From Candidatus Peregrinibacteria bacterium Gr01-1014_25 (GTDB taxonomy: Bacteria; Patescibacteriota; Gracilibacteria; Peribacterales; Peribacteraceae): 64,000 bases of DNA. Positions 1 to 64,000 of this stretch are shown here, one piece after another; position 1 is the first letter of the stretch, and each line of letters opens with the position of its first letter. The stretch is from assembly GCA_007376205.1 (NCBI GenBank), contig VMFU01000001.1:158661-222660 (forward strand), given 5' to 3'. Both the position numbers and the translations under genes were made by a program. The notes below the pieces were generated by a model. The model was not told the DNA's origin, made no database searches, and saw only the letters and a list, made by a program, of their open reading frames with translations.

Positions 1-29
1 CAGATTCTGTTCTCCAGCGAGACACGCGC

Positions 30-1430
30 CTAGCCGACCGACCCCTCCATTTCTAATTCAATCAGACGATTCATCTCCACGGCGTATTCGAGCGGGAGCA
101 ATTTGACGATCGGCTCGATGAAGCCGTTCACGATCATTGCCGTCGCCTCGGCCTCGGGGATGCCGCGGGAGGTGAGATAGAACAAATCCTCGGCGGAGAG
201 CTTGCCGACGGTCGCTTCGTGCGCGATGGTCACGTCGTCGTTGCGGACGGCGATGTCGGGGATCGTGTCCGTGCGGCTGTCGTCGTCGAGGAGCAGCGCG
301 TCGCACGTGACGCTCGCCGTGCAGTCGTGGGCATGCGACGCGACGTGGAGTTTGCCGCGGTACACGGCCGTCCCTCCACCCTTGCTGATCGATTTGCTCA
401 CAACCGTGCTCGACGTGTGCGGCGCGAGGTGCATCACCTTGGCGCCCGTATCCTGCCACTGGCCGGCGTTCGCGAAGGCCAATCCCAGATGGTCGCAGCG
501 CGCGTGCTCGCCGACGAGCATCGAGCAGGGGTAGAGCATCGTCACGCCGCTCCCCATGTTGCCACCCACCCACTCCATCACGCCGTCCTTCTCCACGATC
601 GCGCGCTTCGTATTGAGGTTATAGGTATCGCGGCTCCAGTTCTCCACGCTCGAATAGCGGCACCGTGCGCCCGGCTTTACGAAGATCTCGACGCACCCGG
701 CGTGGAGCGCCTGCGATCCGTACTTCGGCGCCGAGCAGCCCTCGATGTAATGCACACTGGCGCCTTCGTCGACGACGATGAGCGTGTGCTCGAACTGCCC
801 CATGTTCCGCGCGTTCATGCGGAAGTACGCCTGCAGCGGCTCCTTCACGTGGACGCCTTTCGGGACGTAGAGGAATGTCCCACCGCTCCACACCGCACCG
901 TGGAGCGCGGCGAACTTGTGATCCGAGGGCGGGACGCACTTCATGAAGGAACGCCGTACAAGATCGGGGTATTGCCGCACGGCGTCGTCCATGTCGAGAA
1001 AGAGGACGCCCAAGTCTTCCCATTGTTTCTTGAGCGAGTGGTACACCACGTCCGATTCGTACTGCGCGCCGACGCCGGCGAGGACTTTGCGTTCCGCTTC
1101 GGGAATGCCGAGGCGGTCGTACACCCGGCGAATCTCCGCGGGCACTTTGGCCCAGTCGTCCGTGTTCCGCGCGCCGGATCGAGCATAGTAGACGATATCG
1201 TCGAGATTGAGCGCCGATAGATCCGCACCCCACGCGGGCATGGGCTTCTCGCGGAAGATGCGCAGGCTCTCGAGGCGATGCTGCAACATCCACGCCGGCT
1301 CCCGCTTGTCCGCGCTGATCTTGCGGACCAGCGCCTCATCCACCCCCTTGCGTGTGCCCTTGAGGTACGGCGCGGGGTTGGACTCGTCAAAGGTGGAACG
1401 GGAGAGGCCGGAGAAGATGGCCTTAGGCAT
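30..1430 (-). CDS. sufB: Fe-S cluster assembly scaffold protein SufB
   Basis: The 466 aa length and sequence match SufB, the scaffold subunit that builds Fe-S clusters in the cytosolic SufBCD complex. The C-terminal beta-helix core carries Cys376 (in VTCDALL) and Glu405 (in HEATVG). These are 29 residues apart, the same spacing as the functional Cys405/Glu434 pair of E. coli SufB. The NGFIEP signature follows near residue 436. The start is the ATG at 1430; a TATTAT hexamer (1440-1445) ends 9 nt upstream, suggesting a very short leader. sufC lies about 2.7 kb upstream on the same strand with four unrelated genes between, so the usual sufCB adjacency is broken. sufD/sufS are not in the window and may lie beyond the left edge. 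Confidence 0.96.
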   Translation of the reverse strand: MPKAIFSGLSRSTFDESNPAPYLKGTRKGVDEALVRKISADKREPAWMLQHRLESLRIFREKPMPAWGADLSALNLDDIVYYARSGARNTDDWAKVPAEIRRVYDRLGIPEAERKVLAGVGAQYESDVVYHSLKKQWEDLGVLFLDMDDAVRQYPDLVRRSFMKCVPPSDHKFAALHGAVWSGGTFLYVPKGVHVKEPLQAYFRMNARNMGQFEHTLIVVDEGASVHYIEGCSAPKYGSQALHAGCVEIFVKPGARCRYSSVENWSRDTYNLNTKRAIVEKDGVMEWVGGNMGSGVTMLYPCSMLVGEHARCDHLGLAFANAGQWQDTGAKVMHLAPHTSSTVVSKSISKGGGTAVYRGKLHVASHAHDCTASVTCDALLLDDDSRTDTIPDIAVRNDDVTIAHEATVGKLSAEDLFYLTSRGIPEAEATAMIVNGFIEPIVKLLPLEYAVEMNRLIELEMEGSVG

Positions 1431-1477
1431 GGAAACGGGATAATACCACGCAATGCCACACCTTCCCTGAAATGCCT

Positions 1478-1513
1478 AAAAAAAGACCCGACTGCCTGCG
1501 AGAGGCAGCCGGG
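1478..1513 (-). terminator. Intrinsic terminator after the 1529-2029 gene
   Basis: Read on the minus strand there is an 11-bp stem (one G-U pair) with a CTCGC-like loop, followed directly by TCTTTTTTT. It lies just past the stop at 1529 and separates that gene from sufB. Confidence 0.8.
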
Positions 1514-1528
1514 ATCCCGTTTGAGTTG

Positions 1529-2029
1529 CTACGATGCTCGCGCAACGTGGTAGTGCCACACGAAGCCGTCGAGGAGCGCGAGCTGCAGGAGAAACTTGTG
1601 CAATAGGGGGCAGATCTCCATCTCCGCTCCTTGCTTGCCAAGATGCAGCAGTTGCCTCGCCTGCTCGATGACCACGTGATTGCCGATCCGATCGACGATC
1701 CGCTGGCCGTCGAGCCACCGGTCAAGCGTCCGTTCCGGACACATCGGGGGTTGAGCCGGCAGATGATCGCGGTAGATTTTCGCGATCGCGGAGTTCCATC
1801 CGCATGCGGCGGGGACGAAGTAGCTGCGGAGATAATCCGGCGGCGTGAGGAGATACGGATGCCTGCCCTTCTCCGCGCGCGTGATATGTTCCTCCGTTTT
1901 GCCGTCGAGACGGCAGACCGCGAAGACGCGGGGGCGGCTGCCACTGATGACGAAGTCATCGACGTTGCAGCCGTCGAGGGCGATGTTCCAACCCTCTTCG
2001 TAGCGAAGAATGAAGAACTCCCGTTGCAC
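1529..2029 (-). CDS. Hypothetical protein, 166 aa
   Basis: No family recognised. The start is GTG at 2029, chosen because a near-perfect Shine-Dalgarno (AAGGAGGT) ends 5 nt upstream; longer readings to 2161 run through the site. The protein is soluble with no signal peptide or membrane segment. It has a Trp/Tyr-rich N-terminal half (FFILRYEEGWNIALDG) and a helical C-terminal half. It is a single-gene unit closed by a strong terminator (1478-1513). Like its neighbour at 2225-2734 it has a strong SD, unlike most genes here, which have short or no leaders. Function unknown. Confidence 0.65.
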   Translation of the reverse strand: MQREFFILRYEEGWNIALDGCNVDDFVISGSRPRVFAVCRLDGKTEEHITRAEKGRHPYLLTPPDYLRSYFVPAACGWNSAIAKIYRDHLPAQPPMCPERTLDRWLDGQRIVDRIGNHVVIEQARQLLHLGKQGAEMEICPLLHKFLLQLALLDGFVWHYHVARAS

Positions 2030-2187
2030 CGAGCACCTCCTTCCGAGGTTAGAGTAAGTGAAAGAGCGAACCCAACAGGGCGGGCAGGCTACTGCAGAAA
2101 AACATGATACGCAACACCATGAAAAGGCGCGCCGAACATGCGGGTTTTGCGGGCCCCGCATGTGAGGACGCCTCCACGCTCAAAATC

Positions 2188-2212
2188 GGCGGCGGGCTTT
2201 ACGCCCGCCGCC
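2188..2212 (-). terminator. GC-rich perfect hairpin after the 2225-2734 gene
   Basis: A 10-bp perfect stem (GGCGGCGGGC / GCCCGCCGCC) with a 5-nt loop lies 12 nt past the stop of the upstream minus-strand gene. Only a short GATTTT follows, so it is a weak intrinsic terminator or an mRNA 3'-end stabiliser. Confidence 0.5.
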
Positions 2213-2224
2213 ATAAGCCGTTGG

Positions 2225-2734
2225 TCAGGCAATGCAGGGGGTCTGCATTGCCGCTGCCACCTGACACCCGTGTTCCGCCGCACGCAGGAAGACGTCTTCG
2301 GCGCATTCGTCCTTGTCGAGATATAGCCCCGTACCATGCTTGATCGAACGGAGCGCCCTCGCCAGAAGCGAGGAGGCCACGAACCCGCGGAACGCATCCG
2401 TCGGACAGAGCGCGCGATGCCAGGTGAGATCTGCTTCCGCTATGGCATCCGCGTCCGGCGCGGGGGCGCCCTGTTGCCCGTGCCCCTGTTCCCCGAGCGT
2501 AAGGCCCGTGAAGACGAGCGCTCGCAAATCCTGGTAGAGGACGGACGCCCGCCCATCGACGATGAGTGGCGTGCGACAGAGAAGCGGCGACAAGGCATCG
2601 GGCAGCGCGATGCTGCCGACGACTTTGACGGGCTCGCGCACGCTCGTACAGATGCGCTTCAGCAGAAAGTGATTGGGGAATTCGCGCGTTGCGCGCGCGC
2701 CCCCGTTCCACGCGATCAGAAACAGAGTCTGCAT
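2225..2734 (-). CDS. Hypothetical protein, 169 aa
   Basis: No family recognised. The ATG at 2734 has an AGGAGG Shine-Dalgarno 7-8 nt upstream and a good promoter at 2781-2808. The N-terminus (MQTLFLIAWNGG) could be a beta strand or a short hydrophobic segment but is not a convincing signal peptide. The rest looks like a soluble alpha/beta protein with scattered Cys residues (near 54, 113, 146, 158 and 167). It is followed by a hairpin and sits beside another SD-led orphan gene. The opposite strand also has an open frame, but without start signals. Confidence 0.6.
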   Translation of the reverse strand: MQTLFLIAWNGGARATREFPNHFLLKRICTSVREPVKVVGSIALPDALSPLLCRTPLIVDGRASVLYQDLRALVFTGLTLGEQGHGQQGAPAPDADAIAEADLTWHRALCPTDAFRGFVASSLLARALRSIKHGTGLYLDKDECAEDVFLRAAEHGCQVAAAMQTPCIA

Positions 2735-2780
2735 TCCAAAACCTCCTGTGAAGGTGAAAGGAGCGACCAAAGCTTCGAAT

Positions 2781-2808
2781 ATGTTACAAAAATATATTTT
2801 TTTGTCAA
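2781..2808 (-). promoter_or_regulatory. Sigma70-type promoter for the 2225-2734 gene
   Basis: On the minus strand, -35 TTGACA (2808-2803) is separated by 16 nt of A/T-rich DNA from -10 TAACAT (2786-2781). The ATG is about 47 nt further on. Confidence 0.6.
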
Positions 2809-2816
2809 TTCCCGAC

Positions 2817-2846
2817 AGAGGGGTCCGGTATCTGCCGGGCCCCTCT
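2817..2846 (-). terminator. Hairpin downstream of the SIMPL gene
   Basis: An 11-bp imperfect stem (AGAGGGG-CCGG against CCGG-CCCCTCT, one internal mismatch) with a 6-nt loop lies just beyond the stop at 2869. There is no U-run directly after it, so termination is only likely. Confidence 0.45.
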
Positions 2847-2868
2847 CGCATTCGCAACAGTGAATTCC

Positions 2869-3612
2869 TTACCGCAGCTCGTATGTCAGGACCACGCTCA
2901 ACCGGACTTCCTGCTCGCCGGCGGGGACCGGCACGCCACCACCACCGCCCATGCCGTCAGCCATCATTGCCTTTTCGTACATCGGCACCGGCGGGCCGCC
3001 GAACGATCCCTCGTTGTAAGCCTTGAGTTTGCCGAGTGACTTGCCCAGCTGCGCCGCCAGCGCGGAGGCCTTGGCCTTGGCCTTGGCAATCGCCTCGTTG
3101 CGCGCCTGCGTTCGCAACTCCTCGGGATCGTCGATCGTGAAACTCACGTCGCCGACTTGGTTCGCGCCCGCGGCCGTCGCATCGGAGAGCACCTTGCCGA
3201 TCGTGTCGAGATTGCGAACCTTCACGCGCAGCGACTGGCTCGCCTCGAAGCCCTGCGGCACCTGTCGACCGTCGACCCAATCGTAGGCTGGATTGAGCCA
3301 GAGCGATTCGGTACGGATGTCTTTGGCATCGATCCCCGCTGCCTTCACCGCTGTGATGATCGCCTCCATGTCCTTGCGAAGTTTTTCCATCGCAGCCTGC
3401 GCCGTCTTCTGACGTCCGGTCTGGATGCCGAAGGAGAGCTGCGCGATGTCGGGAGCCGCCGACACGCGACCGTCGCCGTCGACGGAAATCTGGAGCGGCT
3501 GGTAGCCGCGGACTTCGACGTGCTTGCCGGCGATGAACGCAAGGCCGGCAATGACAACGACGGTGATCGGCAGCCAGACGGGCGGCCGGAGATTGAGAGT
3601 ATGTTCATCCAT
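2869..3612 (-). CDS. SIMPL-domain (DUF541, YggE-like) membrane-anchored protein
   Basis: The 247 aa protein has an N-terminal transmembrane anchor (about residues 13-30) followed by one SIMPL/DUF541 domain. Family hallmarks are the early VDGDGRVSAAPDIAQLSFGI segment, the central FEASQSLRVKV strand and the conserved RNEAIAKAKAKASALAAQLG helix. SIMPL proteins are periplasmic or extracytoplasmic and are linked to stress resistance in some bacteria; the biochemical role is unclear. A Met/Gly-rich loop near the C-terminus precedes the last strand. The ATG at 3612 puts the anchor at the N-terminus; an in-frame GTG at 3684 would add 24 residues. Confidence 0.85.
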   Translation of the reverse strand: MDEHTLNLRPPVWLPITVVVIAGLAFIAGKHVEVRGYQPLQISVDGDGRVSAAPDIAQLSFGIQTGRQKTAQAAMEKLRKDMEAIITAVKAAGIDAKDIRTESLWLNPAYDWVDGRQVPQGFEASQSLRVKVRNLDTIGKVLSDATAAGANQVGDVSFTIDDPEELRTQARNEAIAKAKAKASALAAQLGKSLGKLKAYNEGSFGGPPVPMYEKAMMADGMGGGGGVPVPAGEQEVRLSVVLTYELR

Positions 3613-3722
3613 ACGGAGGGGGGAGGAGAAAAAAGTGTACGTCATGTCGGGGCGGCGGGGAAGACTTCTCCGCTGCTCGACCACAGCCTATGACGCTCGA
3701 ACGGGCAAATTCTTACAGCACA

Positions 3723-4130
3723 TCATTCTCGTACATCGTTTTCCTGCCGCATCGGCAGTGTCACTGCTCCTTTTTTGCAACCGGTGAGACACCGCAATTC
3801 CACGACCGTACGATCCGCCACGGCATCGACGGTCGGGAAAGGAATCGGCCACAAACCTCGGTCCAAAGCGATCTGCTCGCACTCCATCGCCACGAACCGC
3901 CTCGCGCTGTCCCTCGCCTTCATGATCATCGCCTTCAAAATCGCCTCCAACTCCTTGCGACGTTCGGGCGTCTGCCAGCGCCACAAGCCAAGATCCCGCT
4001 CAAGATCATCAAGAACGCTTTGTCCCGCGGTAATGCCGCACTCCGCCGCCCACCGACAATGCTCGCAGCGATGCTTGTGCATCGCTGTCCATTCATAGAA
4101 CGACGGCTTCCCACAGGCAAGACCATTCAC
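3723..4130 (-). CDS. Small cysteine-rich protein coupled to sufC
   Basis: The 135 aa protein has its ATG overlapping the sufC stop by 4 nt (ATGA), so the two are probably translationally coupled. It has Cys22-x2-Cys25-x5-Cys31 preceded by His18/His20, a later Cys84, and Cys114-x3-Cys118 near the C-terminus. This arrangement could bind an Fe-S cluster or zinc. No family is recognised. The tight link to sufC suggests a role in Fe-S assembly or delivery, but that is inference from context. The remainder is helical (LERDLGLWRWQTPERRKELEAILKAM). Confidence 0.75.
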   Translation of the reverse strand: MNGLACGKPSFYEWTAMHKHRCEHCRWAAECGITAGQSVLDDLERDLGLWRWQTPERRKELEAILKAMIMKARDSARRFVAMECEQIALDRGLWPIPFPTVDAVADRTVVELRCLTGCKKGAVTLPMRQENDVRE

Positions 4131-4930
4131 GCTCCAGCGTCGAGGGCAATGGCGGAGGCATCGTCGCGCACGCCGTACCGCGCGTATCCCTCGCGTTCCA
4201 GGCGGTGCGCCAGCGCGGGGCCGCCGCTCTCGACGATTGCGCCGCGGACCATCACGTGGACGCGGTCGGGACGGAGATGTTCCAGGATACGCGCATAGTG
4301 CGTCACCACGATGGCCGCGAAGTTCGGGTCTCGCTCACGCTGCCGCTGCACGCCGGCGGCGACGATCTTGAGTGCGTCGACATCAAGGCCGCTGTCGGTT
4401 TCGTCGAGGAGCGCGAGCGCGGGCTGGAGCACGAGAAGTTGGAGGATTTCCGCCTTCTTCTTCTCGCCGCCGGAAAATCCCTTGTTGACGCTCCGATCGG
4501 CGAACGCGGGGTCCATGTGTAGAGCCGCCAGCTCGGCTACGAGGAGACTTTGGAACCGTACGGGAGTGATGCGGCTCTCCCCGCGCGCCTGGCGCTGCGC
4601 GTTGAGCGCCGCCAGCAGGAAGCTCCGCAGTGTTACGCCCGCGATTTCGCGCGGGTACTGAAACGCAAGGAAGAGTCCCGCCTGCGCCCGCTCGTGCGGC
4701 TGCAGGGCAAGTAGATTTTTCCCCCGCAGCTGCACTCTGCACTCTGCACTCTGCACTTCATATGCAGGATGTCCCGCCAGCGCGTGCACAAGCGTCGATT
4801 TACCCGAGCCGTTTGGCCCCATGATCGCATGGACTTCGCCCGCGCGAACGGCGAGGTCGACGCCGCGCACGATCGCGGTGCCGTCGACCGAAACGTGCAG
4901 GTTGGTGATGGAGAGGAGAGGTTTGGGCAC
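4127..4930 (-). CDS. sufC: SufC, ATPase of the SUF Fe-S assembly complex
   Basis: The 267 aa ABC-type ATPase works with SufB and SufD in cytosolic Fe-S cluster assembly. Walker A GPNGSGKS is at residues 38-45, the LSGG-like signature FSGGEKKK at 151-158, Walker B ALLDETD near 173-179 followed by SGLD, and the switch His at 211. The SufC-specific LFLAFQYP motif is near 86-93. The loop after HPAYEV (residues 57-70) is encoded by four tandem TGCACTC-type heptamers, giving an unusual VQSAECRVQ segment. The divergent ferredoxin gene shares its upstream spacer, which holds a 9-mer palindrome. Confidence 0.96.
   Translation of the reverse strand: MPKPLLSITNLHVSVDGTAIVRGVDLAVRAGEVHAIMGPNGSGKSTLVHALAGHPAYEVQSAECRVQLRGKNLLALQPHERAQAGLFLAFQYPREIAGVTLRSFLLAALNAQRQARGESRITPVRFQSLLVAELAALHMDPAFADRSVNKGFSGGEKKKAEILQLLVLQPALALLDETDSGLDVDALKIVAAGVQRQRERDPNFAAIVVTHYARILEHLRPDRVHVMVRGAIVESGGPALAHRLEREGYARYGVRDDASAIALDAGA
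4731..4758 (-). repeat. 4 x 7-bp tandem repeat inside sufC
   Basis: Three TGCACTC units and one TGCACTT (plus-strand reading) run without interruption for 28 bp. They encode the variable loop following the conserved HPAYEV of SufC. Related 28-bp heptamer tracts occur in murG, murB and dnaE. Confidence 0.85.
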
Positions 4931-4952
4931 GCGGAGGAGTGGGGTATGCAGA

Positions 4953-5051
4953 GTACGTAAGGTGGGTAAAGTAGGTACGGTATGTACGGTAGGTCGCAGA
5001 GCGGTGTTTGAAACCTACTGTACCTACTATACCTTCAGTACCCACCGTACC
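4953..5051. repeat. Palindrome with 9-mer periodic arms between sufC and ferredoxin
   Basis: The left arm is five degenerate 9-mers of form GTnnGTnnn (4953-4997). The right arm is four 9-mers of form ACCnnCnnT plus a partial unit (5013-5051). The arms are imperfect reverse complements, so the spacer can form a long hairpin. It lies between two divergent genes and so covers both upstream regions. Confidence 0.85.
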
Positions 5052-5056
5052 TCCCC

Positions 5057-5344
5057 ATGCCCAAAATCACCTTCCAGTACGCCGGCGTGACGAAGACCGT
5101 CGATGCCAAGAGCGGCGAGTCGCTGCTGAAGATCGCGCTCGATAACGGCATCCCCATGGAGCATGCCTGCGGCGGGAACGGCTTCTGCACAACCTGCATG
5201 TGCACGGTGAAATCGGGCGGGCAGAACCTCGCCCCGCGCACGGACCGTGAAGAGCACATGGGCATCACAAGCGACCCGTACCGCCTGGGGTGCCAGACGA
5301 GAGTGACGGGGGATGGGGACGTGGAGATTGAAGTGAGCGTATGA
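5057..5344 (+). CDS. 2Fe-2S ferredoxin
   Basis: The 95 aa protein is a plant/adrenodoxin-type ferredoxin for electron transfer. Cluster ligands are Cys38, Cys44, Cys47 and Cys79 in the CGGNGFCTTC pattern plus a distal LGCQT; Cys49 is an extra cysteine. Length is normal for the family. It is divergent from sufC, which suggests it supplies electrons to, or receives a cluster from, the SUF machinery. There is no clear Shine-Dalgarno; the 5' region is the 9-mer palindrome, whose right arm ends 5 nt before the ATG. Confidence 0.93.
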   Translation: MPKITFQYAGVTKTVDAKSGESLLKIALDNGIPMEHACGGNGFCTTCMCTVKSGGQNLAPRTDREEHMGITSDPYRLGCQTRVTGDGDVEIEVSV

Positions 5345-5369
5345 AGCTGTCGAAGTTTCCGGTGCTTTT

Positions 5370-6143
5370 TCACGCTCCCACCAATTGTCCGCTGAAGGAT
5401 TTGATTTTCGCCTTCACCTCTTCGTCGTACGGTTCGAGACGATTGATGCGCCGGTAGGTCTCTTCGGCTTTGTCGACCCAGTTGAGCTGCACGTAGCACT
5501 CGGCGAGTAGGTGGAGAAGCTGCGTGTCGCGCGAGAGGTGCGCGCAGGCCTTCTCGAGCAGTGGGGCGGCTTCCTCGAAACGCTGTGCGGCGATGCAGGC
5601 GCGACCGAGTGCGGCGCAGCGCTCGGGATTCTTCGGGTCGCGGTTGAGCGCTTCCTGATAGGCATAGCAGGCATCGACGTACTTGGCCTGCTTGTAGTAC
5701 GCCAAGCCAAGGTTGGCGTGGAACGACACGTCGTCGCGCTGCTGGAGCAATTCCTTGTAGAGCGCCTCCGCTTTGGATTCGCGGTCCGTCGTGAGATACA
5801 GCTTCGCCAGTTGGGCCTGGACGTCGACAGCGCGGGGCTGGATCGTGAGTCCCTGAATGAGCATGCGCTCGACATCGGCGAGCTTGTCCTGGGACCACGC
5901 CTTGTCGGCGTCGCGCAGAAGGCGGCGAACCTGCTGCAACTCGATCGCCGATATGCGCGGACTCTTTGCAGGGCGCTGCGTGGGGGTTTCCTCAAGGAGA
6001 ACCGCGCCGCGTTCCTCGGCGGCCTCCAGACGCTGGCGAACGCTGCGGACGAAACGGCGGACGAATCGCTGGCGCAGGAGAACTTTGCCTCCCAGGAGGA
6101 GGGCGAGCAGCGATACGGAGCCGATGAAGACGATGAGGTACAC
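5370..6143 (-). CDS. Membrane-anchored TPR protein
   Basis: The protein has about 257 aa with an N-terminal transmembrane segment (residues 2-22). A basic stretch follows (QRFVRRFVRSVRQR). At least four tetratricopeptide repeats cover about residues 85-250, visible as A-x-Y-x2-G/A-x11-A-x2-P patterns (FHANLGLAYYKQAKYVDACYAYQEALNRDP). Such proteins scaffold envelope complexes; the partner is unknown. The start is taken as GTG at 6143; a TTG at 6146 would add one residue. It precedes lspA on the opposite transcriptional path from ftsW. Confidence 0.85.
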   Translation of the reverse strand: MYLIVFIGSVSLLALLLGGKVLLRQRFVRRFVRSVRQRLEAAEERGAVLLEETPTQRPAKSPRISAIELQQVRRLLRDADKAWSQDKLADVERMLIQGLTIQPRAVDVQAQLAKLYLTTDRESKAEALYKELLQQRDDVSFHANLGLAYYKQAKYVDACYAYQEALNRDPKNPERCAALGRACIAAQRFEEAAPLLEKACAHLSRDTQLLHLLAECYVQLNWVDKAEETYRRINRLEPYDEEVKAKIKSFSGQLVGA

Positions 6144-6172
6144 CAAAGGTGCTCAACGGGGAGACCGTGATG

Positions 6173-6643
6173 CTAGCGAGGAGTGACGGTGTGGGCAAGG
6201 CCCGCCTGCCCGGCGGGCGGGACAGGGCGACGCCATTCCCGTAGGAGCAGCAGGACGCCGATCGTGATGCAGCTGTCGGCGATATTGAAGACAGGGAAGG
6301 CCCCGACGCGGAAATAATCCGTCACCAAACCGTCGCCGATGCGGTCGAGGAGATTCACGATCGCGCCGCCCATGATGAGTCCGAAGCCGACCGCTCCGGC
6401 TGTCATGTGCCGCGCCGAGCGCCACGCCGCCACGCCGACGCACGCCAGTGCGGTGATGATGAGGAGTCCCTGCATCCCGGTGGGGAGCTGCACGCCGAAC
6501 GCAACCCCCGGGTTCTGCACGGGACGCAGAGAGATTGCAGTCGTTATGAGAGGGATGTCCGTCACGAGAAGAACATCCGCGAGGATCTTGCCCGCAATAG
6601 CCAGGATCACGCTGCCGACGAAGGCAACCCAGAAACGCCGCAT
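6173..6643 (-). CDS. lspA: Lipoprotein signal peptidase (signal peptidase II)
   Basis: This 156 aa inner-membrane aspartyl protease cleaves prolipoprotein signal peptides. The family motifs are present: NPGVAFG (residues 44-50), GGAIVNLLDR with catalytic Asp100, and FPVFNIADS with catalytic Asp123. Four hydrophobic segments fit the family. A likely substrate in this window is the cyclophilin lipoprotein at 8965. The C-terminal tail (PVPPAGQAG) is encoded by a GC-rich palindrome. It is divergent from ftsW with a 25-nt spacer. Confidence 0.93.
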   Translation of the reverse strand: MRRFWVAFVGSVILAIAGKILADVLLVTDIPLITTAISLRPVQNPGVAFGVQLPTGMQGLLIITALACVGVAAWRSARHMTAGAVGFGLIMGGAIVNLLDRIGDGLVTDYFRVGAFPVFNIADSCITIGVLLLLREWRRPVPPAGQAGLAHTVTPR

Positions 6644-6651
6644 GCCGCCAT

Positions 6652-6659
6652 GCTATCAT
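6652..6659 (+). promoter_or_regulatory. Extended -10 just upstream of ftsW
   Basis: TGCTATCAT carries an extended -10 (TG at 6651-6652, TATCAT 6654-6659). The ATG at 6669 follows after 9 nt, implying an almost leaderless transcript. No clear -35. Confidence 0.45.
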
Positions 6660-6668
6660 CACTGCCTC

Positions 6669-7859
6669 ATGCTGCGTCGCGTCGACCTCCTCCTCCTCGG
6701 CATCGCCGTGGGCCTGACGCTGTTCGGCCTGGCGATGATCGCCAGCGTCAGCGTCTTCGACAGTTACCAGCTGACATCGCGGTTGGCCGAGCGCGGGCTG
6801 CGCTCCGAACCGACGAACGCCTTCTACCTGATCCGCAGCGCGGTGAACGCCGCGATCGCCCTGGGAGCCATGGGACTGGTCATGCTCGTGCCGTACCGCC
6901 TATGGGAGCGCCTCGCACGTCCGCTATTCCTCCTGACATTCATCCTGCTCATCGCGGTCTTCCTCCCGGGCATCGGCAACAACTACGGCACCGCGTACAG
7001 CTGGCTCGTGATCGGCGGATTCTCCATCCAGCCAACGGAATTCCTCAAGCTCACGCTGATCTTCTACCTGGCCGTCTGGCTGCAGAAGAAGGAGCAGCTG
7101 ATCGGCACATTCAAGGAGGGATTCCTGCCGTTCGTGACACTCCTCCTGCTGTCGACCATGCTCGTCGCGCTACAACCGGACCTTGGGTCGTTCCTCGTCC
7201 TGGGATCGATCGCCGCAGCGATGTTCTTCATCGCCGGCGGCAACCTCCTGCACCTCCTGGCGGGCGGCGCGCTCGCCGCCGTGATGGGACTGCCGCTCAT
7301 CTTGAGCAAGGATTACGTCCGCGACCGCTTCCAAGCGTTCCTCAACCCCACGGATGTCGCCATCGCCGATACCATCGGCTTCCAAGTGAAGCAGGCGCTG
7401 ATCGCCGTCGGCCGCGGCGGGGTGTTCGGGGTAGGGTACGGCAAGTCGATCCAGAAGTTCGGGTACCTGCCCGAGGCGAAAGCGGACATGATTTTCGCGG
7501 CGATGGGCGAAGAGCTCGGCTTTCTGCGGCTCATCATCGTCCTCACGCTCTACGCAACTCTCGTCTACCGCGGCTACAAAATCGCCTCGGAGGCGCCCGA
7601 CCGGTTCGGATTCCTCGTCGCCATGGGCATCTCGACGTGGATCGCCGTGCAGACAATTCTGAATGTCTCCGTGAACATTGCCCTCTTCCCGCTCACCGGA
7701 TTGACGCTGCCCTTCATTAGCTACGGCGGATCGTCGCTGCTCGCGCTGCTCATCGGCGTCGGCATTCTCCTGAATATTTCCGCGCAATCGCATAGTGCCG
7801 CGGCCGAGCTGCGCCGGGGGCGCAGCGGCGGTTTCTGGTTTCCTCTCACCGGACGGTGA
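6669..7859 (+). CDS. ftsW: FtsW/RodA-type SEDS glycosyltransferase
   Basis: The 396 aa polytopic membrane protein is of the SEDS family, peptidoglycan polymerases that act with class b PBPs in division (FtsW) or elongation (RodA). About ten transmembrane segments are visible. The family C-terminal signature GLTLPFISYGGSSLL is near residues 340-354. The catalytic-region WLVIGGFSIQPTEFLK is near 112-127. The 4-nt overlap with murG (GTGA) and a dcw-like order favour FtsW over RodA. The start is the ATG at 6669, close behind a -10 element. Confidence 0.9.
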   Translation: MLRRVDLLLLGIAVGLTLFGLAMIASVSVFDSYQLTSRLAERGLRSEPTNAFYLIRSAVNAAIALGAMGLVMLVPYRLWERLARPLFLLTFILLIAVFLPGIGNNYGTAYSWLVIGGFSIQPTEFLKLTLIFYLAVWLQKKEQLIGTFKEGFLPFVTLLLLSTMLVALQPDLGSFLVLGSIAAAMFFIAGGNLLHLLAGGALAAVMGLPLILSKDYVRDRFQAFLNPTDVAIADTIGFQVKQALIAVGRGGVFGVGYGKSIQKFGYLPEAKADMIFAAMGEELGFLRLIIVLTLYATLVYRGYKIASEAPDRFGFLVAMGISTWIAVQTILNVSVNIALFPLTGLTLPFISYGGSSLLALLIGVGILLNISAQSHSAAAELRRGRSGGFWFPLTGR

Positions 7860-8953
7860 CCTCCCGCGTCCTCCTCGTCGGCGGCGGCTCGCTGGGGCAT
7901 GTGGCACCGCTCATCGCCGTCTGGAAAGAAATGCAGACACTGCTTCCTCATGCCTCCGCCCATGTGCTCTGCGCCAAACGTGAGGATGAGATCGATTTTT
8001 GCCGCGATGCCGGGTTGCCCGCAACGGGCCTGCCCCGCCTGCGCTCGTCGCCGACGGCCATCGTTGCTTTTTTGCGCGGATTCGTGACGTCCTGGCGCGT
8101 CATCCGCGCACGGCGTCCGAGCGTCGTTTTCTGCAAAGGCGGATCGTTGAGCATCCCCGCGGTTATCACCGCCAGGATTTACGGCATTCCTGTTGTGCTC
8201 CATGAGTCCGATGCGGTGATAGGAAGGGCAAACCGATTCCTCGCGTGGTTTGCGAAGTCTGTATGTACAGGACAGAGGATAGTGGATGCTGGATGTCAGG
8301 TGGTGGGCAGTCATTGCTACCATCCAACATCTAACATCTCCCATCTCATCTTCACCGGCAATCCCGTCCGCCCGGAGATGACCCGCGGCCGGCGCGCCGA
8401 GGGATTGCGCATCACCGGCCTCAAGGGCGACCGCCCGATACTGCTCGTGCTCGGCGGTAGCCAGGGGGCGCAGGCGATCAACGAAGCCGTCGTAGCCCAG
8501 CTCCCGCAGTTGCTTGCGTCCTGCGACGTGATTCACATCACCGGCCGCGGCAAGCACGGCGCAGCGCCGCAGACGGGGTACGTGCCACTGACCTTCGCTC
8601 GCGGGGAGCTTGCGCATATCTTCGCCATTGCGACGCTCGCGGTTACTCGCGGCGGCGCGGGCTCCATCAGCGAACTGACGGCTTGCGCCGTGCCGATGCT
8701 CATCGTCCCCATCCGCGGTCTGGCGCAGGATCACCAGTGGAAGAATGCACGTGCGGCCGAGAGGCTTGGCATTGCCAGCGTGCTGGAGCAGGACGACCTG
8801 CCGCGCCTCGCCGAAACCGTCAGTGCGCTCCTCGTTAGCCAAGCAACGCTCGATGCCATGCGCGAACGCGCGCGAAGGCAACCCGCCGACGCCGCTCGAC
8901 GAATCGCCAAAGTCGTGCTCGATATTCTTGCACAGGAGAACCAGCGCCCGTAG
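7856..8953 (+). CDS. murG: MurG, lipid II synthase (GlcNAc transferase)
   Basis: This 365 aa GT28 glycosyltransferase adds GlcNAc to lipid I on the cytoplasmic membrane face. The N-terminal glycine-rich loop (LLVGGGSLGHVAPL) is an altered GGTGGH motif. FTGNPVR, LGGSQGAQAIN and TRGGAGSISEL in the C-terminal UDP-GlcNAc domain are clear. The GTG start overlaps the ftsW stop. Residues about 141-165, just before FTGNPVR, form an insertion encoded by a heptamer palindrome (8278-8350), lengthening the inter-domain region by roughly 17 residues compared with E. coli MurG. Confidence 0.94.
   Translation: MTSRVLLVGGGSLGHVAPLIAVWKEMQTLLPHASAHVLCAKREDEIDFCRDAGLPATGLPRLRSSPTAIVAFLRGFVTSWRVIRARRPSVVFCKGGSLSIPAVITARIYGIPVVLHESDAVIGRANRFLAWFAKSVCTGQRIVDAGCQVVGSHCYHPTSNISHLIFTGNPVRPEMTRGRRAEGLRITGLKGDRPILLVLGGSQGAQAINEAVVAQLPQLLASCDVIHITGRGKHGAAPQTGYVPLTFARGELAHIFAIATLAVTRGGAGSISELTACAVPMLIVPIRGLAQDHQWKNARAAERLGIASVLEQDDLPRLAETVSALLVSQATLDAMRERARRQPADAARRIAKVVLDILAQENQRP
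8278..8350 (+). repeat. Heptamer palindrome inserted in frame in murG
   Basis: The left arm is GATAGTG, GATGCTG, GATGTCA, GGTGGTG (8278-8305). The right arm is CATCCAA, CATCTAA, CATCTCC, CATCTCA (8321-8348). Each arm is four 7-mers (28 bp) and the two are imperfect reverse complements around a 15-nt loop. Confidence 0.85.
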
Positions 8954-8964
8954 GGTGGCGTCCT

Positions 8965-9630
8965 ATGGTCCGTTTCCTCATACCCCTTTTCATTTTGGCG
9001 TTGCTTGCCGCGTGCTCGGGCAGCCCAGCCGATACCGACAGCGCAGCGGACACGACGACGGATGGCACCGCCGCCAGCATCCCCTCCACTCCGGATTCGT
9101 CTCCTCCTTCCTCTATGGCCACAGCCCCCCACAAATACGGCTTTGACGGCGTCCTTCTGAAAGGAAAGCACCGCGTCGTCTTGCGCACCTCGCTCGGCAA
9201 CATCACGGCGGAGATCGACGCCGACGCCGCACCTAAGGCAGCCACGAACTTCCTGACCCTCGCAAAAGCCGGCTTCTACGACGGTCTGACCTTCCACCGC
9301 GTCATTCCGGATTTCATGATCCAGGGCGGCGATCCCAGCGGCGACGGCACGGGCGGGGAGAGTATCTTCGGGCCCATGTTCGAGAACGAGAAGAACAGCT
9401 TGACCATGGTGCGCGGTGTGATCGCGATGGCGAACCGCGGACCGGACACCAACGGCAGCCAGTTCTTCATCGTGCAAGCCGAAGAGGCGCCGTGGCTCCA
9501 GGGCGGCTACACGATCTTCGGGAAGGTGACCGACGGCATGTCCGTCGTCGATGCTATTGCCAATGTCCCTTGCGGGCCTCGCGACAACCCATCGTCCCCC
9601 GTGACGTTCAGGGTAGAGCCACAGAAGTAG
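8965..9630 (+). CDS. Lipoprotein peptidyl-prolyl cis-trans isomerase (cyclophilin)
   Basis: The 221 aa protein has a lipoprotein signal peptide (LALLAAC, lipidated Cys17) and a Ser/Thr/Asp/Pro-rich linker (18-50). The cyclophilin domain spans about 65-220. Active-site elements are present: FHRVIPDFMIQGGD, RGVIAMANRGPDTNGSQFFI and FGKVTDGMSVV. It should catalyse prolyl isomerisation of secreted proteins outside the membrane. It lies 11 nt after murG and may be cotranscribed with it. LspA (6173-6643) would process it. Confidence 0.92.
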   Translation: MVRFLIPLFILALLAACSGSPADTDSAADTTTDGTAASIPSTPDSSPPSSMATAPHKYGFDGVLLKGKHRVVLRTSLGNITAEIDADAAPKAATNFLTLAKAGFYDGLTFHRVIPDFMIQGGDPSGDGTGGESIFGPMFENEKNSLTMVRGVIAMANRGPDTNGSQFFIVQAEEAPWLQGGYTIFGKVTDGMSVVDAIANVPCGPRDNPSSPVTFRVEPQK

Positions 9631-9638
9631 GAGAATGT

Positions 9639-9959
9639 TCAATAATCGTGTGCCTTGTTGAGTTCTGTTACGTCCTGCATTGTGATTGGCACTCCTGAGC
9701 GTCTAGATATACGGTTGAATACTCTTTGGTAATCACCAAACCCCCGAGGATTCTGCCCAATGAGCTCCCGGTAGTGAGCCCATAAAGCTGTTCGTTGTTT
9801 TTTGAGACCAAGCTCTACAGCCTCCCTACACAGGTCGTCCTGCTGCACAAAATTGAGAAACTCCGCATCGGCTTCTCCGGTCTGCATATATCGCACATAA
9901 TCCAGCCAGCGACTGGGTGGCACTAGGGCTTTTTCTTCCGTAAATTCAAGGGACTCCAT
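9639..9959 (-). CDS. Hypothetical protein, 106 aa
   Basis: No family recognised. It is a small, acidic, soluble, helical protein without Cys or membrane segment. Base composition is less GC-rich than its neighbours, so it may be a recent acquisition. It is convergent with the cyclophilin gene (8 nt between stops) and divergent from gltX. The start is the ATG at 9959; no clear SD. Confidence 0.6.
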   Translation of the reverse strand: MESLEFTEEKALVPPSRWLDYVRYMQTGEADAEFLNFVQQDDLCREAVELGLKKQRTALWAHYRELIGQNPRGFGDYQRVFNRISRRSGVPITMQDVTELNKAHDY

Positions 9960-10009
9960 GGTTGGAGTATACAGAAGACTGATGTGTCAAAAACAGATAC
10001 GCTCTTGGC

Positions 10010-11479
10010 ATGCGTACCCGTTACGCCCCCTCCCCCACCGGCATGCTCCACATCGGCGGCGTGCGGACGGCGCTCTACTCCTACCTTGCCGCCAAGCAAA
10101 CGCAGGGGGAATTTCTGCTGCGCATCGAAGACACGGACCGCGAACGCGAAGTGCCCGGAGCTGTCGAGAACATCCTCGACGCGCTCACGTGGGCCGGCAT
10201 CCCGCCGGAGGAAGGCGTGATGCTGGAAAGTGGAGTGGTAACGGAGAAAGGGGCGTACGGCCCCTATACCCAATCGAAGCGGACGGAGATCTACCGCGAG
10301 CATACGAAGACGCTGCTGGAGAGCGGCCATGCGTACCGCTGCTTCTGCACGAAAGAGCGGCTCGAGGAAATGCGCAAAGAACAAGAAACCCGCAAGCAGG
10401 CCCCGATGTACGACCAGCGCTGCCTTGGCCTGACGCCCGACGAGGTCGTGCAGAAGATGCAGGGGGGTGAGCCTTTCGTCGTTCGTCTGAACGTCCCGCG
10501 CGATCGCGCCGTCACTTTCACGGACCGCATCCGCGGGGAGGTGTCGTTCCAGGGGCGCACGATCGACGACCAAGTGCTGCTGAAGAGCGACGGTTTCCCC
10601 ACGTACCATCTGGCGAACGTCGTGGACGACCATCTGATGAAGATCGACTTGGTGCTCCGGGGCGAAGAGTGGTTGAGTTCCACGCCGAAACACATCCTCC
10701 TCTACGAAGCGTTCGGCTGGACTCCGCCGGAGTTCGGACACCTGCCGCTCCTCCTCAACGCCGACCACTCGAAATTGAGCAAGCGCCAGGGTGACGTGTC
10801 GGCGCTCTCGTACCGCGACAAGGGGTACCTGCCGGAGGCGGTCCTCAATTTTCTCGCGGTGCTCGGGTGGAATCCGGGCACCACCCAGGACGTCTTCTCC
10901 CTCGCAGACCTCGTCGCGCAGTTCTCGCTCGATCGTGTGCAGAAGGCGGGGGCGGTGTTCGATTTGCAGAAGCTCGACTGGCTCCAGGGACAATGGATGC
11001 GCAAATTGCCGGAGGCTGTCTTCACGCAACGCGTCCTCGATGCCACCGCGGAGCGCTTCCCGCAGGCCCACAGCGACGGCGCCTTCGGCGGGCGGGCGCT
11101 GCTCATCCGCGACCGCATCACGTTTTTCCACGAAGCTCCCGACATGCTGGCATTCTTCTACGAAGAGCCGCATCCCCCGGTGGAACTGCTGGCGAATGCG
11201 AAACAGAAGGTGACCGCCGCCGATCTTCCGGCCATTGTGGACGTGCTGGCATCGCTCCTCGACGCAATACCGGAGAAGGCGTGGAATGCCGAGACGCTCC
11301 TCGCCAGCGCCAAGGAGCAGGTTGCCAAGGGACCGTGGAAGCTCGGCCAGCTGCTCTGGCCGCTGCGCGCGGCGCTCACCGGCCGCGAGTACAGCCCGGG
11401 CGCGGTAGAAGTCGCCGCCGCGCTGGGCAGGACCGTGACGCTCGCGCGGTTGAGAAACGCGCGGCAGGCGCTACAATGA
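10010..11479 (+). CDS. gltX: Glutamyl-tRNA synthetase
   Basis: This 489 aa class Ib synthetase charges tRNA-Glu (and possibly tRNA-Gln if non-discriminating). The HIGH motif reads HIGG at residues 14-17 within YAPSPTGMLHIGGVRTAL; the KMSKS equivalent is KLSKR at 255-259. The C-terminal anticodon-binding helical domain is complete. A TACGCT hexamer (9998-10003) ends 6 nt before the ATG, pointing to a leaderless mRNA. The promoter of the next gene lies inside its 3' end. Confidence 0.96.
   Translation: MRTRYAPSPTGMLHIGGVRTALYSYLAAKQTQGEFLLRIEDTDREREVPGAVENILDALTWAGIPPEEGVMLESGVVTEKGAYGPYTQSKRTEIYREHTKTLLESGHAYRCFCTKERLEEMRKEQETRKQAPMYDQRCLGLTPDEVVQKMQGGEPFVVRLNVPRDRAVTFTDRIRGEVSFQGRTIDDQVLLKSDGFPTYHLANVVDDHLMKIDLVLRGEEWLSSTPKHILLYEAFGWTPPEFGHLPLLLNADHSKLSKRQGDVSALSYRDKGYLPEAVLNFLAVLGWNPGTTQDVFSLADLVAQFSLDRVQKAGAVFDLQKLDWLQGQWMRKLPEAVFTQRVLDATAERFPQAHSDGAFGGRALLIRDRITFFHEAPDMLAFFYEEPHPPVELLANAKQKVTAADLPAIVDVLASLLDAIPEKAWNAETLLASAKEQVAKGPWKLGQLLWPLRAALTGREYSPGAVEVAAALGRTVTLARLRNARQALQ
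11450..11477 (+). promoter_or_regulatory. Promoter inside the gltX 3' end for the 11484 gene
   Basis: TTGAGA (11450-11455), 16-nt spacer, TACAAT (11472-11477). The ATG follows after 6 nt, so the start codon would be at or next to the transcription start. Confidence 0.6.
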
Positions 11480-11483
11480 AACT

Positions 11484-11951
11484 ATGGATACGGAATCGCT
11501 CAAGGAGATCGAGGTACAGGTCCGCCCCGACACGGGCAAGGCGGTGATTGAAGGGAAGACTGCTGTGCCGTTCCAGTCGTTCGTGACGCTCGTGCTGCAA
11601 CGAAAGGTTTTACAGATGACAAAGCAGTGGGGGCGCGAACCCATCGTTGTGAACAGCGAACTCCTGACGCACCTCGCCAGTGCGCCGCAGGACTCCGTGG
11701 AAAACCGCTCACACCTCGTGACGGTGAGCATCGGCGTTGGCGTTGTGGGGGGCGTGTTCGCCTCTGCGGTGGCGCTGCTGGCTCTGCAGGAATTCGGCAT
11801 CCAGCCGGGCCGCATGGAGTTTGGCATCGTCGTTGGCGGCATCGCCGCCCTTGGCATTCTCCTCGTCGCGCTCATGAAGGCCCGCCGCGTCCGACGTGGA
11901 GAAAAGCTCATCGACGCCGTCGAGAGTTTGAGTGCGTTTTTGGGGAAATAA
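11484..11951 (+). CDS. Hypothetical protein with two C-terminal membrane segments
   Basis: The 155 aa protein has a soluble N-terminal domain of about 75 residues. Two transmembrane helices follow (about 79-101 and 113-132, Gly/Val/Ala-rich), then a basic cytoplasmic tail (KARRVRRGEK). No family is recognised. It has its own promoter overlapping the end of gltX and appears leaderless. Confidence 0.75.
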   Translation: MDTESLKEIEVQVRPDTGKAVIEGKTAVPFQSFVTLVLQRKVLQMTKQWGREPIVVNSELLTHLASAPQDSVENRSHLVTVSIGVGVVGGVFASAVALLALQEFGIQPGRMEFGIVVGGIAALGILLVALMKARRVRRGEKLIDAVESLSAFLGK

Positions 11952-11954
11952 GCG

Positions 11955-11991
11955 TGTCATGGTGAGGGGCCCGGCGATGTCATGGTGAGGG
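11955..11991 (+). repeat. 14-bp direct repeat in the murB promoter region
   Basis: TGTCATGGTGAGGG occurs at 11955-11968 and 11978-11991 (period 23 bp). The second copy covers the -35 area of murB, so it could be a regulator site or a short duplication. Confidence 0.7.
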
Positions 11992-12000
11992 ATTTTTTGC

Positions 12001-12009
12001 TGTTATAAT
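12001..12009 (+). promoter_or_regulatory. Extended -10 of murB
   Basis: TGTTATAAT is a perfect extended -10 (TATAAT at 12004-12009). The ATG at 12018 follows after 8 nt, implying a leaderless or near-leaderless transcript. Confidence 0.6.
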
Positions 12010-12017
12010 CCCTGTCC

Positions 12018-12920
12018 ATGTTCCTCCAGCAGAATGTCCCCTTGGCCAACAAGACCACCATGCGCATCGGTGGGACGGCGCGGGCTTTCGCGCAGCTGAA
12101 AACCAAAGAGGAGGTGGAGCAGGCTTGCGCATATGCGTTGGAGGAGGGGTTGCCGATGATCGTGCTCGGCGGCGGGAGCAACACGATTTTCGCGCAGGGC
12201 GAGATCGACGCGCTCGTTGTGCGGCTCAAGCACGATGCGATGACCGTCGAGGGTGGGCGTGTGACGGTCGGCGCGGGAAAAATTCTCGCAATGCTCATTA
12301 ATGAGCTCGCAGCAAAGAACCTCGACCTTTCACCCCTTACGGGCATCCCTGGCACCGTCGGCGGGGCGATCTACGGGAACGCGGGACAGGGCTATGGAGG
12401 AATATGGATCGATCATTTCGTCTGCAGCGTCACGTTCTATCACGGTGGATCATGGCAAACGTGGAATAAAGGCGAATGTGCCTTTCGCTACCGTGAGAGC
12501 GCGTTTAAGGATATGACGATTGGGGCGGGCAGCGGGCAGCGATCAGCGGGCAATCCCCCGGTTATTTGGGAAGTGGAATTAGAGGTGCCAAGCCGCCCGC
12601 AGGCGGAGGTGATGGCAGAGGTGGAGAAACTCCTGCATAGGCGCATCGAAACCCAGCCGCACCTCAAGACCGCGGGCTCGTGTTTCAAATCACTGCCCGA
12701 CGGCACGCCGGCGTGGAAATTGATCGATGCCGTGGGATTGCGCGGGAAGAAATTCGGCGGCATCGAGATCAGTGAGAAGCACGCGAATTTTCTCCTGAAC
12801 GTCGGTGAGGGGACCTTCGACGACGCGATCACGGCTGTCGAAGCAATCCGGAAAAACGTTCCCCAGATCGCGGATGTCGAAATGCGGTTCGTGCGAGGGG
12901 ATGGAACGCAGACGTTCTGA
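12018..12920 (+). CDS. murB: UDP-N-acetylenolpyruvoylglucosamine reductase
   Basis: This 300 aa FAD enzyme reduces UDP-GlcNAc-enolpyruvate to UDP-MurNAc in peptidoglycan synthesis. FAD-binding segments are RIGGTARAF, VLGGGSNTIF and LSPLTGIPGTVGGAIYGNAG. The proton-donor Ser is in TAGSCFK; FLLNVGEGTFDDA lies near the C-terminus. An extra loop around residues 170-180 (AGSGQRSAGNPP) is encoded by four heptamers (12527-12554). It converges with the SSB gene; a hairpin lies between the stops. Confidence 0.95.
   Translation: MFLQQNVPLANKTTMRIGGTARAFAQLKTKEEVEQACAYALEEGLPMIVLGGGSNTIFAQGEIDALVVRLKHDAMTVEGGRVTVGAGKILAMLINELAAKNLDLSPLTGIPGTVGGAIYGNAGQGYGGIWIDHFVCSVTFYHGGSWQTWNKGECAFRYRESAFKDMTIGAGSGQRSAGNPPVIWEVELEVPSRPQAEVMAEVEKLLHRRIETQPHLKTAGSCFKSLPDGTPAWKLIDAVGLRGKKFGGIEISEKHANFLLNVGEGTFDDAITAVEAIRKNVPQIADVEMRFVRGDGTQTF
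12527..12554 (+). repeat. 4 x 7-bp tandem repeat inside murB
   Basis: GGGCAGC, GGGCAGC, GATCAGC, GGGCAAT: 28 bp in a surface-loop region just before a conserved beta strand (VIWEVELEV). Confidence 0.8.
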
Positions 12921-12926
12921 CGTCCA

Positions 12927-12943
12927 TGCCGTTTAAAACGGCA
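12927..12943. terminator. Hairpin between convergent murB and ssb genes
   Basis: A 7-bp perfect stem (TGCCGTT / AACGGCA) with a 3-nt loop covers the ssb stop codon and follows the murB stop. It could serve both directions; there is no strong U-run. Confidence 0.4.
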
Positions 12944-13796
12944 AGTCCTCGACCCGGATCTCCGGCGTGTAGTCGATGGGCGGGATGCCGGCGGTAACGG
13001 GCTCCTCCCCTGTCGGCGCCTGTGTTTTCGCACGTGGGGTGACCGTCATAGGCGCACCGTCCATCTGGATGACATCGGCAATCGCCGGGTTACGCATGCC
13101 CAGGAGCGACACGGTTTCGGCAATCACCTCGGTGGTGGTTCGCTTGGATCCGGACTGGGTTTCCCACGCACGCGTCTGTACGCGACCGGTGACGTACACG
13201 CGATTGCCCTTGCGCACCGTCTGCGCCAGGCGCGTCGCGAGCTCGCCCCACACGACGACGTTGTGGAACTCGGAACGGTCGCGGGTTTCGCCGCTCGCCT
13301 TGTCCTTCCATCGCTCATTCGTCGCCACGCCGAGTGTCAGTACGCTCTGGCCGCCCGTCGTCGTGCGCACCTCGGGATCGCGTGTGACGTTTCCGACGAT
13401 ATCGGCCCGGTTGAGCGCGCCAATAAGGTCCTCCATGCCCGCGGCTACTTGTCCCTGGCCGTCTTTGGGATCGAGGAGGATGAGTTCCTGCGCGACGACT
13501 TTGGTCTTCGACCGCTTCTCGCCGCTCTGCTCGTCCTCCCAGCTGTCCGTCTGCAGCCGGCCGGCGATGAAGACCTGCGCTCCGGCTCGAACGAATTGCC
13601 CGGCGACCTGCGCCATCGGCCCCCAAAGCGTCACCGTATGGAAACTCTTGCCGGTGAGCACATCGCCGCCATCCGCCTTGAACTGGTACGGCACGACGAT
13701 GTTGAGATCCGTCACGCTCGTGCCCTGCGGGGTCTGGCGGACGGAGACGGGCTGGGTTTGATAGCCGATGAGCTGGATGCGGTTGAGCGAGAACAC
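12933..13796 (-). CDS. ssb: Single-stranded DNA-binding protein with two tandem OB folds
   Basis: The 287 aa protein carries two SSB OB-fold domains, about residues 1-110 and 125-235. Both show the W-D/E and Y-V-x-G-R landmarks (AGQVFIAGRLQTDSW and GNRVYVTGRVQTRAW). The tail ends in VEDLPF, which matches the acidic SSB C-terminal peptide that recruits partner proteins. Most bacteria have one OB fold per SSB chain; a two-fold chain is known from Deinococcus-Thermus and would act as a dimer. The start is GTG at 13796. It is divergent from the secreted-protein operon. Confidence 0.92.
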   Translation of the reverse strand: MFSLNRIQLIGYQTQPVSVRQTPQGTSVTDLNIVVPYQFKADGGDVLTGKSFHTVTLWGPMAQVAGQFVRAGAQVFIAGRLQTDSWEDEQSGEKRSKTKVVAQELILLDPKDGQGQVAAGMEDLIGALNRADIVGNVTRDPEVRTTTGGQSVLTLGVATNERWKDKASGETRDRSEFHNVVVWGELATRLAQTVRKGNRVYVTGRVQTRAWETQSGSKRTTTEVIAETVSLLGMRNPAIADVIQMDGAPMTVTPRAKTQAPTGEEPVTAGIPPIDYTPEIRVEDLPF

Positions 13797-13880
13797 AGGG
13801 GTCGAGCATGCGGGGTGTGCGTTCCACGGTCAAGTGCTCGTGCATGTCGCAGGCGGCGCAGTCTGGCAGAATCACTGGGA

Positions 13881-16800
13881 ATGATCCGTCATCGTGGCGT
13901 GCACCGGCGGGTAGCCTTCCTGCTTTTCCTCGTCGGAACATCCGCGGGCATCGCCGCGACCGCACGCGCGAGGGAGCCGCTCACCATCGAACCGGATCCC
14001 CCGAAGACGTACCGCGAGGCGCACGAGATCCTGTACGGCGATGATGAAGGCGGCATCCAGGACTACCTTCGCAAGGCCACCTGCGGCGGGTATACCGATA
14101 CGTCCGCTGCGGACAGCGTGCCGAAGGTCGATGGTCTGCCCGGGCGACCGGGGAAATGGGACGGTGCCCTCTGGTCGGGCATGGGCACACGTGAAGACAC
14201 GAACGGGAACAAGAATGAAGATGATGACTATGTGTTCCCCGATGCCACGGACGGCTTAAGCCTGGCCCGATTCGATAAAAGCAAGGAGTGCGCGGCGATC
14301 TACGAGAAGCTCAAGGGGGACGAGAGGACACCGGGTTGCACATCCCCCGACGATTGCGGGCAGAAGTGCAGGGAGGCGAACGAGGTGACGTACGACGTGT
14401 CCCTGACCGTCAAAGAATGCGTGCATGAAATCAAGGATGAAGAGGGCAACATAAAGGAGGAGCGCTACGATTCCTCCGACGAGGCGTACTACGAGAAACG
14501 CGGCGAACAGGGATCGTTCAACTGCCGCACGTGCATCTCGGGAGACAAGGAAGGCGGGCAGCGCCAGGAGTCCGTGGGGAAGAAGTACCACTGCACGGGA
14601 GATCCGGACGAGGCGGCGTCGGGAATCTTGAGCGTGCCGTACGGATGGGTATGGGGCGACAAGGATCAATCCGCCATCCGCCTGTCGGCGGCGTGCAAGC
14701 GCTTCTGGGTGCGTGAGGAAATGGAGTACCCGAACTGCACGTCGTGCGGATACAAGTGGCCGCCCGGAGAGGCCCGCGAGGAGACGCCGGGGCTGGAGTG
14801 CCGCTGCGGTTCGGGAGATCCTGGAGGGAAGTCGGGATGCCGGTCGACGCAGCGCATGTCCCCGCTCAACGGCGCGCACTACGAATCCTTCGCTCGCTCC
14901 TACAAAGGCACCTATACCCGTGACGCTACGGTCATCACCACCGATCCTCCGGAGGTCACGTCGCAACCGGCGGAGGTGTACTGCTACGGGTTCTACGAGG
15001 AGTTCGACCCGCGCAAGCGCCGGACGGACGTCCATGATCAGCGTTGCATTCTGGATATCGACGTATCCGAATTGGACGTCCAAACGCGGCCGGAGCAGCG
15101 CATCGTCCAGCGCGGGCCGGACCCCGGCGACCGCGATCAGCAGCGTGAGCATCCGAGCGGAGATTTCGACCAGCTGAAGGATCCTTTCTTTTTCTCGCTC
15201 GGTGGGGCGTTCTCGCTCATGAACTACAACGCGCTCAAGAACGGATGGATCCCGACGATCTTGAGCGTCGATCAGGCGCGCCTGACGGCCACGAAGCAGA
15301 ACGAAAACTCATCCTACGCGAAGTCGGGCATCGGCCGCGCATTCGACCACACGGGTACGGGTCGCACGATCGTACGCTGGTGGCAGCGCCAGCAAACGCT
15401 GGCGCAGAAAATCTTCCGACCGCCGGTCGTCCACGTCCTCCTGCCGGACATCAGCAGGTCGATCGAGACGGGATCGGGGGTCATCGGCATACCGGACCGA
15501 CGGAGCTCGAGCATCGATGTGCAGATCGGCGCGGAAACAAGCCTGCTCGACGCCGTGGTGGACGGCCTGCAGCAGATGTTCCGCATGTCGCTCTACGAGG
15601 AACCGATTCCCGTCGTCGTCCCCCTCGGCTCCCCCGTGGAGTACCGGGCGCTGGCGGAGAAATGGTGCCTGTGGTGGATGCAACGCAACGGAACCACCTC
15701 CTGCGACTCCGCGCCGGAATCGGTCCGCAGCCTCATCTCGCGTTTCGACGAGTATGCCGACCACATCGATGATGTCCGCATGTTGCGCGCGCAGCTCGTC
15801 CGCCACCTCGCCGCCGTCCTCGCCCTGCAGCAGGACATCTTCTCCCCCATCCTGGCGTGGATGACATCCATTGCAAGCAACATGCAGACGCTGGCAGCGC
15901 AGCAGAGCATCATGTACTCCCTCCTCCCGCTCCTGCAGGAGGTGACGAAGGAGCAACAGACGTTTACGGAAGATATTCTGTTCCCCTGGTGCAAGAACGA
16001 CCGATTCACCACGCCCGTCTACTCCCTGCTCGATCCGTGGCTGCCGGGCCGGGCCGCGGACGGAAGCGTAAGGGAGCAGACGCTCAAGGGCGGATTGCCA
16101 TCGCTGCCGGAGAGCATCCTGCCGACGGATCTCGTTCTCGATTTGTCGGAGCTGGAACTCCCGTCGCAAGGTCTGACTGTTCCGGTCCTGAAACCGATCC
16201 AGGTCCGGCTCGCGCTGGAAAACTACGAACCGCCGAGCATCGACGAAAGTAATCCTGACATTCCCTCCCCCCCTCCGTCACTGCCCTCCGTGGCTCCCAT
16301 CGTCGCAGCCATGTCCGAAGCGGCAGCCTCATTGACCCGTCCGACGGTATCCGTCGTCAATCCTCCGGCCGTGCCCACGTTCCCCGTTCCACTCAACGAG
16401 CTGTATCGCCAGCGGACGGAGGTTGCCCTGCAGGAAATCCTGGAGACGCTGAAGAAGCGTTCGGAGGCATATAGGAAATTCTGGGAGAGTATCGGTCCTC
16501 TCCCCGACGATTCGGGGAAGGACAACGAGGAGGACAAGAAAGCGCACAAGTGCGAAGAGCGTGGCGAGAAGGCGTGCCTGCACGTCGAGATGGATTTGTT
16601 GGAGCGATTGCAGCTCATCGGGGCGCCTCCGGGCGTGCTGCGGCCGGAGGACCGGGAATCCTGGTCCATCGGCCGCATTTCGCCCGGCGGCTGCCTGCCG
16701 GAGGACGATGCCTGCGACATCCTGCACCCCGAAAACGTTCCCGCACGGACGGGCTGGCGTGTTCTGCGTCCGTCGGAATTCTATCAATCGACCGTGTGGG

Positions 16801-16973
16801 ACACGCTCCGCACTCGCGTCCGCGCCCCCTTCCTCCCCAAGCCCCTCGGCGACTTGTCGACGCAGGACAGTCTACCCTTCGCCCCCCAGTCGTCCGATCT
16901 GCCCCCTGCCCTCGTGCTCCCGGAGAAGATTATTCTCTCCCCTGCATCGTCTTCCTCTTCCAACAGTTTGTGA
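13881..16973 (+). CDS. Large secreted cysteine-rich protein, first gene of a five-gene operon
   Basis: This 1030 aa protein has a signal peptide (basic start, hydrophobic core about 12-27, ATARA at the end). Residues about 65-390 form an acidic Cys-rich domain with many paired Cys (CTSPDDCGQKC, CRTCIS, CTSCGY, CRCGS). The middle part (about 430-720) is helical with isolated Cys (WCLWWMQRNGTTSC, PWCKND). A Pro/Ser-rich stretch (about 785-830), a charged helix with CEERGEKAC, and a Ser-rich end follow. No family is recognised. The ATG at 13881 was chosen because the signal peptide begins there; the open frame upstream is antisense to ssb. A weak CAGAAT hexamer ends 8 nt upstream. Its stop overlaps the next start (TGATG). 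Confidence 0.85.
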   Translation: MIRHRGVHRRVAFLLFLVGTSAGIAATARAREPLTIEPDPPKTYREAHEILYGDDEGGIQDYLRKATCGGYTDTSAADSVPKVDGLPGRPGKWDGALWSGMGTREDTNGNKNEDDDYVFPDATDGLSLARFDKSKECAAIYEKLKGDERTPGCTSPDDCGQKCREANEVTYDVSLTVKECVHEIKDEEGNIKEERYDSSDEAYYEKRGEQGSFNCRTCISGDKEGGQRQESVGKKYHCTGDPDEAASGILSVPYGWVWGDKDQSAIRLSAACKRFWVREEMEYPNCTSCGYKWPPGEAREETPGLECRCGSGDPGGKSGCRSTQRMSPLNGAHYESFARSYKGTYTRDATVITTDPPEVTSQPAEVYCYGFYEEFDPRKRRTDVHDQRCILDIDVSELDVQTRPEQRIVQRGPDPGDRDQQREHPSGDFDQLKDPFFFSLGGAFSLMNYNALKNGWIPTILSVDQARLTATKQNENSSYAKSGIGRAFDHTGTGRTIVRWWQRQQTLAQKIFRPPVVHVLLPDISRSIETGSGVIGIPDRRSSSIDVQIGAETSLLDAVVDGLQQMFRMSLYEEPIPVVVPLGSPVEYRALAEKWCLWWMQRNGTTSCDSAPESVRSLISRFDEYADHIDDVRMLRAQLVRHLAAVLALQQDIFSPILAWMTSIASNMQTLAAQQSIMYSLLPLLQEVTKEQQTFTEDILFPWCKNDRFTTPVYSLLDPWLPGRAADGSVREQTLKGGLPSLPESILPTDLVLDLSELELPSQGLTVPVLKPIQVRLALENYEPPSIDESNPDIPSPPPSLPSVAPIVAAMSEAAASLTRPTVSVVNPPAVPTFPVPLNELYRQRTEVALQEILETLKKRSEAYRKFWESIGPLPDDSGKDNEEDKKAHKCEERGEKACLHVEMDLLERLQLIGAPPGVLRPEDRESWSIGRISPGGCLPEDDACDILHPENVPARTGWRVLRPSEFYQSTVWDTLRTRVRAPFLPKPLGDLSTQDSLPFAPQSSDLPPALVLPEKIILSPASSSSSNSL

Positions 16974-17758
16974 TGCGCCGTACCTCTCTCTTCGTCATCG
17001 CCCTCGCAGTTCCATTCACTGCCGCCTCGGCGACGCCGGCCGCTCTCGAAACCGATCCGTGCCTCGTCTCCACGAGAGCGCTCATGGGCAAGGAACAACG
17101 CTTTCTTCATACCGTTGTCTTCGGACAGCCCGCCGCCTCGCTCGCGCGCACGGGGTCCGTGCGGTACGACAAGAGCGGCAACAGCTGGGTGAAAACCCGC
17201 AGCAACACGTGGCTGACGCTTGCGTCGGGTTTCCAGAATACGACGTACTCGGACCAGCAGATGGAGTCGCAATCGGAGCACGCCAAGCGCCGCGGCCTGC
17301 TCGAAGTGCGCCAGTCCCTGACGAGTGAGTTGGTGCCGCCACTGGCGCAATCCCTGCGGGCTTTCCGCTGCCGTCTCGCCGCGATCTGCGCGCTTGCAGA
17401 TGAAAGCGAACAATCAACGAGCTCCTCGCTGACGATTTCCGTGGACGGCTGTTATCCCCGCACGGAAAAAAGACTGACGTCCTGCACGTTCCGCAGCCGC
17501 GATCCAGCTCCCGCCCGCACGGCGGTCCTGCAACAGTGCGCAGACGATGCGTCGCAAACATTCGCGCAGGAATCTGCCTTGCTCGAAGCGACCATCGCCT
17601 ACGACGCTTCGTACCGCACGCTGCTGCAAATCGCCGGAGGGTTCGACGCGTTTTTCGAGGATTTGCGGGACCCGCTGCTCTCGCCTCTTCGCAGCGCGGC
17701 ACGGGCGATTGGTGAACTGCAACGCATTCCCTGCTTCCTCTCCGAATGCCATGAGTGA
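16973..17758 (+). CDS. Secreted protein of the cysteine-rich operon, 261 aa
   Basis: The signal peptide is residues 1-20 (LFVIALAVPFTAASA). The mature part is mostly helical with Cys pairs: FRCRLAAIC (x5 spacing), VDGCYPRTEKRLTSC, LQQC and a final IPCFLSEC. No family is recognised. A Cys-x5-Cys or Cys-x4-Cys helix motif also occurs in its neighbours, suggesting disulfide-linked helical bundles. The start codon shares its A with the upstream stop, and the end overlaps the next start, so all five genes should be translated from one mRNA. Confidence 0.82.
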   Translation: MRRTSLFVIALAVPFTAASATPAALETDPCLVSTRALMGKEQRFLHTVVFGQPAASLARTGSVRYDKSGNSWVKTRSNTWLTLASGFQNTTYSDQQMESQSEHAKRRGLLEVRQSLTSELVPPLAQSLRAFRCRLAAICALADESEQSTSSSLTISVDGCYPRTEKRLTSCTFRSRDPAPARTAVLQQCADDASQTFAQESALLEATIAYDASYRTLLQIAGGFDAFFEDLRDPLLSPLRSAARAIGELQRIPCFLSECHE

Positions 17759-18521
17759 TTCCGCTCGCTCCTCCGCCGGCATTCTCGGCATGTGGGGCTC
17801 GCTCCTGCTCCTCCTGGGCTTCTGCGGATTGCAGTACGTCTCCACGGTCGTGCCGGAAGGGCAACGCGCGGAGCGGCTCACGTCCTGCACAGCGGACGGA
17901 ACGCCGTTTGCATCTCTCGAATTCTCGCAGTGGGCCTCGACCTTCCATGGCACGGTCGACAGCGTCGTCGCCGCGCATTTGAAGCGTCGGAAATCGCTGC
18001 AAATTCCGGTGCGGTGTGCGGCGAGCGGCGTCCGACATACCGAATTGCCGACGGATGAGCTTGAGAAGCTGGCCCGCGCGCTGCCCCCGTGGAAAGGCCG
18101 GAGCAACGTCTCGCTCTTCAGCGGCCCCTCCCAAGCTCCCGATCTCTCCGAAGATGACATCGGTCCGGTCCTCCTGGAATTCCTCCGAACGTACGAGTGC
18201 AGCATGACCGAGTATCAACTGGAGAAGCAGCTGCAACAATCGGGTGAATCCACGGCGGTCTTCGTCCTGCGTGCGAACAGCGAGCGACGGACCATGCGCG
18301 AGGAATTGCAGGTTGCGCGGGCGGCGGTAGGTCAAACGCTCGTCATGCTCGGAGGGATCGGACGATTAAACCCTCTTTTGCGGGAATTCCTGTGCCTCGA
18401 ACGTGCATCGATCGATCTGCGCAACGGCCTGGGTCTGGTCGCCGAGGCCAGTGCCTGTCTCCCCCGCGCGTGGGATGCCCGTGGCACCGTGCGCGATCTT
18501 CCCTCCGCATCGCAACAATGA
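17751..18521 (+). CDS. Membrane-anchored protein of the cysteine-rich operon, 256 aa
   Basis: One transmembrane segment (about residues 10-28, GILGMWGSLLLLLGFCGL) acts as a signal anchor; the rest should be outside the membrane. Cys occur at SCTADG, VRCAAS, YECSM, EFLCLERA and SACLPRA. The body is helical (EYQLEKQLQQSGES, ERRTMREELQVARAAVGQTL). No family recognised. The ATG lies 8 nt inside the upstream gene and the stop overlaps the next start (ATGA). It may anchor the other secreted products to the membrane; this is inference. Confidence 0.8.
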   Translation: MSDSARSSAGILGMWGSLLLLLGFCGLQYVSTVVPEGQRAERLTSCTADGTPFASLEFSQWASTFHGTVDSVVAAHLKRRKSLQIPVRCAASGVRHTELPTDELEKLARALPPWKGRSNVSLFSGPSQAPDLSEDDIGPVLLEFLRTYECSMTEYQLEKQLQQSGESTAVFVLRANSERRTMREELQVARAAVGQTLVMLGGIGRLNPLLREFLCLERASIDLRNGLGLVAEASACLPRAWDARGTVRDLPSASQQ

Positions 18522-21127
18522 AGCGTACTCTCGCCATCCTCGGCATGTTCCTGCTGCTGGTGCCACACCTTGTACAAGCATCGATCTACGAGACGATCCT
18601 GAACCAGGAACGACAGCACGCATTGCTGGAAACGGGGGAGCCCGTCGTACGATTGTTCGCCGCCGGCATCCTGGCGTCGCGCGCGCCGTTCGACAATTGG
18701 CAGATGTCTCCCGCGGACATCAACCTGTTGCTTCGGGGCGATCGCGGCGCCGCTTGTGCGGCGCAGTGCAGCGGGGAATCGGGGACGACCAGTTGTTCCT
18801 CCGGCGGCTCTGTCACCCGCCGCGCATTGGGCGATGCGGAATGCGAGGAGTTGGTTTCGGATGTCGAACAACTGACGCAACGGGAGGGGGAGGTTCGCGC
18901 GTCCGGCAGGCGCCTGCACCGTCTTGCCGCCGGCCAGGAGGTGCTCCTGGGAGACCCCACGAACACGTCGAATTCCCTGGCGCTGCACTTTGAAACCGTC
19001 ATCAGCCTCTGGGTTCCCGGGACCGGCAGTTCCCTGACGGGACAACGGCGGCGGTTCCGCGTGATGTCCGCGAAAGACCTCCTGACGAAAACGCTCTCTG
19101 AAGAGAGGCTCAAGGAGATGATCGATGACGTCGATGCGAAACTGACGAACTTGAAAGCGGGCGTACAAACCGACGAGGCGCCGTCCGAAATCCACAGAAC
19201 CATCTACGACCGGGTTACCGCGGCGGCGTGGCGATACCGCGGGGGTGTGCGTCTCGTCAGCGGGGCCCGTGCCCCTACCTACCCGGCGCCGGACGCCTAC
19301 CGATCGGAAACAAACCTGGAACGACAGTACCTGTTCATGCGTTGGGAAGACCTTGAACAAGCACTCATGCGCCTGTGGAACTCCCTGCCGCAGAACCCAA
19401 CCGACTATTCGCCGGCGCTGATCGAGGACGAGATCGTTCTGATCACGTTCGCCGGCAAGGACACGTCTCTAACGCAGAACCCGGATGTCGCCATCTGGGC
19501 GCGAATGGACGGCAATACAGAGGAAAATCATCCTGAAGCGGACATCGGCCTATTCGTCGAGCTCCCAACGGAGCCGGTGCTGCCGTCTCTCCTAAGCGCC
19601 AACGCCGTCAGCTGCCTCTCATCCTGCGGCGGCTCGAATTCTTGCGAGCAGCAGTGTCTTGCGCAATCGTCGGCCCTGGTTCTCGGCGGGACCTACCCTC
19701 CCGAGCCGACGGACGAGGCGGGCAGACCTGCCCCCGCGGACGGCCGCGTTCTCTGCAGTGATCCCATCGCGCAAGAAGGATACCTCTGCAGCCCCGTTCC
19801 CAGTAATGCAACATCCTCCTGCAAGGAATCCGTCAGCACGCAGAACGGCGCCATCGTCCTGACGCGCTGCACGGCATCCACGGCCTCCGGCCGGACCGTT
19901 GCCGGAGCGGACGCCTGCGAGCCTGTTCGATGGCGCGACGACGTTTTCGACCCGACATATGACTGCCGTGTATCCGTTACGTGCCAGGCGGACTGCGGTG
20001 AGGGGATGGAAGAACGCGTCGAACAAAAAACGGCCGATGGCCGCGTATCCGTTTGCATTTCCGATCCCAGCAAAACCGGCGCCGCGCCGGCAACATACCG
20101 TATCATCGGCCGCCTTGCTCAGGCCAACCTGCCGTGCGGCCGCGAGGCGGGATGGTCACCCTACGACGGCGTCGATGATCCGGACCGTAAGCGCGAAATT
20201 TGCTGCCGCATGGAAGGCGAAGTGAACGCCGTCGCATGCCAGGCGATGGCGGAGGATGGGGTATTCAGCGACGAGAACGGCCTCCCCCTGACGGCGAGCG
20301 GTTCCATTCCTTTCTCGGCGCAAACCTGCGCGGAAGCGCTCACGGACCAATCCTGCGACAAACTGCAGAACGTCGGCCGCTGCCCGACGAGCTGGGACTA
20401 CCCCGAAGAATTCGTGCAGACCCTCAACACGTTCGTCGGTCAGCGTGCACCCGCTTCCGTTGCTCGTTCGTGTACGCAAGCACTCAAGAATCCCGACCCG
20501 CGCATCACGGCTGCTGTGAAGGCGTTGCAGCGCGATGACCGCGTCTGCACGCCGAACCGAACAGTGCGCTACCGCAACTCCATCGGCAACAACGTCTGCT
20601 ACGCCGCGCAGTGCGCGGAGCAGTCTCTCGAGACGCATCGTCTGGCGCCCGGTCGGATGCCGCTCGCCGTCAATGACGGCGCCTTCCCGACGGACGACCG
20701 CCTCGGCGTCACCGGGAACACGTGGGACACGGCCCCGATCGAAAGCATGGCGGGCCGTATCCCGGCCTACGAACCGCAGCGTCTCTTCCTCTCGCTCGAG
20801 GCCGCCCTCTGCCAGAGCAGCGGTCTTCCTCCACTGTCTCCGGGGGTGGCCTGCCGCTACAACCTCCGTCTTGCGGATCTGCAGGGTCCGCGCTTCGCCC
20901 TCACCCCTCCTTCGACCGGCCTTGACCAGGGAACGGACATCCGCGATGCGGGATCGATCAGCCTGCTTCCTGCCGCGGGCGTTCGCGCCGGCGCGTTCCT
21001 GCAGGCGGAGTATCTGCGAGGAGTCCTGGACCCTCTCACGAGCCTTCTGCAAGCGGCGGAACGCCTGCTCTCCAACATCCGCTCCACGACGCCTCCTTCG
21101 ACCATGTGCCCCCTCGGACCGTCATGA
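18518..21127 (+). CDS. Large secreted cysteine-rich protein, 869 aa
   Basis: The signal peptide is residues 1-22 (LAILGMFLLLVPHLVQA). The N-terminal part (about 23-360) is helical with a first Cys cluster (CAAQCSGESGTTSCSS). Residues about 365-620 are Cys-rich (CLSSCGGSNSCEQQC, CQADCGEGM, ICCRMEG). The C-terminal part (about 600-869) contains CDKLQNVGRC, VCYAAQCAEQ and VACRYN and ends in a helical segment. No family is recognised. Many even-spaced Cys suggest disulfide bonding outside the cell. Start and stop both overlap neighbours by 4 nt (ATGA). Confidence 0.83.
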   Translation: MKRTLAILGMFLLLVPHLVQASIYETILNQERQHALLETGEPVVRLFAAGILASRAPFDNWQMSPADINLLLRGDRGAACAAQCSGESGTTSCSSGGSVTRRALGDAECEELVSDVEQLTQREGEVRASGRRLHRLAAGQEVLLGDPTNTSNSLALHFETVISLWVPGTGSSLTGQRRRFRVMSAKDLLTKTLSEERLKEMIDDVDAKLTNLKAGVQTDEAPSEIHRTIYDRVTAAAWRYRGGVRLVSGARAPTYPAPDAYRSETNLERQYLFMRWEDLEQALMRLWNSLPQNPTDYSPALIEDEIVLITFAGKDTSLTQNPDVAIWARMDGNTEENHPEADIGLFVELPTEPVLPSLLSANAVSCLSSCGGSNSCEQQCLAQSSALVLGGTYPPEPTDEAGRPAPADGRVLCSDPIAQEGYLCSPVPSNATSSCKESVSTQNGAIVLTRCTASTASGRTVAGADACEPVRWRDDVFDPTYDCRVSVTCQADCGEGMEERVEQKTADGRVSVCISDPSKTGAAPATYRIIGRLAQANLPCGREAGWSPYDGVDDPDRKREICCRMEGEVNAVACQAMAEDGVFSDENGLPLTASGSIPFSAQTCAEALTDQSCDKLQNVGRCPTSWDYPEEFVQTLNTFVGQRAPASVARSCTQALKNPDPRITAAVKALQRDDRVCTPNRTVRYRNSIGNNVCYAAQCAEQSLETHRLAPGRMPLAVNDGAFPTDDRLGVTGNTWDTAPIESMAGRIPAYEPQRLFLSLEAALCQSSGLPPLSPGVACRYNLRLADLQGPRFALTPPSTGLDQGTDIRDAGSISLLPAAGVRAGAFLQAEYLRGVLDPLTSLLQAAERLLSNIRSTTPPSTMCPLGPS

Positions 21128-22692
21128 TCCTCCCCGTCCTCCTCCTCTCGGCCGCATTGCTGCTGCCCATGCCCGCCCTCGCGGCGAGCGAAGACTGTTC
21201 GGGCTACCTGCGCATCAGTCCGGTATCCACGTACGTGCAGATGGTCCTCAAACGGGCGGACGCTGGCATCGCACAAGCACAATCATCGTCGGCAGCGGCG
21301 GACTTCGCCCCGCTCCACACGCCCGGATGGCTGCGCTCGATTGACCGCGCCGTCCGGTCTCTCCTCGATTCCGAGCTGCGCGTCGGCGAACGGGAGCAGG
21401 AATTGGCCCTCGCTTCCGCCTGTCTGCACTTGGATAGCACGCTGCTTTCCTGCGCGATCGACCGCACGCGGACAGAAATCCACTCGGCACTGCAGCGCGG
21501 ATCGTGGGTTGGTCTGTGGCAACTCATCGATCTCCTGGGCTTCTTGCAGGAACGCCAACGCCAACTGGTCCTCGGAGCGACCGATCCTCTGTACCGCGAT
21601 ACGCAATGGCACCGCACACGTTCATTCGACCCGCAGGAAGCAACGTACGGAACCCTGTCGGAGAGTACGTCCGCGGCAACGTGCGGCGACGGTCTCATCC
21701 AAGGCGCCGAAGAGTGCGACGACGGCAACGGGAGCGACGGAGATGGCTGCGGGACTGGGTGCACGAGCGAAGTCTGCCCGTTCCACTCTGACTACCTCAC
21801 GCCCGGCGTGACGGGCTACGGCTGCGATGCGACGGTCATGACGGCCGGAGACCGGCTCCTCTTCCCGCCGATGGAGAGCGAGCTCAACGCCCTACAGGTC
21901 CTTGGCGCGACCTATGGATCGTTCGCGTCGATCCTGTCCGATACGTCAACGGGCCAGCAGTACAACACCGATACGAGCGTCCACCGGACGGCCGACGGGT
22001 GTGTGCGATGGCTCGGTGTGTGTCTCGCGAACTCCTCCGCCCCCTGCTCGCAGGATTCGGACTGCTACGGAAGCTTGGGGGGTATCTGCCTGCAGACGAA
22101 GCTGGTCGGAGCGGTGCGCGCGTCGAACCGTCACCCCTTCGCCTTGGAAAAAGACGCCTGGAACAGCGTGCGCGTCTTCCGAACATTGCGCCAGAAGGAA
22201 GGTGAAGCCCGCTACTCCCGCGACGAGGAAACGGGACGGGCGCCGTCGATGTTCTCCACGGCGTTCCGCCTCTACGAGCGCGACGTGAGTTCGCTGCAGG
22301 GCGCATGGGAAGCCTTGATGTTCGCCGAGGGGGTCGACCCGCAGCGCATGATCGAAGACGCACTGTCGCCATTCAGCGGGGTCGTCTCCAGCATCTCCAC
22401 GCTCGCCAACTCCCCCAAGGGGATGCGGGCCTTCGCCGAACGCCTCTCTCTCTACCTCCTGCGCACCTGCATGGACCGCCCCTGTACGCTGCGTCTATTG
22501 CATATCCTGAAGATCGTCAAAACAGACTCCTGTTTCCCCTACACGAACGGGGAGTTCCTGGAACACAGCTGCCAGGAGCCGGATTGGAAAGTCTGCATCG
22601 ACGCGGTGAAGGAAACCGAGTCCGACGCGTCGGATCTTCCCGGTTTCTCGCCATTCGCCGTCACGTACCCGGAACCGGAATGTTCGGAGTAG
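21124..22692 (+). CDS. Secreted protein with a DUF4215-type Cys repeat, 522 aa
   Basis: The signal peptide is about residues 1-20 (LLLSAALLLPMPALAA). A helical domain with Cys follows (ASACLHLDSTLLSCAID). One copy of the DUF4215/Myxococcus Cys-rich repeat is at about 187-219 (CGDGxxxxxEECDDGN, then GDGCGTGCTSEVC). A PCSQDSDC-type Cys segment follows, and a C-terminal domain carries CMDRPCTLRLL and CQEPDWKVC. DUF4215 repeats are common in secreted adhesins and surface proteins of other bacteria. This is the last gene of the operon; dnaE starts 22 nt later. Confidence 0.83.
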   Translation: MILPVLLLSAALLLPMPALAASEDCSGYLRISPVSTYVQMVLKRADAGIAQAQSSSAAADFAPLHTPGWLRSIDRAVRSLLDSELRVGEREQELALASACLHLDSTLLSCAIDRTRTEIHSALQRGSWVGLWQLIDLLGFLQERQRQLVLGATDPLYRDTQWHRTRSFDPQEATYGTLSESTSAATCGDGLIQGAEECDDGNGSDGDGCGTGCTSEVCPFHSDYLTPGVTGYGCDATVMTAGDRLLFPPMESELNALQVLGATYGSFASILSDTSTGQQYNTDTSVHRTADGCVRWLGVCLANSSAPCSQDSDCYGSLGGICLQTKLVGAVRASNRHPFALEKDAWNSVRVFRTLRQKEGEARYSRDEETGRAPSMFSTAFRLYERDVSSLQGAWEALMFAEGVDPQRMIEDALSPFSGVVSSISTLANSPKGMRAFAERLSLYLLRTCMDRPCTLRLLHILKIVKTDSCFPYTNGEFLEHSCQEPDWKVCIDAVKETESDASDLPGFSPFAVTYPEPECSE

Positions 22693-22714
22693 CCGGACCT
22701 GCTACGCTCGTCCC

Positions 22715-25700
22715 GTGCGACCCGAAGACTTCGTCCATCTGCATTGCCATTCCATGTACTCGCTGCTCGAGGCGCTCCCCAGCCCCGAGGAAATCGTGCT
22801 GCGCGCCAAGGAGCTCGGGCAAACGGCCGTCGGCATCGCCGATAAGGGGTATACCTACGGCCTGATCGAATTCTGGCAGGAAGCGAAGAAACAGGGGATG
22901 AAACCCATCCTCGGGATGGAGACGTTCGTCGCGGCCCGCACGCGTTTTGACAAGGAAAGCGGCATTGATTCGAAGAGCTATCCCATCACACTGCTTGCGA
23001 CTTCGAACGAGGGATACCAAAACCTGCTCCAGCTGGCGACGTTCGCCTCGCTCGAGGGCATGTACTACAAGCCGCGCGTCGATGCGGATCTCCTGCAACG
23101 GTTCGGCAAGGGGCTCACCGCGCTGACCGGACCGCTCGGCGGCGCCATCCCGCAAGCAGCGCTTGCAGAGGACGGCGATCGGCTCGTGAAGTTGACGGAG
23201 CAATACCAGGGATTTTTCGGGAAGGAGAACGTGTACTTCGAGCTCATGGATCTGCCGAACGTTCGGGGGCAGGCCGAGGTGAACCAGCAGCTCATCCACT
23301 GGGGAAAGAAGTTGGGCGTCCCGACGGTCGCGACGTGCAACAGCTTCTACTGCAGGCCGGACGATGCCGAGGCGCACGACGTCCTGCTCTGCATCCAGAA
23401 GAACGCCAACGTCAACGACACGTCGCGGTTCTCGTTGCGGGATTCCGATTTTTCGATGCGTCCTTATGATGCCCTCGAGCGTGCCTTCGCACACGTTCCG
23501 GAGGCCCTTGAGAACACCCGCGTCATCGCCGACCGCTGCACGGTGGAATGGGGACCGCAGAAATACCATATCCCCCGTTTTGAAACGCCGAAGAAGAAAA
23601 CGGAATCGCAGTACCTGCGGGAGCTTTGCGAAGAAGGTCTCTCGAAGCGCTATGCAACGGTGGAGGCTGTGCATCGCGAGCGTCTGGAGCATGAGCTCTC
23701 CATCATCGATGCAATGGGATTTTCCGGCTATTTTCTCATCGTCGCCGACTTCGTGAACGAAGCGAAAAGGCGCGGCATCACGGTGGGCCCCGGACGCGGT
23801 TCGGCGGCGGGTTCCATCGTTTCGTATTGTCTGAACATCACGACCCTCGATCCTCTGGAGCACGGCCTTATCTTCGAGCGCTTCCTCAATCCGGAACGCA
23901 TCACGATGCCGGATATCGACACCGACTTCGCGGACAATCGTCGCGATGAGGTGCTGGAGTACGTCCGCAAGAAGTACGGGGAGGACCGTGTCGTCCAGAT
24001 CTGCACGTTCGGAACGCTCGCCGCGCGCGCCGCCGTGAAGGATGTCGGGCGGGCATTCGGCATCCCGTTCCTCGAGATGAATGCCCTCGCAAAGCTCATT
24101 CCCGAGCGCCCGGGTACCACGCTGGACGAGGCGCTGGGGACGCAGGAACTGAAGAATGCGTACGACACCAACACGACCTACCGGACGATCATCGACACGG
24201 CGCGGCGCCTGGAAGGCATCACCCGCCACGTCTCCGTGCACGCCTGCGGCGTGATCATCTCCCCTGAAGACGCGACCACCTACACGGCGCTGCAGCGCGC
24301 GCCTAAAGACGATGAGACGATCATCACACAGTACGGCGCGAAACCACTCGAGGCGCTTGGGCTTCTCAAGATGGATTTCCTCGGCCTCACGAACCTCACC
24401 GTCATTCAAACCGCGCTCGAAATCATCAAGCGCACCCGCGAAAAGGACATCGACATCAGTCGAATTCCGCTCGACGACAAAGCAACGTACGCCCTGCTTC
24501 AGCGCGGCGACACCACCGGCGTCTTCCAGTTGGAATCGGCGGGCATGCGGCGGTATCTGCGACAGCTGAAGCCCACTGTTTTCGGCGACATCACGGCGAT
24601 GGCCGCTCTCTACCGGCCAGGGCCAATGGAGTGGATCCCGAGTTACATCAAGCGGAAGCACAAGCAAGAGAAAATTGAGTACCTGCACGGGGACGTGGAG
24701 GAGATTTTCCGTGAGACCTACGGTATCGGTGTCTACCAGGAGCAGATTCTGCAGCTAGCTCGCAGTTTCGCCGGCTACACGTTGGGGGAGGCCGACATTC
24801 TCCGCAAAGCCATCGGCAAGAAGATCAAGAAAGAGCTCGATGCCCAACATGAGAAGTTCATCAAGGGTGCCGTCGCGAAGGGGTATGGCAAATCACTCGC
24901 CGAGAAGATTTTCTCGGATGTCATCATGCCCTTCGCCGGGTACGGTTTCCCGAAGGCTCATGCCGCCTGCTACGCGCGTATCGCCTACGAAACGGCATAC
25001 CTCAAGGCGAATTACGCGCCGGAGTTCATGGCCGCACTCCTTAGCAGCGAAGCGGACGACACCGAGCGCGTCATGATCGAAATCGAGGAGTGCCGGAGCA
25101 TGAACATCGCCGTGCTTCCGCCGGATATCAACGAATCGCGCAGTCACTTCACGGTCGTCCCACCCGCCGCTCAAAGCCCAAAACTCAAAGCCCAAAACTC
25201 CGCCGGCTGGTCGATTCGCTTCGGTCTGTCGGCGGTGAAGGGCGTCGGCGGAGGCTCCGTAGAGCAGATCATTGTCGAACGCGAGCGGGGGGGGAGGTTC
25301 TCAACCATCGAAGATTTCGCCCGCCGCGTGCCGGCCAAGCTGCTCAACAAGAAACTCCTGGAATCCCTCGGAAAATCCGGCGCGTTCGATTCGATCGTTG
25401 AACGGCGCGCCATCGTGGAGCACTTCGACGCAGTGACCGATTACCGGAAGTCCTGGGGGGGCGGCGAGGGGCAGGGAGATCTCTTCGGCGCGATCGATGG
25501 GGGGATGCAGGCGGCTGCCATTGAGTTCCCGCCAACTCCTCCAGCCACGCCCCAGCAGAAGCTCCAGTGGGAAAAGGAGACCCTGGGAATGTACGTCAGC
25601 AGTCATCCGCTCGCCGGTCTGAAAAAGTACATCGGGAAGAAGGCGCAGCTGCTCTCCAGCTTGAGCCCGCAGGACGCCGGTCGCAAAGTCACCGTCGCCG

Positions 25701-26470
25701 GAATCGTCGAGAACATCAAGCGCATTCAGACGAAGAAGGGCGAAACGATGGCGATTGTCACGATCGAGGACCCAACGGGAAAAATTGAAGTGACGCTCTT
25801 CCCTCGTACATTCGTGGACGCGGCGGCGATCCTGGAGCAGCCGGACAGCGTATTGGTGATCGGCGGCGCCCTCGATCTGCGCGGCGGCGCGTTGCAGGTG
25901 CGGGCGGACGCCGTGAAGCGCGCCAGCCTTTCCACGATGATCGAACGCGCGAAGGAGGAGGGATTCTTTGATGAAGAGGAGGCGCGCCGTGGCCTGCAGC
26001 CCCCGGCTCGGCTCATCCAGGCCGACGGCGGCGATGCCGTCGAGGCGGTCGACGAGGAAGGTAATGTGATCGCCGGTGAACGCCTGCACGTCACAGAAGA
26101 AACTGCACCCACCGAAGAATTCTTCGGCCCTTTGAGCCTGTGGATGATGCGGGGGATGCCTGTGGAAGAGGTTCTCCGTTCATTGGGGTTGAGCGGCGAT
26201 GTCCCCGCAGACCTGTCGAAAGCTCCCGTCTCACCGATTACGATTCATACGATCGTTCTCCCCCAACGCGCCCCGAAGCAGCTGCTCCTGGATCTCAAGA
26301 AGGTCCTGCAGACGTTCCCCGGACCGGAGCGCGTTCAATTGAGTATCGACGGCAAGCTCGTGCCCCTGTCGCTCACCGTCAGTATGTCTACGGTGTTGCA
26401 GAAGAAGATCGACGACGTGCTGGCCGCCTACGCTTGTGTGGAGCAGGCACCGGAAAAGAGCCGTTTTTGA
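22715..26470 (+). CDS. dnaE: DNA polymerase III alpha subunit
   Basis: This 1251 aa replicative C-family polymerase has, in order: a PHP domain (HLHCHSMYSLLEA), palm with PGRGSAAGS and catalytic Asp in PDIDTDFAD and LLKMDFLGL, fingers/beta-binding region (AGYGFPKAHAACYARIAYETAYLKA), and a C-terminal OB domain (VTVAGIVENIKRIQTKKGE). The start is GTG at 22715; a TACGCT hexamer ends 6 nt upstream. A 28-bp heptamer tract (25173-25200) encodes a QSPKLKAQN loop after DINESRSHFTVV. The C-terminal acidic linker (DAVEAVDEEGN) is long. Confidence 0.97.
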   Translation: MRPEDFVHLHCHSMYSLLEALPSPEEIVLRAKELGQTAVGIADKGYTYGLIEFWQEAKKQGMKPILGMETFVAARTRFDKESGIDSKSYPITLLATSNEGYQNLLQLATFASLEGMYYKPRVDADLLQRFGKGLTALTGPLGGAIPQAALAEDGDRLVKLTEQYQGFFGKENVYFELMDLPNVRGQAEVNQQLIHWGKKLGVPTVATCNSFYCRPDDAEAHDVLLCIQKNANVNDTSRFSLRDSDFSMRPYDALERAFAHVPEALENTRVIADRCTVEWGPQKYHIPRFETPKKKTESQYLRELCEEGLSKRYATVEAVHRERLEHELSIIDAMGFSGYFLIVADFVNEAKRRGITVGPGRGSAAGSIVSYCLNITTLDPLEHGLIFERFLNPERITMPDIDTDFADNRRDEVLEYVRKKYGEDRVVQICTFGTLAARAAVKDVGRAFGIPFLEMNALAKLIPERPGTTLDEALGTQELKNAYDTNTTYRTIIDTARRLEGITRHVSVHACGVIISPEDATTYTALQRAPKDDETIITQYGAKPLEALGLLKMDFLGLTNLTVIQTALEIIKRTREKDIDISRIPLDDKATYALLQRGDTTGVFQLESAGMRRYLRQLKPTVFGDITAMAALYRPGPMEWIPSYIKRKHKQEKIEYLHGDVEEIFRETYGIGVYQEQILQLARSFAGYTLGEADILRKAIGKKIKKELDAQHEKFIKGAVAKGYGKSLAEKIFSDVIMPFAGYGFPKAHAACYARIAYETAYLKANYAPEFMAALLSSEADDTERVMIEIEECRSMNIAVLPPDINESRSHFTVVPPAAQSPKLKAQNSAGWSIRFGLSAVKGVGGGSVEQIIVERERGGRFSTIEDFARRVPAKLLNKKLLESLGKSGAFDSIVERRAIVEHFDAVTDYRKSWGGGEGQGDLFGAIDGGMQAAAIEFPPTPPATPQQKLQWEKETLGMYVSSHPLAGLKKYIGKKAQLLSSLSPQDAGRKVTVAGIVENIKRIQTKKGETMAIVTIEDPTGKIEVTLFPRTFVDAAAILEQPDSVLVIGGALDLRGGALQVRADAVKRASLSTMIERAKEEGFFDEEEARRGLQPPARLIQADGGDAVEAVDEEGNVIAGERLHVTEETAPTEEFFGPLSLWMMRGMPVEEVLRSLGLSGDVPADLSKAPVSPITIHTIVLPQRAPKQLLLDLKKVLQTFPGPERVQLSIDGKLVPLSLTVSMSTVLQKKIDDVLAAYACVEQAPEKSRF
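25173..25200 (+). repeat. 4 x 7-bp tandem repeat inside dnaE
   Basis: AAAGCCC-AAAACTC occurs twice without interruption (28 bp). It lies in a variable loop between two conserved DnaE segments (DINES...FTVV and IRFGLSAVKGVG). Confidence 0.85.
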
Positions 26471-26508
26471 CGGCTTAATCGGGACGTGATTGAATGGAGG
26501 ATTGCACC

Positions 26509-26724
26509 ATGCCTCTCCTCTCCATCGCCATCTGCGGCTTCATCCTGGCATTTGAGATTGCCGCGTGGTTGCTCTTCCGCAGGAAGGTTGCCGGCCTCAC
26601 CATCGACGGGCCCGACAGCTCCAGCATTCCTTTCTTCACGCTGCAACGACTGCGCGTCATTGGGATTGTCCACACCGTCACCATGCTGGCGATCGTCATC
26701 GCCATCTTCTCGCTCCTATGGTAG
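26509..26724 (+). CDS. Small membrane protein, 71 aa
   Basis: Two transmembrane helices (about 2-22 and 45-69) flank a short polar loop with RRKV. The ATG at 26509 is preferred over that at 26494 because GGAGG (26496-26500) sits 8 nt before it. It overlaps the next gene by 7 nt, so the two membrane proteins are likely cotranslated. No family recognised. Confidence 0.7.
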   Translation: MPLLSIAICGFILAFEIAAWLLFRRKVAGLTIDGPDSSSIPFFTLQRLRVIGIVHTVTMLAIVIAIFSLLW

Positions 26725-27269
26725 TCGATACCCGCCGCAGCGGCCCGACGGCATTCCAGGGCATGTCCCGCGCCGAACACATTGAGTTCTACTTCCGCCA
26801 GCACTGGATCCGGCTGCTCTGGCCGTTTTCGCGTCTCTGTCTGGCATGCACGGTGATTGCCGGCGGCGCATGGTTCGTCACGGCCGGCATCCCCGACGCC
26901 TCGATGCGTCGACTGGGCATTCTCGCGCTTCTGCTGATTTTCCTGGCATTGCAGGCCAGCTTCCTTGTCCGTTTCTACCGCCATTTCCTCTACGTCATCA
27001 TCGTCACCGACAGGAAAATCCACCGCATCAAGAAGACGTTCCTCGCCATCGACGACCATCAGAGCATCGACCTTTGGTCGCTGCAGGACATCAACAAGAG
27101 CCAACGCGGTATCATCCAGAATCTCTTCGGGTTCGGCACGCTCACGCTGGAAGCGCAGGAGAGTATCCTCAAAATTCACTTCGTCCCGAAAATCACGAAA
27201 CACTACGAGAGTATTCTCCGCTTGCAGGGCCGCGGTCAGCGCCCCATCCCGCAACAAGCACCGGCGTAA
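26718..27269 (+). CDS. Bacterial PH-domain (YdbS-like) membrane protein
   Basis: The 183 aa protein has two transmembrane helices (about 37-60 and 70-90) followed by a bPH_2-type domain. The pattern YVIIVTDRKIHRIKKTFLAIDDHQSIDLWSLQDI, then NLFGFGTLTLE, is typical of that family. The function of these proteins is not settled. It overlaps the upstream 71 aa membrane protein by 7 nt, suggesting a two-subunit membrane complex. Confidence 0.8.
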   Translation: MVVDTRRSGPTAFQGMSRAEHIEFYFRQHWIRLLWPFSRLCLACTVIAGGAWFVTAGIPDASMRRLGILALLLIFLALQASFLVRFYRHFLYVIIVTDRKIHRIKKTFLAIDDHQSIDLWSLQDINKSQRGIIQNLFGFGTLTLEAQESILKIHFVPKITKHYESILRLQGRGQRPIPQQAPA

Positions 27270-27313
27270 TATCCTCTGTTTCTCTGTTGCTTCGGTTTCT
27301 TTCGCCGTCTCTG

Positions 27314-27319
27314 TATCCT
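27314..27319 (+). promoter_or_regulatory. -10-like hexamer 6 nt before nrdR
   Basis: TATCCT preceded by TG (27312-27313) ends 6 nt before the ATG at 27326. It lies in a T/C-rich, loosely 9-bp-periodic stretch (about 27276-27325). Confidence 0.4.
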
Positions 27320-27325
27320 TTCGTC

Positions 27326-27772
27326 ATGCACTGCCCGCGCTGCACATCGACGGACACCAGCGTCATCGACTCCCGCCTAGCGGAGGACGGACGCGCGGTG
27401 CGGCGCCGGCGCGAGTGCCCGAAGTGCGAGCACCGCTTCACCACATTCGAGCGCGTCGAACTGTCGCTGCTCATCGTCGTGAAGCGCGATGGCACCCGCG
27501 AGCCCTACGCCCGCGCCAAACTCGAACGCGGTATCTGGCTCGCCTGCGCCAAGCGCCCCGTGACGCAGGAACAGATCGATACGCTCCTGCGCCGGCTCGA
27601 GGAGAAGTGGGCCGCGAGCTCCGGCGAAGTCGCGAGTGCGACGATCGGCAACGACGTGATGCGGGAATTGAAGAAACTCGACAAGGTCGCGTACATCCGC
27701 TTCGCTTCCATCCACCGCGAATTCAAGGATGTGGATGAATTCAAGGAAGAACTGGGGAAATTGTTCAAGTAG
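27326..27772 (+). CDS. nrdR: Transcriptional repressor NrdR
   Basis: This 148 aa regulator senses ATP/dATP and represses ribonucleotide reductase genes. The N-terminal zinc ribbon has Cys3, Cys6, Cys31 and Cys34 (CPRC, CPKC) with the conserved RRRRECPKCEHRFTTFER stretch. An ATP-cone domain follows (residues about 48-140). Length is typical. No nrd genes are in the window. A -10-like site lies 6 nt upstream, so the mRNA may be leaderless. Confidence 0.95.
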   Translation: MHCPRCTSTDTSVIDSRLAEDGRAVRRRRECPKCEHRFTTFERVELSLLIVVKRDGTREPYARAKLERGIWLACAKRPVTQEQIDTLLRRLEEKWAASSGEVASATIGNDVMRELKKLDKVAYIRFASIHREFKDVDEFKEELGKLFK

Positions 27773-27796
27773 AGAAAGGGCAGCATCCCTGTCTCT

Positions 27797-27826
27797 AGCC
27801 CCAAACCCAGCCCTAACCCTATACTC
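27797..27826 (+). repeat. Degenerate 6-mer tract upstream of aspS
   Basis: AGCCCC, AAACCC, AGCCCT, AACCCT, ATACTC run in tandem. The last units contain the -10-like TATACT (27820-27825), which ends 6 nt before the aspS ATG. Confidence 0.5.
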
Positions 27827-27831
27827 ACGCC

Positions 27832-29595
27832 ATGCTCCGGACGCACACCTGCGGCGAACTTCGCGAAACGCATGCCGGCAAGGCCGTGTCACTCTGCGGA
27901 TGGGTGCACAGCCGACGCGACCACGGCGGGCTCATCTTCATCGATCTGCGCGACCGCTACGGCCTGACGCAGATCGTGTTCCACCCCGAGAAGGACAAGG
28001 CGCTCTTCGCCGCGGCGGAGGCGCTGCGCCCCGAGTGGGTCATTAAGGTTGACGGGGTTGTGACGAAGCGTGCGGCTGGCGCGGAGAACGACGCGATGGA
28101 CACCGGCGCCATCGAACTAGCCGTGTCGGTATGTTCGGTTTTGAACAAGGCAAAGACGCCGCCCTTCGAGATCGACAGCGATGCCGACGTGAACGAGGAG
28201 CTGCGCCTCCAGTACCGCTACCTCGATCTGCGACGTTCGCGGATGCGCAGGAACATCGAACTGCGCTCGAAGATTTTCCAAATCATCCGCTCGTACTTCA
28301 CCGCACAGGGCTGTTTGGAAATCGATACCCCGTGCCTCATCAAGGGCACGCCGGAAGGAGCGCGGGAGTATCTCGTACCCTCTCGCATCTATCCGGGGAC
28401 GTTCTTCGTCCTGCCCCAGAGCCCCCAGCAGCTCAAGCAACTCTGCATGGTCGCCGGCCTGGATCGTTACTTCCAGATCGCCCGCTGTTTCCGCGACGAA
28501 GATCTGCGTGGCGACCGCCAGCCCGAATTCCTCCAGCTCGACTTCGAAATGAGCTTCGTGACGCAGGAGGACGTTCAGACGATCATCGAGGGGTCGCTGC
28601 TCGAGATCCTCAAGCACTGCAGCACGAAACAGTTGAAGGGTGGGAAGGTCGGACGCTACACGTGGCGGGAAGTCATGGACCGCTACGGCTCGGACAAGCC
28701 CGATTTACGCTACGACTTGCCGATCACGGACATTTCGCAAAGCGTCTCCGGCTGCGGCTTCAAGGTCTTCGAGGAAGCGCTCGCCGCTGGCGGCACGGTT
28801 CGCGTGCTCCGTGTGCCGGGTGGTGCCGCGCTGACGCGCAGCGAGATCGACGTCTGGACGGCGCTCGCCAAGGAAATGAAAGCCAAAGGTCTTGCGTACA
28901 TCCTCTTTAAGGAAGACGGCCCGTCGTCGCCCCTCTTGAAATTCTTCAAGGACGGCTTCCTGCAGACACTCCAGGAACTGACCGGCGCGCAGACCGGCGA
29001 CGCGCTTTTCTTCGCCGCCGACACGTTCACCATCGCCTGCGCGAGCCTGGCAAAGGTCCGCGGCGAGGCGGCGAAGCGCTTCAGCCTCATCGACACCTCG
29101 GTGCACGCGATGTTTTGGGTCACGAACTTCCCGATGTTCGAAGAGCAGGATGACGGCTCGCTGACCTTCTCACACCATCCGTTCACAAGCCCGAACATCG
29201 ACGAGTGGCCCCGTCGCAAAACCGATCCGCTCTCGGTGCACTCCGTCTGCTACGACCTCGTGCTCGACGGCTACGAGCTCGGCTCGGGTTCGATCCGCAT
29301 CCACGACAGTGTGTTGCAACAGGAAGTGTTCGAGATGCTCGGCATCAGTAGGGAGGATCAAGAGAAGCGTTTCGGACACATGCTTAAGGCGTTCGAATAC
29401 GGAGCGCCGCCGCACGGCGGATTCGCGTACGGCATCGACCGCGTCGTCATGCTCATGGCCGGCGAACCGAACATCCGTGAAGTCACGCCATTTCCGAAAG
29501 ACCAGAAGGCGAAGGACCTGCTCATGGGCGCTCCCGCCCCGATGCCCGCCGCGCAAGTCGCGGAATTGGGTATTCAGCTCATCAAAAAAGCATAG
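27832..29595 (+). CDS. aspS: Aspartyl-tRNA synthetase (likely non-discriminating type)
   Basis: This 587 aa bacterial-type class IIb synthetase has an N-terminal anticodon OB fold (1-105), class II motif 2 (FRDEDLRGDRQPEFLQLD), an inserted GAD domain (about 290-420) and motif 3 (GIDRVVMLMAG). The anticodon-binding segment reads RRDHGGLIFIDLRD. The His at this position is the state seen in non-discriminating AspRS (e.g. Pseudomonas); discriminating enzymes carry Leu. It would then also make Asp-tRNA-Asn for GatCAB amidation. TATACT ends 6 nt before the ATG. Confidence 0.95.
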   Translation: MLRTHTCGELRETHAGKAVSLCGWVHSRRDHGGLIFIDLRDRYGLTQIVFHPEKDKALFAAAEALRPEWVIKVDGVVTKRAAGAENDAMDTGAIELAVSVCSVLNKAKTPPFEIDSDADVNEELRLQYRYLDLRRSRMRRNIELRSKIFQIIRSYFTAQGCLEIDTPCLIKGTPEGAREYLVPSRIYPGTFFVLPQSPQQLKQLCMVAGLDRYFQIARCFRDEDLRGDRQPEFLQLDFEMSFVTQEDVQTIIEGSLLEILKHCSTKQLKGGKVGRYTWREVMDRYGSDKPDLRYDLPITDISQSVSGCGFKVFEEALAAGGTVRVLRVPGGAALTRSEIDVWTALAKEMKAKGLAYILFKEDGPSSPLLKFFKDGFLQTLQELTGAQTGDALFFAADTFTIACASLAKVRGEAAKRFSLIDTSVHAMFWVTNFPMFEEQDDGSLTFSHHPFTSPNIDEWPRRKTDPLSVHSVCYDLVLDGYELGSGSIRIHDSVLQQEVFEMLGISREDQEKRFGHMLKAFEYGAPPHGGFAYGIDRVVMLMAGEPNIREVTPFPKDQKAKDLLMGAPAPMPAAQVAELGIQLIKKA

Positions 29596-29598
29596 AAA

Positions 29599-29628
29599 TT
29601 GGTGATATACCTCGAAAAATGGTACAAT
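29599..29628 (+). promoter_or_regulatory. Promoter of the coiled-coil gene
   Basis: TTGGTG (29599-29604), 18-nt spacer, TACAAT (29623-29628). The ATG at 29636 follows after 7 nt. Confidence 0.5.
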
Positions 29629-29635
29629 GGGGGGA

Positions 29636-30487
29636 ATGCCTGATGATGCGCACAAGCGGCGACAGGAAGAGCTCGCCCGCATGGCGGACCTGACGCAGAA
29701 GCTGCGGTTGGCCGAGCAGAGGCAAAGGGAAAAACGCGAGACTGAAGAAGAGGAAACACGCGAGCGCATGTCCACCTCGGTACTCGAGGAAAGCAAGGCG
29801 CAGCAGCAACGTCAGGAAGCGAAGGAGGAATGGCGGCAGGGCAAACACGCTGGCCGTCGGGCGGAAGAGAAGCAGCGTCAAGCGGCGGCGTTGCGAAGAG
29901 AACGCGAAGCTGAAGAGCAGCGCAAGCGTGACCTTGAGGAAAAGAAACGTACGCAATACATGGAGGACCTGCATCGCCGCTCATTGCAGAAGCGCGTGCG
30001 GACGCGCCAGGCGCAGGCGAAGCGCGAGGAGGAATTGACCGACCTTGCTGCCGGTGCGAGCGCTGCACGCGCTACTCGGGACATCGACGCGAAGGAACGG
30101 TCGACGCTCGGGCACTACGAAAGTGAGCGCAAGAAGCGCAAACGCCAGATCGAGATGCAACGGGACGCCCTGCTCAAGCGCGCCGATCAGGATGCACTCC
30201 TGGCGCGTAAGCTGGCGCAGCGGGAAGCGAAGGGTATGGACCTCGATCGCACCCTCGCCGATATCGAACGCGAGCGAAAGCGCGTTTCCAGCGCGGCGCA
30301 GGAAGCGTGGGAACTCGCGGACAGCGCCATCGACGCGGAGTTCAACCGTCTCGTGCAGCAGGTGAAGGCGGACGCGGCTCGCCGCCGCGCGTCCGCGGAC
30401 AAAGCCGCCTCCGACCGCACATCCCGCGCGCGGCGCAAGCGGCGCGAGACGGAGGAATGGCTAGGACTCAAGCCCTCGGATGAGTGA
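29636..30487 (+). CDS. Highly charged coiled-coil protein
   Basis: The 283 aa protein is almost entirely Arg/Lys/Glu/Gln-rich helix, predicted to be one long coiled coil, with no signal peptide, membrane segment or Cys. The closing residues (TEEWLGLKPSDE) are the only non-repetitive part. No specific family; resemblance to other coiled coils would come from composition. The start is ATG 29636, 7 nt after a -10; an ATG at 29627 overlaps that -10. tRNA-Leu follows directly. Confidence 0.75.
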   Translation: MPDDAHKRRQEELARMADLTQKLRLAEQRQREKRETEEEETRERMSTSVLEESKAQQQRQEAKEEWRQGKHAGRRAEEKQRQAAALRREREAEEQRKRDLEEKKRTQYMEDLHRRSLQKRVRTRQAQAKREEELTDLAAGASAARATRDIDAKERSTLGHYESERKKRKRQIEMQRDALLKRADQDALLARKLAQREAKGMDLDRTLADIERERKRVSSAAQEAWELADSAIDAEFNRLVQQVKADAARRRASADKAASDRTSRARRKRRETEEWLGLKPSDE

Positions 30488-30503
30488 TAGAATGCGTATC
30501 CGT

Positions 30504-30589
30504 GCCGAGGTGGCGAAATGGCAGACGCGCCGGCCTTAGGAGCCGGTGCCCGCAAGGGCGTAGAGGTTCAAGTCCTCTCCTCGGCACCA
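30504..30589 (+). tRNA. tRNA-Leu (anticodon UAG)
   Basis: This 86-nt class II tRNA has a 7-bp acceptor stem (GCCGAGG / CCTCGGC), discriminator A and an encoded CCA. The anticodon loop is CTTAGGA on a CCGGC/GCCGG stem, giving UAG, which reads CUN Leu codons. It has the long variable arm expected for Leu (CCC-GCAA-GGG) and a T-arm AGAGG-TTCAAGT-CCTCT. A TAGAAT -10-like box lies at 30488-30493. Confidence 0.95.
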
Positions 30590-30655
30590 CCAATAATGAG
30601 GATAACGCATACCCTCGCAAGCACGTGCCCGCGCGTCACGATGGAGCAGCCCCCA

Positions 30656-32173
30656 TCAAGAAGATGCCTGTTCCTTTTTTATTTTCAGCTTTGCAATTGC
30701 AGCGTTGATGTCGGCAACTCGCGCGCCGCCGGTTTGCCCTTCGGGGTTGACGGATAGGTTGTCCAAAAGAAATTCCTTCTCCGTCGTATTCGCATTGATC
30801 CATTCTTGATAGAACGCCTTGCTGTTTTCTCCCCGTTGTTCGCGGGTCGGCATTGCGTCGCTCCTCGCACGAAGAACAGCATATCCCTTCTTGAGTTCAT
30901 CACTTGCCTCCCCCGGCTTGCGCACACTCGTGGCAGCGTCACCCGCTTTGCTGATAGCGGATCGTTGAGGAGTTTTCGCCGGCTCCTGCAGGCATTCTAC
31001 GAGCCGCTTGATCGCCTCTGGCGTTGCGCTTGAAACTGTGACGACCCAATCGGATCTGGTAAATCCCGCTTCGATCTTCATGTTTGTGTTGATGGATTGT
31101 AGATGTGGATCCGCTTTAAGATGCTTGGCGAGCGCCTGCGCTGCGTCGCGCGCATACAACGTCTTCCCGCCGCTTACGGGCAGATCGCGCATGACCATGG
31201 TGACGTCCTGCACTTGTCCTTCGCGCGCCTGACCACTCGCGGGAGTCACTTTTTCCTTGCGCGGCGCGGTGGTGTTGAGCGAGCAGATGCGATTCGGATT
31301 GTTGTTATACGCATCGATGGGGTCGCCGGTCGCTTTCGCGTCGGCCTTCTCCTTCCCTGCCGCCTGCTTGCCGGCATCGGGCCTGTTGCCCTTGCCACCG
31401 TCGCGCAGGTGGCTGCCAATGAACCGCAACCCTCCGACAAGCATGACCATGCCATACTCCAGGCGGGTCTGGGGGCGCTCCAGCGTTCCGTCCTCTTTCG
31501 GCACGACGCCATGCAGCATCATCTCGGCCTCGGCGCGCTCACGCTGCTCGGGCGTCAGCGGCGGCTTCGCCGCTATGGTGTTCTTCCACTGCTTCTGCAG
31601 TTCCGCGGGAATGGGTTCGGGTTTGTAGTCATCGATCTGTCCCGTGCGTTGGACATTCGCAGGAGCGTTTCGGGGATTTTCACCTGGCCTCCCCGATGGC
31701 ATGACCGACGTCCGCTCTCCAAGAGGAACAACTTTGCCGGTATCCAAGTCGATCTCGTCCCTTGCGATGGTGACGAATTCCACAGGCTGGTCACCAGCGC
31801 TGTGCGTTCTGCCGCCGCCCGGCCCCCGGATGTCCTGCCGATCGCCCGATTTAGGCGCCAGATGCCCTTTCTCCTCCATCGCCTTCAGCGCCTTATCCTG
31901 CTGCTCCGGTGTCATAATATCCAGGAGCGATCGCGCCATAGGCGAAGCGCGAGAGAGCATGTCCTGGCGCTGGCGGACCACATCACCTGTTTTCTGTATG
32001 CGGCTTGCGGCGGCATCGGGAACGGAGGCTATGTTCTCTTTCGCTTTTGGTTGATCCTTGGGCAGCTCCCCTTCAGGGATCTTTGGCATCTCACCTCCCG
32101 CCGCCGGGACATCCCACGCCAATCTGTGCTCGCGGTGCTCCGAAGACGCCGACGGAAAGAGGCGTGTGTACAT
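30656..32173 (-). CDS. Large protein of duplicated two-gene module, copy 2
   Basis: The 505 aa protein has a charged, Pro/Gln-rich N-terminal half and one hydrophobic segment (about 245-260, RLEYGMVMLVGGLRFIGSHL). A soluble C-terminal domain with predicted alpha/beta strands follows (QDVTMVMRDLPVSGGKTLYARDAAQALAKHLKAD). No family recognised. It resembles the protein at 32584-34626 in layout: a helix with W-K-x-[ST]-I, then a hydrophobic segment, then charged domains. The ATG at 32173 shares its A with the stop of the small upstream gene. An alternative ATG at 32089 has a strong SD (GGGAGGTGAG). Confidence 0.75.
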   Translation of the reverse strand: MYTRLFPSASSEHREHRLAWDVPAAGGEMPKIPEGELPKDQPKAKENIASVPDAAASRIQKTGDVVRQRQDMLSRASPMARSLLDIMTPEQQDKALKAMEEKGHLAPKSGDRQDIRGPGGGRTHSAGDQPVEFVTIARDEIDLDTGKVVPLGERTSVMPSGRPGENPRNAPANVQRTGQIDDYKPEPIPAELQKQWKNTIAAKPPLTPEQRERAEAEMMLHGVVPKEDGTLERPQTRLEYGMVMLVGGLRFIGSHLRDGGKGNRPDAGKQAAGKEKADAKATGDPIDAYNNNPNRICSLNTTAPRKEKVTPASGQAREGQVQDVTMVMRDLPVSGGKTLYARDAAQALAKHLKADPHLQSINTNMKIEAGFTRSDWVVTVSSATPEAIKRLVECLQEPAKTPQRSAISKAGDAATSVRKPGEASDELKKGYAVLRARSDAMPTREQRGENSKAFYQEWINANTTEKEFLLDNLSVNPEGQTGGARVADINAAIAKLKIKKEQASS

Positions 32174-32568
32174 CACGCGGGGGTCATCATGGAAGATTCG
32201 AGCGACTGCAACGTGTTACCTTCATCCTCCCGCACGATCTCCTCGAGGGAGGAGAGCAGCTCGCGCTGCATCTGGCGCGCGTACGTCGTACACGCCACTG
32301 AAAACTCCTCGAGAGCTTTGTCATAGCGCACGAAAGCTTTATCGTAGCGATCGCGCCTGGCTGCGGTCTGCGCAGGGCTCTCTTCCGTATGCCGAGCCTC
32401 TATGGATGCGATCTCCTTGGATACGAGCTCCGGATCGATCTGCGCCATGAGAATGTCGTAGATCTCCTCGGGGGTCGGCAGCGCGGGGCGCCGTGCCATG
32501 TCCTGGACGATCGCGGTGATGGCGCTGTCCACGCTCCCGCCTGCCGGTGCTGGAGTGGGAGGGGGCAT
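32173..32568 (-). CDS. Small protein of duplicated two-gene module, copy 2
   Basis: The 131 aa protein is clearly paralogous to the small protein at 34628-35005. Shared landmarks in order are PTPEEIYDILMAQIDPEL, the ESPAQTAARRDRYDKAF core and a helical C-terminus. It has a Pro/Ala-rich N-terminus, no signal peptide and no membrane helix. No known family. The stop overlaps the start of the large partner. Confidence 0.8.
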   Translation of the reverse strand: MPPPTPAPAGGSVDSAITAIVQDMARRPALPTPEEIYDILMAQIDPELVSKEIASIEARHTEESPAQTAARRDRYDKAFVRYDKALEEFSVACTTYARQMQRELLSSLEEIVREDEGNTLQSLESSMMTPA

Positions 32569-32583
32569 GGGAAAACCGTGTTG

Positions 32584-34626
32584 TTAGAACTCGTTGCGGT
32601 TCAGTGCGGCGAGTTTGTCTTTCGTTGTGTTGAATCGCTTCTTCCCGGAGTTATCGGGGTAGTTGTACTCCTCCGCGAGGATCCAGTTCCCACTGCTGCC
32701 ATCGCGGCACTTCCATTTCCCGTCAATAATGGCCACGCGGCTTTCGTTGCCGAACATCGACCGGAAGCGCCAGATGCCCTCCTTAACGTCTTTGTCCTGA
32801 ATTCTCTTGAAATCGTTGCCCGCATCGGCATCGCTCTTGGCATTCTCGACGATCTGCTCGCCCCTGCGCTTGCGGATGTCGCCGAAGGGTTCGTTGTTGA
32901 GGAGGACATTGTACGCCTTGATGGCTCCTTCCAAATTACGAAACCGCTCATTGATTCCGCCATCCCCTGTAAATTCTTTGGGGTCGGTGCCGCGGACCGC
33001 GCGCAGGATGGGACTATTGGAAACCATGCGCAGGTGCTCTTTCTCTACTTCATTCGCTTTGATCATTTCCGCGAGAGCCTGCTTCAGAACATCGGCATTC
33101 GGCTTGGCACCGGGTTTCGTGGCCGCATCGACGAGGACATCGTAGTTCCTGCGCGAGGCGTCGCTCTTGGCGCGGAGATCTTTCGCTTTGAGGAGGTTTT
33201 CGTGATTCTGAAGGTCGTTGAGTTTCTCGCCGAGGATGTGTCTGCGCGCGTCGACGGCGGCGTCCTGGGCCTGGGGGATCGACTTAAGGAATGTGAGCTC
33301 TGCATTGATGGCGTTGCGCGCTCCGGCAATCGATCCGGTCGTTGTTTGCAGCGGGGGTTCGCCTTCATATGTCTGGAGTGCCGCGGTCGTTTCCTTCAGG
33401 AGCCTATCACGCGTCTGGTCCCTGTTTTCGCCTGGCTTCTCCGTCGACTTCGGCGGTTTGTTGCCCTCGGCAGCCCCCTTCGGCGTCAGCGACTCGACTG
33501 CGGTGATCGCCTTGCGGACGGTGTCTTCCGTCGGCTTGTCGAAAACGATTTTTCCGTCCGCTTCCTTGAATTCCTTGTCTTTCTTCAGACCCTGCTTCTC
33601 CAGTTCCTTCACCAGATCCTCATTCTTGATCTTCGCGCCTTTCTTCACTTCCATCGTAAGCTTGGTGATTTCCTTCTTGCTCGCATCCCGCTCCAGTGTC
33701 ATCTGTACGGGCGCGTTGGGGTTATCGTTGAGATTCTTGATGGCTGCGTCGATGTCGACCGGCGGCTGTTCACCGGCCTTGAGAATTTTCGCGTAGCCGA
33801 TGGCCACCGCGACGAGCCGCAGCGTGCCAATCACGAGCAGGAGATTCTTCTCACGGCTCCCGCCGACGATGATCGGTTCTTTGCCTGCGATCATCGCATC
33901 GAAGTTCTGCGGTGCGCGGCATCCCGTCATCTCCATGCTGGCGATGATCGACTGTTTCCACAGCTCGCGGCGCTCCGGCGTCATCTTCTCCGGGTTACGC
34001 GCCTGGTACATGCCGCGGATGAACGTGTTGTAGTCCGGGCCTGCGACGCGAGGGGGGTATTCAAGACGACCGCTCAAGACGTTCTGTGGCGGGTAACCTG
34101 GGGCGATGCCCGGGTGGTTCGGCATGCCCGGAACGGGCATCGGGCCGACGGGCCCGGGGAATGGGGCGCCGGGAAAGCGCATAATGTGAGGCCCGCGCGG
34201 CGTCTGCATGACGGCGACGATACCGTCGGGCGCCGGGTGAAGAACGTAGAGCGGATACCGACCGCCGCTCTGCATGTGACGCATGAGGAGTTCACGGTTC
34301 GCTTTCTGGATCTCTTGGGTCATCTCCGCTCGCATGAGTTCCGGCTGACCGGCAAAACGGCTGGGGATATTGTTGTACCGATTGAGGAACTCACCTATCT
34401 CCCGCTGGAAGTTGGACGCAAGGAGCTGGTCTTGCACATCGGAAACAGCCTGAACGCGGGTGTCGACGCCCTGCTGTGGCGTAGCAAATTCCGCCGGGTG
34501 TTCTACCTGCTGTGGTTCGATGGGGGGCATTTCCCGCGGACCGGGCGCGGGCGCCTGTCCAGGACTCATGCCGCACACGCGGGCTTCCGCGGACAACCGA
34601 TAGGGAATGGGTGTATGACGCAGCAT
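32584..34626 (-). CDS. Large protein of duplicated two-gene module, copy 1
   Basis: The 680 aa protein has a Pro/Gly-rich stretch around residues 145-180 (GAPFPGPVGPMPVPGMP). A helix with RRELWKQSIIAS comes next, then a hydrophobic segment (about 257-275, NLLLVIGTLRLVAVAIGYAKIL). A long charged helical region and a compact C-terminal domain with WKCRDGSSGNWILAEEYNYPD finish it. No family recognised. The ATG follows the stop of the small partner by one nucleotide. A second start (MSPGQ, 34569) is possible. Confidence 0.75.
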   Translation of the reverse strand: MLRHTPIPYRLSAEARVCGMSPGQAPAPGPREMPPIEPQQVEHPAEFATPQQGVDTRVQAVSDVQDQLLASNFQREIGEFLNRYNNIPSRFAGQPELMRAEMTQEIQKANRELLMRHMQSGGRYPLYVLHPAPDGIVAVMQTPRGPHIMRFPGAPFPGPVGPMPVPGMPNHPGIAPGYPPQNVLSGRLEYPPRVAGPDYNTFIRGMYQARNPEKMTPERRELWKQSIIASMEMTGCRAPQNFDAMIAGKEPIIVGGSREKNLLLVIGTLRLVAVAIGYAKILKAGEQPPVDIDAAIKNLNDNPNAPVQMTLERDASKKEITKLTMEVKKGAKIKNEDLVKELEKQGLKKDKEFKEADGKIVFDKPTEDTVRKAITAVESLTPKGAAEGNKPPKSTEKPGENRDQTRDRLLKETTAALQTYEGEPPLQTTTGSIAGARNAINAELTFLKSIPQAQDAAVDARRHILGEKLNDLQNHENLLKAKDLRAKSDASRRNYDVLVDAATKPGAKPNADVLKQALAEMIKANEVEKEHLRMVSNSPILRAVRGTDPKEFTGDGGINERFRNLEGAIKAYNVLLNNEPFGDIRKRRGEQIVENAKSDADAGNDFKRIQDKDVKEGIWRFRSMFGNESRVAIIDGKWKCRDGSSGNWILAEEYNYPDNSGKKRFNTTKDKLAALNRNEF

Positions 34627-34627
34627 A

Positions 34628-35005
34628 TTAAGAGAGGAACTGGTGTTCGATGTTGGACATCGTTGCCGCCTCGCCCGTCCGGGCGCGCTCCTCCGTCGTC
34701 GCGACGACCGTACGCTGATAGGCGCGGGCCTTCTGCTCTATTTCACGACGCCATGCGCGGAACCCCTCCTCGTACGACGCAAACGCGCGCTGGTAGCGGT
34801 CGCGCCTCGCCTGCGCTTCGTCGGGGCTTTCTCCGCGATACTTGCCATCGAGGAGTGGAACTTGAGCTACTGTCAGTTCAGGCTCGATGGGCGCCATGAT
34901 CGCGTCGTAGACCTCTTCCGGAGACGGAAGGAGGAGTGGGGATGGCAGGTGAGCGAAGTAGCTTCCCTGCTGCGCGGCCTGCGTTGCGACTGGAGACGTC
35001 GTCAT
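34628..35005 (-). CDS. Small protein of duplicated two-gene module, copy 1
   Basis: The 125 aa protein has the core PSPEEVYDAIMAPIEPEL, then ESPDEAQARRDRYQRAF, then a Glu/Arg-rich helix. It aligns with the product of 32173-32568 over most of its length. The ATG at 35005 is preferred because a good promoter (35029-35057) begins transcription just upstream; the longer frame to 35068 would run through it. First gene of a four-gene unit. Confidence 0.8.
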   Translation of the reverse strand: MTTSPVATQAAQQGSYFAHLPSPLLLPSPEEVYDAIMAPIEPELTVAQVPLLDGKYRGESPDEAQARRDRYQRAFASYEEGFRAWRREIEQKARAYQRTVVATTEERARTGEAATMSNIEHQFLS

Positions 35006-35028
35006 GGGTGTGGGTTTGATTTCCCATA

Positions 35029-35057
35029 AGTATAGCAGAATGCGGTATATCGCACAA
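35029..35057 (-). promoter_or_regulatory. Promoter of the duplicated-module operon
   Basis: On the minus strand, TTGTGC (35057-35052), 17-nt spacer, TATACT (35034-35029). The ATG at 35005 is 23 nt after the -10. Confidence 0.65.
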
Positions 35058-35079
35058 GCTCTTGGCATGCTACAACCGG

Positions 35080-38000
35080 CTACGCCGCTTTTTTGGCTTT
35101 TCCTTCTTTCTTGTGAATGAGGGCCACATGCGCCGCGAGGGCCATTACCTCATCCCCGTTTTCCGCATCTTTTTTCAGCTCCACTTCGGCAATCCGCAGA
35201 GTATTGCTAGAAATACGCCATTGCGGGTGACCTTGGAGAAGCGGCATCAGGTGCTCGGCCGTCACGCGCGGGTGGAGCGTAAGCACGATGTCACGCGGAC
35301 GGACGGCGTTCGCATGCACCAGAGGGCCGGTTTCCTCGGCTTTCACCCGTAGCACGCCTGCGCGGCGGCAGGCGAGCTTGAGCCGCAGAACGCTGAAGAG
35401 GTTGCGAACCTGACGCGGCGGCTCGCCGTACTCCGCCTGCAGATCGCCTTCGAACTCGGCGAGGATGGCCTCATCCTCACTGCCCGCGAGTTTCTGGTAC
35501 ACGGCGATACGTTCATCGCTGTCGGGAATGTAGAACGACGGCAGGAGCGCCTCGACGGGGAGGAGGATTTCGATCGCCTGTTCGATGTCGGCCTCCTCGC
35601 GCTTGCCGGCACGCAGCTCCTCCACGGCATTCTTCAGCATGCGCAGGTAGTGGCTCACGCCGACGGTCTGCATGGTTCCCGACTGGTTGGCACCGAGGAT
35701 TTCGCCCGCACCGCGGATTTCCAGATCGCGCATGGCCACCTGGAAGCCGCTGCCGAGTTCGCACGCCTCGACGATCGCGCGCAGACGCTTCTTCGCGTCC
35801 TCCGGCAGTTTCTGCGAGTGGTAGAGGAGAAACGCGAACGCCTGGACCTTGCCGCGACCGACGCGGCCGCGCAGCTGGTAGAGCTGCGACAGTCCGAAGC
35901 GCTCGGCTTCGTTGACGATGAGCGTGTTCGCGCGCGGGAGGTCGATCCCGTTCTCGATGATCGTGGAGCTGACGAGGACGTCGTAGGCGCCATCCTTGAA
36001 CTCCAGGATGCGTTGCTCCAGGTCGTCCGGACTAAGCTGGCCGTGCGCGACGATGAAGCGCGCCTCGGGCACAAGCACACGGAGTTTTTCCGCGAACGCG
36101 TCGATCGTCTCGACGCGGTTGTGGAGGACGAAGCATTGCCCCTTCCGCTTGGTCTCGGCAAGAATCGCCTGGCGAACAAGGTCATCGGAGTACTTGCGCA
36201 CCTCGGTGATGATGGGGAGGCGGCCAGGAGGCGGCGTGGTGATCGTCGTGATATCGCGCAACTTGTGCAATCCGAGGTTGAGCGTGCGCGGGATGGGTGT
36301 CGCTGTGAGCGTCAGGATGTCAACGGATGCGCGTAATTCCTTGAAACGCTCTTTCTGCTTTACGCCGAAACGCTGCTCTTCATCGATGATGACAAGCCCT
36401 AAATTGTGGAATACGACATCCGGCTGGAGGAGTCGGTGCGTGCCGATGACGATGTGAACATCACCCTTGCGCAGTCCTTCCAGAATCACCTTCTGCTCCT
36501 TAGGCGTGCGGAAGCGACTAAGCATCTCGATGCGCAGGGGAAAGTCTTTCATGCGCTCATGGAACGTCCGCTCGTGCTGGTCCGCCAGGATGGTAATCGG
36601 GGCGATGACGGCAACTTGCTTCCCCGCCTGCGCGGCTTTGAACGCGGCGCGCATCGCAACTTCGGTTTTCCCGAACCCGACGTCGCCGCACACGAGACGG
36701 TCCATGGGGCGGTCGTCCTCCATATCGCCCTTGATGTCCTCGATCGCCTTCTCTTGCCCGGGTGTCGGGGCGTAGGGGAATGTCGCCTCAAACTTGCGCA
36801 TCGCGTCGCTGTCCAGGGGGTATGCGTGCCCTTTGGCACTCGCACGTTTCGCATACAGCGCGAGGAGTTCGCGAGCGACCTCCTCCGTCTCCTGCTTGAG
36901 ACGCTCGGTGACACGCTTCCATTCGCTGCCGCCCAGTCTCGTCAGGGCGGGGTCCTTCCCCTCTTCATGAACGTACTTGCTCAATTTATCCGCCTGGTCG
37001 ACGGGGATGAACAGCTTGTCCCCCTCGGCGTAGTGGAGTTCCAGATACTCACGGAGCGTGCCATCCACGAGCTTCTGGGTCGTGCCGATGAAGCGGCCGA
37101 TCCCGTGTTCCATGTGCACGACGTAATCCCCAGGCGCCAGGGACGTCAGAAAGTCGAGTGCAAGCTTCTGGACGCTGCGCTGCTTCCCCGCTTTGCGCAG
37201 CGTGAATATTTCGCGGTCCGTGAGCAGAGCGCACTTTAAATCGGGGTTCTGGATGGAGTGCGGCAGGAGCGACTCTTCATCCGCAGAGATAACCGTGACT
37301 CCGCGGTGCGCGGCTTTCTCGGCGCCGAGGACGAACGGAATATGTTCCTCGCGGAAGATCCCGGCCAGCTCTTCACTCCGGCGGCTGACGATGAGAAGGT
37401 TCCAGTCCTGCTGGATTTTGTCGCGCAGATCGTTGAGGAAGTCCGTCAATGTGTAGAATTTAATGACGGAGAGGTAGCGCACGTGCATGTGCCCGCGGGC
37501 GGACTCCGGGAACGCCGTAAACCGCAAGATACGGGTATCTTTGGGATCGGGGACATCGTCCTCATCGTCAATGACCAGCACGGACTCCTCCGGAAGTTGC
37601 GCTGAAAGCGGACGGGCTGCCGTCGCGTTGGCTGGGAAAATTTCCAGCGACGTTTTCTTCCCGCCAGATATGTCCTGAATTGCTTCTACGCGATCGAAGT
37701 GGAACGACACACGCCAGACGTGCGACTCCTGGATGGGGTGGATGTCGAGGACGTCGCCCGTGCGACGGTACTGGCCGGGTTGGATATCGCGGTCCTCGGC
37801 ATGGGCGTAACCGAGATCGAGCAGCTGTTCGACGAACGCCGTGAACGCGATCTCCTCACCCGTTTTGATCGTCGCCATTCTTCTCGTCAGCTCATGAAAA
37901 TCCGGCACCTCGACTTCCCACGCGTCGCGCGGGAGGAGGAACACTCCGCCGTCACCGCGCAGGATGGATAGGACCGCGGGATGCACGACGCTCGCATCAT

Positions 38001-38259
38001 CGACTCGTTCAATGGGGGTGGTGCGGACTGGACATTCGAAGAAGTGCAACCAATGGCGCCACGCCTCAACTTCTTCGCTACTGCGCGTGAGGATGACCGA
38101 CGATGGGAATGCTGGTGGGTTGAGCGACCGTACGTGTTCGAAGACGAGCGCTTTCGCCGTTTGGTTGGCGGCGCCGGACACGGTGAGGTGGCCCTCCTTG
38201 CGGAAGAGCTGACTCATATCCCGATGTGTATCCTCACCAATGAGGAGTGAGGGCTTCAT
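35080..38259 (-). CDS. mfd: Transcription-repair coupling factor Mfd
   Basis: This 1059 aa DNA translocase removes stalled RNA polymerase and recruits UvrA. The N-terminal UvrB-like domains (about 1-330) are followed by the CarD-like RNA polymerase interaction domain (PGDYVVHMEHGIGRFIG). RecG-like helicase motifs come next: Walker A CGDVGFGKTE, Walker B IIDEEQRFGV, and LTATPIPRTL. The VGRGKVQAFAFLLY region and a C-terminal D7 domain complete it. Length is slightly below E. coli Mfd (about 1150), mainly in the N-terminal region. Confidence 0.96.
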   Translation of the reverse strand: MKPSLLIGEDTHRDMSQLFRKEGHLTVSGAANQTAKALVFEHVRSLNPPAFPSSVILTRSSEEVEAWRHWLHFFECPVRTTPIERVDDASVVHPAVLSILRGDGGVFLLPRDAWEVEVPDFHELTRRMATIKTGEEIAFTAFVEQLLDLGYAHAEDRDIQPGQYRRTGDVLDIHPIQESHVWRVSFHFDRVEAIQDISGGKKTSLEIFPANATAARPLSAQLPEESVLVIDDEDDVPDPKDTRILRFTAFPESARGHMHVRYLSVIKFYTLTDFLNDLRDKIQQDWNLLIVSRRSEELAGIFREEHIPFVLGAEKAAHRGVTVISADEESLLPHSIQNPDLKCALLTDREIFTLRKAGKQRSVQKLALDFLTSLAPGDYVVHMEHGIGRFIGTTQKLVDGTLREYLELHYAEGDKLFIPVDQADKLSKYVHEEGKDPALTRLGGSEWKRVTERLKQETEEVARELLALYAKRASAKGHAYPLDSDAMRKFEATFPYAPTPGQEKAIEDIKGDMEDDRPMDRLVCGDVGFGKTEVAMRAAFKAAQAGKQVAVIAPITILADQHERTFHERMKDFPLRIEMLSRFRTPKEQKVILEGLRKGDVHIVIGTHRLLQPDVVFHNLGLVIIDEEQRFGVKQKERFKELRASVDILTLTATPIPRTLNLGLHKLRDITTITTPPPGRLPIITEVRKYSDDLVRQAILAETKRKGQCFVLHNRVETIDAFAEKLRVLVPEARFIVAHGQLSPDDLEQRILEFKDGAYDVLVSSTIIENGIDLPRANTLIVNEAERFGLSQLYQLRGRVGRGKVQAFAFLLYHSQKLPEDAKKRLRAIVEACELGSGFQVAMRDLEIRGAGEILGANQSGTMQTVGVSHYLRMLKNAVEELRAGKREEADIEQAIEILLPVEALLPSFYIPDSDERIAVYQKLAGSEDEAILAEFEGDLQAEYGEPPRQVRNLFSVLRLKLACRRAGVLRVKAEETGPLVHANAVRPRDIVLTLHPRVTAEHLMPLLQGHPQWRISSNTLRIAEVELKKDAENGDEVMALAAHVALIHKKEGKAKKAA

Positions 38260-38290
38260 AGAATGCGGCGGTGCTTATGGCCGGCTGCGG

Positions 38291-39442
38291 TTATTCTTCC
38301 TGCATCCGCAGGGGCATGATGAGATGGATGAAGCGCTGGTCGTCATGCGCGGAGAAGACGGCAGGGTGCATGCTGTCCGTCATGCGCATGCTCACACGAT
38401 TCGCATCGATGTGGTTCAGGAAGTCCAGCAGGTAGGAGGAGCTTAGCGCAATTTTCCCTTCGCCGCTCATCGCTTCCGCGGAGAGTTCCGCTTCGTCTTT
38501 TCCGAGTTGTGTTTGAGGAGTGGCTATGCGGACGCCCTTCTTCTGCACATGGAGAGACAGGCTGTTGTTCATCTCCTTCGCGAAGTAGTGCATGCGCTTC
38601 ACCACGGTGCTGAATTCGTGAACGGGCAGCGTCGCCGTCACGGAGAATTGCTGGGGGATGATCTGACGGTAATCAGGGAATTTTCCTTCGATGAGACGGG
38701 AAATGAGGCGCGTCTGCCCGATGCGGAACTCCACCTGTTGCGGATTGAGAATGATTTCAATGGGGGGGGGTTGCTCCTTTTCTTCTTTTTCCTCCTGTTC
38801 TTTCTTCCCGCCCTTCTGGGCTCCAACGGCGGCGCGCAGCTCCTCTAAGACCTTCACGGGGATGATGCAAGCGATATCTGCACCGATACTATCGGCCTGT
38901 GCCGTGTATTCTGAAAGACGGTAACTGTCTGTTGCGGCGAAGATGAGTTTTCCTTGTTCGCTACGAACGTACACGCCGGAGAGAACGGGGCGCAGCGTCG
39001 AACGGGCACACGCGAAGGTTACGGCGTGTAGCGCCGTGAGGAGAAGAGAACCATCCAAAGAAAAAGAATTCTTCTTCTCAACAGGGGCGATGGCGGGGAA
39101 CTCTGTCGCCGCTTCCCCGGCGATCGTTGTTTTGGAATGTTTCGATGTGCACTTCAGTTGCGTGCCCTCCACTGTCTCGAGAATGAGCTCACTATCGGTT
39201 GTGTATTGAGCAAAATGTAGGAGTGCTTTCGCTGGAATGGTAATTGATCCTTCATTTTCAATCACCGCCGGGAATTGGGTTACGATGCTCAATTCCAAAT
39301 CCGTCGCGCTCAAAACACACCGTTTCCCTTCGGCTTCTAGCAAAATATTATGAAGAATTGGGAGGGTTTGCTGCCCGCTGATCGCGCGACTAACAAGTTG
39401 CAAACCCCGAAGTAGATCCGCTGCAGTACAGGAGAATTTCAC
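38291..39442 (-). CDS. dnaN: DNA polymerase III beta sliding clamp
   Basis: This 383 aa three-domain clamp tethers DnaE to DNA. Family landmarks are LLRGLQLVSRAISGQQTLPIL, FAATDSYRLSEYT and the C-terminal FIHLIMPLRMQEE. A charged Lys/Glu/Pro-rich insertion of about 18 residues (near 215-233, GGKKEQEEKEEKEQPPP) sits between domains. The start is GTG at 39442. The gene-free AT-richer region upstream carries DnaA-box-like sites. mfd follows 32 nt downstream. Confidence 0.95.
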   Translation of the reverse strand: MKFSCTAADLLRGLQLVSRAISGQQTLPILHNILLEAEGKRCVLSATDLELSIVTQFPAVIENEGSITIPAKALLHFAQYTTDSELILETVEGTQLKCTSKHSKTTIAGEAATEFPAIAPVEKKNSFSLDGSLLLTALHAVTFACARSTLRPVLSGVYVRSEQGKLIFAATDSYRLSEYTAQADSIGADIACIIPVKVLEELRAAVGAQKGGKKEQEEKEEKEQPPPIEIILNPQQVEFRIGQTRLISRLIEGKFPDYRQIIPQQFSVTATLPVHEFSTVVKRMHYFAKEMNNSLSLHVQKKGVRIATPQTQLGKDEAELSAEAMSGEGKIALSSSYLLDFLNHIDANRVSMRMTDSMHPAVFSAHDDQRFIHLIMPLRMQEE

Positions 39443-39780
39443 GGGTTGTGTGGAGATGAAAGAATAGAGGAAGAGAATAATACCAAAGAACTCGTCATCA
39501 TCATACGCATTTTCAAAAATACCAGAAATGAGATGTGCTCTGTGGAAAAGTGGGAGGTTCTTGAAAAGAACTGTTAGAAGGGGTTAGTTGGAGAAAGTAA
39601 GGGTGTGGAAAAAATGTGGAGAAGGTGTGTGTGGCGAAAGACGTTAGGGGAGGGGGGGCTGGTGGTGGCTTTTTGCCCACCACACAGCGACCGCGGTCAT
39701 CACAATGTGGGGAAAGTCGGCAACATGAGGAAATTTCTTCCCTCCCCACCCCCAAGAAGTGCACAACAAGCGGGCGATTG
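39443..39780. other. oriC: Candidate replication origin (oriC) beside dnaN
   Basis: No gene is supported in these 338 bp. The stretch is AT-richer on the dnaN side (about 39455-39540). It has several DnaA-box-like sites (consensus TGTGGATAA) in one orientation: TGTGGAAAA at 39541 and 39604, TGTGGAGAA at 39615 (each one mismatch), and weaker sites at 39449, 39630 and 39706. The sites at 39604 and 39615 are 11 bp apart, one helical turn. Origins commonly lie next to dnaN. dnaA itself is not in the window. Confidence 0.5.
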
Positions 39781-41082
39781 TCAGAGCTGACTTTTGAAGC
39801 TTCCGCGGTCGCCTGGCGAGGGGGCGGAGGCCGTATTAGGCCGGCAATACATCTCTCCATTCTTCATGGAAACGAACGACCGTTCAGGGGCATCATGTGA
39901 TACAAACACACTACTGCCGATGAACGATCCCGCGCCGATCTTCACCCCCGGGCTGATTCCCGCATGGATGCCAATGCGGCAATTCTCTCCGATGACCGTG
40001 CCGAATTTCTGCAGGCCGGTCGCCAGGCGCTCGTCGGCGACATGGGAGTAAATCTCCCCTTCATCAAGGCGTAGATTTCCCGTGACGGAGCCGGCGCCGA
40101 AGGAGACGTTGCGCCCGATGACACTGTCACCGATGTACGTCGAGTGCGTCCATACGTGTTCGCCGAGAACGGAGGACTTTACCTCCGACTGGAAGCCGAT
40201 GACGGAATGGACACCAATGCTGGACTGTCGGACGAGGCACCCGTTGCCAACGACCGCATGCGCGTCGATAACGCATGGACCGACGATTGTGGCGTGCGGG
40301 AAGACGCGAGCGTCCGAGCCGATGATCACGGGGCCCTCAATAACGGCCGAGGGGTGGATCCGGGCAGAGGCATCGATACATGGAGTGTGGATATCCGACA
40401 GCAATTGCCCGAGTAAAGGGAGGAGATGCCACGGATACTTGATGGGCAACCACGGGCCATCGATGGGCACGGCGGTGTAGCGGTATTTGGCGAAGAGGAG
40501 GCCGAGTGCCGCCTCGTAGCCATCGTCGCGCTCCGTCTCCGCGTTTTGCAGGGCGGCCAGCAGGGCCTTGGGAGAACGATGGACGTGCGCAACGATATTC
40601 ACCAGGTTACTCGGTTCATTCCCGGCGCCTGGTTTCTCGAGAATCCCCGTGACTCGCTCTCCATCGAGCGTGAGGTAGCCGCCGGGGAAGTATCGCGAAA
40701 CGCGGGAAGCGAGGAGAGCCCCGTCGACCGCAGAGTCATTGAGAGCGGCGAGAAGCTTCGCGTACGACGATGGCGGGATGACGTCGTTGCCGCTGACAAT
40801 GAGCACCGGGCTTTCCCCCATCCGCGGGAGCGCGTCGAGGAGGGCGCCGCGCATTCCCAAATCCAACTCCCGTTGCTCAATGGAAGGGACATCCGGGCAA
40901 ACACGGGCGGCATCGGCGGCGTTGTGAGCCCCGACAACCAGCATGATGTCGGTGCACCCCCCGTCACGCAGCCGCTGGACCTGGTGCTCCAAGACCGTCT
41001 TCCCGCAGATGGGGAACAGGGATTTCTCCGAGAGCGGCCAAAACCGGCGCGAACGCCCGGCGATGAGCAGAAGAGTGCGCAT
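39781..41082 (-). CDS. GlmU-like nucleotidyltransferase with left-handed beta-helix
   Basis: The 433 aa protein has an N-terminal nucleotidyltransferase domain (about 1-225) and a C-terminal hexapeptide beta-helix (about 235-410, e.g. ARIHPSAVIEGPVIIGSDA). The fold order matches GlmU and related bifunctional sugar nucleotidyltransferases. The usual LAAGxGTRM loop is replaced by LLIAGRSRRFWPLSEKSLFPICGKT. This is closer to other sugar-nucleotide transferases, so the substrate is uncertain. The ATG at 41082 gives the canonical N-terminus; the frame continues upstream to 41145. Confidence 0.82.
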   Translation of the reverse strand: MRTLLLIAGRSRRFWPLSEKSLFPICGKTVLEHQVQRLRDGGCTDIMLVVGAHNAADAARVCPDVPSIEQRELDLGMRGALLDALPRMGESPVLIVSGNDVIPPSSYAKLLAALNDSAVDGALLASRVSRYFPGGYLTLDGERVTGILEKPGAGNEPSNLVNIVAHVHRSPKALLAALQNAETERDDGYEAALGLLFAKYRYTAVPIDGPWLPIKYPWHLLPLLGQLLSDIHTPCIDASARIHPSAVIEGPVIIGSDARVFPHATIVGPCVIDAHAVVGNGCLVRQSSIGVHSVIGFQSEVKSSVLGEHVWTHSTYIGDSVIGRNVSFGAGSVTGNLRLDEGEIYSHVADERLATGLQKFGTVIGENCRIGIHAGISPGVKIGAGSFIGSSVFVSHDAPERSFVSMKNGEMYCRPNTASAPSPGDRGSFKSQL

Positions 41083-41125
41083 ACGCAGGCATAGGGAATA
41101 GGGAATGCCCAGGAAAGGCAAGTCA

Positions 41126-41998
41126 TCACAGGGGAATGTGCACATTCCCCTCTATGGCCGTACTGCGCAGCTCGATGCCGAAAGCGCGGTATCGGGCAAC
41201 GACGTCAGCGTGAGGATGGCCGTAGCGGTTGGTCCTCCCAACAGGGAGGACGGCAAGAGCGGGTCGCACGGCGAGAAGCAGGCCCGTCGAGGACGATGTG
41301 CGGCTGCCGTGGTGCGGGACAACGAGCACGTCGGTCTTCAGCGCCTTCTCCTTAAGGCGAACGAGGAGCTGCTCGCTATCCTCTTCAATGTCGCCGGGAA
41401 GGAGCACGGAACGCCCTCCGCCGAAGACCTTCAAGACGATAGAACCGTTGTTCCCCGGTCGTACCGCGCCATTGCGAGGAGGCCAGAGAATGTCGAGAGT
41501 GATGCCGCCAACATGGATGCTCCGTACGGAACTGCTGCGGAGCAGGGGAATTCGCCTGGCTGCGGCGAGGTCCATGAGCGCCGCGTAGCGCGGCAGGTCA
41601 TGAGAAGCGCCGGTAAGGAGCAGAGCATCCACGCTGTAGCGTTCGAGGATAGAGACAAGCCCCGTCAGATGATCACTGTCCGGATGGCTTAAGACGACGA
41701 GCTCGATCCTGCGATCGAGGAACGGCATGACGCGCGGCAATTGTTCCAGGACCGAGGCGTCCGGGCCGCCGTCGACGAGCACCTGCATGCGCCCCGGTCC
41801 CGTCAGCAATGCAGCCGTGCCCTGACCGACATCAAGCACGTCGAGCGCGAAATTCCGCGGCGATAACCACCATTCGCGGGCACCCATGACCCCGATGGCG
41901 GTACAGACCAGGATTCCTGCAAGTATGCGATGCACATTACCATTCTTCCGGATACAGCGTGCGCTTGGCCGCATCCATACATACACAAAAACGACCAT
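41126..41998 (-). CDS. ComEC/Rec2-type metallo-beta-lactamase protein
   Basis: The 290 aa protein has one N-terminal transmembrane helix (about 24-41), then a metallo-beta-lactamase domain. Motifs are LDVLDVGQGTAALL, SHPDSDHLTG, LLPGDIEEDSE and VVPHHGSRTSS, matching the C-terminal domain of ComEC, the DNA-uptake channel protein. The large channel domain of ComEC is absent here, so this is a stand-alone version or a split ComEC. It may be a nuclease or phosphodiesterase acting outside the membrane; that is inference. Confidence 0.85.
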   Translation of the reverse strand: MVVFVYVWMRPSARCIRKNGNVHRILAGILVCTAIGVMGAREWWLSPRNFALDVLDVGQGTAALLTGPGRMQVLVDGGPDASVLEQLPRVMPFLDRRIELVVLSHPDSDHLTGLVSILERYSVDALLLTGASHDLPRYAALMDLAAARRIPLLRSSSVRSIHVGGITLDILWPPRNGAVRPGNNGSIVLKVFGGGRSVLLPGDIEEDSEQLLVRLKEKALKTDVLVVPHHGSRTSSSTGLLLAVRPALAVLPVGRTNRYGHPHADVVARYRAFGIELRSTAIEGNVHIPL

Positions 41999-42022
41999 TA
42001 GGACTTTTCCGCATTGCTGCGA

Positions 42023-43318
42023 TCACGCGAACGTTCTACTCACAGAGAGAACGCGCCGTCTGCGGCGCATACTCATTGCAGCCGCGAGTGCTCCGCCCGC
42101 GACGAGCATGCTGACGGCGACGCCCCCGCTGGAAGGAAGGGCCGCAGCGGGAATTTTCGTTGCCGGCACCACGGCGGCTACGGGCGCGTGCACGGGAGGC
42201 TTCGGTTCTGGCGCGGGGCGCTCAATCACATTCACGCCCGGCAGCGTTACGATCACGCCGCGGCTGACGGCGTTGTCTGCGCCGACGGCGCTGATGCGCA
42301 GCGCAAATGCGGACGTTGGATCGACGCCCCGGATCCGTGCGCCATTCGTGCTGGCAGGCACGGGCCATTCGCGCGCGAACGTCCGGCCGCCGTCAATGCT
42401 CTGCGAGAGGATGTAGCCGACGGGCTGCGTTCCGGATGGCATCTCCCACGAGATCTCCACGAGGAGCGAGCCGTCCATTTGCGGGAGCGCACGCAACGCC
42501 GCATTGCGGACGTCACCGGCTTCATTGCTCGTACTCGTCGGTCCGGTGAAAAGTGTTTTGCGGGCGGCCGCATCCAAGGGGAGCATCGTATCGCCCGCGG
42601 GATCAATCTTCAGTCCGCGGATTTTGTCGGCGGTGACGGCGTACGCCACGCCATCCCGCAGCGGTTCGGTATCGAGCGTCACGATTTCACGGTCGATGAA
42701 GAGGCGCTGAATCCAGGTAATTTTTCCAAAAGCATCGGTGATAACGAACGCATGTTCCGCGTCCGCCTCATCGAGGACGACCGGATGGGAGAATGTCAGG
42801 CGTACCTGCGTGGCAGACGGCGTTTCCGCCATGAGCATGCGCAGCGTTTCACTGCGTCCATCGCTGCTCGCAGCCGACGCCTCCGCTGCATCAGGTTTTT
42901 CCTGCTCGGGGAGTGCGAGCGTCGGCCCGTCGGCTGACGGTGCGCTCTTCTCGCCGGGGATGTGAGCTTCCTCAATGAAAATACCGCTGGTCGCCCCGTC
43001 GGCATCCTCGGCCAACACAGCGATCCACAGCGGTCCCTGCGTAGCGAATTCCCCCTTAAGGAGATGTTCAGGAGCAGGCCCTTCCGTCACTTCAACATCA
43101 TCGTAGAGCCCCCCGCCTTCCAGGATGGATGTGCGGCTGAAGTACACGTGGTATCGGTGGGCATTCGGTACGGCTTTCCACGACACATGGACGCCGACAT
43201 CGACACGTTGAGCGACGATGCCGCTCACGGGAGCGGGCATAGCAAGCACCGCCGCGGGCACGGCGGCAGCGACAACCACTGCGAGTGCCGCTCGGCGCAG
43301 AGAGAGATGGATGTGCAT
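42023..43318 (-). CDS. Secreted fibronectin-III-like surface protein with LPSSG sorting-type tail
   Basis: The 431 aa protein has a signal peptide (about 1-27, VVVAAAVPAAVLAMPA). An FN3-like domain (about 30-115) comes first. A linker, an Ig-like region with VRLTFSHPV and a second FN3-like domain (about 270-370) follow. The C-terminus has a Pro-rich stretch, LPSSG, a hydrophobic helix and RRRRR, the layout of a sortase sorting signal. It should be exported and possibly covalently anchored. The ATG at 43318 is 8 nt after a consensus TATAAT. Confidence 0.82.
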   Translation of the reverse strand: MHIHLSLRRAALAVVVAAAVPAAVLAMPAPVSGIVAQRVDVGVHVSWKAVPNAHRYHVYFSRTSILEGGGLYDDVEVTEGPAPEHLLKGEFATQGPLWIAVLAEDADGATSGIFIEEAHIPGEKSAPSADGPTLALPEQEKPDAAEASAASSDGRSETLRMLMAETPSATQVRLTFSHPVVLDEADAEHAFVITDAFGKITWIQRLFIDREIVTLDTEPLRDGVAYAVTADKIRGLKIDPAGDTMLPLDAAARKTLFTGPTSTSNEAGDVRNAALRALPQMDGSLLVEISWEMPSGTQPVGYILSQSIDGGRTFAREWPVPASTNGARIRGVDPTSAFALRISAVGADNAVSRGVIVTLPGVNVIERPAPEPKPPVHAPVAAVVPATKIPAAALPSSGGVAVSMLVAGGALAAAMSMRRRRRVLSVSRTFA

Positions 43319-43326
43319 TTCCCACA

Positions 43327-43355
43327 ATTATATACTACTCCGCTTGTTTTTGCAA
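43327..43355 (-). promoter_or_regulatory. Promoter of the LPSSG surface-protein gene
   Basis: On the minus strand, TTGCAA (43355-43350), 17-nt spacer, TATAAT (43332-43327), then 8 nt to the ATG. It overlaps the 3' end of the flippase gene. Confidence 0.7.
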
Positions 43356-44819
43356 TTCAGCAGGAGAGAGCGTTTGAGGAAAGCGAAGGAGACCCGTGGC
43401 GACTGCAAGAAGTGCGACAGACACCGCGCCCGCAGCCATGCCGATGAGCGACCACACGCCACCGGGCGTCACCCAGCGGAGAAAGAGGAGCACGGCGGCG
43501 CTGGCTACGGTGAACAGAGCCCAGCGCGCGAGCGCGGCGCGGGAAATACGCGGCGGGAGAGAGCGCATGCTACAGGTGAAGAGAGCGGCAGCCAGGGATG
43601 CATGAATGGCGACAGAAGTCCACGCTGCGCCAACAAATCCAAAACGGGGGATAAGAAAGACATTCAGGAGGACGGATGCCGCCGCGCCGGCCGAGAGCCA
43701 GCTGACGAGGGGTTTCCAAGCGTGTTGCGCGAGGAGCACGTAGAAGGCGTAGAGCATCACGCCGCCGCAGGCGATGGCGAGGCTCTGGATGGCCAGAGCG
43801 GTGTCCGCGCCCGGGTGTCCGTCGGATGCAAGGTAGGCAGGAGACGTCAGCGCAAGCATGATCGGTCGTGCCCAGATGAGGCCGAAGAGCGCACCGGCAC
43901 TCCCCAGCGCAAGAAGAATGAGGAGCGTCCTCCCCAGGAGCGTGCGCACGTCTTCCTGCCGCGCCAGTCGCGCGGAAAGCGTGGGCAGCACCGAATTGAG
44001 GAGGAACGTGGGCACGAGGAACGCCATCTCGGTGATGCGCAGCGCGAAGCCGTACGCGGCGTTCTGCAGAGCGAAGTCCGGCCGGAGGAGGGCGATCAGC
44101 GTGACATCGAACTGTCGCAGGAGGGCGAGAGAGAGGTACGCTGCGGTGTAGGGAGCGGCGAGCCGGAGGAGGTGGATCGCCATGGTGCGGTCCGCGCGTG
44201 GCCGGACGCCGAGTACCCACCGTGCGAAAATGGCGGATGTGAGAAAAAGGAGGAACGCGCCGATCCCCCCCATAAGGAGGAACAAGTACAGGCTCCCGGT
44301 GTCGCCGCTCGCGCGAATGCCGGAGAGGATGAGCAGGCCGATCAATGCGACGGTCACCGCGCGCTGTGACACTTCCGCGATGAAAACGAAGTGCATGCGG
44401 TACGCGACCTGGAATGCAACGCGCAGCGTGCCTGCTAGCAGCGTGAAGAGCGGGACGAGCGCGGCGATCGTCACGGCGATCGGCAGCGGCGTCGCCTGCC
44501 ACGAGGGGACGAACCACACGAGTAGGAGCGCAAGCAGGAGCGCGCCCGCGATGGTCCCGCACCGCACGATCGTCACCGCTCCGAGCGCGCGGTCACGATC
44601 GGCGGCGCGGCTCACCTCGCGCACGGCTACGGCGTACAGGCCGAAGTCGGCGAGAATGCCGAAGAGCTGGAGCGAGCCGTAGGCGGAGTTGTAGTACCCC
44701 GCGAGTTCCTTGCTCAAACCGATCGTCACCAACTTCACCGCGACCATGCTCAACGCGGCCATGATGACCTGGCTGCCAAGCTGCCATAGGGTCGACGATG
44801 CGATCTGGCGTGAGGACAT
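43335..44819 (-). CDS. Wzx/MOP-family polysaccharide flippase
   Basis: The 494 aa polytopic protein has 12-14 transmembrane helices. The N-terminus (STLWQLGSQVIMAALSMVAVKLVTIGLSKELAGYY) is typical of Wzx-type O-antigen/teichoic acid flippases (polysaccharide biosynthesis family). It should move a lipid-linked glycan across the membrane; MurJ is less likely by sequence. A weak TACCAT hexamer lies 8 nt before the ATG. Confidence 0.85.
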   Translation of the reverse strand: MSSRQIASSTLWQLGSQVIMAALSMVAVKLVTIGLSKELAGYYNSAYGSLQLFGILADFGLYAVAVREVSRAADRDRALGAVTIVRCGTIAGALLLALLLVWFVPSWQATPLPIAVTIAALVPLFTLLAGTLRVAFQVAYRMHFVFIAEVSQRAVTVALIGLLILSGIRASGDTGSLYLFLLMGGIGAFLLFLTSAIFARWVLGVRPRADRTMAIHLLRLAAPYTAAYLSLALLRQFDVTLIALLRPDFALQNAAYGFALRITEMAFLVPTFLLNSVLPTLSARLARQEDVRTLLGRTLLILLALGSAGALFGLIWARPIMLALTSPAYLASDGHPGADTALAIQSLAIACGGVMLYAFYVLLAQHAWKPLVSWLSAGAAASVLLNVFLIPRFGFVGAAWTSVAIHASLAAALFTCSMRSLPPRISRAALARWALFTVASAAVLLFLRWVTPGGVWSLIGMAAGAVSVALLAVATGLLRFPQTLSPAELQKQAE

Positions 44820-44861
44820 GGGCCACCATGGTAGCGGATGGCAGAAAAGCAGCAGTGGCTT

Positions 44862-45611
44862 TTACCGCAACACCCTCCATGCGGAGACAGCGATCGCGAT
44901 GGCTGCGACGGCACGCATCCAGAACTTCTGCGATGCAGGCGATGTCTTACCGATATGACGGAGAAGTTTGCCACCGATGAATCCTCCGATAACCGCCCCA
45001 GCTCCCCACACGATGCTGACAGCCCAATCGATCTCTCCGGCTACCGCGAAGGCGCCGACAGAAACAATGAACGCAAGCAGCTCCAGCAAAAGCATGTGCA
45101 CACGAACGGAGTGAATCTGCTCATCACGCGGGAAATGCACCCGCAGGAACGCCATGGTGATGACCGATCCTCCAGCCCCGATCACGCCGTAGTAGATGCC
45201 TGTAAGGAGGAGGGCGAAGACGAGAGCGTGGCGGTGCATGTGCCGGGAAATCCACGGCGCAGCTTCGGTGATCGCCACGGCAAACAACAGGATGGGAAGC
45301 AGGAATGTCTGGGGGACATCGGCGATACCCACCGTGCCGATGACGGACCCCGCGCACACCGCGACAATGAATTTCAGCATGGACCGCAGCCGCACATCAT
45401 GACGTACGGGAATGAGCGCCACGGCGTCGCGGACCATGTTTCCAATCCGCAGGTTGCCGATGATCCCGCCCAAACTCATCTGCGGGAAAAAAAGCTGGAA
45501 AATCGGGATGGAGACGAACTGCGACGCGCCGATGATCACGGCGAAGACGCCGACGGGAATCGCCGTCAGGAAGAGGAGAAGAACAGAGCCGCCGTCAGAG
45601 AACCACGCCAT
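44862..45611 (-). CDS. TauE/SafE-family membrane permease
   Basis: The 249 aa protein has about eight transmembrane helices. Two related halves are visible (VGVFAVIIGASQFVSIPIFQLFF and GIYYGVIGAGGSVITMAFL), each with the family GxxGGG-like motif. The family exports sulfur-containing organic or inorganic anions; the substrate here is unknown. The ATG at 45611 overlaps the end of pyrC by 17 nt. Confidence 0.85.
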   Translation of the reverse strand: MAWFSDGGSVLLLFLTAIPVGVFAVIIGASQFVSIPIFQLFFPQMSLGGIIGNLRIGNMVRDAVALIPVRHDVRLRSMLKFIVAVCAGSVIGTVGIADVPQTFLLPILLFAVAITEAAPWISRHMHRHALVFALLLTGIYYGVIGAGGSVITMAFLRVHFPRDEQIHSVRVHMLLLELLAFIVSVGAFAVAGEIDWAVSIVWGAGAVIGGFIGGKLLRHIGKTSPASQKFWMRAVAAIAIAVSAWRVLR

Positions 45612-46878
45612 CGCGGAGTTTGGGAACGCCGCCGACAAAGACATCGGTGGCTTTGCCGTAGAGCGTTTTGCCCGCGAAGACCGAATTGCGTCCCTTCGAT
45701 TGGAACGTCCATGGATCGACGATCCACCGGATGTCGGGATCGAAAATGCTGATGTCTGCCGCCGCGCCCGGGCGTAACGTCCCCGCAGGCAATCCCAACG
45801 CGGAGGCGGGGCCGCTGGTCATGCGCTCAATCGCGAGTTTGAGTGGCAGCACTTTCTTGCGGATGAGGTAGGTGTTCACGACGGCGAAGGACGTCTCCAA
45901 CCCCACGGTTCCGACGGGGGCGATCTGGAACGGCAGGAGCTTCTCCGAGACGAGGTGCGGCGCATGATCGGTGGCGATGGCGGTAAGCGTACCGTCGCGC
46001 AAGGCGTCGTGCATCGCGCGGACATCCTCCTCTTCGCGCAGCGGCGGGTGCATCTTTGCGCTTGTATTCCACCCCAGACATTCCTCATGCGTCAGACTTA
46101 CATGCTGCGGCGTCACTTCCGCCGTCACCCGCACGCCGCGCTTCTGCGCGCGCCGAATTTCGTCGACGCCCCGCGCGGTAGTGACGTGGGCGATGTGGAG
46201 ACGTGCTCCCACCTCTTCGGCCAGAGCGATACTCTTCTGGATAGCGAGCACTTCGGTATTCGCGGACTGGCCCTGGAGACCGAGAAGTTGCGAGACCTTC
46301 CCCTCGTGCATCACGCCGCCATGAGAGAGCGAGGCGATCTCCGCGTGCGTGATGAGGGGGATATCGAACGTCTTCGCCCATTCCAGCGAATGAAGCAGGA
46401 GGCAGGCATCGTCAACATCATGGCCATCGTCGGTGACGGCGACGGCGCCGGTGTTCTTCAGTTCCCACATCTCCGCGATCCGCTGTCCGCCCTTCGTGAT
46501 GCGGCCGGCGACGAAGAGGCGGGCGAGGCCGAGCTTCCGCGCTTTCGACAGCTGGAATTCCACAACGGTCTGGTTGTCCGTTTCAGGCGTCGTATTCGGC
46601 ATCGATACGACGCTCGTGATGCCTCCTGCGAGCGCCGCCCGGAGCCCCGTTTCGATCGTTTCCTTGTCCTCCCGGCCCGGTTCGCGAAGATGCACGTGAA
46701 GATCGACCAGCCCCGGCGTCACGAGTTTGCCTTTTGCGTTGACAACCTGTGCGCTCTTCGGCTTCAAATTCTTCCCGACGCGCGCGATGACTCCATTCTC
46801 CACAAGGACATCCGCGATGCCGTCGACCTTCCCCGCGGGATCGACGACGTGGCCGTTGGCGATGAGAAGGGCGGACAT
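45595..46878 (-). CDS. pyrC: Dihydroorotase
   Basis: This 427 aa amidohydrolase catalyses the third step of pyrimidine synthesis. The metal-binding HVH (61-63) lies in VDLHVHLREPG; MPNTTPETDN, HIAHVTT and ATDHAPH are further family motifs (class I enzyme). The ATG shares its A with the pyrB stop (TGATG), so the two are coupled. Confidence 0.95.
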   Translation of the reverse strand: MSALLIANGHVVDPAGKVDGIADVLVENGVIARVGKNLKPKSAQVVNAKGKLVTPGLVDLHVHLREPGREDKETIETGLRAALAGGITSVVSMPNTTPETDNQTVVEFQLSKARKLGLARLFVAGRITKGGQRIAEMWELKNTGAVAVTDDGHDVDDACLLLHSLEWAKTFDIPLITHAEIASLSHGGVMHEGKVSQLLGLQGQSANTEVLAIQKSIALAEEVGARLHIAHVTTARGVDEIRRAQKRGVRVTAEVTPQHVSLTHEECLGWNTSAKMHPPLREEEDVRAMHDALRDGTLTAIATDHAPHLVSEKLLPFQIAPVGTVGLETSFAVVNTYLIRKKVLPLKLAIERMTSGPASALGLPAGTLRPGAAADISIFDPDIRWIVDPWTFQSKGRNSVFAGKTLYGKATDVFVGGVPKLRDGVVL

Positions 46879-47873
46879 CAGATGTGCGTGAAGGATTTCT
46901 TCCTGCCGTCCGTTCGGCGAGCGAGGAGCCAGAGGAGCGCGAGGCGGACGGCAACGCCGTTCTCCACTTGCGTGAGAATCTTCGTCCGGTCGCGCGTCAT
47001 GAGCATGTTGTGCACTTCGATGTCGCGCATCACGGGGCCCGGGTGCATCAGCACGGCATCTTTCTTCGCGAGGGCGAAGCGGCGCTCGTTGACGCCGAAG
47101 GTCTTCGAAAACTCCCGCAGCGTCGGCAGACACTTCCCTCCACCGCGTTCTTCCTGGACGCGCAGCGCCATGACGATATCGGCGCCCGTGAGAGCCTCCT
47201 CGACGTTCAGGAAAATTTTGACGGAGGGAAACGCCTCCGCGAAGCCGTTGCGCACGAACGTCCGCGGAGCGGCGACACGGAGTTTCAACCCGAGTCGGGG
47301 GGCGATGCGGACAAACGAGCCGAAGACACGGGAATGCGAGATGTCGCCGATAACCGTCGCCGTCTTTCCTTTCAGCTGCCGCGCGCCGAAGTGCTCTACA
47401 AGCGTGAACGCATCGAGCAATCCCTGCGACGGGTGCTCGTGCATGCCGTCTCCCGCACTCGCCACGGCGGCCTGAACATGCTTCGCGAGGAATTGCGGGA
47501 TGCCAGAGAATTCCGTCCGGACGACGATGACATTGGCGTGCATGGCGTCGAGCGTCTGGGCGGTGTCATGGAGCGTCTCACCCTTCCCGATCGACGTACC
47601 CTTCGACATGATGTTGATTGTCTCGCTGCCGAGCTGCTTGCCTGCCAATTCAAACGAGGCGCGGGTGCGAGTGGAATCCTCGAAGAACGCGTTGAAGGTC
47701 GTCGTGCCCCTAAGGAAGGCGTACTTTTGGTTGCCAAGTTTCTTGAAGGCGTGTGCGCAATCGAAGATGAGCGCGATGTCGTCGTCGGTCAGATCGTCGA
47801 TCGAGCACACGTCGAAACAACTCAAGTTGCGATCCCCGCGGACCCCAACCATGTGTTTTTCCGGCTCGAGCAT
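46878..47873 (-). CDS. pyrB: Aspartate carbamoyltransferase catalytic chain
   Basis: This 331 aa enzyme makes carbamoyl-aspartate in pyrimidine synthesis. The carbamoyl-phosphate site STRTR is at 67-71 (DSTRTRASFE). HPSQGLLDA and MHPGPVMRDIEV are conserved. No pyrI regulatory chain is nearby. The start ATG at 47873 lies 8 nt after a TACCAT -10-like site (47882-47887) with TTGCGC 18 nt upstream. Confidence 0.95.
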   Translation of the reverse strand: MLEPEKHMVGVRGDRNLSCFDVCSIDDLTDDDIALIFDCAHAFKKLGNQKYAFLRGTTTFNAFFEDSTRTRASFELAGKQLGSETINIMSKGTSIGKGETLHDTAQTLDAMHANVIVVRTEFSGIPQFLAKHVQAAVASAGDGMHEHPSQGLLDAFTLVEHFGARQLKGKTATVIGDISHSRVFGSFVRIAPRLGLKLRVAAPRTFVRNGFAEAFPSVKIFLNVEEALTGADIVMALRVQEERGGGKCLPTLREFSKTFGVNERRFALAKKDAVLMHPGPVMRDIEVHNMLMTRDRTKILTQVENGVAVRLALLWLLARRTDGRKKSFTHI

Positions 47874-47927
47874 CGGCGACGATGGTAGTCGCAAATGGCA
47901 GCCAGGCGCAAGGATGCAGTCCTGTAA

Positions 47928-47955
47928 TGGACAAAAATAAATAAAATGCTATAAT
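47928..47955 (+). promoter_or_regulatory. Promoter of the 75 aa gene
   Basis: TGGACA (47928-47933), 16-nt spacer, TATAAT (47950-47955). The GTG start follows after 6 nt. It is divergent from pyrB. Confidence 0.65.
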
Positions 47956-47961
47956 AGGTAT

Positions 47962-48189
47962 GTGACTACAAGGAGTACCACCCCATCAACGGATGCCGAA
48001 TGGGTCGATTTTCTCGAGAGCCATCTCCTGCATCCGTCGGAGGAGACGATCGGTGGCGATTGCGTTGTCACAGTGCATGACTGGTTGCGCTTCGCGGAGG
48101 GGCGCATGTTGCATCTCACGCACCCAAGCGAGCGCGCACGCCTGGAAACGGCAATGCGTATCGCACGGACACTGCACAACGCCGTTTGA
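47962..48189 (+). CDS. Hypothetical protein, 75 aa
   Basis: This small soluble protein has two helical stretches (DAEWVDFLESHLLHPSEETI and ERARLETAMRIARTLHNAV) and no recognised family. The start is GTG at 47962; the strong promoter 6 nt upstream implies a leaderless GTG-initiated mRNA. Confidence 0.65.
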   Translation: MTTRSTTPSTDAEWVDFLESHLLHPSEETIGGDCVVTVHDWLRFAEGRMLHLTHPSERARLETAMRIARTLHNAV

Positions 48190-48218
48190 TCCAGGCTAGA
48201 AGCCGCGCGTGCCTGCAA

Positions 48219-48246
48219 TTGATTTTTTTGTAAAAAATTATATAGT
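48219..48246 (+). promoter_or_regulatory. Promoter of the methyltransferase-like gene
   Basis: TTGATT (48219-48224), 16-nt A/T-rich spacer, TATAGT (48241-48246). The ATG follows after 9 nt. Confidence 0.6.
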
Positions 48247-48255
48247 GTTACCACT

Positions 48256-48882
48256 ATGCATTTCCCCAAACAGCGAAGCGGCCCGGCAATCGACCTCCAT
48301 CAACTCGATGCGGTACTTGGGAATGAGTACGGCGTTCCCATGCACTGGAAACAACTCATCGCAGCCGAACGGTCCAAGATGCGCAGACTCCTCTACGACA
48401 GCGACGATTTGAGCGTGTACCGCAATCAGGATGTTCTCGATTACGGCGGCGGTTCGAGCTTGCGGTACCAGCCGTGGTTTTCGCGCATCCTCGGTCTCCT
48501 TGGAGCGCGTGCAACGTGCGTGGACAGCGGGCCCCCAACGGCGACCCCGGAACCGTTTGACTATTACCAACTCGATCTGCGCACGCCAAGTGTTCTGCGC
48601 GTGCTCCCCGGCGCGTCCTTCGATTTGATCACCAACAACAGCTTCCTTTCACCCCCCGGGGCAGTGCCAGACAACACAGAGCCCGATCTCATCGCCGGTA
48701 TGTCCGATGCGCAGGTGGACCAACTCCGTGCCGACCTTCTGGCCGAGACGGAGCGTCTGCTGCGCGAAGGCGGGACATACCTCTACGATCAGGAAGTCCT
48801 GTCGAAGCAGGGGGGAGTTCTCGTGTCCGAAGGCAGCCTGCAGGACCGTTTCAGGAGGTGGCTGGCGCAACAAAAACCTTAA
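48256..48882 (+). CDS. Possible class I SAM-dependent methyltransferase, 208 aa
   Basis: A nucleotide-binding-type motif VLDYGGGSS (about 60-68) and a later FDLITNNSFL plus RLLREGGTYLYDQ resemble motifs I, IV and VI of Rossmann methyltransferases. The family match is partial and the substrate unknown. It has its own promoter and is convergent with rnj, separated by the rnj terminator. Confidence 0.6.
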   Translation: MHFPKQRSGPAIDLHQLDAVLGNEYGVPMHWKQLIAAERSKMRRLLYDSDDLSVYRNQDVLDYGGGSSLRYQPWFSRILGLLGARATCVDSGPPTATPEPFDYYQLDLRTPSVLRVLPGASFDLITNNSFLSPPGAVPDNTEPDLIAGMSDAQVDQLRADLLAETERLLREGGTYLYDQEVLSKQGGVLVSEGSLQDRFRRWLAQQKP

Positions 48883-48909
48883 AAGGAAGAACGGCCACAC
48901 TGCTCCGGC

Positions 48910-48970
48910 AAAAAAAAGAACACCCATCCGACATCGCCACGCGCTTTGCATGGGGCTATGCCGGACGGGT
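48910..48970 (-). terminator. Strong intrinsic terminator of the RNase J gene
   Basis: On the minus strand a 17-bp stem with G-U pairs and one mismatch (ACCCGTCCGGCATAGCC against GGCGATGTCGGATGGGT) is followed by TTCTTTTTTTT. Confidence 0.8.
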
Positions 48971-48996
48971 AGAGGGAGGGTTCGAGGAAAACGGGC

Positions 48997-50781
48997 TCAA
49001 ACCTCCACGATAAGAGGAACCACCATCGGTTCGCGGTCCAATTTACGATCGAAGTAGCGGTAGAGCGCTCCGGTCACCGCGCGCTTGAAGGCCTTACGAT
49101 CCGTCTCGCCACGCTGGAGTTCTTCGTCGTATGCCTTCCGCGCCGCCTGGATCACCTCGCGGGTGATCTCGATCTGCTCGGAGCCGTAGATGAGTCCGCG
49201 ACTGATGATGTCGGGGTCACTGACAAGGCGCTTGCTCTCGCTGTAGCAGCGCAGCAGGACAATCAGGATACCGGCGGAACTCATCATCTTGCGGTCCGTC
49301 AGGACGCGCTGGCCTTCGCCCGCGGCCCCGCGGCCGTCGATGATGACGTCGCGTACGGAGATCTTCTGCTTGCTCTTGCGCGCCGTACCGTTGCGCTCGA
49401 ATTCGAGGATCTCACCGTTCGTGAGCTGATGGATCTGATTGTCCTGGTACCCGAGGGAGCGCGCCAGGTCGGAATGCGCCGCGAGCATGTGCGGCTCGCC
49501 GTGCTCCGGGATGACGTGCTTGGCATGGACGAGGCGATGCATGAGGAGGATGTCGTGCTGGTGGCCGTGGCCGGTCACGTGCAGCGCGAGTTCCTGGTTC
49601 GTCTTCACGGTCGCGCCCTTCAGGTGCAGGTTGTTGATGACCTTCGCGACGGCGCGTTCGTTGCCCAGAATGGGGTTGCTGCTCAAGATGACGGTGTCCC
49701 CTTTCTTAACGGTGATGTGCCGGTGCGTGCCGAGACCCATGCGTGCGAGGCCCGCGGTCTCTTCGCCCTGGCTTCCCGTCGTAATGATGAGCACGTCGCG
49801 ATCCGGCATCTTGTCGACGCCGGGATTCATCTTGCGGACAAGCCCGCGCGGTGCCTGCATGAAGCCAAGCTGCTGCGCGATTTCCACGTTCGTCTCCATG
49901 CTCCTGCCGGAGAGGAAGACTTTGCGATTGTGGCGTTTGGCGATCTCGATCACCTGCTGGATGCGGTTGAGCAGCGAGCTGAACGTCGAGACGATGACGC
50001 GCCCCTTCGCGTCGCCGATGAGATGCTCGAGGGTTTCGGCGATTTCCTTCTCGCTCTTCGACGCTCCGGGTTTCGTGGCGTTGGTCGAGTCGGCGATGAT
50101 GGCGAGGACGCCCTGCTTGCCGAGTTCGGCGAGACGCTGGAAGTCGGCGGGAGCCTCGTTCATCGGCGTCAGGTCGAATTTGAAGTCGCCCGTATGGACG
50201 ATCGTGCCGTACGGCGTATGGAGCGCGATGGCGGCGGAATCGGGAATCGAGTGGGTCACATGGAGGAATTCCACCTCAATTTTGCCGATGCGGATGCGCT
50301 TTCCGTAGGGAACGACGTTGAGCTGCGCCTTGCCGGCGATATGGTCTTCGTCCAGCCGCTTGCGGACGAACGCCATCGTCAGCTTCGTGCCGTAACACGG
50401 CGGATAGTGAAGCTGCGGCAGGAGGTGCTGCGCGGCGCCGATATGATCCAAGTGGCCGTGCGTAAAGAGGACGGCCTTGATCCGGTTCTCACGGCCCCGC
50501 AGGGAGGAGAGGTCGGGGACGAGGTAGTCGATGCCGAGCATGTCCTCGTCGGGGAATTGCAGCCCCAGGTCGATGATGTAGAGGTCGCCGTCAACGTCGA
50601 CGCAGAAGCAGTTGCGGCCGACCTGCTCGAATCCCCCGAAGGGGTACAGGCGAAGGCCATTGCGCCGCTCCGGCGCCGGGGACTGCTGCTGCGGGCGGCG
50701 TTGCGGTTGCCCGGAAGTGGGCATTGGTTGAGGGGGCGTCCCTTGCGGGGGCGCAGAAGACGGGTTATCGGTGATGAACAT
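48997..50781 (-). CDS. rnj: Ribonuclease J
   Basis: This 594 aa metallo-beta-lactamase/beta-CASP RNase processes and degrades RNA (endonuclease and 5'-3' exonuclease). A Pro/Gln-rich N-terminal tail of about 40 residues precedes the catalytic domain. HGHLDH is at 108-113, then HTGDFKFD, STFSSLLNR and the beta-CASP/C-terminal domain (HVTGHGHQHD, IPEHGEPHML). The ATG at 50781 is followed by that tail. The upstream region is a long (>100 nt) leader with a small hairpin (GGGTGC-GATT-GCACCC at 50799-50814). Confidence 0.95.
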   Translation of the reverse strand: MFITDNPSSAPPQGTPPQPMPTSGQPQRRPQQQSPAPERRNGLRLYPFGGFEQVGRNCFCVDVDGDLYIIDLGLQFPDEDMLGIDYLVPDLSSLRGRENRIKAVLFTHGHLDHIGAAQHLLPQLHYPPCYGTKLTMAFVRKRLDEDHIAGKAQLNVVPYGKRIRIGKIEVEFLHVTHSIPDSAAIALHTPYGTIVHTGDFKFDLTPMNEAPADFQRLAELGKQGVLAIIADSTNATKPGASKSEKEIAETLEHLIGDAKGRVIVSTFSSLLNRIQQVIEIAKRHNRKVFLSGRSMETNVEIAQQLGFMQAPRGLVRKMNPGVDKMPDRDVLIITTGSQGEETAGLARMGLGTHRHITVKKGDTVILSSNPILGNERAVAKVINNLHLKGATVKTNQELALHVTGHGHQHDILLMHRLVHAKHVIPEHGEPHMLAAHSDLARSLGYQDNQIHQLTNGEILEFERNGTARKSKQKISVRDVIIDGRGAAGEGQRVLTDRKMMSSAGILIVLLRCYSESKRLVSDPDIISRGLIYGSEQIEITREVIQAARKAYDEELQRGETDRKAFKRAVTGALYRYFDRKLDREPMVVPLIVEV

Positions 50782-50933
50782 CCGTGAATTGGGTAAGGGG
50801 GTGCGATTGCACCCAGTCGTCTCCAGCCTACGCTCCCGTGGGTGGATATGCAAGGTCATTTTGTCGACGCATCGTTTTTTTGGCTTATATACAACGAATT
50901 TTTCCTTTGATTTTTTGTTTTCCCCCGAGGCCT

Positions 50934-50972
50934 CCCTCGCGCGAGGGGGCTGGGGCAGCCACGCTTGCCCCA
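50934..50972 (+). promoter_or_regulatory. Two adjacent hairpins upstream of the 51002 gene
   Basis: CCCTCGC-GCGAGGG (50934-50947) is a perfect 14-bp palindrome. Next to it TGGGGCA / TGCCCCA (50951-50957 and 50966-50972) forms a 7-bp stem with an 8-nt loop. They lie 30-70 nt before the ATG in the spacer shared with rnj. Confidence 0.6.
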
Positions 50973-51001
50973 CAGCGAGGAACAGGTAGGCTACGCCTCC
51001 A

Positions 51002-52945
51002 ATGGAAGTGATGCTGCAGTCCGGCTCAACGAAGGCGCCGAAAGGCACGCTTCTGCGCACGCATGAATTCACGGATCCCCGGGGCGAACATTCCTGCCTC
51101 GTGCTCGAGCTCGTGGGGAAAAGCGACGATCTCGCCACCGTTGAACAGGAGTGCATCAACGTCGTGCGGCAGGGCATCGTCGATGCGGATGGCGCGGCGG
51201 AAGCGCGGCTCGATGGCGTGCTCAAGGAGCTCAACGGCCTCCTCAAGGCATTCATCGTTGCCGGAGCCGTGGAAGATGCGCACATGCTCGTCGCCATTCT
51301 GACGGCGGACGGGCAATTGCACGTGTCGCACGCCGGACGCGCGGAGGCGTATTTGATCCGCCGCGGGACGGCAAGCCAGATCACCGAGTACACGCCGGGG
51401 AAACCGTCACCGACATTCGTCCACATCAGCAGCGGCACATTGGAGCCGCGCGACGCCGTCGTCTTCTGTACGCAGCGCCTGCTGCGCGCGCTGACGCCGG
51501 CGCAGCTCGCCCAGCACATTGCCCGCGATGACCGCGCCGTGGACGGCGTCGTCCGCGCGCTCGATGGCGAGGGCGAACACGCAGCCATCGCCGTACTCCG
51601 CACGGAAGGCGTGCAGGTTACGATGCCGATGCGGGCGGCCCGCCCGACCCGCCGCAGCCGCGAGCAGGGTCTGCGCGCGCTCTTGGCGCCGGTGCTCTCC
51701 GCTATCGAAAATGTCGTCCGCTCCGCCGCAGGCGCCCTTGCCCATCCGCGCTGGTTCGGCACCGCGCGCGAGGCGGCCGGCACGTTCGTCGCCGACTTGT
51801 CGCACCCGCAGCGCCGCCGACGCGCACACCTCTTCCTCCTCGCGGGATCGCTCTCGGCGCTCCTCCTTGTGTGGACGACGGTACACGTGTTCACCTTGAG
51901 CCAGCGCAGCAAGACGCAGGCCGAGCTCGAGAAGCTCGTCGGCCAGATCTCCGACCAGATCCAGGCCGCCGATAGCCGCCGCCTCATCGGCGACGTCGTC
52001 GCCGCCAACGAAATTCTCTCGCAGGCGGAGGAGCAGGCGAAAACGGTGATGGATTCGGAGAACGGCACGTTCCGCACGGAGGCCCTCGATCTCCTCGATT
52101 CCATCCGCGCGAAGTACGCCGAAGTGAACAACATCATCCGCGTCACGTCGCCCACCGTTCTGGTGAACGTCGCCTCGCGCAGCGCGGACATCGTGGCGCG
52201 CGGACTCGTGAGCGTGGGCGACGGGGAGTTCACGATCTTCGACCGCCAAGACACCTACCGCGTGCTCCAGAACTCGGTCGATACGCCCGTGCGCCTCTCG
52301 GACGAGGAGCTGATCGTGGACGGCGCCGCCTTCCCGCAGTCGCGCCTGGCGTCCCAGGTGTTCCTCCTCACGGGGAACGACGTTGTGGAGGTGATCGACG
52401 GCCAGCGCAAACAGATGAAGACGGAAGACCCCGCCGGATGGATGACCGGCCAGGACGTCGAGGCCTACCTGAAGAACATCTACGTCCTCTCGGCCGAGAA
52501 GAAGCAGATCTTCAAGTACGAGCGGCTCACGGACCGCTACACCGCTCCACTCCCGTACAACGTCAGCGGCGACCTGACGGACGCCCTCGACATGACGATT
52601 GACGTGAATATCTACGTGCTGAAGCAGGGCGGGTCCGTCGTGAAGCTCTTCCGCGGGGAAGCGCAGCCCTTCGTCATCAGCCGTGCGCCGGAGCATGTAT
52701 TGGACAGTGTGACGAAGATCGCCAAAGCGCCCGGCGGGAACCTTTACTTCCTCGATCCGACGCACAAGCGCATCATCGTCGTGAGTGAGAACGGCGACAC
52801 CGGCGACGCCGCATACGTGCGACAGTATGTGCTGGAGGGAGAGCAGGTTGGGAATCTCGTCGACCTGTCCGTGGACGGCGAAGGGACGCGGTTGTATGTC
52901 CTGGATGAGAAACGGCTGTACGTGATCGATCTGGTGACGCGGTGA
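51002..52945 (+). CDS. PP2C-like / transmembrane / beta-propeller protein
   Basis: The 647 aa protein has an N-terminal domain (about 10-205) resembling the PP2C phosphatase fold (LHVSHAGRAEAYLIRRG, then EPRDAVVFCTQRLLRAL). The usual metal-binding Asp residues are missing, so it is probably inactive as a phosphatase. A transmembrane helix (about 276-297) leads to a helical linker (SKTQAELEKLVGQISDQIQAADSRR). A C-terminal region of repeated beta strands looks like a propeller (NLYFLDPTHKRIIVVS, TRLYVLDEKRLYVID). It could pass an outside signal to the inside. The stop overlaps the next gene. Confidence 0.75.
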   Translation: MEVMLQSGSTKAPKGTLLRTHEFTDPRGEHSCLVLELVGKSDDLATVEQECINVVRQGIVDADGAAEARLDGVLKELNGLLKAFIVAGAVEDAHMLVAILTADGQLHVSHAGRAEAYLIRRGTASQITEYTPGKPSPTFVHISSGTLEPRDAVVFCTQRLLRALTPAQLAQHIARDDRAVDGVVRALDGEGEHAAIAVLRTEGVQVTMPMRAARPTRRSREQGLRALLAPVLSAIENVVRSAAGALAHPRWFGTAREAAGTFVADLSHPQRRRRAHLFLLAGSLSALLLVWTTVHVFTLSQRSKTQAELEKLVGQISDQIQAADSRRLIGDVVAANEILSQAEEQAKTVMDSENGTFRTEALDLLDSIRAKYAEVNNIIRVTSPTVLVNVASRSADIVARGLVSVGDGEFTIFDRQDTYRVLQNSVDTPVRLSDEELIVDGAAFPQSRLASQVFLLTGNDVVEVIDGQRKQMKTEDPAGWMTGQDVEAYLKNIYVLSAEKKQIFKYERLTDRYTAPLPYNVSGDLTDALDMTIDVNIYVLKQGGSVVKLFRGEAQPFVISRAPEHVLDSVTKIAKAPGGNLYFLDPTHKRIIVVSENGDTGDAAYVRQYVLEGEQVGNLVDLSVDGEGTRLYVLDEKRLYVIDLVTR

Positions 52946-53331
52946 TGACGCGCATTCTCCTCTTCGGCACGTTCGACGGTCTGCATCCCGGGCACCGCTT
53001 CGTGTTCGCGCAGGCGCTCGAACGCGCGGCGGGAGGCGAGGTGTACGTTGTCGTCGCCCGCGACGCGAATGTCCAACGCATCAAGGGCCGCCCACCCCGC
53101 GCGGCGGAGGATGAACGCGCGCGCCTAATCAGCGAAACCTACCCGACGGTCCACGTGCTCCCCGGCGATCCGACGGACTTTCTCGCGCCCATTCGCGCCG
53201 TCCGTCCCGATCGTATCCTGCTCGGGTACGACCAGCAGCTGCCGCCCGGCGTCGCCATGAGCGACTTCCCCTGCCCCGTCGATCGTCTGCCCGCATTTAA
53301 GCCCGAGACCTGGAAGAGCAGTAAGTTGTAA
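52945..53331 (+). CDS. Cytidylyltransferase-fold nucleotidyltransferase
   Basis: The 128 aa protein is of the CTP-transferase-like family. The HxGH motif is in GTFDGLHPGH (residues 8-17); the usual second motif is weak. The length fits glycerol-3-phosphate cytidylyltransferase or FAD-synthetase-like enzymes. The start is ATG at 52945, sharing its A with the upstream stop. The actual substrate is unknown. Confidence 0.82.
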   Translation: MTRILLFGTFDGLHPGHRFVFAQALERAAGGEVYVVVARDANVQRIKGRPPRAAEDERARLISETYPTVHVLPGDPTDFLAPIRAVRPDRILLGYDQQLPPGVAMSDFPCPVDRLPAFKPETWKSSKL

Positions 53332-53398
53332 GCGGCGCCTCTTCGCCACTTTCCTTTCGGGCGATTTTCCGGTATGATGACACGATACCCAAACACCC

Positions 53399-53938
53399 AT
53401 GTCTGACCGACCACCCCTCCTGCGGCAATTGACGGGCGCCGGCATCGGCGCGCTCATCGCCGTCGGTCTCTACGGCGCGTACCGAACGGCGGAGCCAACG
53501 GTCCGCGCGTACCTGCTCCCCCCCGGGTATTCCGGTGGTGAGGTACCCGCGCCGCACGTGCGCATGGCGACGTCGGAATCCACGGATCGCGAGGCACGTT
53601 TGAACGATCGCGCGCGGCGGGTTGTCGCTCGGCTCGAAACATCATCGTCATCGCGATCATCGCGTGTCTCATCCGCGACCGGCATGGCGCCGGTATCCGC
53701 GGTCGCGACAACGTCGCTCGGCACGGCATCGTCCGTGGCAAACACGACGACATCGCCGAAGAGCATGGGCACCATCAAGCGCCTCGCGCAATCGCGGTTG
53801 GCGCAGGCGCACGAACCAGATGCCCTGCCCAGTTCCGGCTTCCCGCTGGGGTTGGCGGCCATCGCGGCCATGGGCATGACTGCGGGGGGCATGCACGGCA
53901 GAGTGCGCGCAGCGCTCCGAAGAGTACACTTGGGGTGA
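53399..53938 (+). CDS. Surface protein with LPSSG sorting-type tail, 179 aa
   Basis: The N-terminus has a hydrophobic segment (about 11-27) as signal or anchor. A Ser/Thr/Ala-rich middle follows (about 75-125). The C-terminus has ALPSSG, a Gly/Ala/Met-rich hydrophobic helix and Arg-rich end (RVRAALRR). It shares ALPSSG with the protein at 42023-43318 despite otherwise different sequence. A TATGAT -10-like site is at 53373-53378. The stop is directly followed by pilD. Confidence 0.7.
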   Translation: MSDRPPLLRQLTGAGIGALIAVGLYGAYRTAEPTVRAYLLPPGYSGGEVPAPHVRMATSESTDREARLNDRARRVVARLETSSSSRSSRVSSATGMAPVSAVATTSLGTASSVANTTTSPKSMGTIKRLAQSRLAQAHEPDALPSSGFPLGLAAIAAMGMTAGGMHGRVRAALRRVHLG

Positions 53939-54694
53939 ATGGTCCTCCCCCCTCTCGCCGGCGTTCTCTTCTTCGTCCTCGCCATCGCACTCGGGCTCGT
54001 CTTGGGGAGTTTCGGTACGGTGCTTTCCCATCGTCTGCCACGCGGCGAGACGATCGGAGGCCGTTCGCGCTGCCCGTCCTGCGGTCGCGTGCTCACCGCC
54101 TTCGAACTCATCCCGATTGTGAGCTACCTCATGCTCGGCGGCCGCTGCCGCGGCTGCGGCAGGAGGATCAGCGCCTTCTATCCCCTCGTCGAACTCGCGA
54201 GCGCGGCGGTGTTCGCCGTCGCCATCATTGAAACCGGCGCCGCTCCACTCCACACGCTTGCCCTCGGTATGGCGCTGTGGGCTCTCATGCTCATCGCGGT
54301 CACGGACGCGCGGACGCAGAAAATTCCCGACGCGTTGACGGGCATCCTCGCGGTCGCGGCCCTCGGGCATCGGTTCTTCCTCGATGATCTGCGCATCGAT
54401 GGCGCATTCGCAGCACTCGCCGTGCTCGGAGCACAGTGGATCGTGAGTCGCGGAAGGTGGGTCGGGACCGGCGACCTCTTTCTCGCGGCGGCCATCGGTC
54501 TCCTCGTGGGGAGTTGGGCGCACGCGCTCATCGCACTCGGGCTGGCGTATATCATCGGTGCGGTCTTTGCGGCGGGCGTGCTGCTGCGTCGCCCCGTTCT
54601 GGGCCAGCGCATCGCCTTCGGCCCCTTCCTGGCATTGGGCGCGGCGTCGGTTGCACTCTGGGGTGATTGGCTCGCGAGCGTCATGCGCATCTAG
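53939..54694 (+). CDS. pilD: Prepilin peptidase (type IV pilus/T2SS)
   Basis: This 251 aa polytopic aspartyl peptidase cleaves and N-methylates type IV prepilins. The zinc-type Cys quartet is CPSC (45, 48) and CRGC (70, 73). Catalytic Asp123 (VTDARTQKIPD) and Asp179 (GTGDL) are in the expected places. Substrates are the pilins at 59508, 62107 and 63591. It directly follows the LPSSG protein. Confidence 0.93.
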   Translation: MVLPPLAGVLFFVLAIALGLVLGSFGTVLSHRLPRGETIGGRSRCPSCGRVLTAFELIPIVSYLMLGGRCRGCGRRISAFYPLVELASAAVFAVAIIETGAAPLHTLALGMALWALMLIAVTDARTQKIPDALTGILAVAALGHRFFLDDLRIDGAFAALAVLGAQWIVSRGRWVGTGDLFLAAAIGLLVGSWAHALIALGLAYIIGAVFAAGVLLRRPVLGQRIAFGPFLALGAASVALWGDWLASVMRI

Positions 54695-54710
54695 CCGCAC
54701 GATCATGGTA

Positions 54711-54737
54711 AGAAAAAGGCCCCTGTCTCCAGGGGCC
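54711..54737 (-). terminator. Intrinsic terminator of the antisense RNA candidate
   Basis: On the minus strand an 8-bp perfect stem (GGCCCCTG/CAGGGGCC, TCTC-type loop) runs into TTTTTCTT. On the plus strand the same hairpin is followed by GCAATTTT and could also end pilD transcription. Confidence 0.75.
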
Positions 54738-54853
54738 GCAATTTTCCGCCAGGGCCGCGGACCTCACGTGGAGGTTCTCGCCCTGGTTGGTGCCCCGCGT
54801 CCCCGGCTCTATGAGGCTGCGGGGCACCAACCAGGAAAGAATGCGACCTTGAC
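54712..54853 (-). ncRNA. Structured small RNA candidate between pilD and smpB
   Basis: No protein frame is supported on the minus strand here. A good promoter (54860-54887) and a strong terminator (54711-54737) bracket about 140 nt. The RNA would contain a 17-bp perfect stem (54782-54798 with 54819-54835, 20-nt loop), then an ACCTC-CACGT-GAGGT hairpin, then the terminator hairpin. CCAGGGC at the 3' foot of the first stem can instead pair with GCCCTGG further on, so alternative folds exist. No SRP, 6S, tmRNA or RNase P signature is seen. Confidence 0.5.
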
Positions 54854-54859
54854 CCGGCC

Positions 54860-54887
54860 ATAGTACTTGAATGTCGTAGAAAGTCAA
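54860..54887 (-). promoter_or_regulatory. Promoter of the small RNA candidate
   Basis: On the minus strand, TTGACT (54887-54882), 16-nt spacer, TACTAT (54865-54860). No minus-strand protein gene follows for kilobases, so its product is most likely the short RNA. Confidence 0.6.
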
Positions 54888-54934
54888 GGTCTCTGAAACA
54901 TCGCAAAGAAGCCCATACCGCTACGCTGTGGCCC

Positions 54935-55381
54935 ATGGCGCACAAGATCGTCGCACAGAATCGTCGCGCACGCTTCGACTACGACCTCCTCGACACCGCG
55001 GAGGCGGGCATCGCGCTCACGGGGCAAGAAGTGAAGGCGTGCCGCGCGGGACAGGTCAACCTCTCGGGTGCGTACGTATCTTTTCCAAGGACCGGCGCCG
55101 CCGTCCTCCGGCACGTCACCATCACGCCGTACAAGCACGCATCGAACGTGGCGGAAGCGCCGGAGCGGGATCGGACGTTGCTCTTGGGCGCGACGGAGTT
55201 GAAGCGGCTGCGTGAAGCGAGTGAGCAACAGGGCGTGACCGTGCTGCCGATCGAGGTGCGCGCCGGCCGCTTCATCAAGGTCGTGCTCGCCGTCGCGCGA
55301 GGCCGGAAGAAGGTCGACAAGCGCCAGGCGATCCGACGCAAGGACATTGAGAAGCGACTGCGAAAAGGAGAGGAGGTATGA
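54935..55381 (+). CDS. smpB: SsrA-binding protein SmpB
   Basis: This 148 aa tmRNA partner is needed for trans-translation. Family motifs are NRRARFDYD, EVKACRAGQVNLSGAYV and the basic C-terminal tail (ARGRKKVDKRQAIRRKDIEKR). A TACGCT hexamer (54922-54927) ends 7 nt before the ATG. A structured antisense RNA candidate lies upstream. No tmRNA gene is found in the window. Confidence 0.95.
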   Translation: MAHKIVAQNRRARFDYDLLDTAEAGIALTGQEVKACRAGQVNLSGAYVSFPRTGAAVLRHVTITPYKHASNVAEAPERDRTLLLGATELKRLREASEQQGVTVLPIEVRAGRFIKVVLAVARGRKKVDKRQAIRRKDIEKRLRKGEEV

Positions 55382-55385
55382 CCGA

Positions 55386-55430
55386 ACCCTCTATACTCTC
55401 TATACCATCCTGACCCTCTATACCCCCTCC
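55386..55430 (+). repeat. 5 x 9-bp degenerate tandem repeat between smpB and recR
   Basis: ACCCTCTAT, ACTCTCTAT, ACCATCCTG, ACCCTCTAT, ACCCCCTCC. Several units contain a TATAC(T/C) hexamer like the -10 sites in this window, so the array could carry the recR promoter. Confidence 0.8.
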
Positions 55431-55434
55431 CCCC

Positions 55435-56031
55435 GTGCCCCTCCTCCCCCCACAGATCACGCGCGCGATCGAGGAGCTAAGCAAGCTTCCGGGCATCGGA
55501 CCGAAGACGGCCGAGCGGCTGACGTTCCATCTCCTCCGCTCATCGCGGGCCAGCCCCGAGGCTCTGGGACGCGCGCTCGCGGATCTCAAGCGTGAACTCC
55601 GCTTCTGCCGCGTCTGCCAGATGGTAACAGTGGATGATGTATGCCCGCTCTGCGCGGACGCGTCACGGGAGCATGACGTCATCCTCGTCGTGGAAGAACC
55701 GCTGGAGGTGATCGCCTTCGAGCGCGCGCGTCACCGCGGGGCATACCACGTCCTCCACGGCGTCCTGTCGCCCATCGACGGCATGGGCCCCGAACAGCTG
55801 AAAATTCGCGAACTTATCGACCGGGTGAAAACCGGCTCCATCCGCGAAGTGATCATCGCCACAGATCCGGATGTCGAGGGCGAAGCGACGGCGGCGTACC
55901 TGCGTGCGCAGCTTGCGCCTCATGTCGCATCAATCACACGCCTTGCGCACGGTCTTCCCGTCGGCGCAGATATCGAATTCGCCGATCAATTGACGTTGAA
56001 GGAGGCTTTGGCGGGACGAAGGACCCTGTGA
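55435..56031 (+). CDS. recR: Recombination mediator protein RecR
   Basis: This 198 aa protein acts in RecFOR-type recombinational repair. The helix-hairpin-helix LPGIGPKTAERL, C4 zinc finger (Cys58, 61, 70, 73) and Toprim domain (VILVVEE, ATDPDVEGEATA) are in order. The start is taken as GTG at 55435, 4 nt after the 9-mer repeat array. Confidence 0.95.
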   Translation: MPLLPPQITRAIEELSKLPGIGPKTAERLTFHLLRSSRASPEALGRALADLKRELRFCRVCQMVTVDDVCPLCADASREHDVILVVEEPLEVIAFERARHRGAYHVLHGVLSPIDGMGPEQLKIRELIDRVKTGSIREVIIATDPDVEGEATAAYLRAQLAPHVASITRLAHGLPVGADIEFADQLTLKEALAGRRTL

Positions 56032-56051
56032 GCGGACGCCGGACACGCGCA

Positions 56052-56080
56052 TTGTCTCCATCACTGTTTTCTGCTACAAT
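56052..56080 (+). promoter_or_regulatory. Promoter of the pilus operon (response regulator)
   Basis: TTGTCT (56052-56057), 17-nt spacer, extended -10 TGCTACAAT (TACAAT 56075-56080). A 26-nt leader precedes the ATG at 56107. Confidence 0.7.
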
Positions 56081-56106
56081 ATTGAGATTTCTCCACACCC
56101 ATACCC

Positions 56107-56493
56107 ATGACGCCGAAAGCCGCGCGGATAGCGAAGAAAAAGCGCATTCTCATCATCGAGGATGAGCGGCCGCTGGCACACGCTCTCGAGCTCAAGCTCA
56201 CCCACGAAGGCCACGAGACCGTCGTCGCATCGACAGGCCAGATCGGATTCGAGCAGGGACTCTCGGGCAAATTTGACCTGATCCTCCTCGACCTGATCCT
56301 GCCGGAGATGGACGGCTTCACCGTGCTGAAAGAACTGCGGGCCAAGAAAGTGAAGACGCCGGTCATCGTCCTGTCGAACCTGGGCCAGGAAGAGGACAAA
56401 CACAAGGCCGAGGATCTGGGCGTCGCGGCGTACCTGGTGAAGTCCAACGCCCCGCTTGCGGAGATTGTCACGCTCGTGCAGTCCGTTCTGTAA
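56107..56493 (+). CDS. Stand-alone response regulator receiver protein
   Basis: The 128 aa protein is a single REC domain. The acidic pair Glu18-Asp19, phospho-acceptor Asp62 (LLDLILPEMDG), Ser90 and Lys112 are in place. It has no output domain, so it likely works by protein contact, like CheY or PilG. It lies 9 nt before pilB, suggesting it controls pilus assembly. No histidine kinase is in the window. Confidence 0.93.
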   Translation: MTPKAARIAKKKRILIIEDERPLAHALELKLTHEGHETVVASTGQIGFEQGLSGKFDLILLDLILPEMDGFTVLKELRAKKVKTPVIVLSNLGQEEDKHKAEDLGVAAYLVKSNAPLAEIVTLVQSVL

Positions 56494-56502
56494 GCCCCCG
56501 CT

Positions 56503-58323
56503 ATGCCGCTGACCGACGCCCAACTCGCCGACATCCTGCAGCAGCAGAACTACCTCTCCACGGAGGATGTTGACCGTGCACGGCAGCAGGCGAAGCAGCA
56601 TGGCAGCACTCTCAAGAGCGTCCTGACGGAGCAGGGTCTCCTGACGCAGGATCTCTACGAGAGTGCGATTGCCGAGTACTATCACCTGCCGTACCTGGAC
56701 ATCCGCAAAGTGCAGGTGGACCCGAACATCATCGTGCAATTGCCGGAGCAGGTGGCGCGGCAATGCGGCACGGTTCTCCTCGCACTGACACCCGAAGCGG
56801 CGACATTTGCCACGGCGGACCCGCTGTTCCCAAACCTGGAACAGATTCTGCGGCTCAACGCCGGACAGTCTGCTGCCCTGTTCCCCGAAGGCACGGGCCC
56901 CATACAGACCGCGAAGAAGCAGCCGAAGAAAAGCGGCCTCTCCCTCGGCATTTCCCTGACACACGGCAAGAAGAGCGAGACGCGGACACCCTACGGCGGC
57001 GCTCTGCAGTTCTACTACACCGCGCAGTCGACCATTGACGCGCTGCTCGCTCACTATCGCAAACCGCTGGCGACACGCTTCCAATCTCTCATCGAACAGC
57101 GGCGCACCGTCGCGCCGGAAATCCTGGAAGAGATCATCAACGACGCGATCCAGCTCCGCGCGTCGGACATTCACTTCGAACCGCAGGAGGCCGTCGTCCT
57201 CGTGCGCTTTCGCGTCGACGGCGTGATGCACGAAGCGGGCCGCATTCCGCGGGAGTTCTACGAGGGCGTCGTCAACCGCATCAAGATCGAGGGCAACATG
57301 CGGACCGACGAACACTTCGCGGCGCAGGACGGCGCTATCCGGTTCATCGCCGGCCGCACGGAAGCGATGGACATTCGCGTGTCCATTGTCCCGCTCGTCG
57401 ACGGCGAGAAGATCGTCATGCGTCTACTCTCCGCGTACGTGCGGTCGATCACCCTCGGCGACCTCGGGTTCTCGGAGCGCAACCAGAAGATTCTCGAACA
57501 GGCGGCGCACAAGCCCTTCGGGATGATCCTCACCAGCGGTCCGACGGGGTCTGGCAAATCGACGACACTCTACGCGCTCCTGAAAATCCGCAACTCGCCG
57601 GACGTGAACATCTCCACGATCGAGGACCCGGTCGAGTACAAGTTGCAGGGGATCAACCACATCCAAGTGAACCCGAAGACGAACCTGACGTTCGCCAGCG
57701 GCCTGCGCGCGCTCGTGCGCCAGGACCCGGACATCATCCTCGTCGGAGAAATCCGCGACGGTGAGACGGCCGATATTGCCGTGAACGCCGCGCTCACGGG
57801 ACATCTGCTCTTCTCCACAGTCCACGCGAACGACGCAGCCACCGCCGTGCCACGCCTCCTCGACATGGGCGTGGAACCGTTCCTCCTGGCGTCGACACTG
57901 GAAGTTATCATCGCGCAGCGCCTCGTCCGGCGACTGTGCCCGTACTGCCGCTACAGCGAATCGGTGAGTCGCGCGGACATCGAGAAGACGTTCCCCGTCG
58001 CCGCGTCGGTGTTCCCCGAGAAAGGCTCACTGCTTCTATACAAAGGCAAGGGGTGCGACGCGTGCGGCGGCACGGGGTACCGCGGACGCATCGGCATCCA
58101 CGAACTCCTGCCGGTCACGCCGGAGGTCGAAGAACTGATTATCCGCCGCGCCTCCAGCACCGAGATCAACAATCTCGCGGAGGAGCGGGGCATGCTCCAT
58201 CTCTTCGACGATGGGTTCGAGAAAGTCCAGAAGGGCGTGACGAGCTTGGAGGAACTCCTTCGCGTCGCCGCGCCACCCGAACGTCTTTTCCACCCCAAGA
58301 CCCGTGGCACGCAGAAGCGCTAG
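56503..58323 (+). CDS. pilB: Type IV pilus assembly ATPase PilB
   Basis: This 606 aa hexameric GspE/PilB ATPase powers pilin polymerisation. The N-terminal GSPII_E domain (about 1-150) is followed by Walker A GPTGSGKST (346-354) and the Asp box/His motif region (GEIRDGETADIA, TGHLLFSTVHAND). A four-Cys zinc site (CPYC near 480, CDAC near 519) comes before GTGYRGRIGIHELL. The stop overlaps pilC by 20 nt. Confidence 0.95.
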   Translation: MPLTDAQLADILQQQNYLSTEDVDRARQQAKQHGSTLKSVLTEQGLLTQDLYESAIAEYYHLPYLDIRKVQVDPNIIVQLPEQVARQCGTVLLALTPEAATFATADPLFPNLEQILRLNAGQSAALFPEGTGPIQTAKKQPKKSGLSLGISLTHGKKSETRTPYGGALQFYYTAQSTIDALLAHYRKPLATRFQSLIEQRRTVAPEILEEIINDAIQLRASDIHFEPQEAVVLVRFRVDGVMHEAGRIPREFYEGVVNRIKIEGNMRTDEHFAAQDGAIRFIAGRTEAMDIRVSIVPLVDGEKIVMRLLSAYVRSITLGDLGFSERNQKILEQAAHKPFGMILTSGPTGSGKSTTLYALLKIRNSPDVNISTIEDPVEYKLQGINHIQVNPKTNLTFASGLRALVRQDPDIILVGEIRDGETADIAVNAALTGHLLFSTVHANDAATAVPRLLDMGVEPFLLASTLEVIIAQRLVRRLCPYCRYSESVSRADIEKTFPVAASVFPEKGSLLLYKGKGCDACGGTGYRGRIGIHELLPVTPEVEELIIRRASSTEINNLAEERGMLHLFDDGFEKVQKGVTSLEELLRVAAPPERLFHPKTRGTQKR

Positions 58324-59425
58324 CGACGACACGAAAGGCAACTCCGGCCGCATCACCGCGCTGCAGGCGCTCGGGCATATCGGCCTGGGCAAGGAACGGA
58401 TCGCCTTCGTGCAGAATCTGGCGACATTGCTCAACGCAGGGCTGCCGATCACCGATTGTCTGAAGACGCTGGAACTCGAGACACGCACTAAACCCATGCG
58501 CAAGATCTACCAGCAAATCCGCGACAGCGTGGAGCGAGGTAACCCCCTGTGGCAGGCGATGGACGACCAGCGATTCTTCTCCCCCTACGTCATCGCGCTC
58601 GTCCGCATTGGCGAGGAGGCCGGCAGTCTCGCGAAGAACATGGAGTACCTCGCCCTGCAGCAGGAGAAGGACCAGGCCCTCAAGTCGAAGGTGAAGATGG
58701 CGATGATCTATCCGGCCATTGTTCTTGTCCTCGTCCTCGTCGTGGTCATCGGTCTCGGCGGTTTCGTGCTGCCCAGCCTCGTGCCAGTCCTGCACTCGCT
58801 CGGTGGCGAATTGCCACTCGTGACGCGCATCGTGATCGGTGTCAGCGACTTCTTCACGCAGCAGGGGGCCGTTGCCATTCCTCTGGTCTTCGGCGGCATG
58901 CTCGCATTGATGCTCCTCCACATCTTCACCCGCTTCCGCGAGGTAACCCAGTGGCTCGTGTTCCGCATCCCCGGCGTCGGGCGCTTGGCGCGTGAAGCCA
59001 CCATCGCGCGTTTCGGGGTCATCCTAGGAGGGTTGCTGCAGGCTGGCGTCCCACTCGTTGACGCGCTCGTTTCCCTCGAGGAAGTGACGACGATCGTCGT
59101 GTACCGCCGGTTCTACGGCAAAGTGCGCGACGGTGTCAGTCTCGGCCAGACGTTCCAGCGCACGTTCAAGGCAATCCGCGGGAGCACGACGCTCTTGCCG
59201 ATCTCCGTGCAGCAATTGGTCCTCGTCGGCGAACAGTCCGGTTCGCTGGCGACCATTCTCCTGAAAATCGCGGACATCTATGACCGCAAGGCCAGCGAGA
59301 CGGCGCAGAAACTGCCGGTGATTCTCGAGCCGATGCTCCTCCTCTTCATGGGTGGCCTCGTCGGGACCATCGCCTTCGCCATCATCATGCCGATCTACGA
59401 CGTGGTAGGCAGCGTTGGGAGGTAG
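58304..59425 (+). CDS. pilC: Type IV pilus inner-membrane platform protein PilC
   Basis: The 373 aa GspF/PilC family protein has two T2SSF domains (about 25-150 and 230-355), each ahead of a transmembrane region. The repeated pattern FVQNLATLLNAGLPITDCL / RFGVILGGLLQAGVPLVDAL is characteristic. The start is GTG at 58304 inside pilB. It ends before a new promoter for the giant pilin. Confidence 0.92.
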   Translation: MARRSASDDTKGNSGRITALQALGHIGLGKERIAFVQNLATLLNAGLPITDCLKTLELETRTKPMRKIYQQIRDSVERGNPLWQAMDDQRFFSPYVIALVRIGEEAGSLAKNMEYLALQQEKDQALKSKVKMAMIYPAIVLVLVLVVVIGLGGFVLPSLVPVLHSLGGELPLVTRIVIGVSDFFTQQGAVAIPLVFGGMLALMLLHIFTRFREVTQWLVFRIPGVGRLAREATIARFGVILGGLLQAGVPLVDALVSLEEVTTIVVYRRFYGKVRDGVSLGQTFQRTFKAIRGSTTLLPISVQQLVLVGEQSGSLATILLKIADIYDRKASETAQKLPVILEPMLLLFMGGLVGTIAFAIIMPIYDVVGSVGR

Positions 59426-59445
59426 GGGCCCGTTTCTCCCGAAAC

Positions 59446-59473
59446 TTGTCAAATTTGATAAAAAGCGTATAAT
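59446..59473 (+). promoter_or_regulatory. Promoter of the giant pilin gene
   Basis: TTGTCA (59446-59451), 16-nt spacer, TATAAT (59468-59473). The ATG at 59508 is 34 nt downstream. Confidence 0.7.
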
Positions 59474-59507
59474 AGCAAACGAAACCCACACTCATTCCCC
59501 CATCTGT

Positions 59508-62057
59508 ATGCGTCGCAAAGCTTTTACGGCAGTGGAGACGCTGCTGACAATCGGTATCGTCGCCGTGACCGCGGGCATCGCGTTGCCCACACTGCGCAAC
59601 GCGCAGCTGCGTCATGATCTTGATCTCGCGGCGATGCAGGTCAAGCTCGCGCTGGAGCTGGCGCAGTCGGATGCACGCAAGAGCGTCGAGAGTTCGGGGT
59701 GGGGTGTGCACGTCGACCCTGCCGCCGTCGGTGGCGCGGTCCTGTACAAAGGATTGAACTACAGCGGCCAGTCGGTCGAGCAGTATCCGTTCCCCGCGAC
59801 GGTGAGCGTTGCCGGTGTGACGGACATTGCCTTTTTGCCGGTGAGTGGCGCGCCAACGGTGGTGGGAGAAATGATTTTCACCGCGCTGAATGGCGACCAG
59901 ATTGTCCTGTCCGTCGGCGCCCAGGGCGCGGTGGGCACGACGGCGATCGCATCGGGTGACGAAGGCGGCGGGGCGGGAGGCGTCAACGGCGGAACGACCG
60001 GAGGCACCACGAGCGGAACAACGGGTGGCACGACAGGTGGAACGACATCGGGTACCACGGGTGGAACGACAGGAGGTACGACGGGAACAACCGGTGGCAC
60101 GACGGGCGGGGCAAACTCCGGCGCGACCGGAGGCACCACGGGCGGTACAACGTCGGGTACGACGGGCGGTACGACCGGTGGGACGGCGGGAACAACCGGT
60201 GGCACGACGGGCGGGGCAAACTCCGGCGCGACCGGAGGCACCACGGGCGGTACGACGGGAACGACATCCGGCGGTAACAGCGGCGGCGGCATCTGCTTGA
60301 GCGGTCTGGAACCGGTGTCCTGCGACGATCCCCTTTGCACCACGGGACCATGCACCGATCCCATTCCCTGTAAAGACCGCTTCATCGTGTCGGGCAATGA
60401 CGCGCTATTCACGTCGGCAAAGGTCGATGTGGAATTCAAAGTTCTGGGTGCGGAAATCACGTACGGTGCCCGCGGACCGGAGGTCGACGTGCGCGTCCAG
60501 ACGAGCGCGGATAACGGTAAGAACTGGAAGGCGCTCTTCGGGAGCGCCGATATCGACGGCGGAGAAAGCGAATGGCTGTACAACGTCCCGGCAGGATCGA
60601 AGATCGCGATGAAGTTCGTCGCGCAGTACCAATCATTCTTCCACAAAACGCGCGTCAGCAACGACAGTTCGGGCTTTGTGAAAGTGCTGCGCAACGGCGA
60701 CGCGGCGCCGGGTATTCTGGCCTTCAGCGGCCAGACGCCACTCATTTCCTTCCTGCAGCCGTACGTGCAGAATGGCATGATCCGTATCGGCCAATATGAG
60801 GCGATTTTCCTTGTGGAGCTCGGGGCCGATAACCGGAACACACCCGCTTATGATCTGCAGGATGCCGTCATCCTCGTCCGCATGACGCCGACGAGCGACA
60901 GCTGCGCATCCGGCGGGGCGTCGGGTGGCACGGGTGGAGCTGCTGCGAACGGCCCGCGCTTCAAGATCGTCTTCGATCGCTTGGAAAACTCCGGCGCAGG
61001 CAATGCCGCGAAGCATATCTTCGTCGGCTCTGATCAGCGTTCGTACGCCGAAGACAGTTGGATTCCCCTCGTGGGGGCCAACGGCCAGGACATCCTTGAT
61101 GGCGGCCTCGTGGAGGAAGTCGCGGGTCTCTCGGTCGAGAGGCGCCAGGGGGTTGTCCGCGTGCTCTCTCATGGTTCGTATGCGGGCGGTGCCAGCAAGG
61201 AAATTGTCGATGCACGTGTCATCTTCGACGGCGCGTCCGTCGTGGCTGTGCAGAATGACACCGGACAGAATGCGACGGAAAACCCCTTCGACGGCGTGAC
61301 GAGCGACACGGCGGAAGGCGATGAGGCGGTCACATCCGCCGACCACAAAACAGTCACATACAAGACGCGCGTGACGGTCGCCGACGATGCGTTGTTCATC
61401 CAGTGGAAGCGCGGCGAAGCTGCCGCCGGTGGAGAGGTCTCTAAATTAACGATTTGCCACGTGACGGCGGGTAAGGGTACCGACGACATCGCATTCCAGA
61501 CGATCACTGTTGATGAGAACGCGTGGGCGGCGCACGGAAATCACGGCGATGCTGTAGGCGCTTGCGACCGCCAGCGCGAGATCAAAATCTGCCATTTCAC
61601 CGGCAACCCCAGCGATCCGTACAACACGCTGGCTGTCTTCGAAAGCCAGTGGCCGGGATACCGCGAGGCGGGAGATCGTCTGGGCGCCTGCGGGGACGAT
61701 GACGACGGCGATCACATCGCCAACTGGAAGGACATCTGCCCGCGCACCGTGCGCAAAGAACGCCCCGAGCGGTACCTGCTCTGGTTCCGCAACGCGCACC
61801 AGCGCGAAGGCACGGAGGTCTTCCAGCGCGGCCCGCAGAACGCCACGAGCCAGTACACGATGAGCGATACGAGCGGCTGCGACTGCAAAGACCTGTTGGA
61901 CATCGCCGAGCGCAGGCCAGGGAGCCTGACGTACAAGAGTCCACGTCTGTACTTTGCCCTGGGCAGCTTACCGCCCTTCTACGTCACGACGGCGAGGAAG
62001 TTCGGTTGCACGGATGCCCTTGTGGAAAACGTGCGCCGGCAGATGCCGCAGCGGTGA
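59508..62057 (+). CDS. Giant type IV pilin-like adhesin with Gly/Thr repeats
   Basis: The 849 aa protein has a class III prepilin leader, RRKA before FTAVETLLTIGIVAV. The mature protein keeps Glu at +5, while the -1 residue is Ala rather than Gly. A pilin-like domain (to about 155) is followed by a Gly/Thr/Ser repeat linker (about 160-261). The large ectodomain has Cys-rich parts (CDDPLCTTGPC), two ICHxTG/ICHFTGNP segments (near 650 and 692), an acidic DDDDGD stretch and a Cys-containing end. It is far longer than a normal pilin (about 150 aa). The ectodomain is probably displayed at a pilus tip or surface. Confidence 0.85.
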   Translation: MRRKAFTAVETLLTIGIVAVTAGIALPTLRNAQLRHDLDLAAMQVKLALELAQSDARKSVESSGWGVHVDPAAVGGAVLYKGLNYSGQSVEQYPFPATVSVAGVTDIAFLPVSGAPTVVGEMIFTALNGDQIVLSVGAQGAVGTTAIASGDEGGGAGGVNGGTTGGTTSGTTGGTTGGTTSGTTGGTTGGTTGTTGGTTGGANSGATGGTTGGTTSGTTGGTTGGTAGTTGGTTGGANSGATGGTTGGTTGTTSGGNSGGGICLSGLEPVSCDDPLCTTGPCTDPIPCKDRFIVSGNDALFTSAKVDVEFKVLGAEITYGARGPEVDVRVQTSADNGKNWKALFGSADIDGGESEWLYNVPAGSKIAMKFVAQYQSFFHKTRVSNDSSGFVKVLRNGDAAPGILAFSGQTPLISFLQPYVQNGMIRIGQYEAIFLVELGADNRNTPAYDLQDAVILVRMTPTSDSCASGGASGGTGGAAANGPRFKIVFDRLENSGAGNAAKHIFVGSDQRSYAEDSWIPLVGANGQDILDGGLVEEVAGLSVERRQGVVRVLSHGSYAGGASKEIVDARVIFDGASVVAVQNDTGQNATENPFDGVTSDTAEGDEAVTSADHKTVTYKTRVTVADDALFIQWKRGEAAAGGEVSKLTICHVTAGKGTDDIAFQTITVDENAWAAHGNHGDAVGACDRQREIKICHFTGNPSDPYNTLAVFESQWPGYREAGDRLGACGDDDDGDHIANWKDICPRTVRKERPERYLLWFRNAHQREGTEVFQRGPQNATSQYTMSDTSGCDCKDLLDIAERRPGSLTYKSPRLYFALGSLPPFYVTTARKFGCTDALVENVRRQMPQR
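59985..60290 (+). repeat. Gly-Thr-Thr repeat tract in the giant pilin
   Basis: Degenerate tandem 9-12 bp units encode GGTT/SGTT repeats. Within it a 67-bp segment is repeated identically at 60082-60148 and 60187-60253 (period 105 bp, 35 codons), so the length can change in frame by recombination. Confidence 0.9.
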
Positions 62058-62106
62058 CTTCCCTTCAACACCAGCACGCCACCCCCCTCTTCGGTAGACT
62101 TGGGGG

Positions 62107-63594
62107 GTGGTTTTGCATTTCCGCGTGCGGCGATGTCATTCCGGCTTCCTGCTCCTGGAAGCTCTCATCGCCTTTACACTCCTTGGACTCTTCCTTCTAG
62201 CGGTCGGCTTAACACTCCTTTTGAGCCACCGCGGCGTCCTGGCAGCGGGCGACCGCACGCGTGGCATCGGGCTTGCGGAGCGTGCCTTGGAAGCGGCGCG
62301 CAGCATCCGCGACCAGAGTTTTGCCTCGGTCACCGACGGCAACCACGGCGTCGTCGTCGGCACGGGGGCATCCGCGGGCCAATGGAAGTGGAGCGGCACG
62401 GCGGTCACAGGCAGCGGCTATACGACGGTTGTGACAGTGTCCACCATCGCCGCCGATCGCAAGCGCGCCGATGCGCGAACGTCATGGAACTTCGGCGCGA
62501 GCCGGTCGGGGAGCGTGCTCCTGACGACCGAGCTGACAGACTGGCGGTTGGCGTGGAGCGTCGGCAACTGGGGGGTGGCATCCCTCGATGGGAGCATTAC
62601 CGAGGGCGCAGCCGTCGTGTTCCGCGACGTCCTGGTCGTTGCATCGGGCAGCACCCTCGCGGCCTATGTTACGGGTGACGACAGCGTGGCGGGGAATGGC
62701 GTTCTCGTCGCGTACGACGTCACGACGATGCCTCCGACGAAGCAGTGGTCGGAAACGTTCGGCGGCCAGGGGCTGCAGCTCGCCGTACGGGGAAGCACCC
62801 TCTACGTTCTGACGCGCGCGGCAGGCAGCGAAGTGCGCGTCTACAACATCGCCTCACTCTTCAGCCCCGCGCTCCTCTCCTCGCGGGATATTCCGGGGAG
62901 TGGACGCGCCCGGTCCATCGCCGTGCGGCAGGACGCTCTCCTCGTTGGCGCCGCCCAGGATGCGGTGGAGGCGGAACTGTACGCGTATGCCATTCCCCAG
63001 GCGTCGATCTTCACGCTCTCCGGCAGCCTGCAGATGACGGACGGCAGCGCACCAATCAGTATCAACATGATCGGCTTGCGCGGAAAATACGGCTACCTTG
63101 CCACGTCACAGGACACGGCGGAATTGCGCGTGGCGGGTGTGGACGATGCGGAGCGACTCACGGCGCAGTCGGCCTCGGGGTATAACCTCACCGACCGCAG
63201 CGAGGATGGAACGGCGATCGCAATTACGGGAACAGCGGCGCTCATCGGAACACAAGGCGGCAGTCTCTTTTCGGAGGCGGTGCTCCTCACCGCGACCGGC
63301 GCGGTACCGCGGTCTCCACCCGGCCCATGGGCACACGAAGCGGGCAGTGGGGTATCGCCGTCCGCGCAGGTCAACGACATTGCGATGGATCCCAGCCAAC
63401 GGTATGCCTTCTGCGCCGTCGAGGGCGATCGTGACCTTCAGATCGTTGATCTTCGCAAGCTGCAACAGGGCCAGCCGGAGGAGGTGTTCTCGGCGACGCT
63501 CGCCGGTTTCGGGAGGGCGGTGCATTACAACATCCAGCGCGACCGGCTGTACATGCTCACCGACACGATTTTGTCCGTCTACAAACCCGGATGA
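62107..63594 (+). CDS. Pilin-like protein with a beta-propeller ectodomain
   Basis: The 495 aa protein has a prepilin leader ending CHSG before FLLLEALIAFTLLGLFLL (Gly at -1, Glu at +5). After a pilin-like stem, repeated beta-strand units (GSTLYVLTRA, QDALLVGAAQD, KYGYLATSQDTAELRV, QRYAFCAVEGDRDLQIVDL) look like an LVIVD/WD-type propeller. It is probably a minor pilin that carries a propeller. The start is GTG at 62107. Its stop overlaps the next gene (ATGA). Confidence 0.83.
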   Translation: MVLHFRVRRCHSGFLLLEALIAFTLLGLFLLAVGLTLLLSHRGVLAAGDRTRGIGLAERALEAARSIRDQSFASVTDGNHGVVVGTGASAGQWKWSGTAVTGSGYTTVVTVSTIAADRKRADARTSWNFGASRSGSVLLTTELTDWRLAWSVGNWGVASLDGSITEGAAVVFRDVLVVASGSTLAAYVTGDDSVAGNGVLVAYDVTTMPPTKQWSETFGGQGLQLAVRGSTLYVLTRAAGSEVRVYNIASLFSPALLSSRDIPGSGRARSIAVRQDALLVGAAQDAVEAELYAYAIPQASIFTLSGSLQMTDGSAPISINMIGLRGKYGYLATSQDTAELRVAGVDDAERLTAQSASGYNLTDRSEDGTAIAITGTAALIGTQGGSLFSEAVLLTATGAVPRSPPGPWAHEAGSGVSPSAQVNDIAMDPSQRYAFCAVEGDRDLQIVDLRKLQQGQPEEVFSATLAGFGRAVHYNIQRDRLYMLTDTILSVYKPG

Positions 63595-64000
63595 TGCTCA
63601 CGCGGGCCCGCGACGGCTACGTCTTCCTGGTGAGCGTGCTCGCCGTCGGCGCCATTGCCATCGCGGTCGTAGCAACCCTCCTCCTCGCGGCGACGTCGAT
63701 CAGCCGCAACCGCCTGACGCTCGAAGAGTCCGCGCGCGCCCTGGCGCACAGTCAGACCTGTGCGGAACATGTACTGCGTAAACTGCGGATCGACGCAGCC
63801 TACAGCGGCAACGAGACGCTGACGTTGACCAGCGGATCCTGCACGGTGCGTTCCGTGGGCGGCGTCGGTAACACCGACCGAACGGTGTGCGTGGAGGGCG
63901 TCAGCGGCAGCGTGACGCGTCGCCTGGAAATCGACGTGGAGCGGGTGTACCCGTCGATGCGCGTTCGTCAGTGGCAGGAAGTCTCCGCATTTTCCCTGTG
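63591..64000 (+). CDS. Pilin-like (PilX/GspK-type) minor pilin, partial
   Basis: The frame opens at ATG 63591 (or 63594) and runs past the window end; 136 codons are visible. RARDG precedes YVFLVSVLAVGAIAIAVVATLLLAA, a prepilin-type leader and helix without Glu at +5, as in GspK-like minor pilins. Cys occur at SQTCAEH, SGSCTV and TVCVEG. It is coupled to the propeller pilin by an ATGA overlap. Confidence 0.75.
   Translation, partial: MMLTRARDGYVFLVSVLAVGAIAIAVVATLLLAATSISRNRLTLEESARALAHSQTCAEHVLRKLRIDAAYSGNETLTLTSGSCTVRSVGGVGNTDRTVCVEGVSGSVTRRLEIDVERVYPSMRVRQWQEVSAFSL

What the first reader, a model, noticed from the sequence alone, without database searches (positions are those of the whole stretch)
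30656..35005. Tandemly duplicated two-gene module (small + large) of unknown function
The small proteins at 34628-35005 and 32173-32568 are clear paralogues (shared PTPEE[IV]YD.IMA.I[DE]PEL and ESP..A.ARRDRY..AF cores). Each is followed directly by a large protein with one central hydrophobic segment and charged flanks. The pair is therefore duplicated as a unit, with diverged large partners. A conserved small/large pair repeated in tandem under one promoter looks like a functional two-component apparatus, and I know of no described counterpart.
Basis: partly seen in the sequence, partly recalled or inferred. Interest (0 to 1): 0.75.

Follow-up and report, generated by a model that had tools for sequence, protein, structure and literature searches.

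The report
Small helper gene with tagged partners
In one family of ultra-small bacteria (Peribacteraceae), a conserved small helical protein is made next to large, very fast-changing proteins that share only a short N-terminal tag, which looks like an undescribed address-label-and-escort system for protein sorting.

Summary
The two small proteins are clear paralogues (35% identity, E=9e-24), each followed within 1 nt by a large ORF. The two large proteins match only remotely. The window is Candidatus Peribacteria-like. The small family occurs in 67 of 74 genomes of its family, usually 1-4 copies. In 380 genomes across the phylum only same-family genomes match, apart from one marginal hit.

The large partners share a short N-terminal tag: Met, 5-25 F/H/R/S-rich residues, then E-x-R-[L/M]-[L/I/C/V]. 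A P/A/E-rich linker follows, then bodies with little or no similarity. All six Arg codons are used, so selection acts on the protein. The tag also marks other large proteins with no small gene beside them, two of them in this genome. Small-protein similarity and cargo similarity covary between genera (p=5e-5), so the pairs look cognate. At the conserved position beside mfd, mfd, small and cargo fall from 90% to 78% to 35% identity.

Best reading: the tag is a sorting or export label and the small protein a cognate chaperone or adaptor. Export is inferred. An AlphaFold small+tag fusion showed no docking. No Pfam, NCBIfam, PDB-fold or literature counterpart was found.

The parts
34628..35005 (-). 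small1: 125-aa helical protein, first gene of the four-gene cluster, 74 nt downstream of mfd
   Evidence: AF2 of the family via small2 alignment, pLDDT 91
32584..34626 (-). large1: 680-aa tagged partner (cargo) of small1
   Evidence: no homologue by single-sequence search in 73 other genomes
34570..34626 (-). N-terminal tag of large1, MLRHTPIPYRLSAEARVCG (core E14-A-R16-V-C)
   Evidence: own-genome six-frame profile hit E=0.0036
33784..33840 (-). hydrophobic stretch of large1, residues 263-281
   Evidence: Kyte-Doolittle 1.87
32173..32568 (-). small2: 131-aa paralogue of small1
   Evidence: AF2 helices 13-25, 33-44, 50-59 and one 64-residue helix 65-128
30656..32173 (-). large2: 505-aa tagged partner (cargo) of small2; ATG shares one base with the small2 stop TGA
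   Evidence: no homologue in 73 other genomes; remote match to large1
32114..32173 (-). N-terminal tag of large2, MYTRLFPSASSEHREHRLAW (core E15-H-R17-L-A-W)
   Evidence: own-genome profile hit E=3.6e-5
31406..31462 (-). weak hydrophobic stretch of large2, residues 238-256
   Evidence: Kyte-Doolittle 1.04
35080..38259 (-). mfd (transcription-repair coupling factor), conserved upstream neighbour of the module; context, not part of it
   Evidence: translation; 19 small genes lie within 1.5 kb downstream of mfd, 17 loci within 0.8 kb

Best explanation
The module is a sorting unit: a cognate small helper plus a tagged cargo. Shown by sequence: (1) the large proteins carry a short N-terminal tag, Met + 5-25 residues rich in F/H/R/S/C and poor in K/D/E, then E-x-R-[LM]-[LICV], then a P/A/E-rich acidic linker; (2) the tag is constrained at protein level while the bodies are hypervariable; (3) the small all-helical protein is encoded immediately upstream and covaries with its cargo; (4) the tag also marks large proteins with no small gene beside them. 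Inferred: the tag is an address label read by a machinery common to all tagged proteins (most likely export to the envelope or outside), while the small protein is a dedicated chaperone or adaptor, made just before its cargo, that keeps the long cargo competent or delivers it. Cargo bodies then act outside or at the surface, which would explain their rapid divergence at a fixed locus.
For: Tag: E and R are in at least 90% of rows of a 55-protein alignment whose mean column identity is 7%. E-x-R-[LM]-[LICV] occurs in 57/68 N-termini against 2/1704 body chunks of 26 aa; all six Arg codons and both Glu codons are used; pre-tag F 5x, H 8x, R 2x over body (the 68 include proteins found by the tag, so 57/68 is not an unbiased rate). 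Strict tag in the ORF starting at the small gene's stop: 36/57 against 1.1% at random positions. A six-frame profile search of whole genomes lands mainly on N-termini of long ORFs. Tag without a small gene. Coupling -8 to +21 nt in 54/57. Cognate covariation with same-genus pairs excluded, p=5e-5. Small family in 67/74 family genomes, and among 380 phylum genomes only same-family ones plus one marginal hit. Divergence beside mfd: 90% mfd, 78% small, 35% cargo in two congeners. Cargo bodies are poor in Cys (0.18%, mfd orthologues 0.53%) and mostly lack strong transmembrane segments. Large cargo types include a HELTH metallopeptidase-like protein and a J-domain protein.
Against: No direct evidence of export: the tag has no hydrophobic core and no signal-peptide match was found. 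No transport machine was linked to the module. AF2 of a natural in-frame read-through fusion (small + tag, L035) gave tag pLDDT 53-57, so no confident docking (shallow alignment). Small proteins are as Cys-poor as cargo (0.23%), so Cys depletion is weak evidence. Tagged proteins exist in family genomes where no small gene was detected (G014, G001), so the small is not required for every tagged protein.
Confidence: 0.45

Rival explanations
1. Cytoplasmic assembly module: the tag is a docking peptide that recruits large coiled-coil or disordered proteins to an internal scaffold or inclusion, with the small helical protein as the scaffold or co-assembly factor.
For: Cargo are rich in A/K/E/Q and helical or coiled-coil like (weak SMC, Rad50, filament-type matches); no signal peptide and no strong TM; one cargo carries a J domain; the small is mostly one 64-residue helix.
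Against: Hypervariable bodies at a conserved locus are unexpected for an internal scaffold; no tag docking in the AF2 fusion.
Confidence: 0.25
2. The tag is the Peribacterial form of the LEPR-type N-terminal motif (E-x-R-x-L-L, LEER/LEPR...DGA) seen on giant secreted or repetitive proteins of Planctomycetes and Proteobacteria, so the cargo are ordinary members of that class with an added small chaperone.
For: Same spacing and chemistry (e.g. KERRLIFDGPQ, KEQRLIFDGGAAAP); a family genome also holds a canonical MKSRDYIPSFEQLEERTLMDAAP N-terminus scoring above the NCBIfam LEPR-8K cut-off (L177); LEPR-XLL is reported at the N-terminus of a giant RTX protein (PMC10868602).
Against: The NCBIfam LEPR-8K model scores none of the tags and the tag profile ranks the L177 motif 170th of 1589 N-termini, 1.3 bits; NCBIfam has no LEPR hit on tag peptides.
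Confidence: 0.15
3. Effector-immunity or toxin-antitoxin operon: the upstream small protein neutralises a large toxic partner.
For: Small-upstream, large-downstream order, cognate covariation, hypervariable large partner, one tagged protein with a HELTH metallopeptidase-like region.
Against: No toxin domain in the window proteins or most others; tagged proteins without the small gene are common; the small family is conserved rather than hypervariable as immunity genes usually are.
Confidence: 0.1
4. Type VII (ESX/LXG-Lap-like) or contractile-injection cargo system using the small protein as a targeting partner.
For: Lap-like gene layout (small helical gene before a large effector); weak WXG100/ESAT-6 hits in single small proteins; eCIS_core-like region in one tagged protein.
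Against: No contractile sheath in 72 related genomes, with working controls; no WXG100 over cut-off in 18 genomes; the small fold is three short helices plus one long helix, not a WXG hairpin, with no PDB match.
Confidence: 0.05

Closest known systems
LEPR-XLL / LEPR-8K type N-terminal motif of giant repetitive proteins (NCBIfam NF012209)
   Same: Short E-x-R-hydrophobic motif near the N-terminus of long, otherwise unrelated proteins; several tags continue F-D-G as in LEPRILFDG-type motifs (last point from memory).
   Different: Not matched by the NCBIfam model; no proline after E; F/H/R-rich leader; many bodies under 1000 aa without repeats; cognate small helical gene upstream; restricted to Peribacteraceae.
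Type III secretion chaperone-effector pairs (CesT/SycE class; general knowledge)
   Same: Small conserved partner encoded next to a diverse large partner whose recognition signal is N-terminal.
   Different: The small protein is an elongated helix without the alpha/beta chaperone fold; no PDB match; no type III apparatus sought or seen here.
T7SSb Lap/LXG modules (general knowledge)
   Same: Small helical protein gene directly upstream of a large partner with a shared N-terminal targeting region.
   Different: No WXG100 over cut-off; the shared region is about 20 aa and not a helical LXG domain.
PEP-CTERM / GlyGly-CTERM sorting signals (PMC1569441, PMC3237569; abstracts seen)
   Same: Lineage-limited short tag shared by otherwise unrelated proteins, recognised by comparative genomics.
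   Different: N-terminal here, no transmembrane segment, tied to a cognate helper gene; processing enzyme unknown.

Membership tests
LEPR-XLL / LEPR-8K (NF012209) | Match to the curated 24-position model at the N-terminus | tested here: not met
   None of the model's hits in 10 Peribacteraceae genomes falls on a tag position; tag peptides have no LEPR hit in NCBIfam
LEPR-XLL / LEPR-8K (NF012209) | E-x-R followed by hydrophobics near the N-terminus of a long protein | tested here: met
Type VII secretion WXG100/LXG-Lap | WXG100-family protein present and small protein a WXG hairpin | tested here: not met
   0 of 18 genomes over the PF06013 cut-off; AF2 shows one long helix plus three short
Extracellular contractile injection system | Contractile sheath protein in the genome | tested here: not met
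   PF04984 absent in 72 genomes, controls positive
Type III secretion chaperone | CesT/SycE-like fold | tested here: not met
   all-helical model, no PDB fold match with E<=0.001
Type III secretion chaperone | Binding of the small protein to the N-terminus of its partner | tested here: inconclusive
   AF2 read-through fusion: tag pLDDT 53-57, no confident docking
Toxin-antitoxin / effector-immunity | Toxic activity of the large partner neutralised by the small | not testable with these tools
   no toxin domain found
Type I secretion (RTX) substrate | ABC exporter with membrane-fusion and outer-membrane partners, C-terminal RTX signal | not tested
   genome-wide exporter search not run

The most novel reading that the evidence does not exclude
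Peribacteraceae use a previously undescribed protein-sorting route in which a non-hydrophobic N-terminal E-x-R-L tag addresses a panel of large, rapidly evolving effector or surface proteins to a dedicated machine, with cognate small helical chaperones co-translated upstream.
Probability: 0.35. Interest if true: 0.85.

Novelty: new variant of a known kind. Interest (0 to 1): 0.62.

Why it matters
Patescibacteria are thought to live attached to or dependent on other cells, yet few of their tools for acting on partners are known. A tag shared by otherwise unrelated proteins would let one list a putative exported or effector repertoire directly from sequence in a whole family, including proteins that no database recognises. 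If the tag is an export label, it is a non-hydrophobic N-terminal signal with a cognate helper, which is unusual outside injection systems, and its receptor becomes a definite target to look for.

Tried and rejected
Pfam, NCBIfam and PDB searches of the window proteins and relatives: nothing specific. PDB fold search with the small-protein model: nothing. Contractile injection, prompted by an eCIS_core-like hit in L158: no sheath genes. Type VII secretion: no WXG100 over cut-off. LEPR-XLL membership: not met, kept as an analogy. Small protein in phages and viral contigs: none. AF2 of a natural in-frame read-through fusion to see docking of the tag: no docking. A shared cargo core domain was found in seven cargo of other genera, but the window proteins do not join it above decoys. 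Cargo length does not track small similarity (Spearman 0). One search used a small2 query with a few mistyped N-terminal letters; repeat the point with correct sequences.

Full report
WHAT IS THERE. The four reported genes exist on the minus strand. They lie 74 nt downstream of mfd, convergent with a tRNA-Leu (30504-30589). Gene gaps are 1 nt, 15 nt and a 1-nt overlap, an operon-like layout. A consensus promoter or a strong terminator is not demonstrated. The two small proteins are unmistakable paralogues (35% identity over 100 ungapped residues, E=9e-24). The two large proteins are not detectably similar by BLASTP, but a collinear Smith-Waterman alignment scores about 5 s.d. above local-composition shuffles, and large2 is the best match of large1 among about 60 comparable proteins (the reverse search ranks third). 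I take remote homology as likely but not proven.

WHO HAS IT. Close relatives in named records are Candidatus Peribacteria / Peregrinibacteria. The genome (1.12 Mb) has three small copies: the two here and one on another contig, also followed by a tagged protein. The small family is present in 67 of 74 genomes of the same family, commonly 1-4 copies. A profile built from 57 members finds, among 380 genomes across the phylum, only same-family genomes plus one marginal hit (E=0.001). It is absent from phage records and viral contigs at the sensitivity used.

THE TAG. Of 57 small genes in 41 loci, 54 have an assigned downstream ORF starting between -8 and +21 nt of the small stop codon. These partners, mostly 147-1750 aa, have almost nothing in common except their first 15-30 residues: Met, a leader rich in F, H, R, S and C and poor in K, D and E, then E-x-R-[LM]-[LICV], often followed by F or F-D-G, then a P/A/E-rich acidic linker. 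In a MAFFT alignment of 55 complete proteins with 7% mean column identity, this Glu and Arg are among only four columns conserved in at least 90% of rows. Codons at these positions are free (two Glu codons, all six Arg codons), so the constraint is on the protein. A strict form of the motif follows 36/57 small genes but only 1.1% of random positions. Both window proteins carry relaxed forms (EARVCG, EHRLAW) and are found by the tag profile in a six-frame search of their own genome at E=0.0036 and 3.6e-5 (both are among the 48 sequences of the profile).

THE TAG IS NOT CONFINED TO PAIRS. Unconstrained six-frame searches with the 26-residue profile land mainly 5-25 residues after the start codon of long ORFs, many without a small gene nearby. 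Examples are two proteins of 419 and 429 aa in this genome (L168, L169), a 1308-aa protein with a HELTH metallopeptidase-like region and a weak eCIS_core match (L158), and a 3557-aa giant (L064). Strong tags also occur in two family genomes in which no small gene was found (G014, G001). Genomes outside the family give only weak hits (best E=0.0025).

COGNATE PAIRS AND FAST CARGO EVOLUTION. Cargo bodies that resemble each other tend to have similar small partners even when same-genus comparisons are excluded (mean small identity 37% against 30%, permutation p=5e-5). One supported clade of seven small proteins from several genera has only short cargo (147-215 aa). A small gene sits downstream of mfd in 17 of the loci compared. 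There the neighbour mfd, the small and the cargo diverge at very different rates (90%, 78%, 35% in two congeners; medians 70%, 33%, 26%). The window's cargo have no single-sequence homologue in 73 other genomes.

STRUCTURE. AlphaFold2 predicts the small protein with high confidence (pLDDT 91) as three short helices and one 64-residue helix; no solved fold matches. A natural in-frame read-through of small and tag (L035) folds the small as before, but the tag stays at pLDDT 53-57, so there is no structural support for direct docking. The test is weak because few paired sequences were available.

MECHANISM. Shown: pairing, coupling, tag, protein-level constraint, cognate covariation, tagged proteins without the small. 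Inferred: the tag is an address label read by a common machine; the small is a cognate chaperone or adaptor; the destination is the envelope or beyond. Rapid cargo divergence, the rarity of transmembrane segments and low Cys (0.18%) fit this, but the small proteins are equally Cys-poor and no export machine is linked. Rivals are a cytoplasmic scaffold, a LEPR-type secreted class, effector-immunity, and type VII or contractile injection; the last two machines were tested and not found.

KNOWN RELATIVES. The tag resembles the LEPR-XLL motif at the N-terminus of giant proteins (PMC10868602), but the NCBIfam model does not recognise it and the tag profile does not recognise a canonical LEER motif from a relative. 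I therefore file it as working like an N-terminal sorting motif with a helper, not as a member of that family.

Noticed in passing
L048:2011-5526 (-): Tagged 1172-aa cargo ends in a J domain (DnaJ, residues 1120-1169, E=1.7e-9).
   Followed up: partly
L158:3547-7470 (-): Tagged 1308-aa protein without a small gene in the 16-kb locus; HELTH motif within a weak eCIS_core match.
   Followed up: partly
L064:959-11632 (-): 3557-aa tagged protein directly after the cargo of a small gene; weak DUF6861 match (E=1.3e-5, below curated cut-off).
   Followed up: partly
L177 (G038:C18:166442): Canonical LEER-type N-terminus MKSRDYIPSFEQLEERTLMDAAP on a Peribacterial protein with three similar repeats (KFYNKDGRYYENDVVSGSKWFQSGLDDQWF).
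   Followed up: partly
window 29627-30487 (+): 286-aa highly charged, coiled-coil-like protein between aspS and tRNA-Leu, no Pfam match.
   Followed up: no
window 32389-34899 (+): 836-aa open frame antisense to large1/small1, a by-product of high GC; likely spurious.
   Followed up: no
L043, L067, L061: Cargo of related genomes share repeated C-terminal units (about 27-34% identity between L061 and L043/L067).
   Followed up: no
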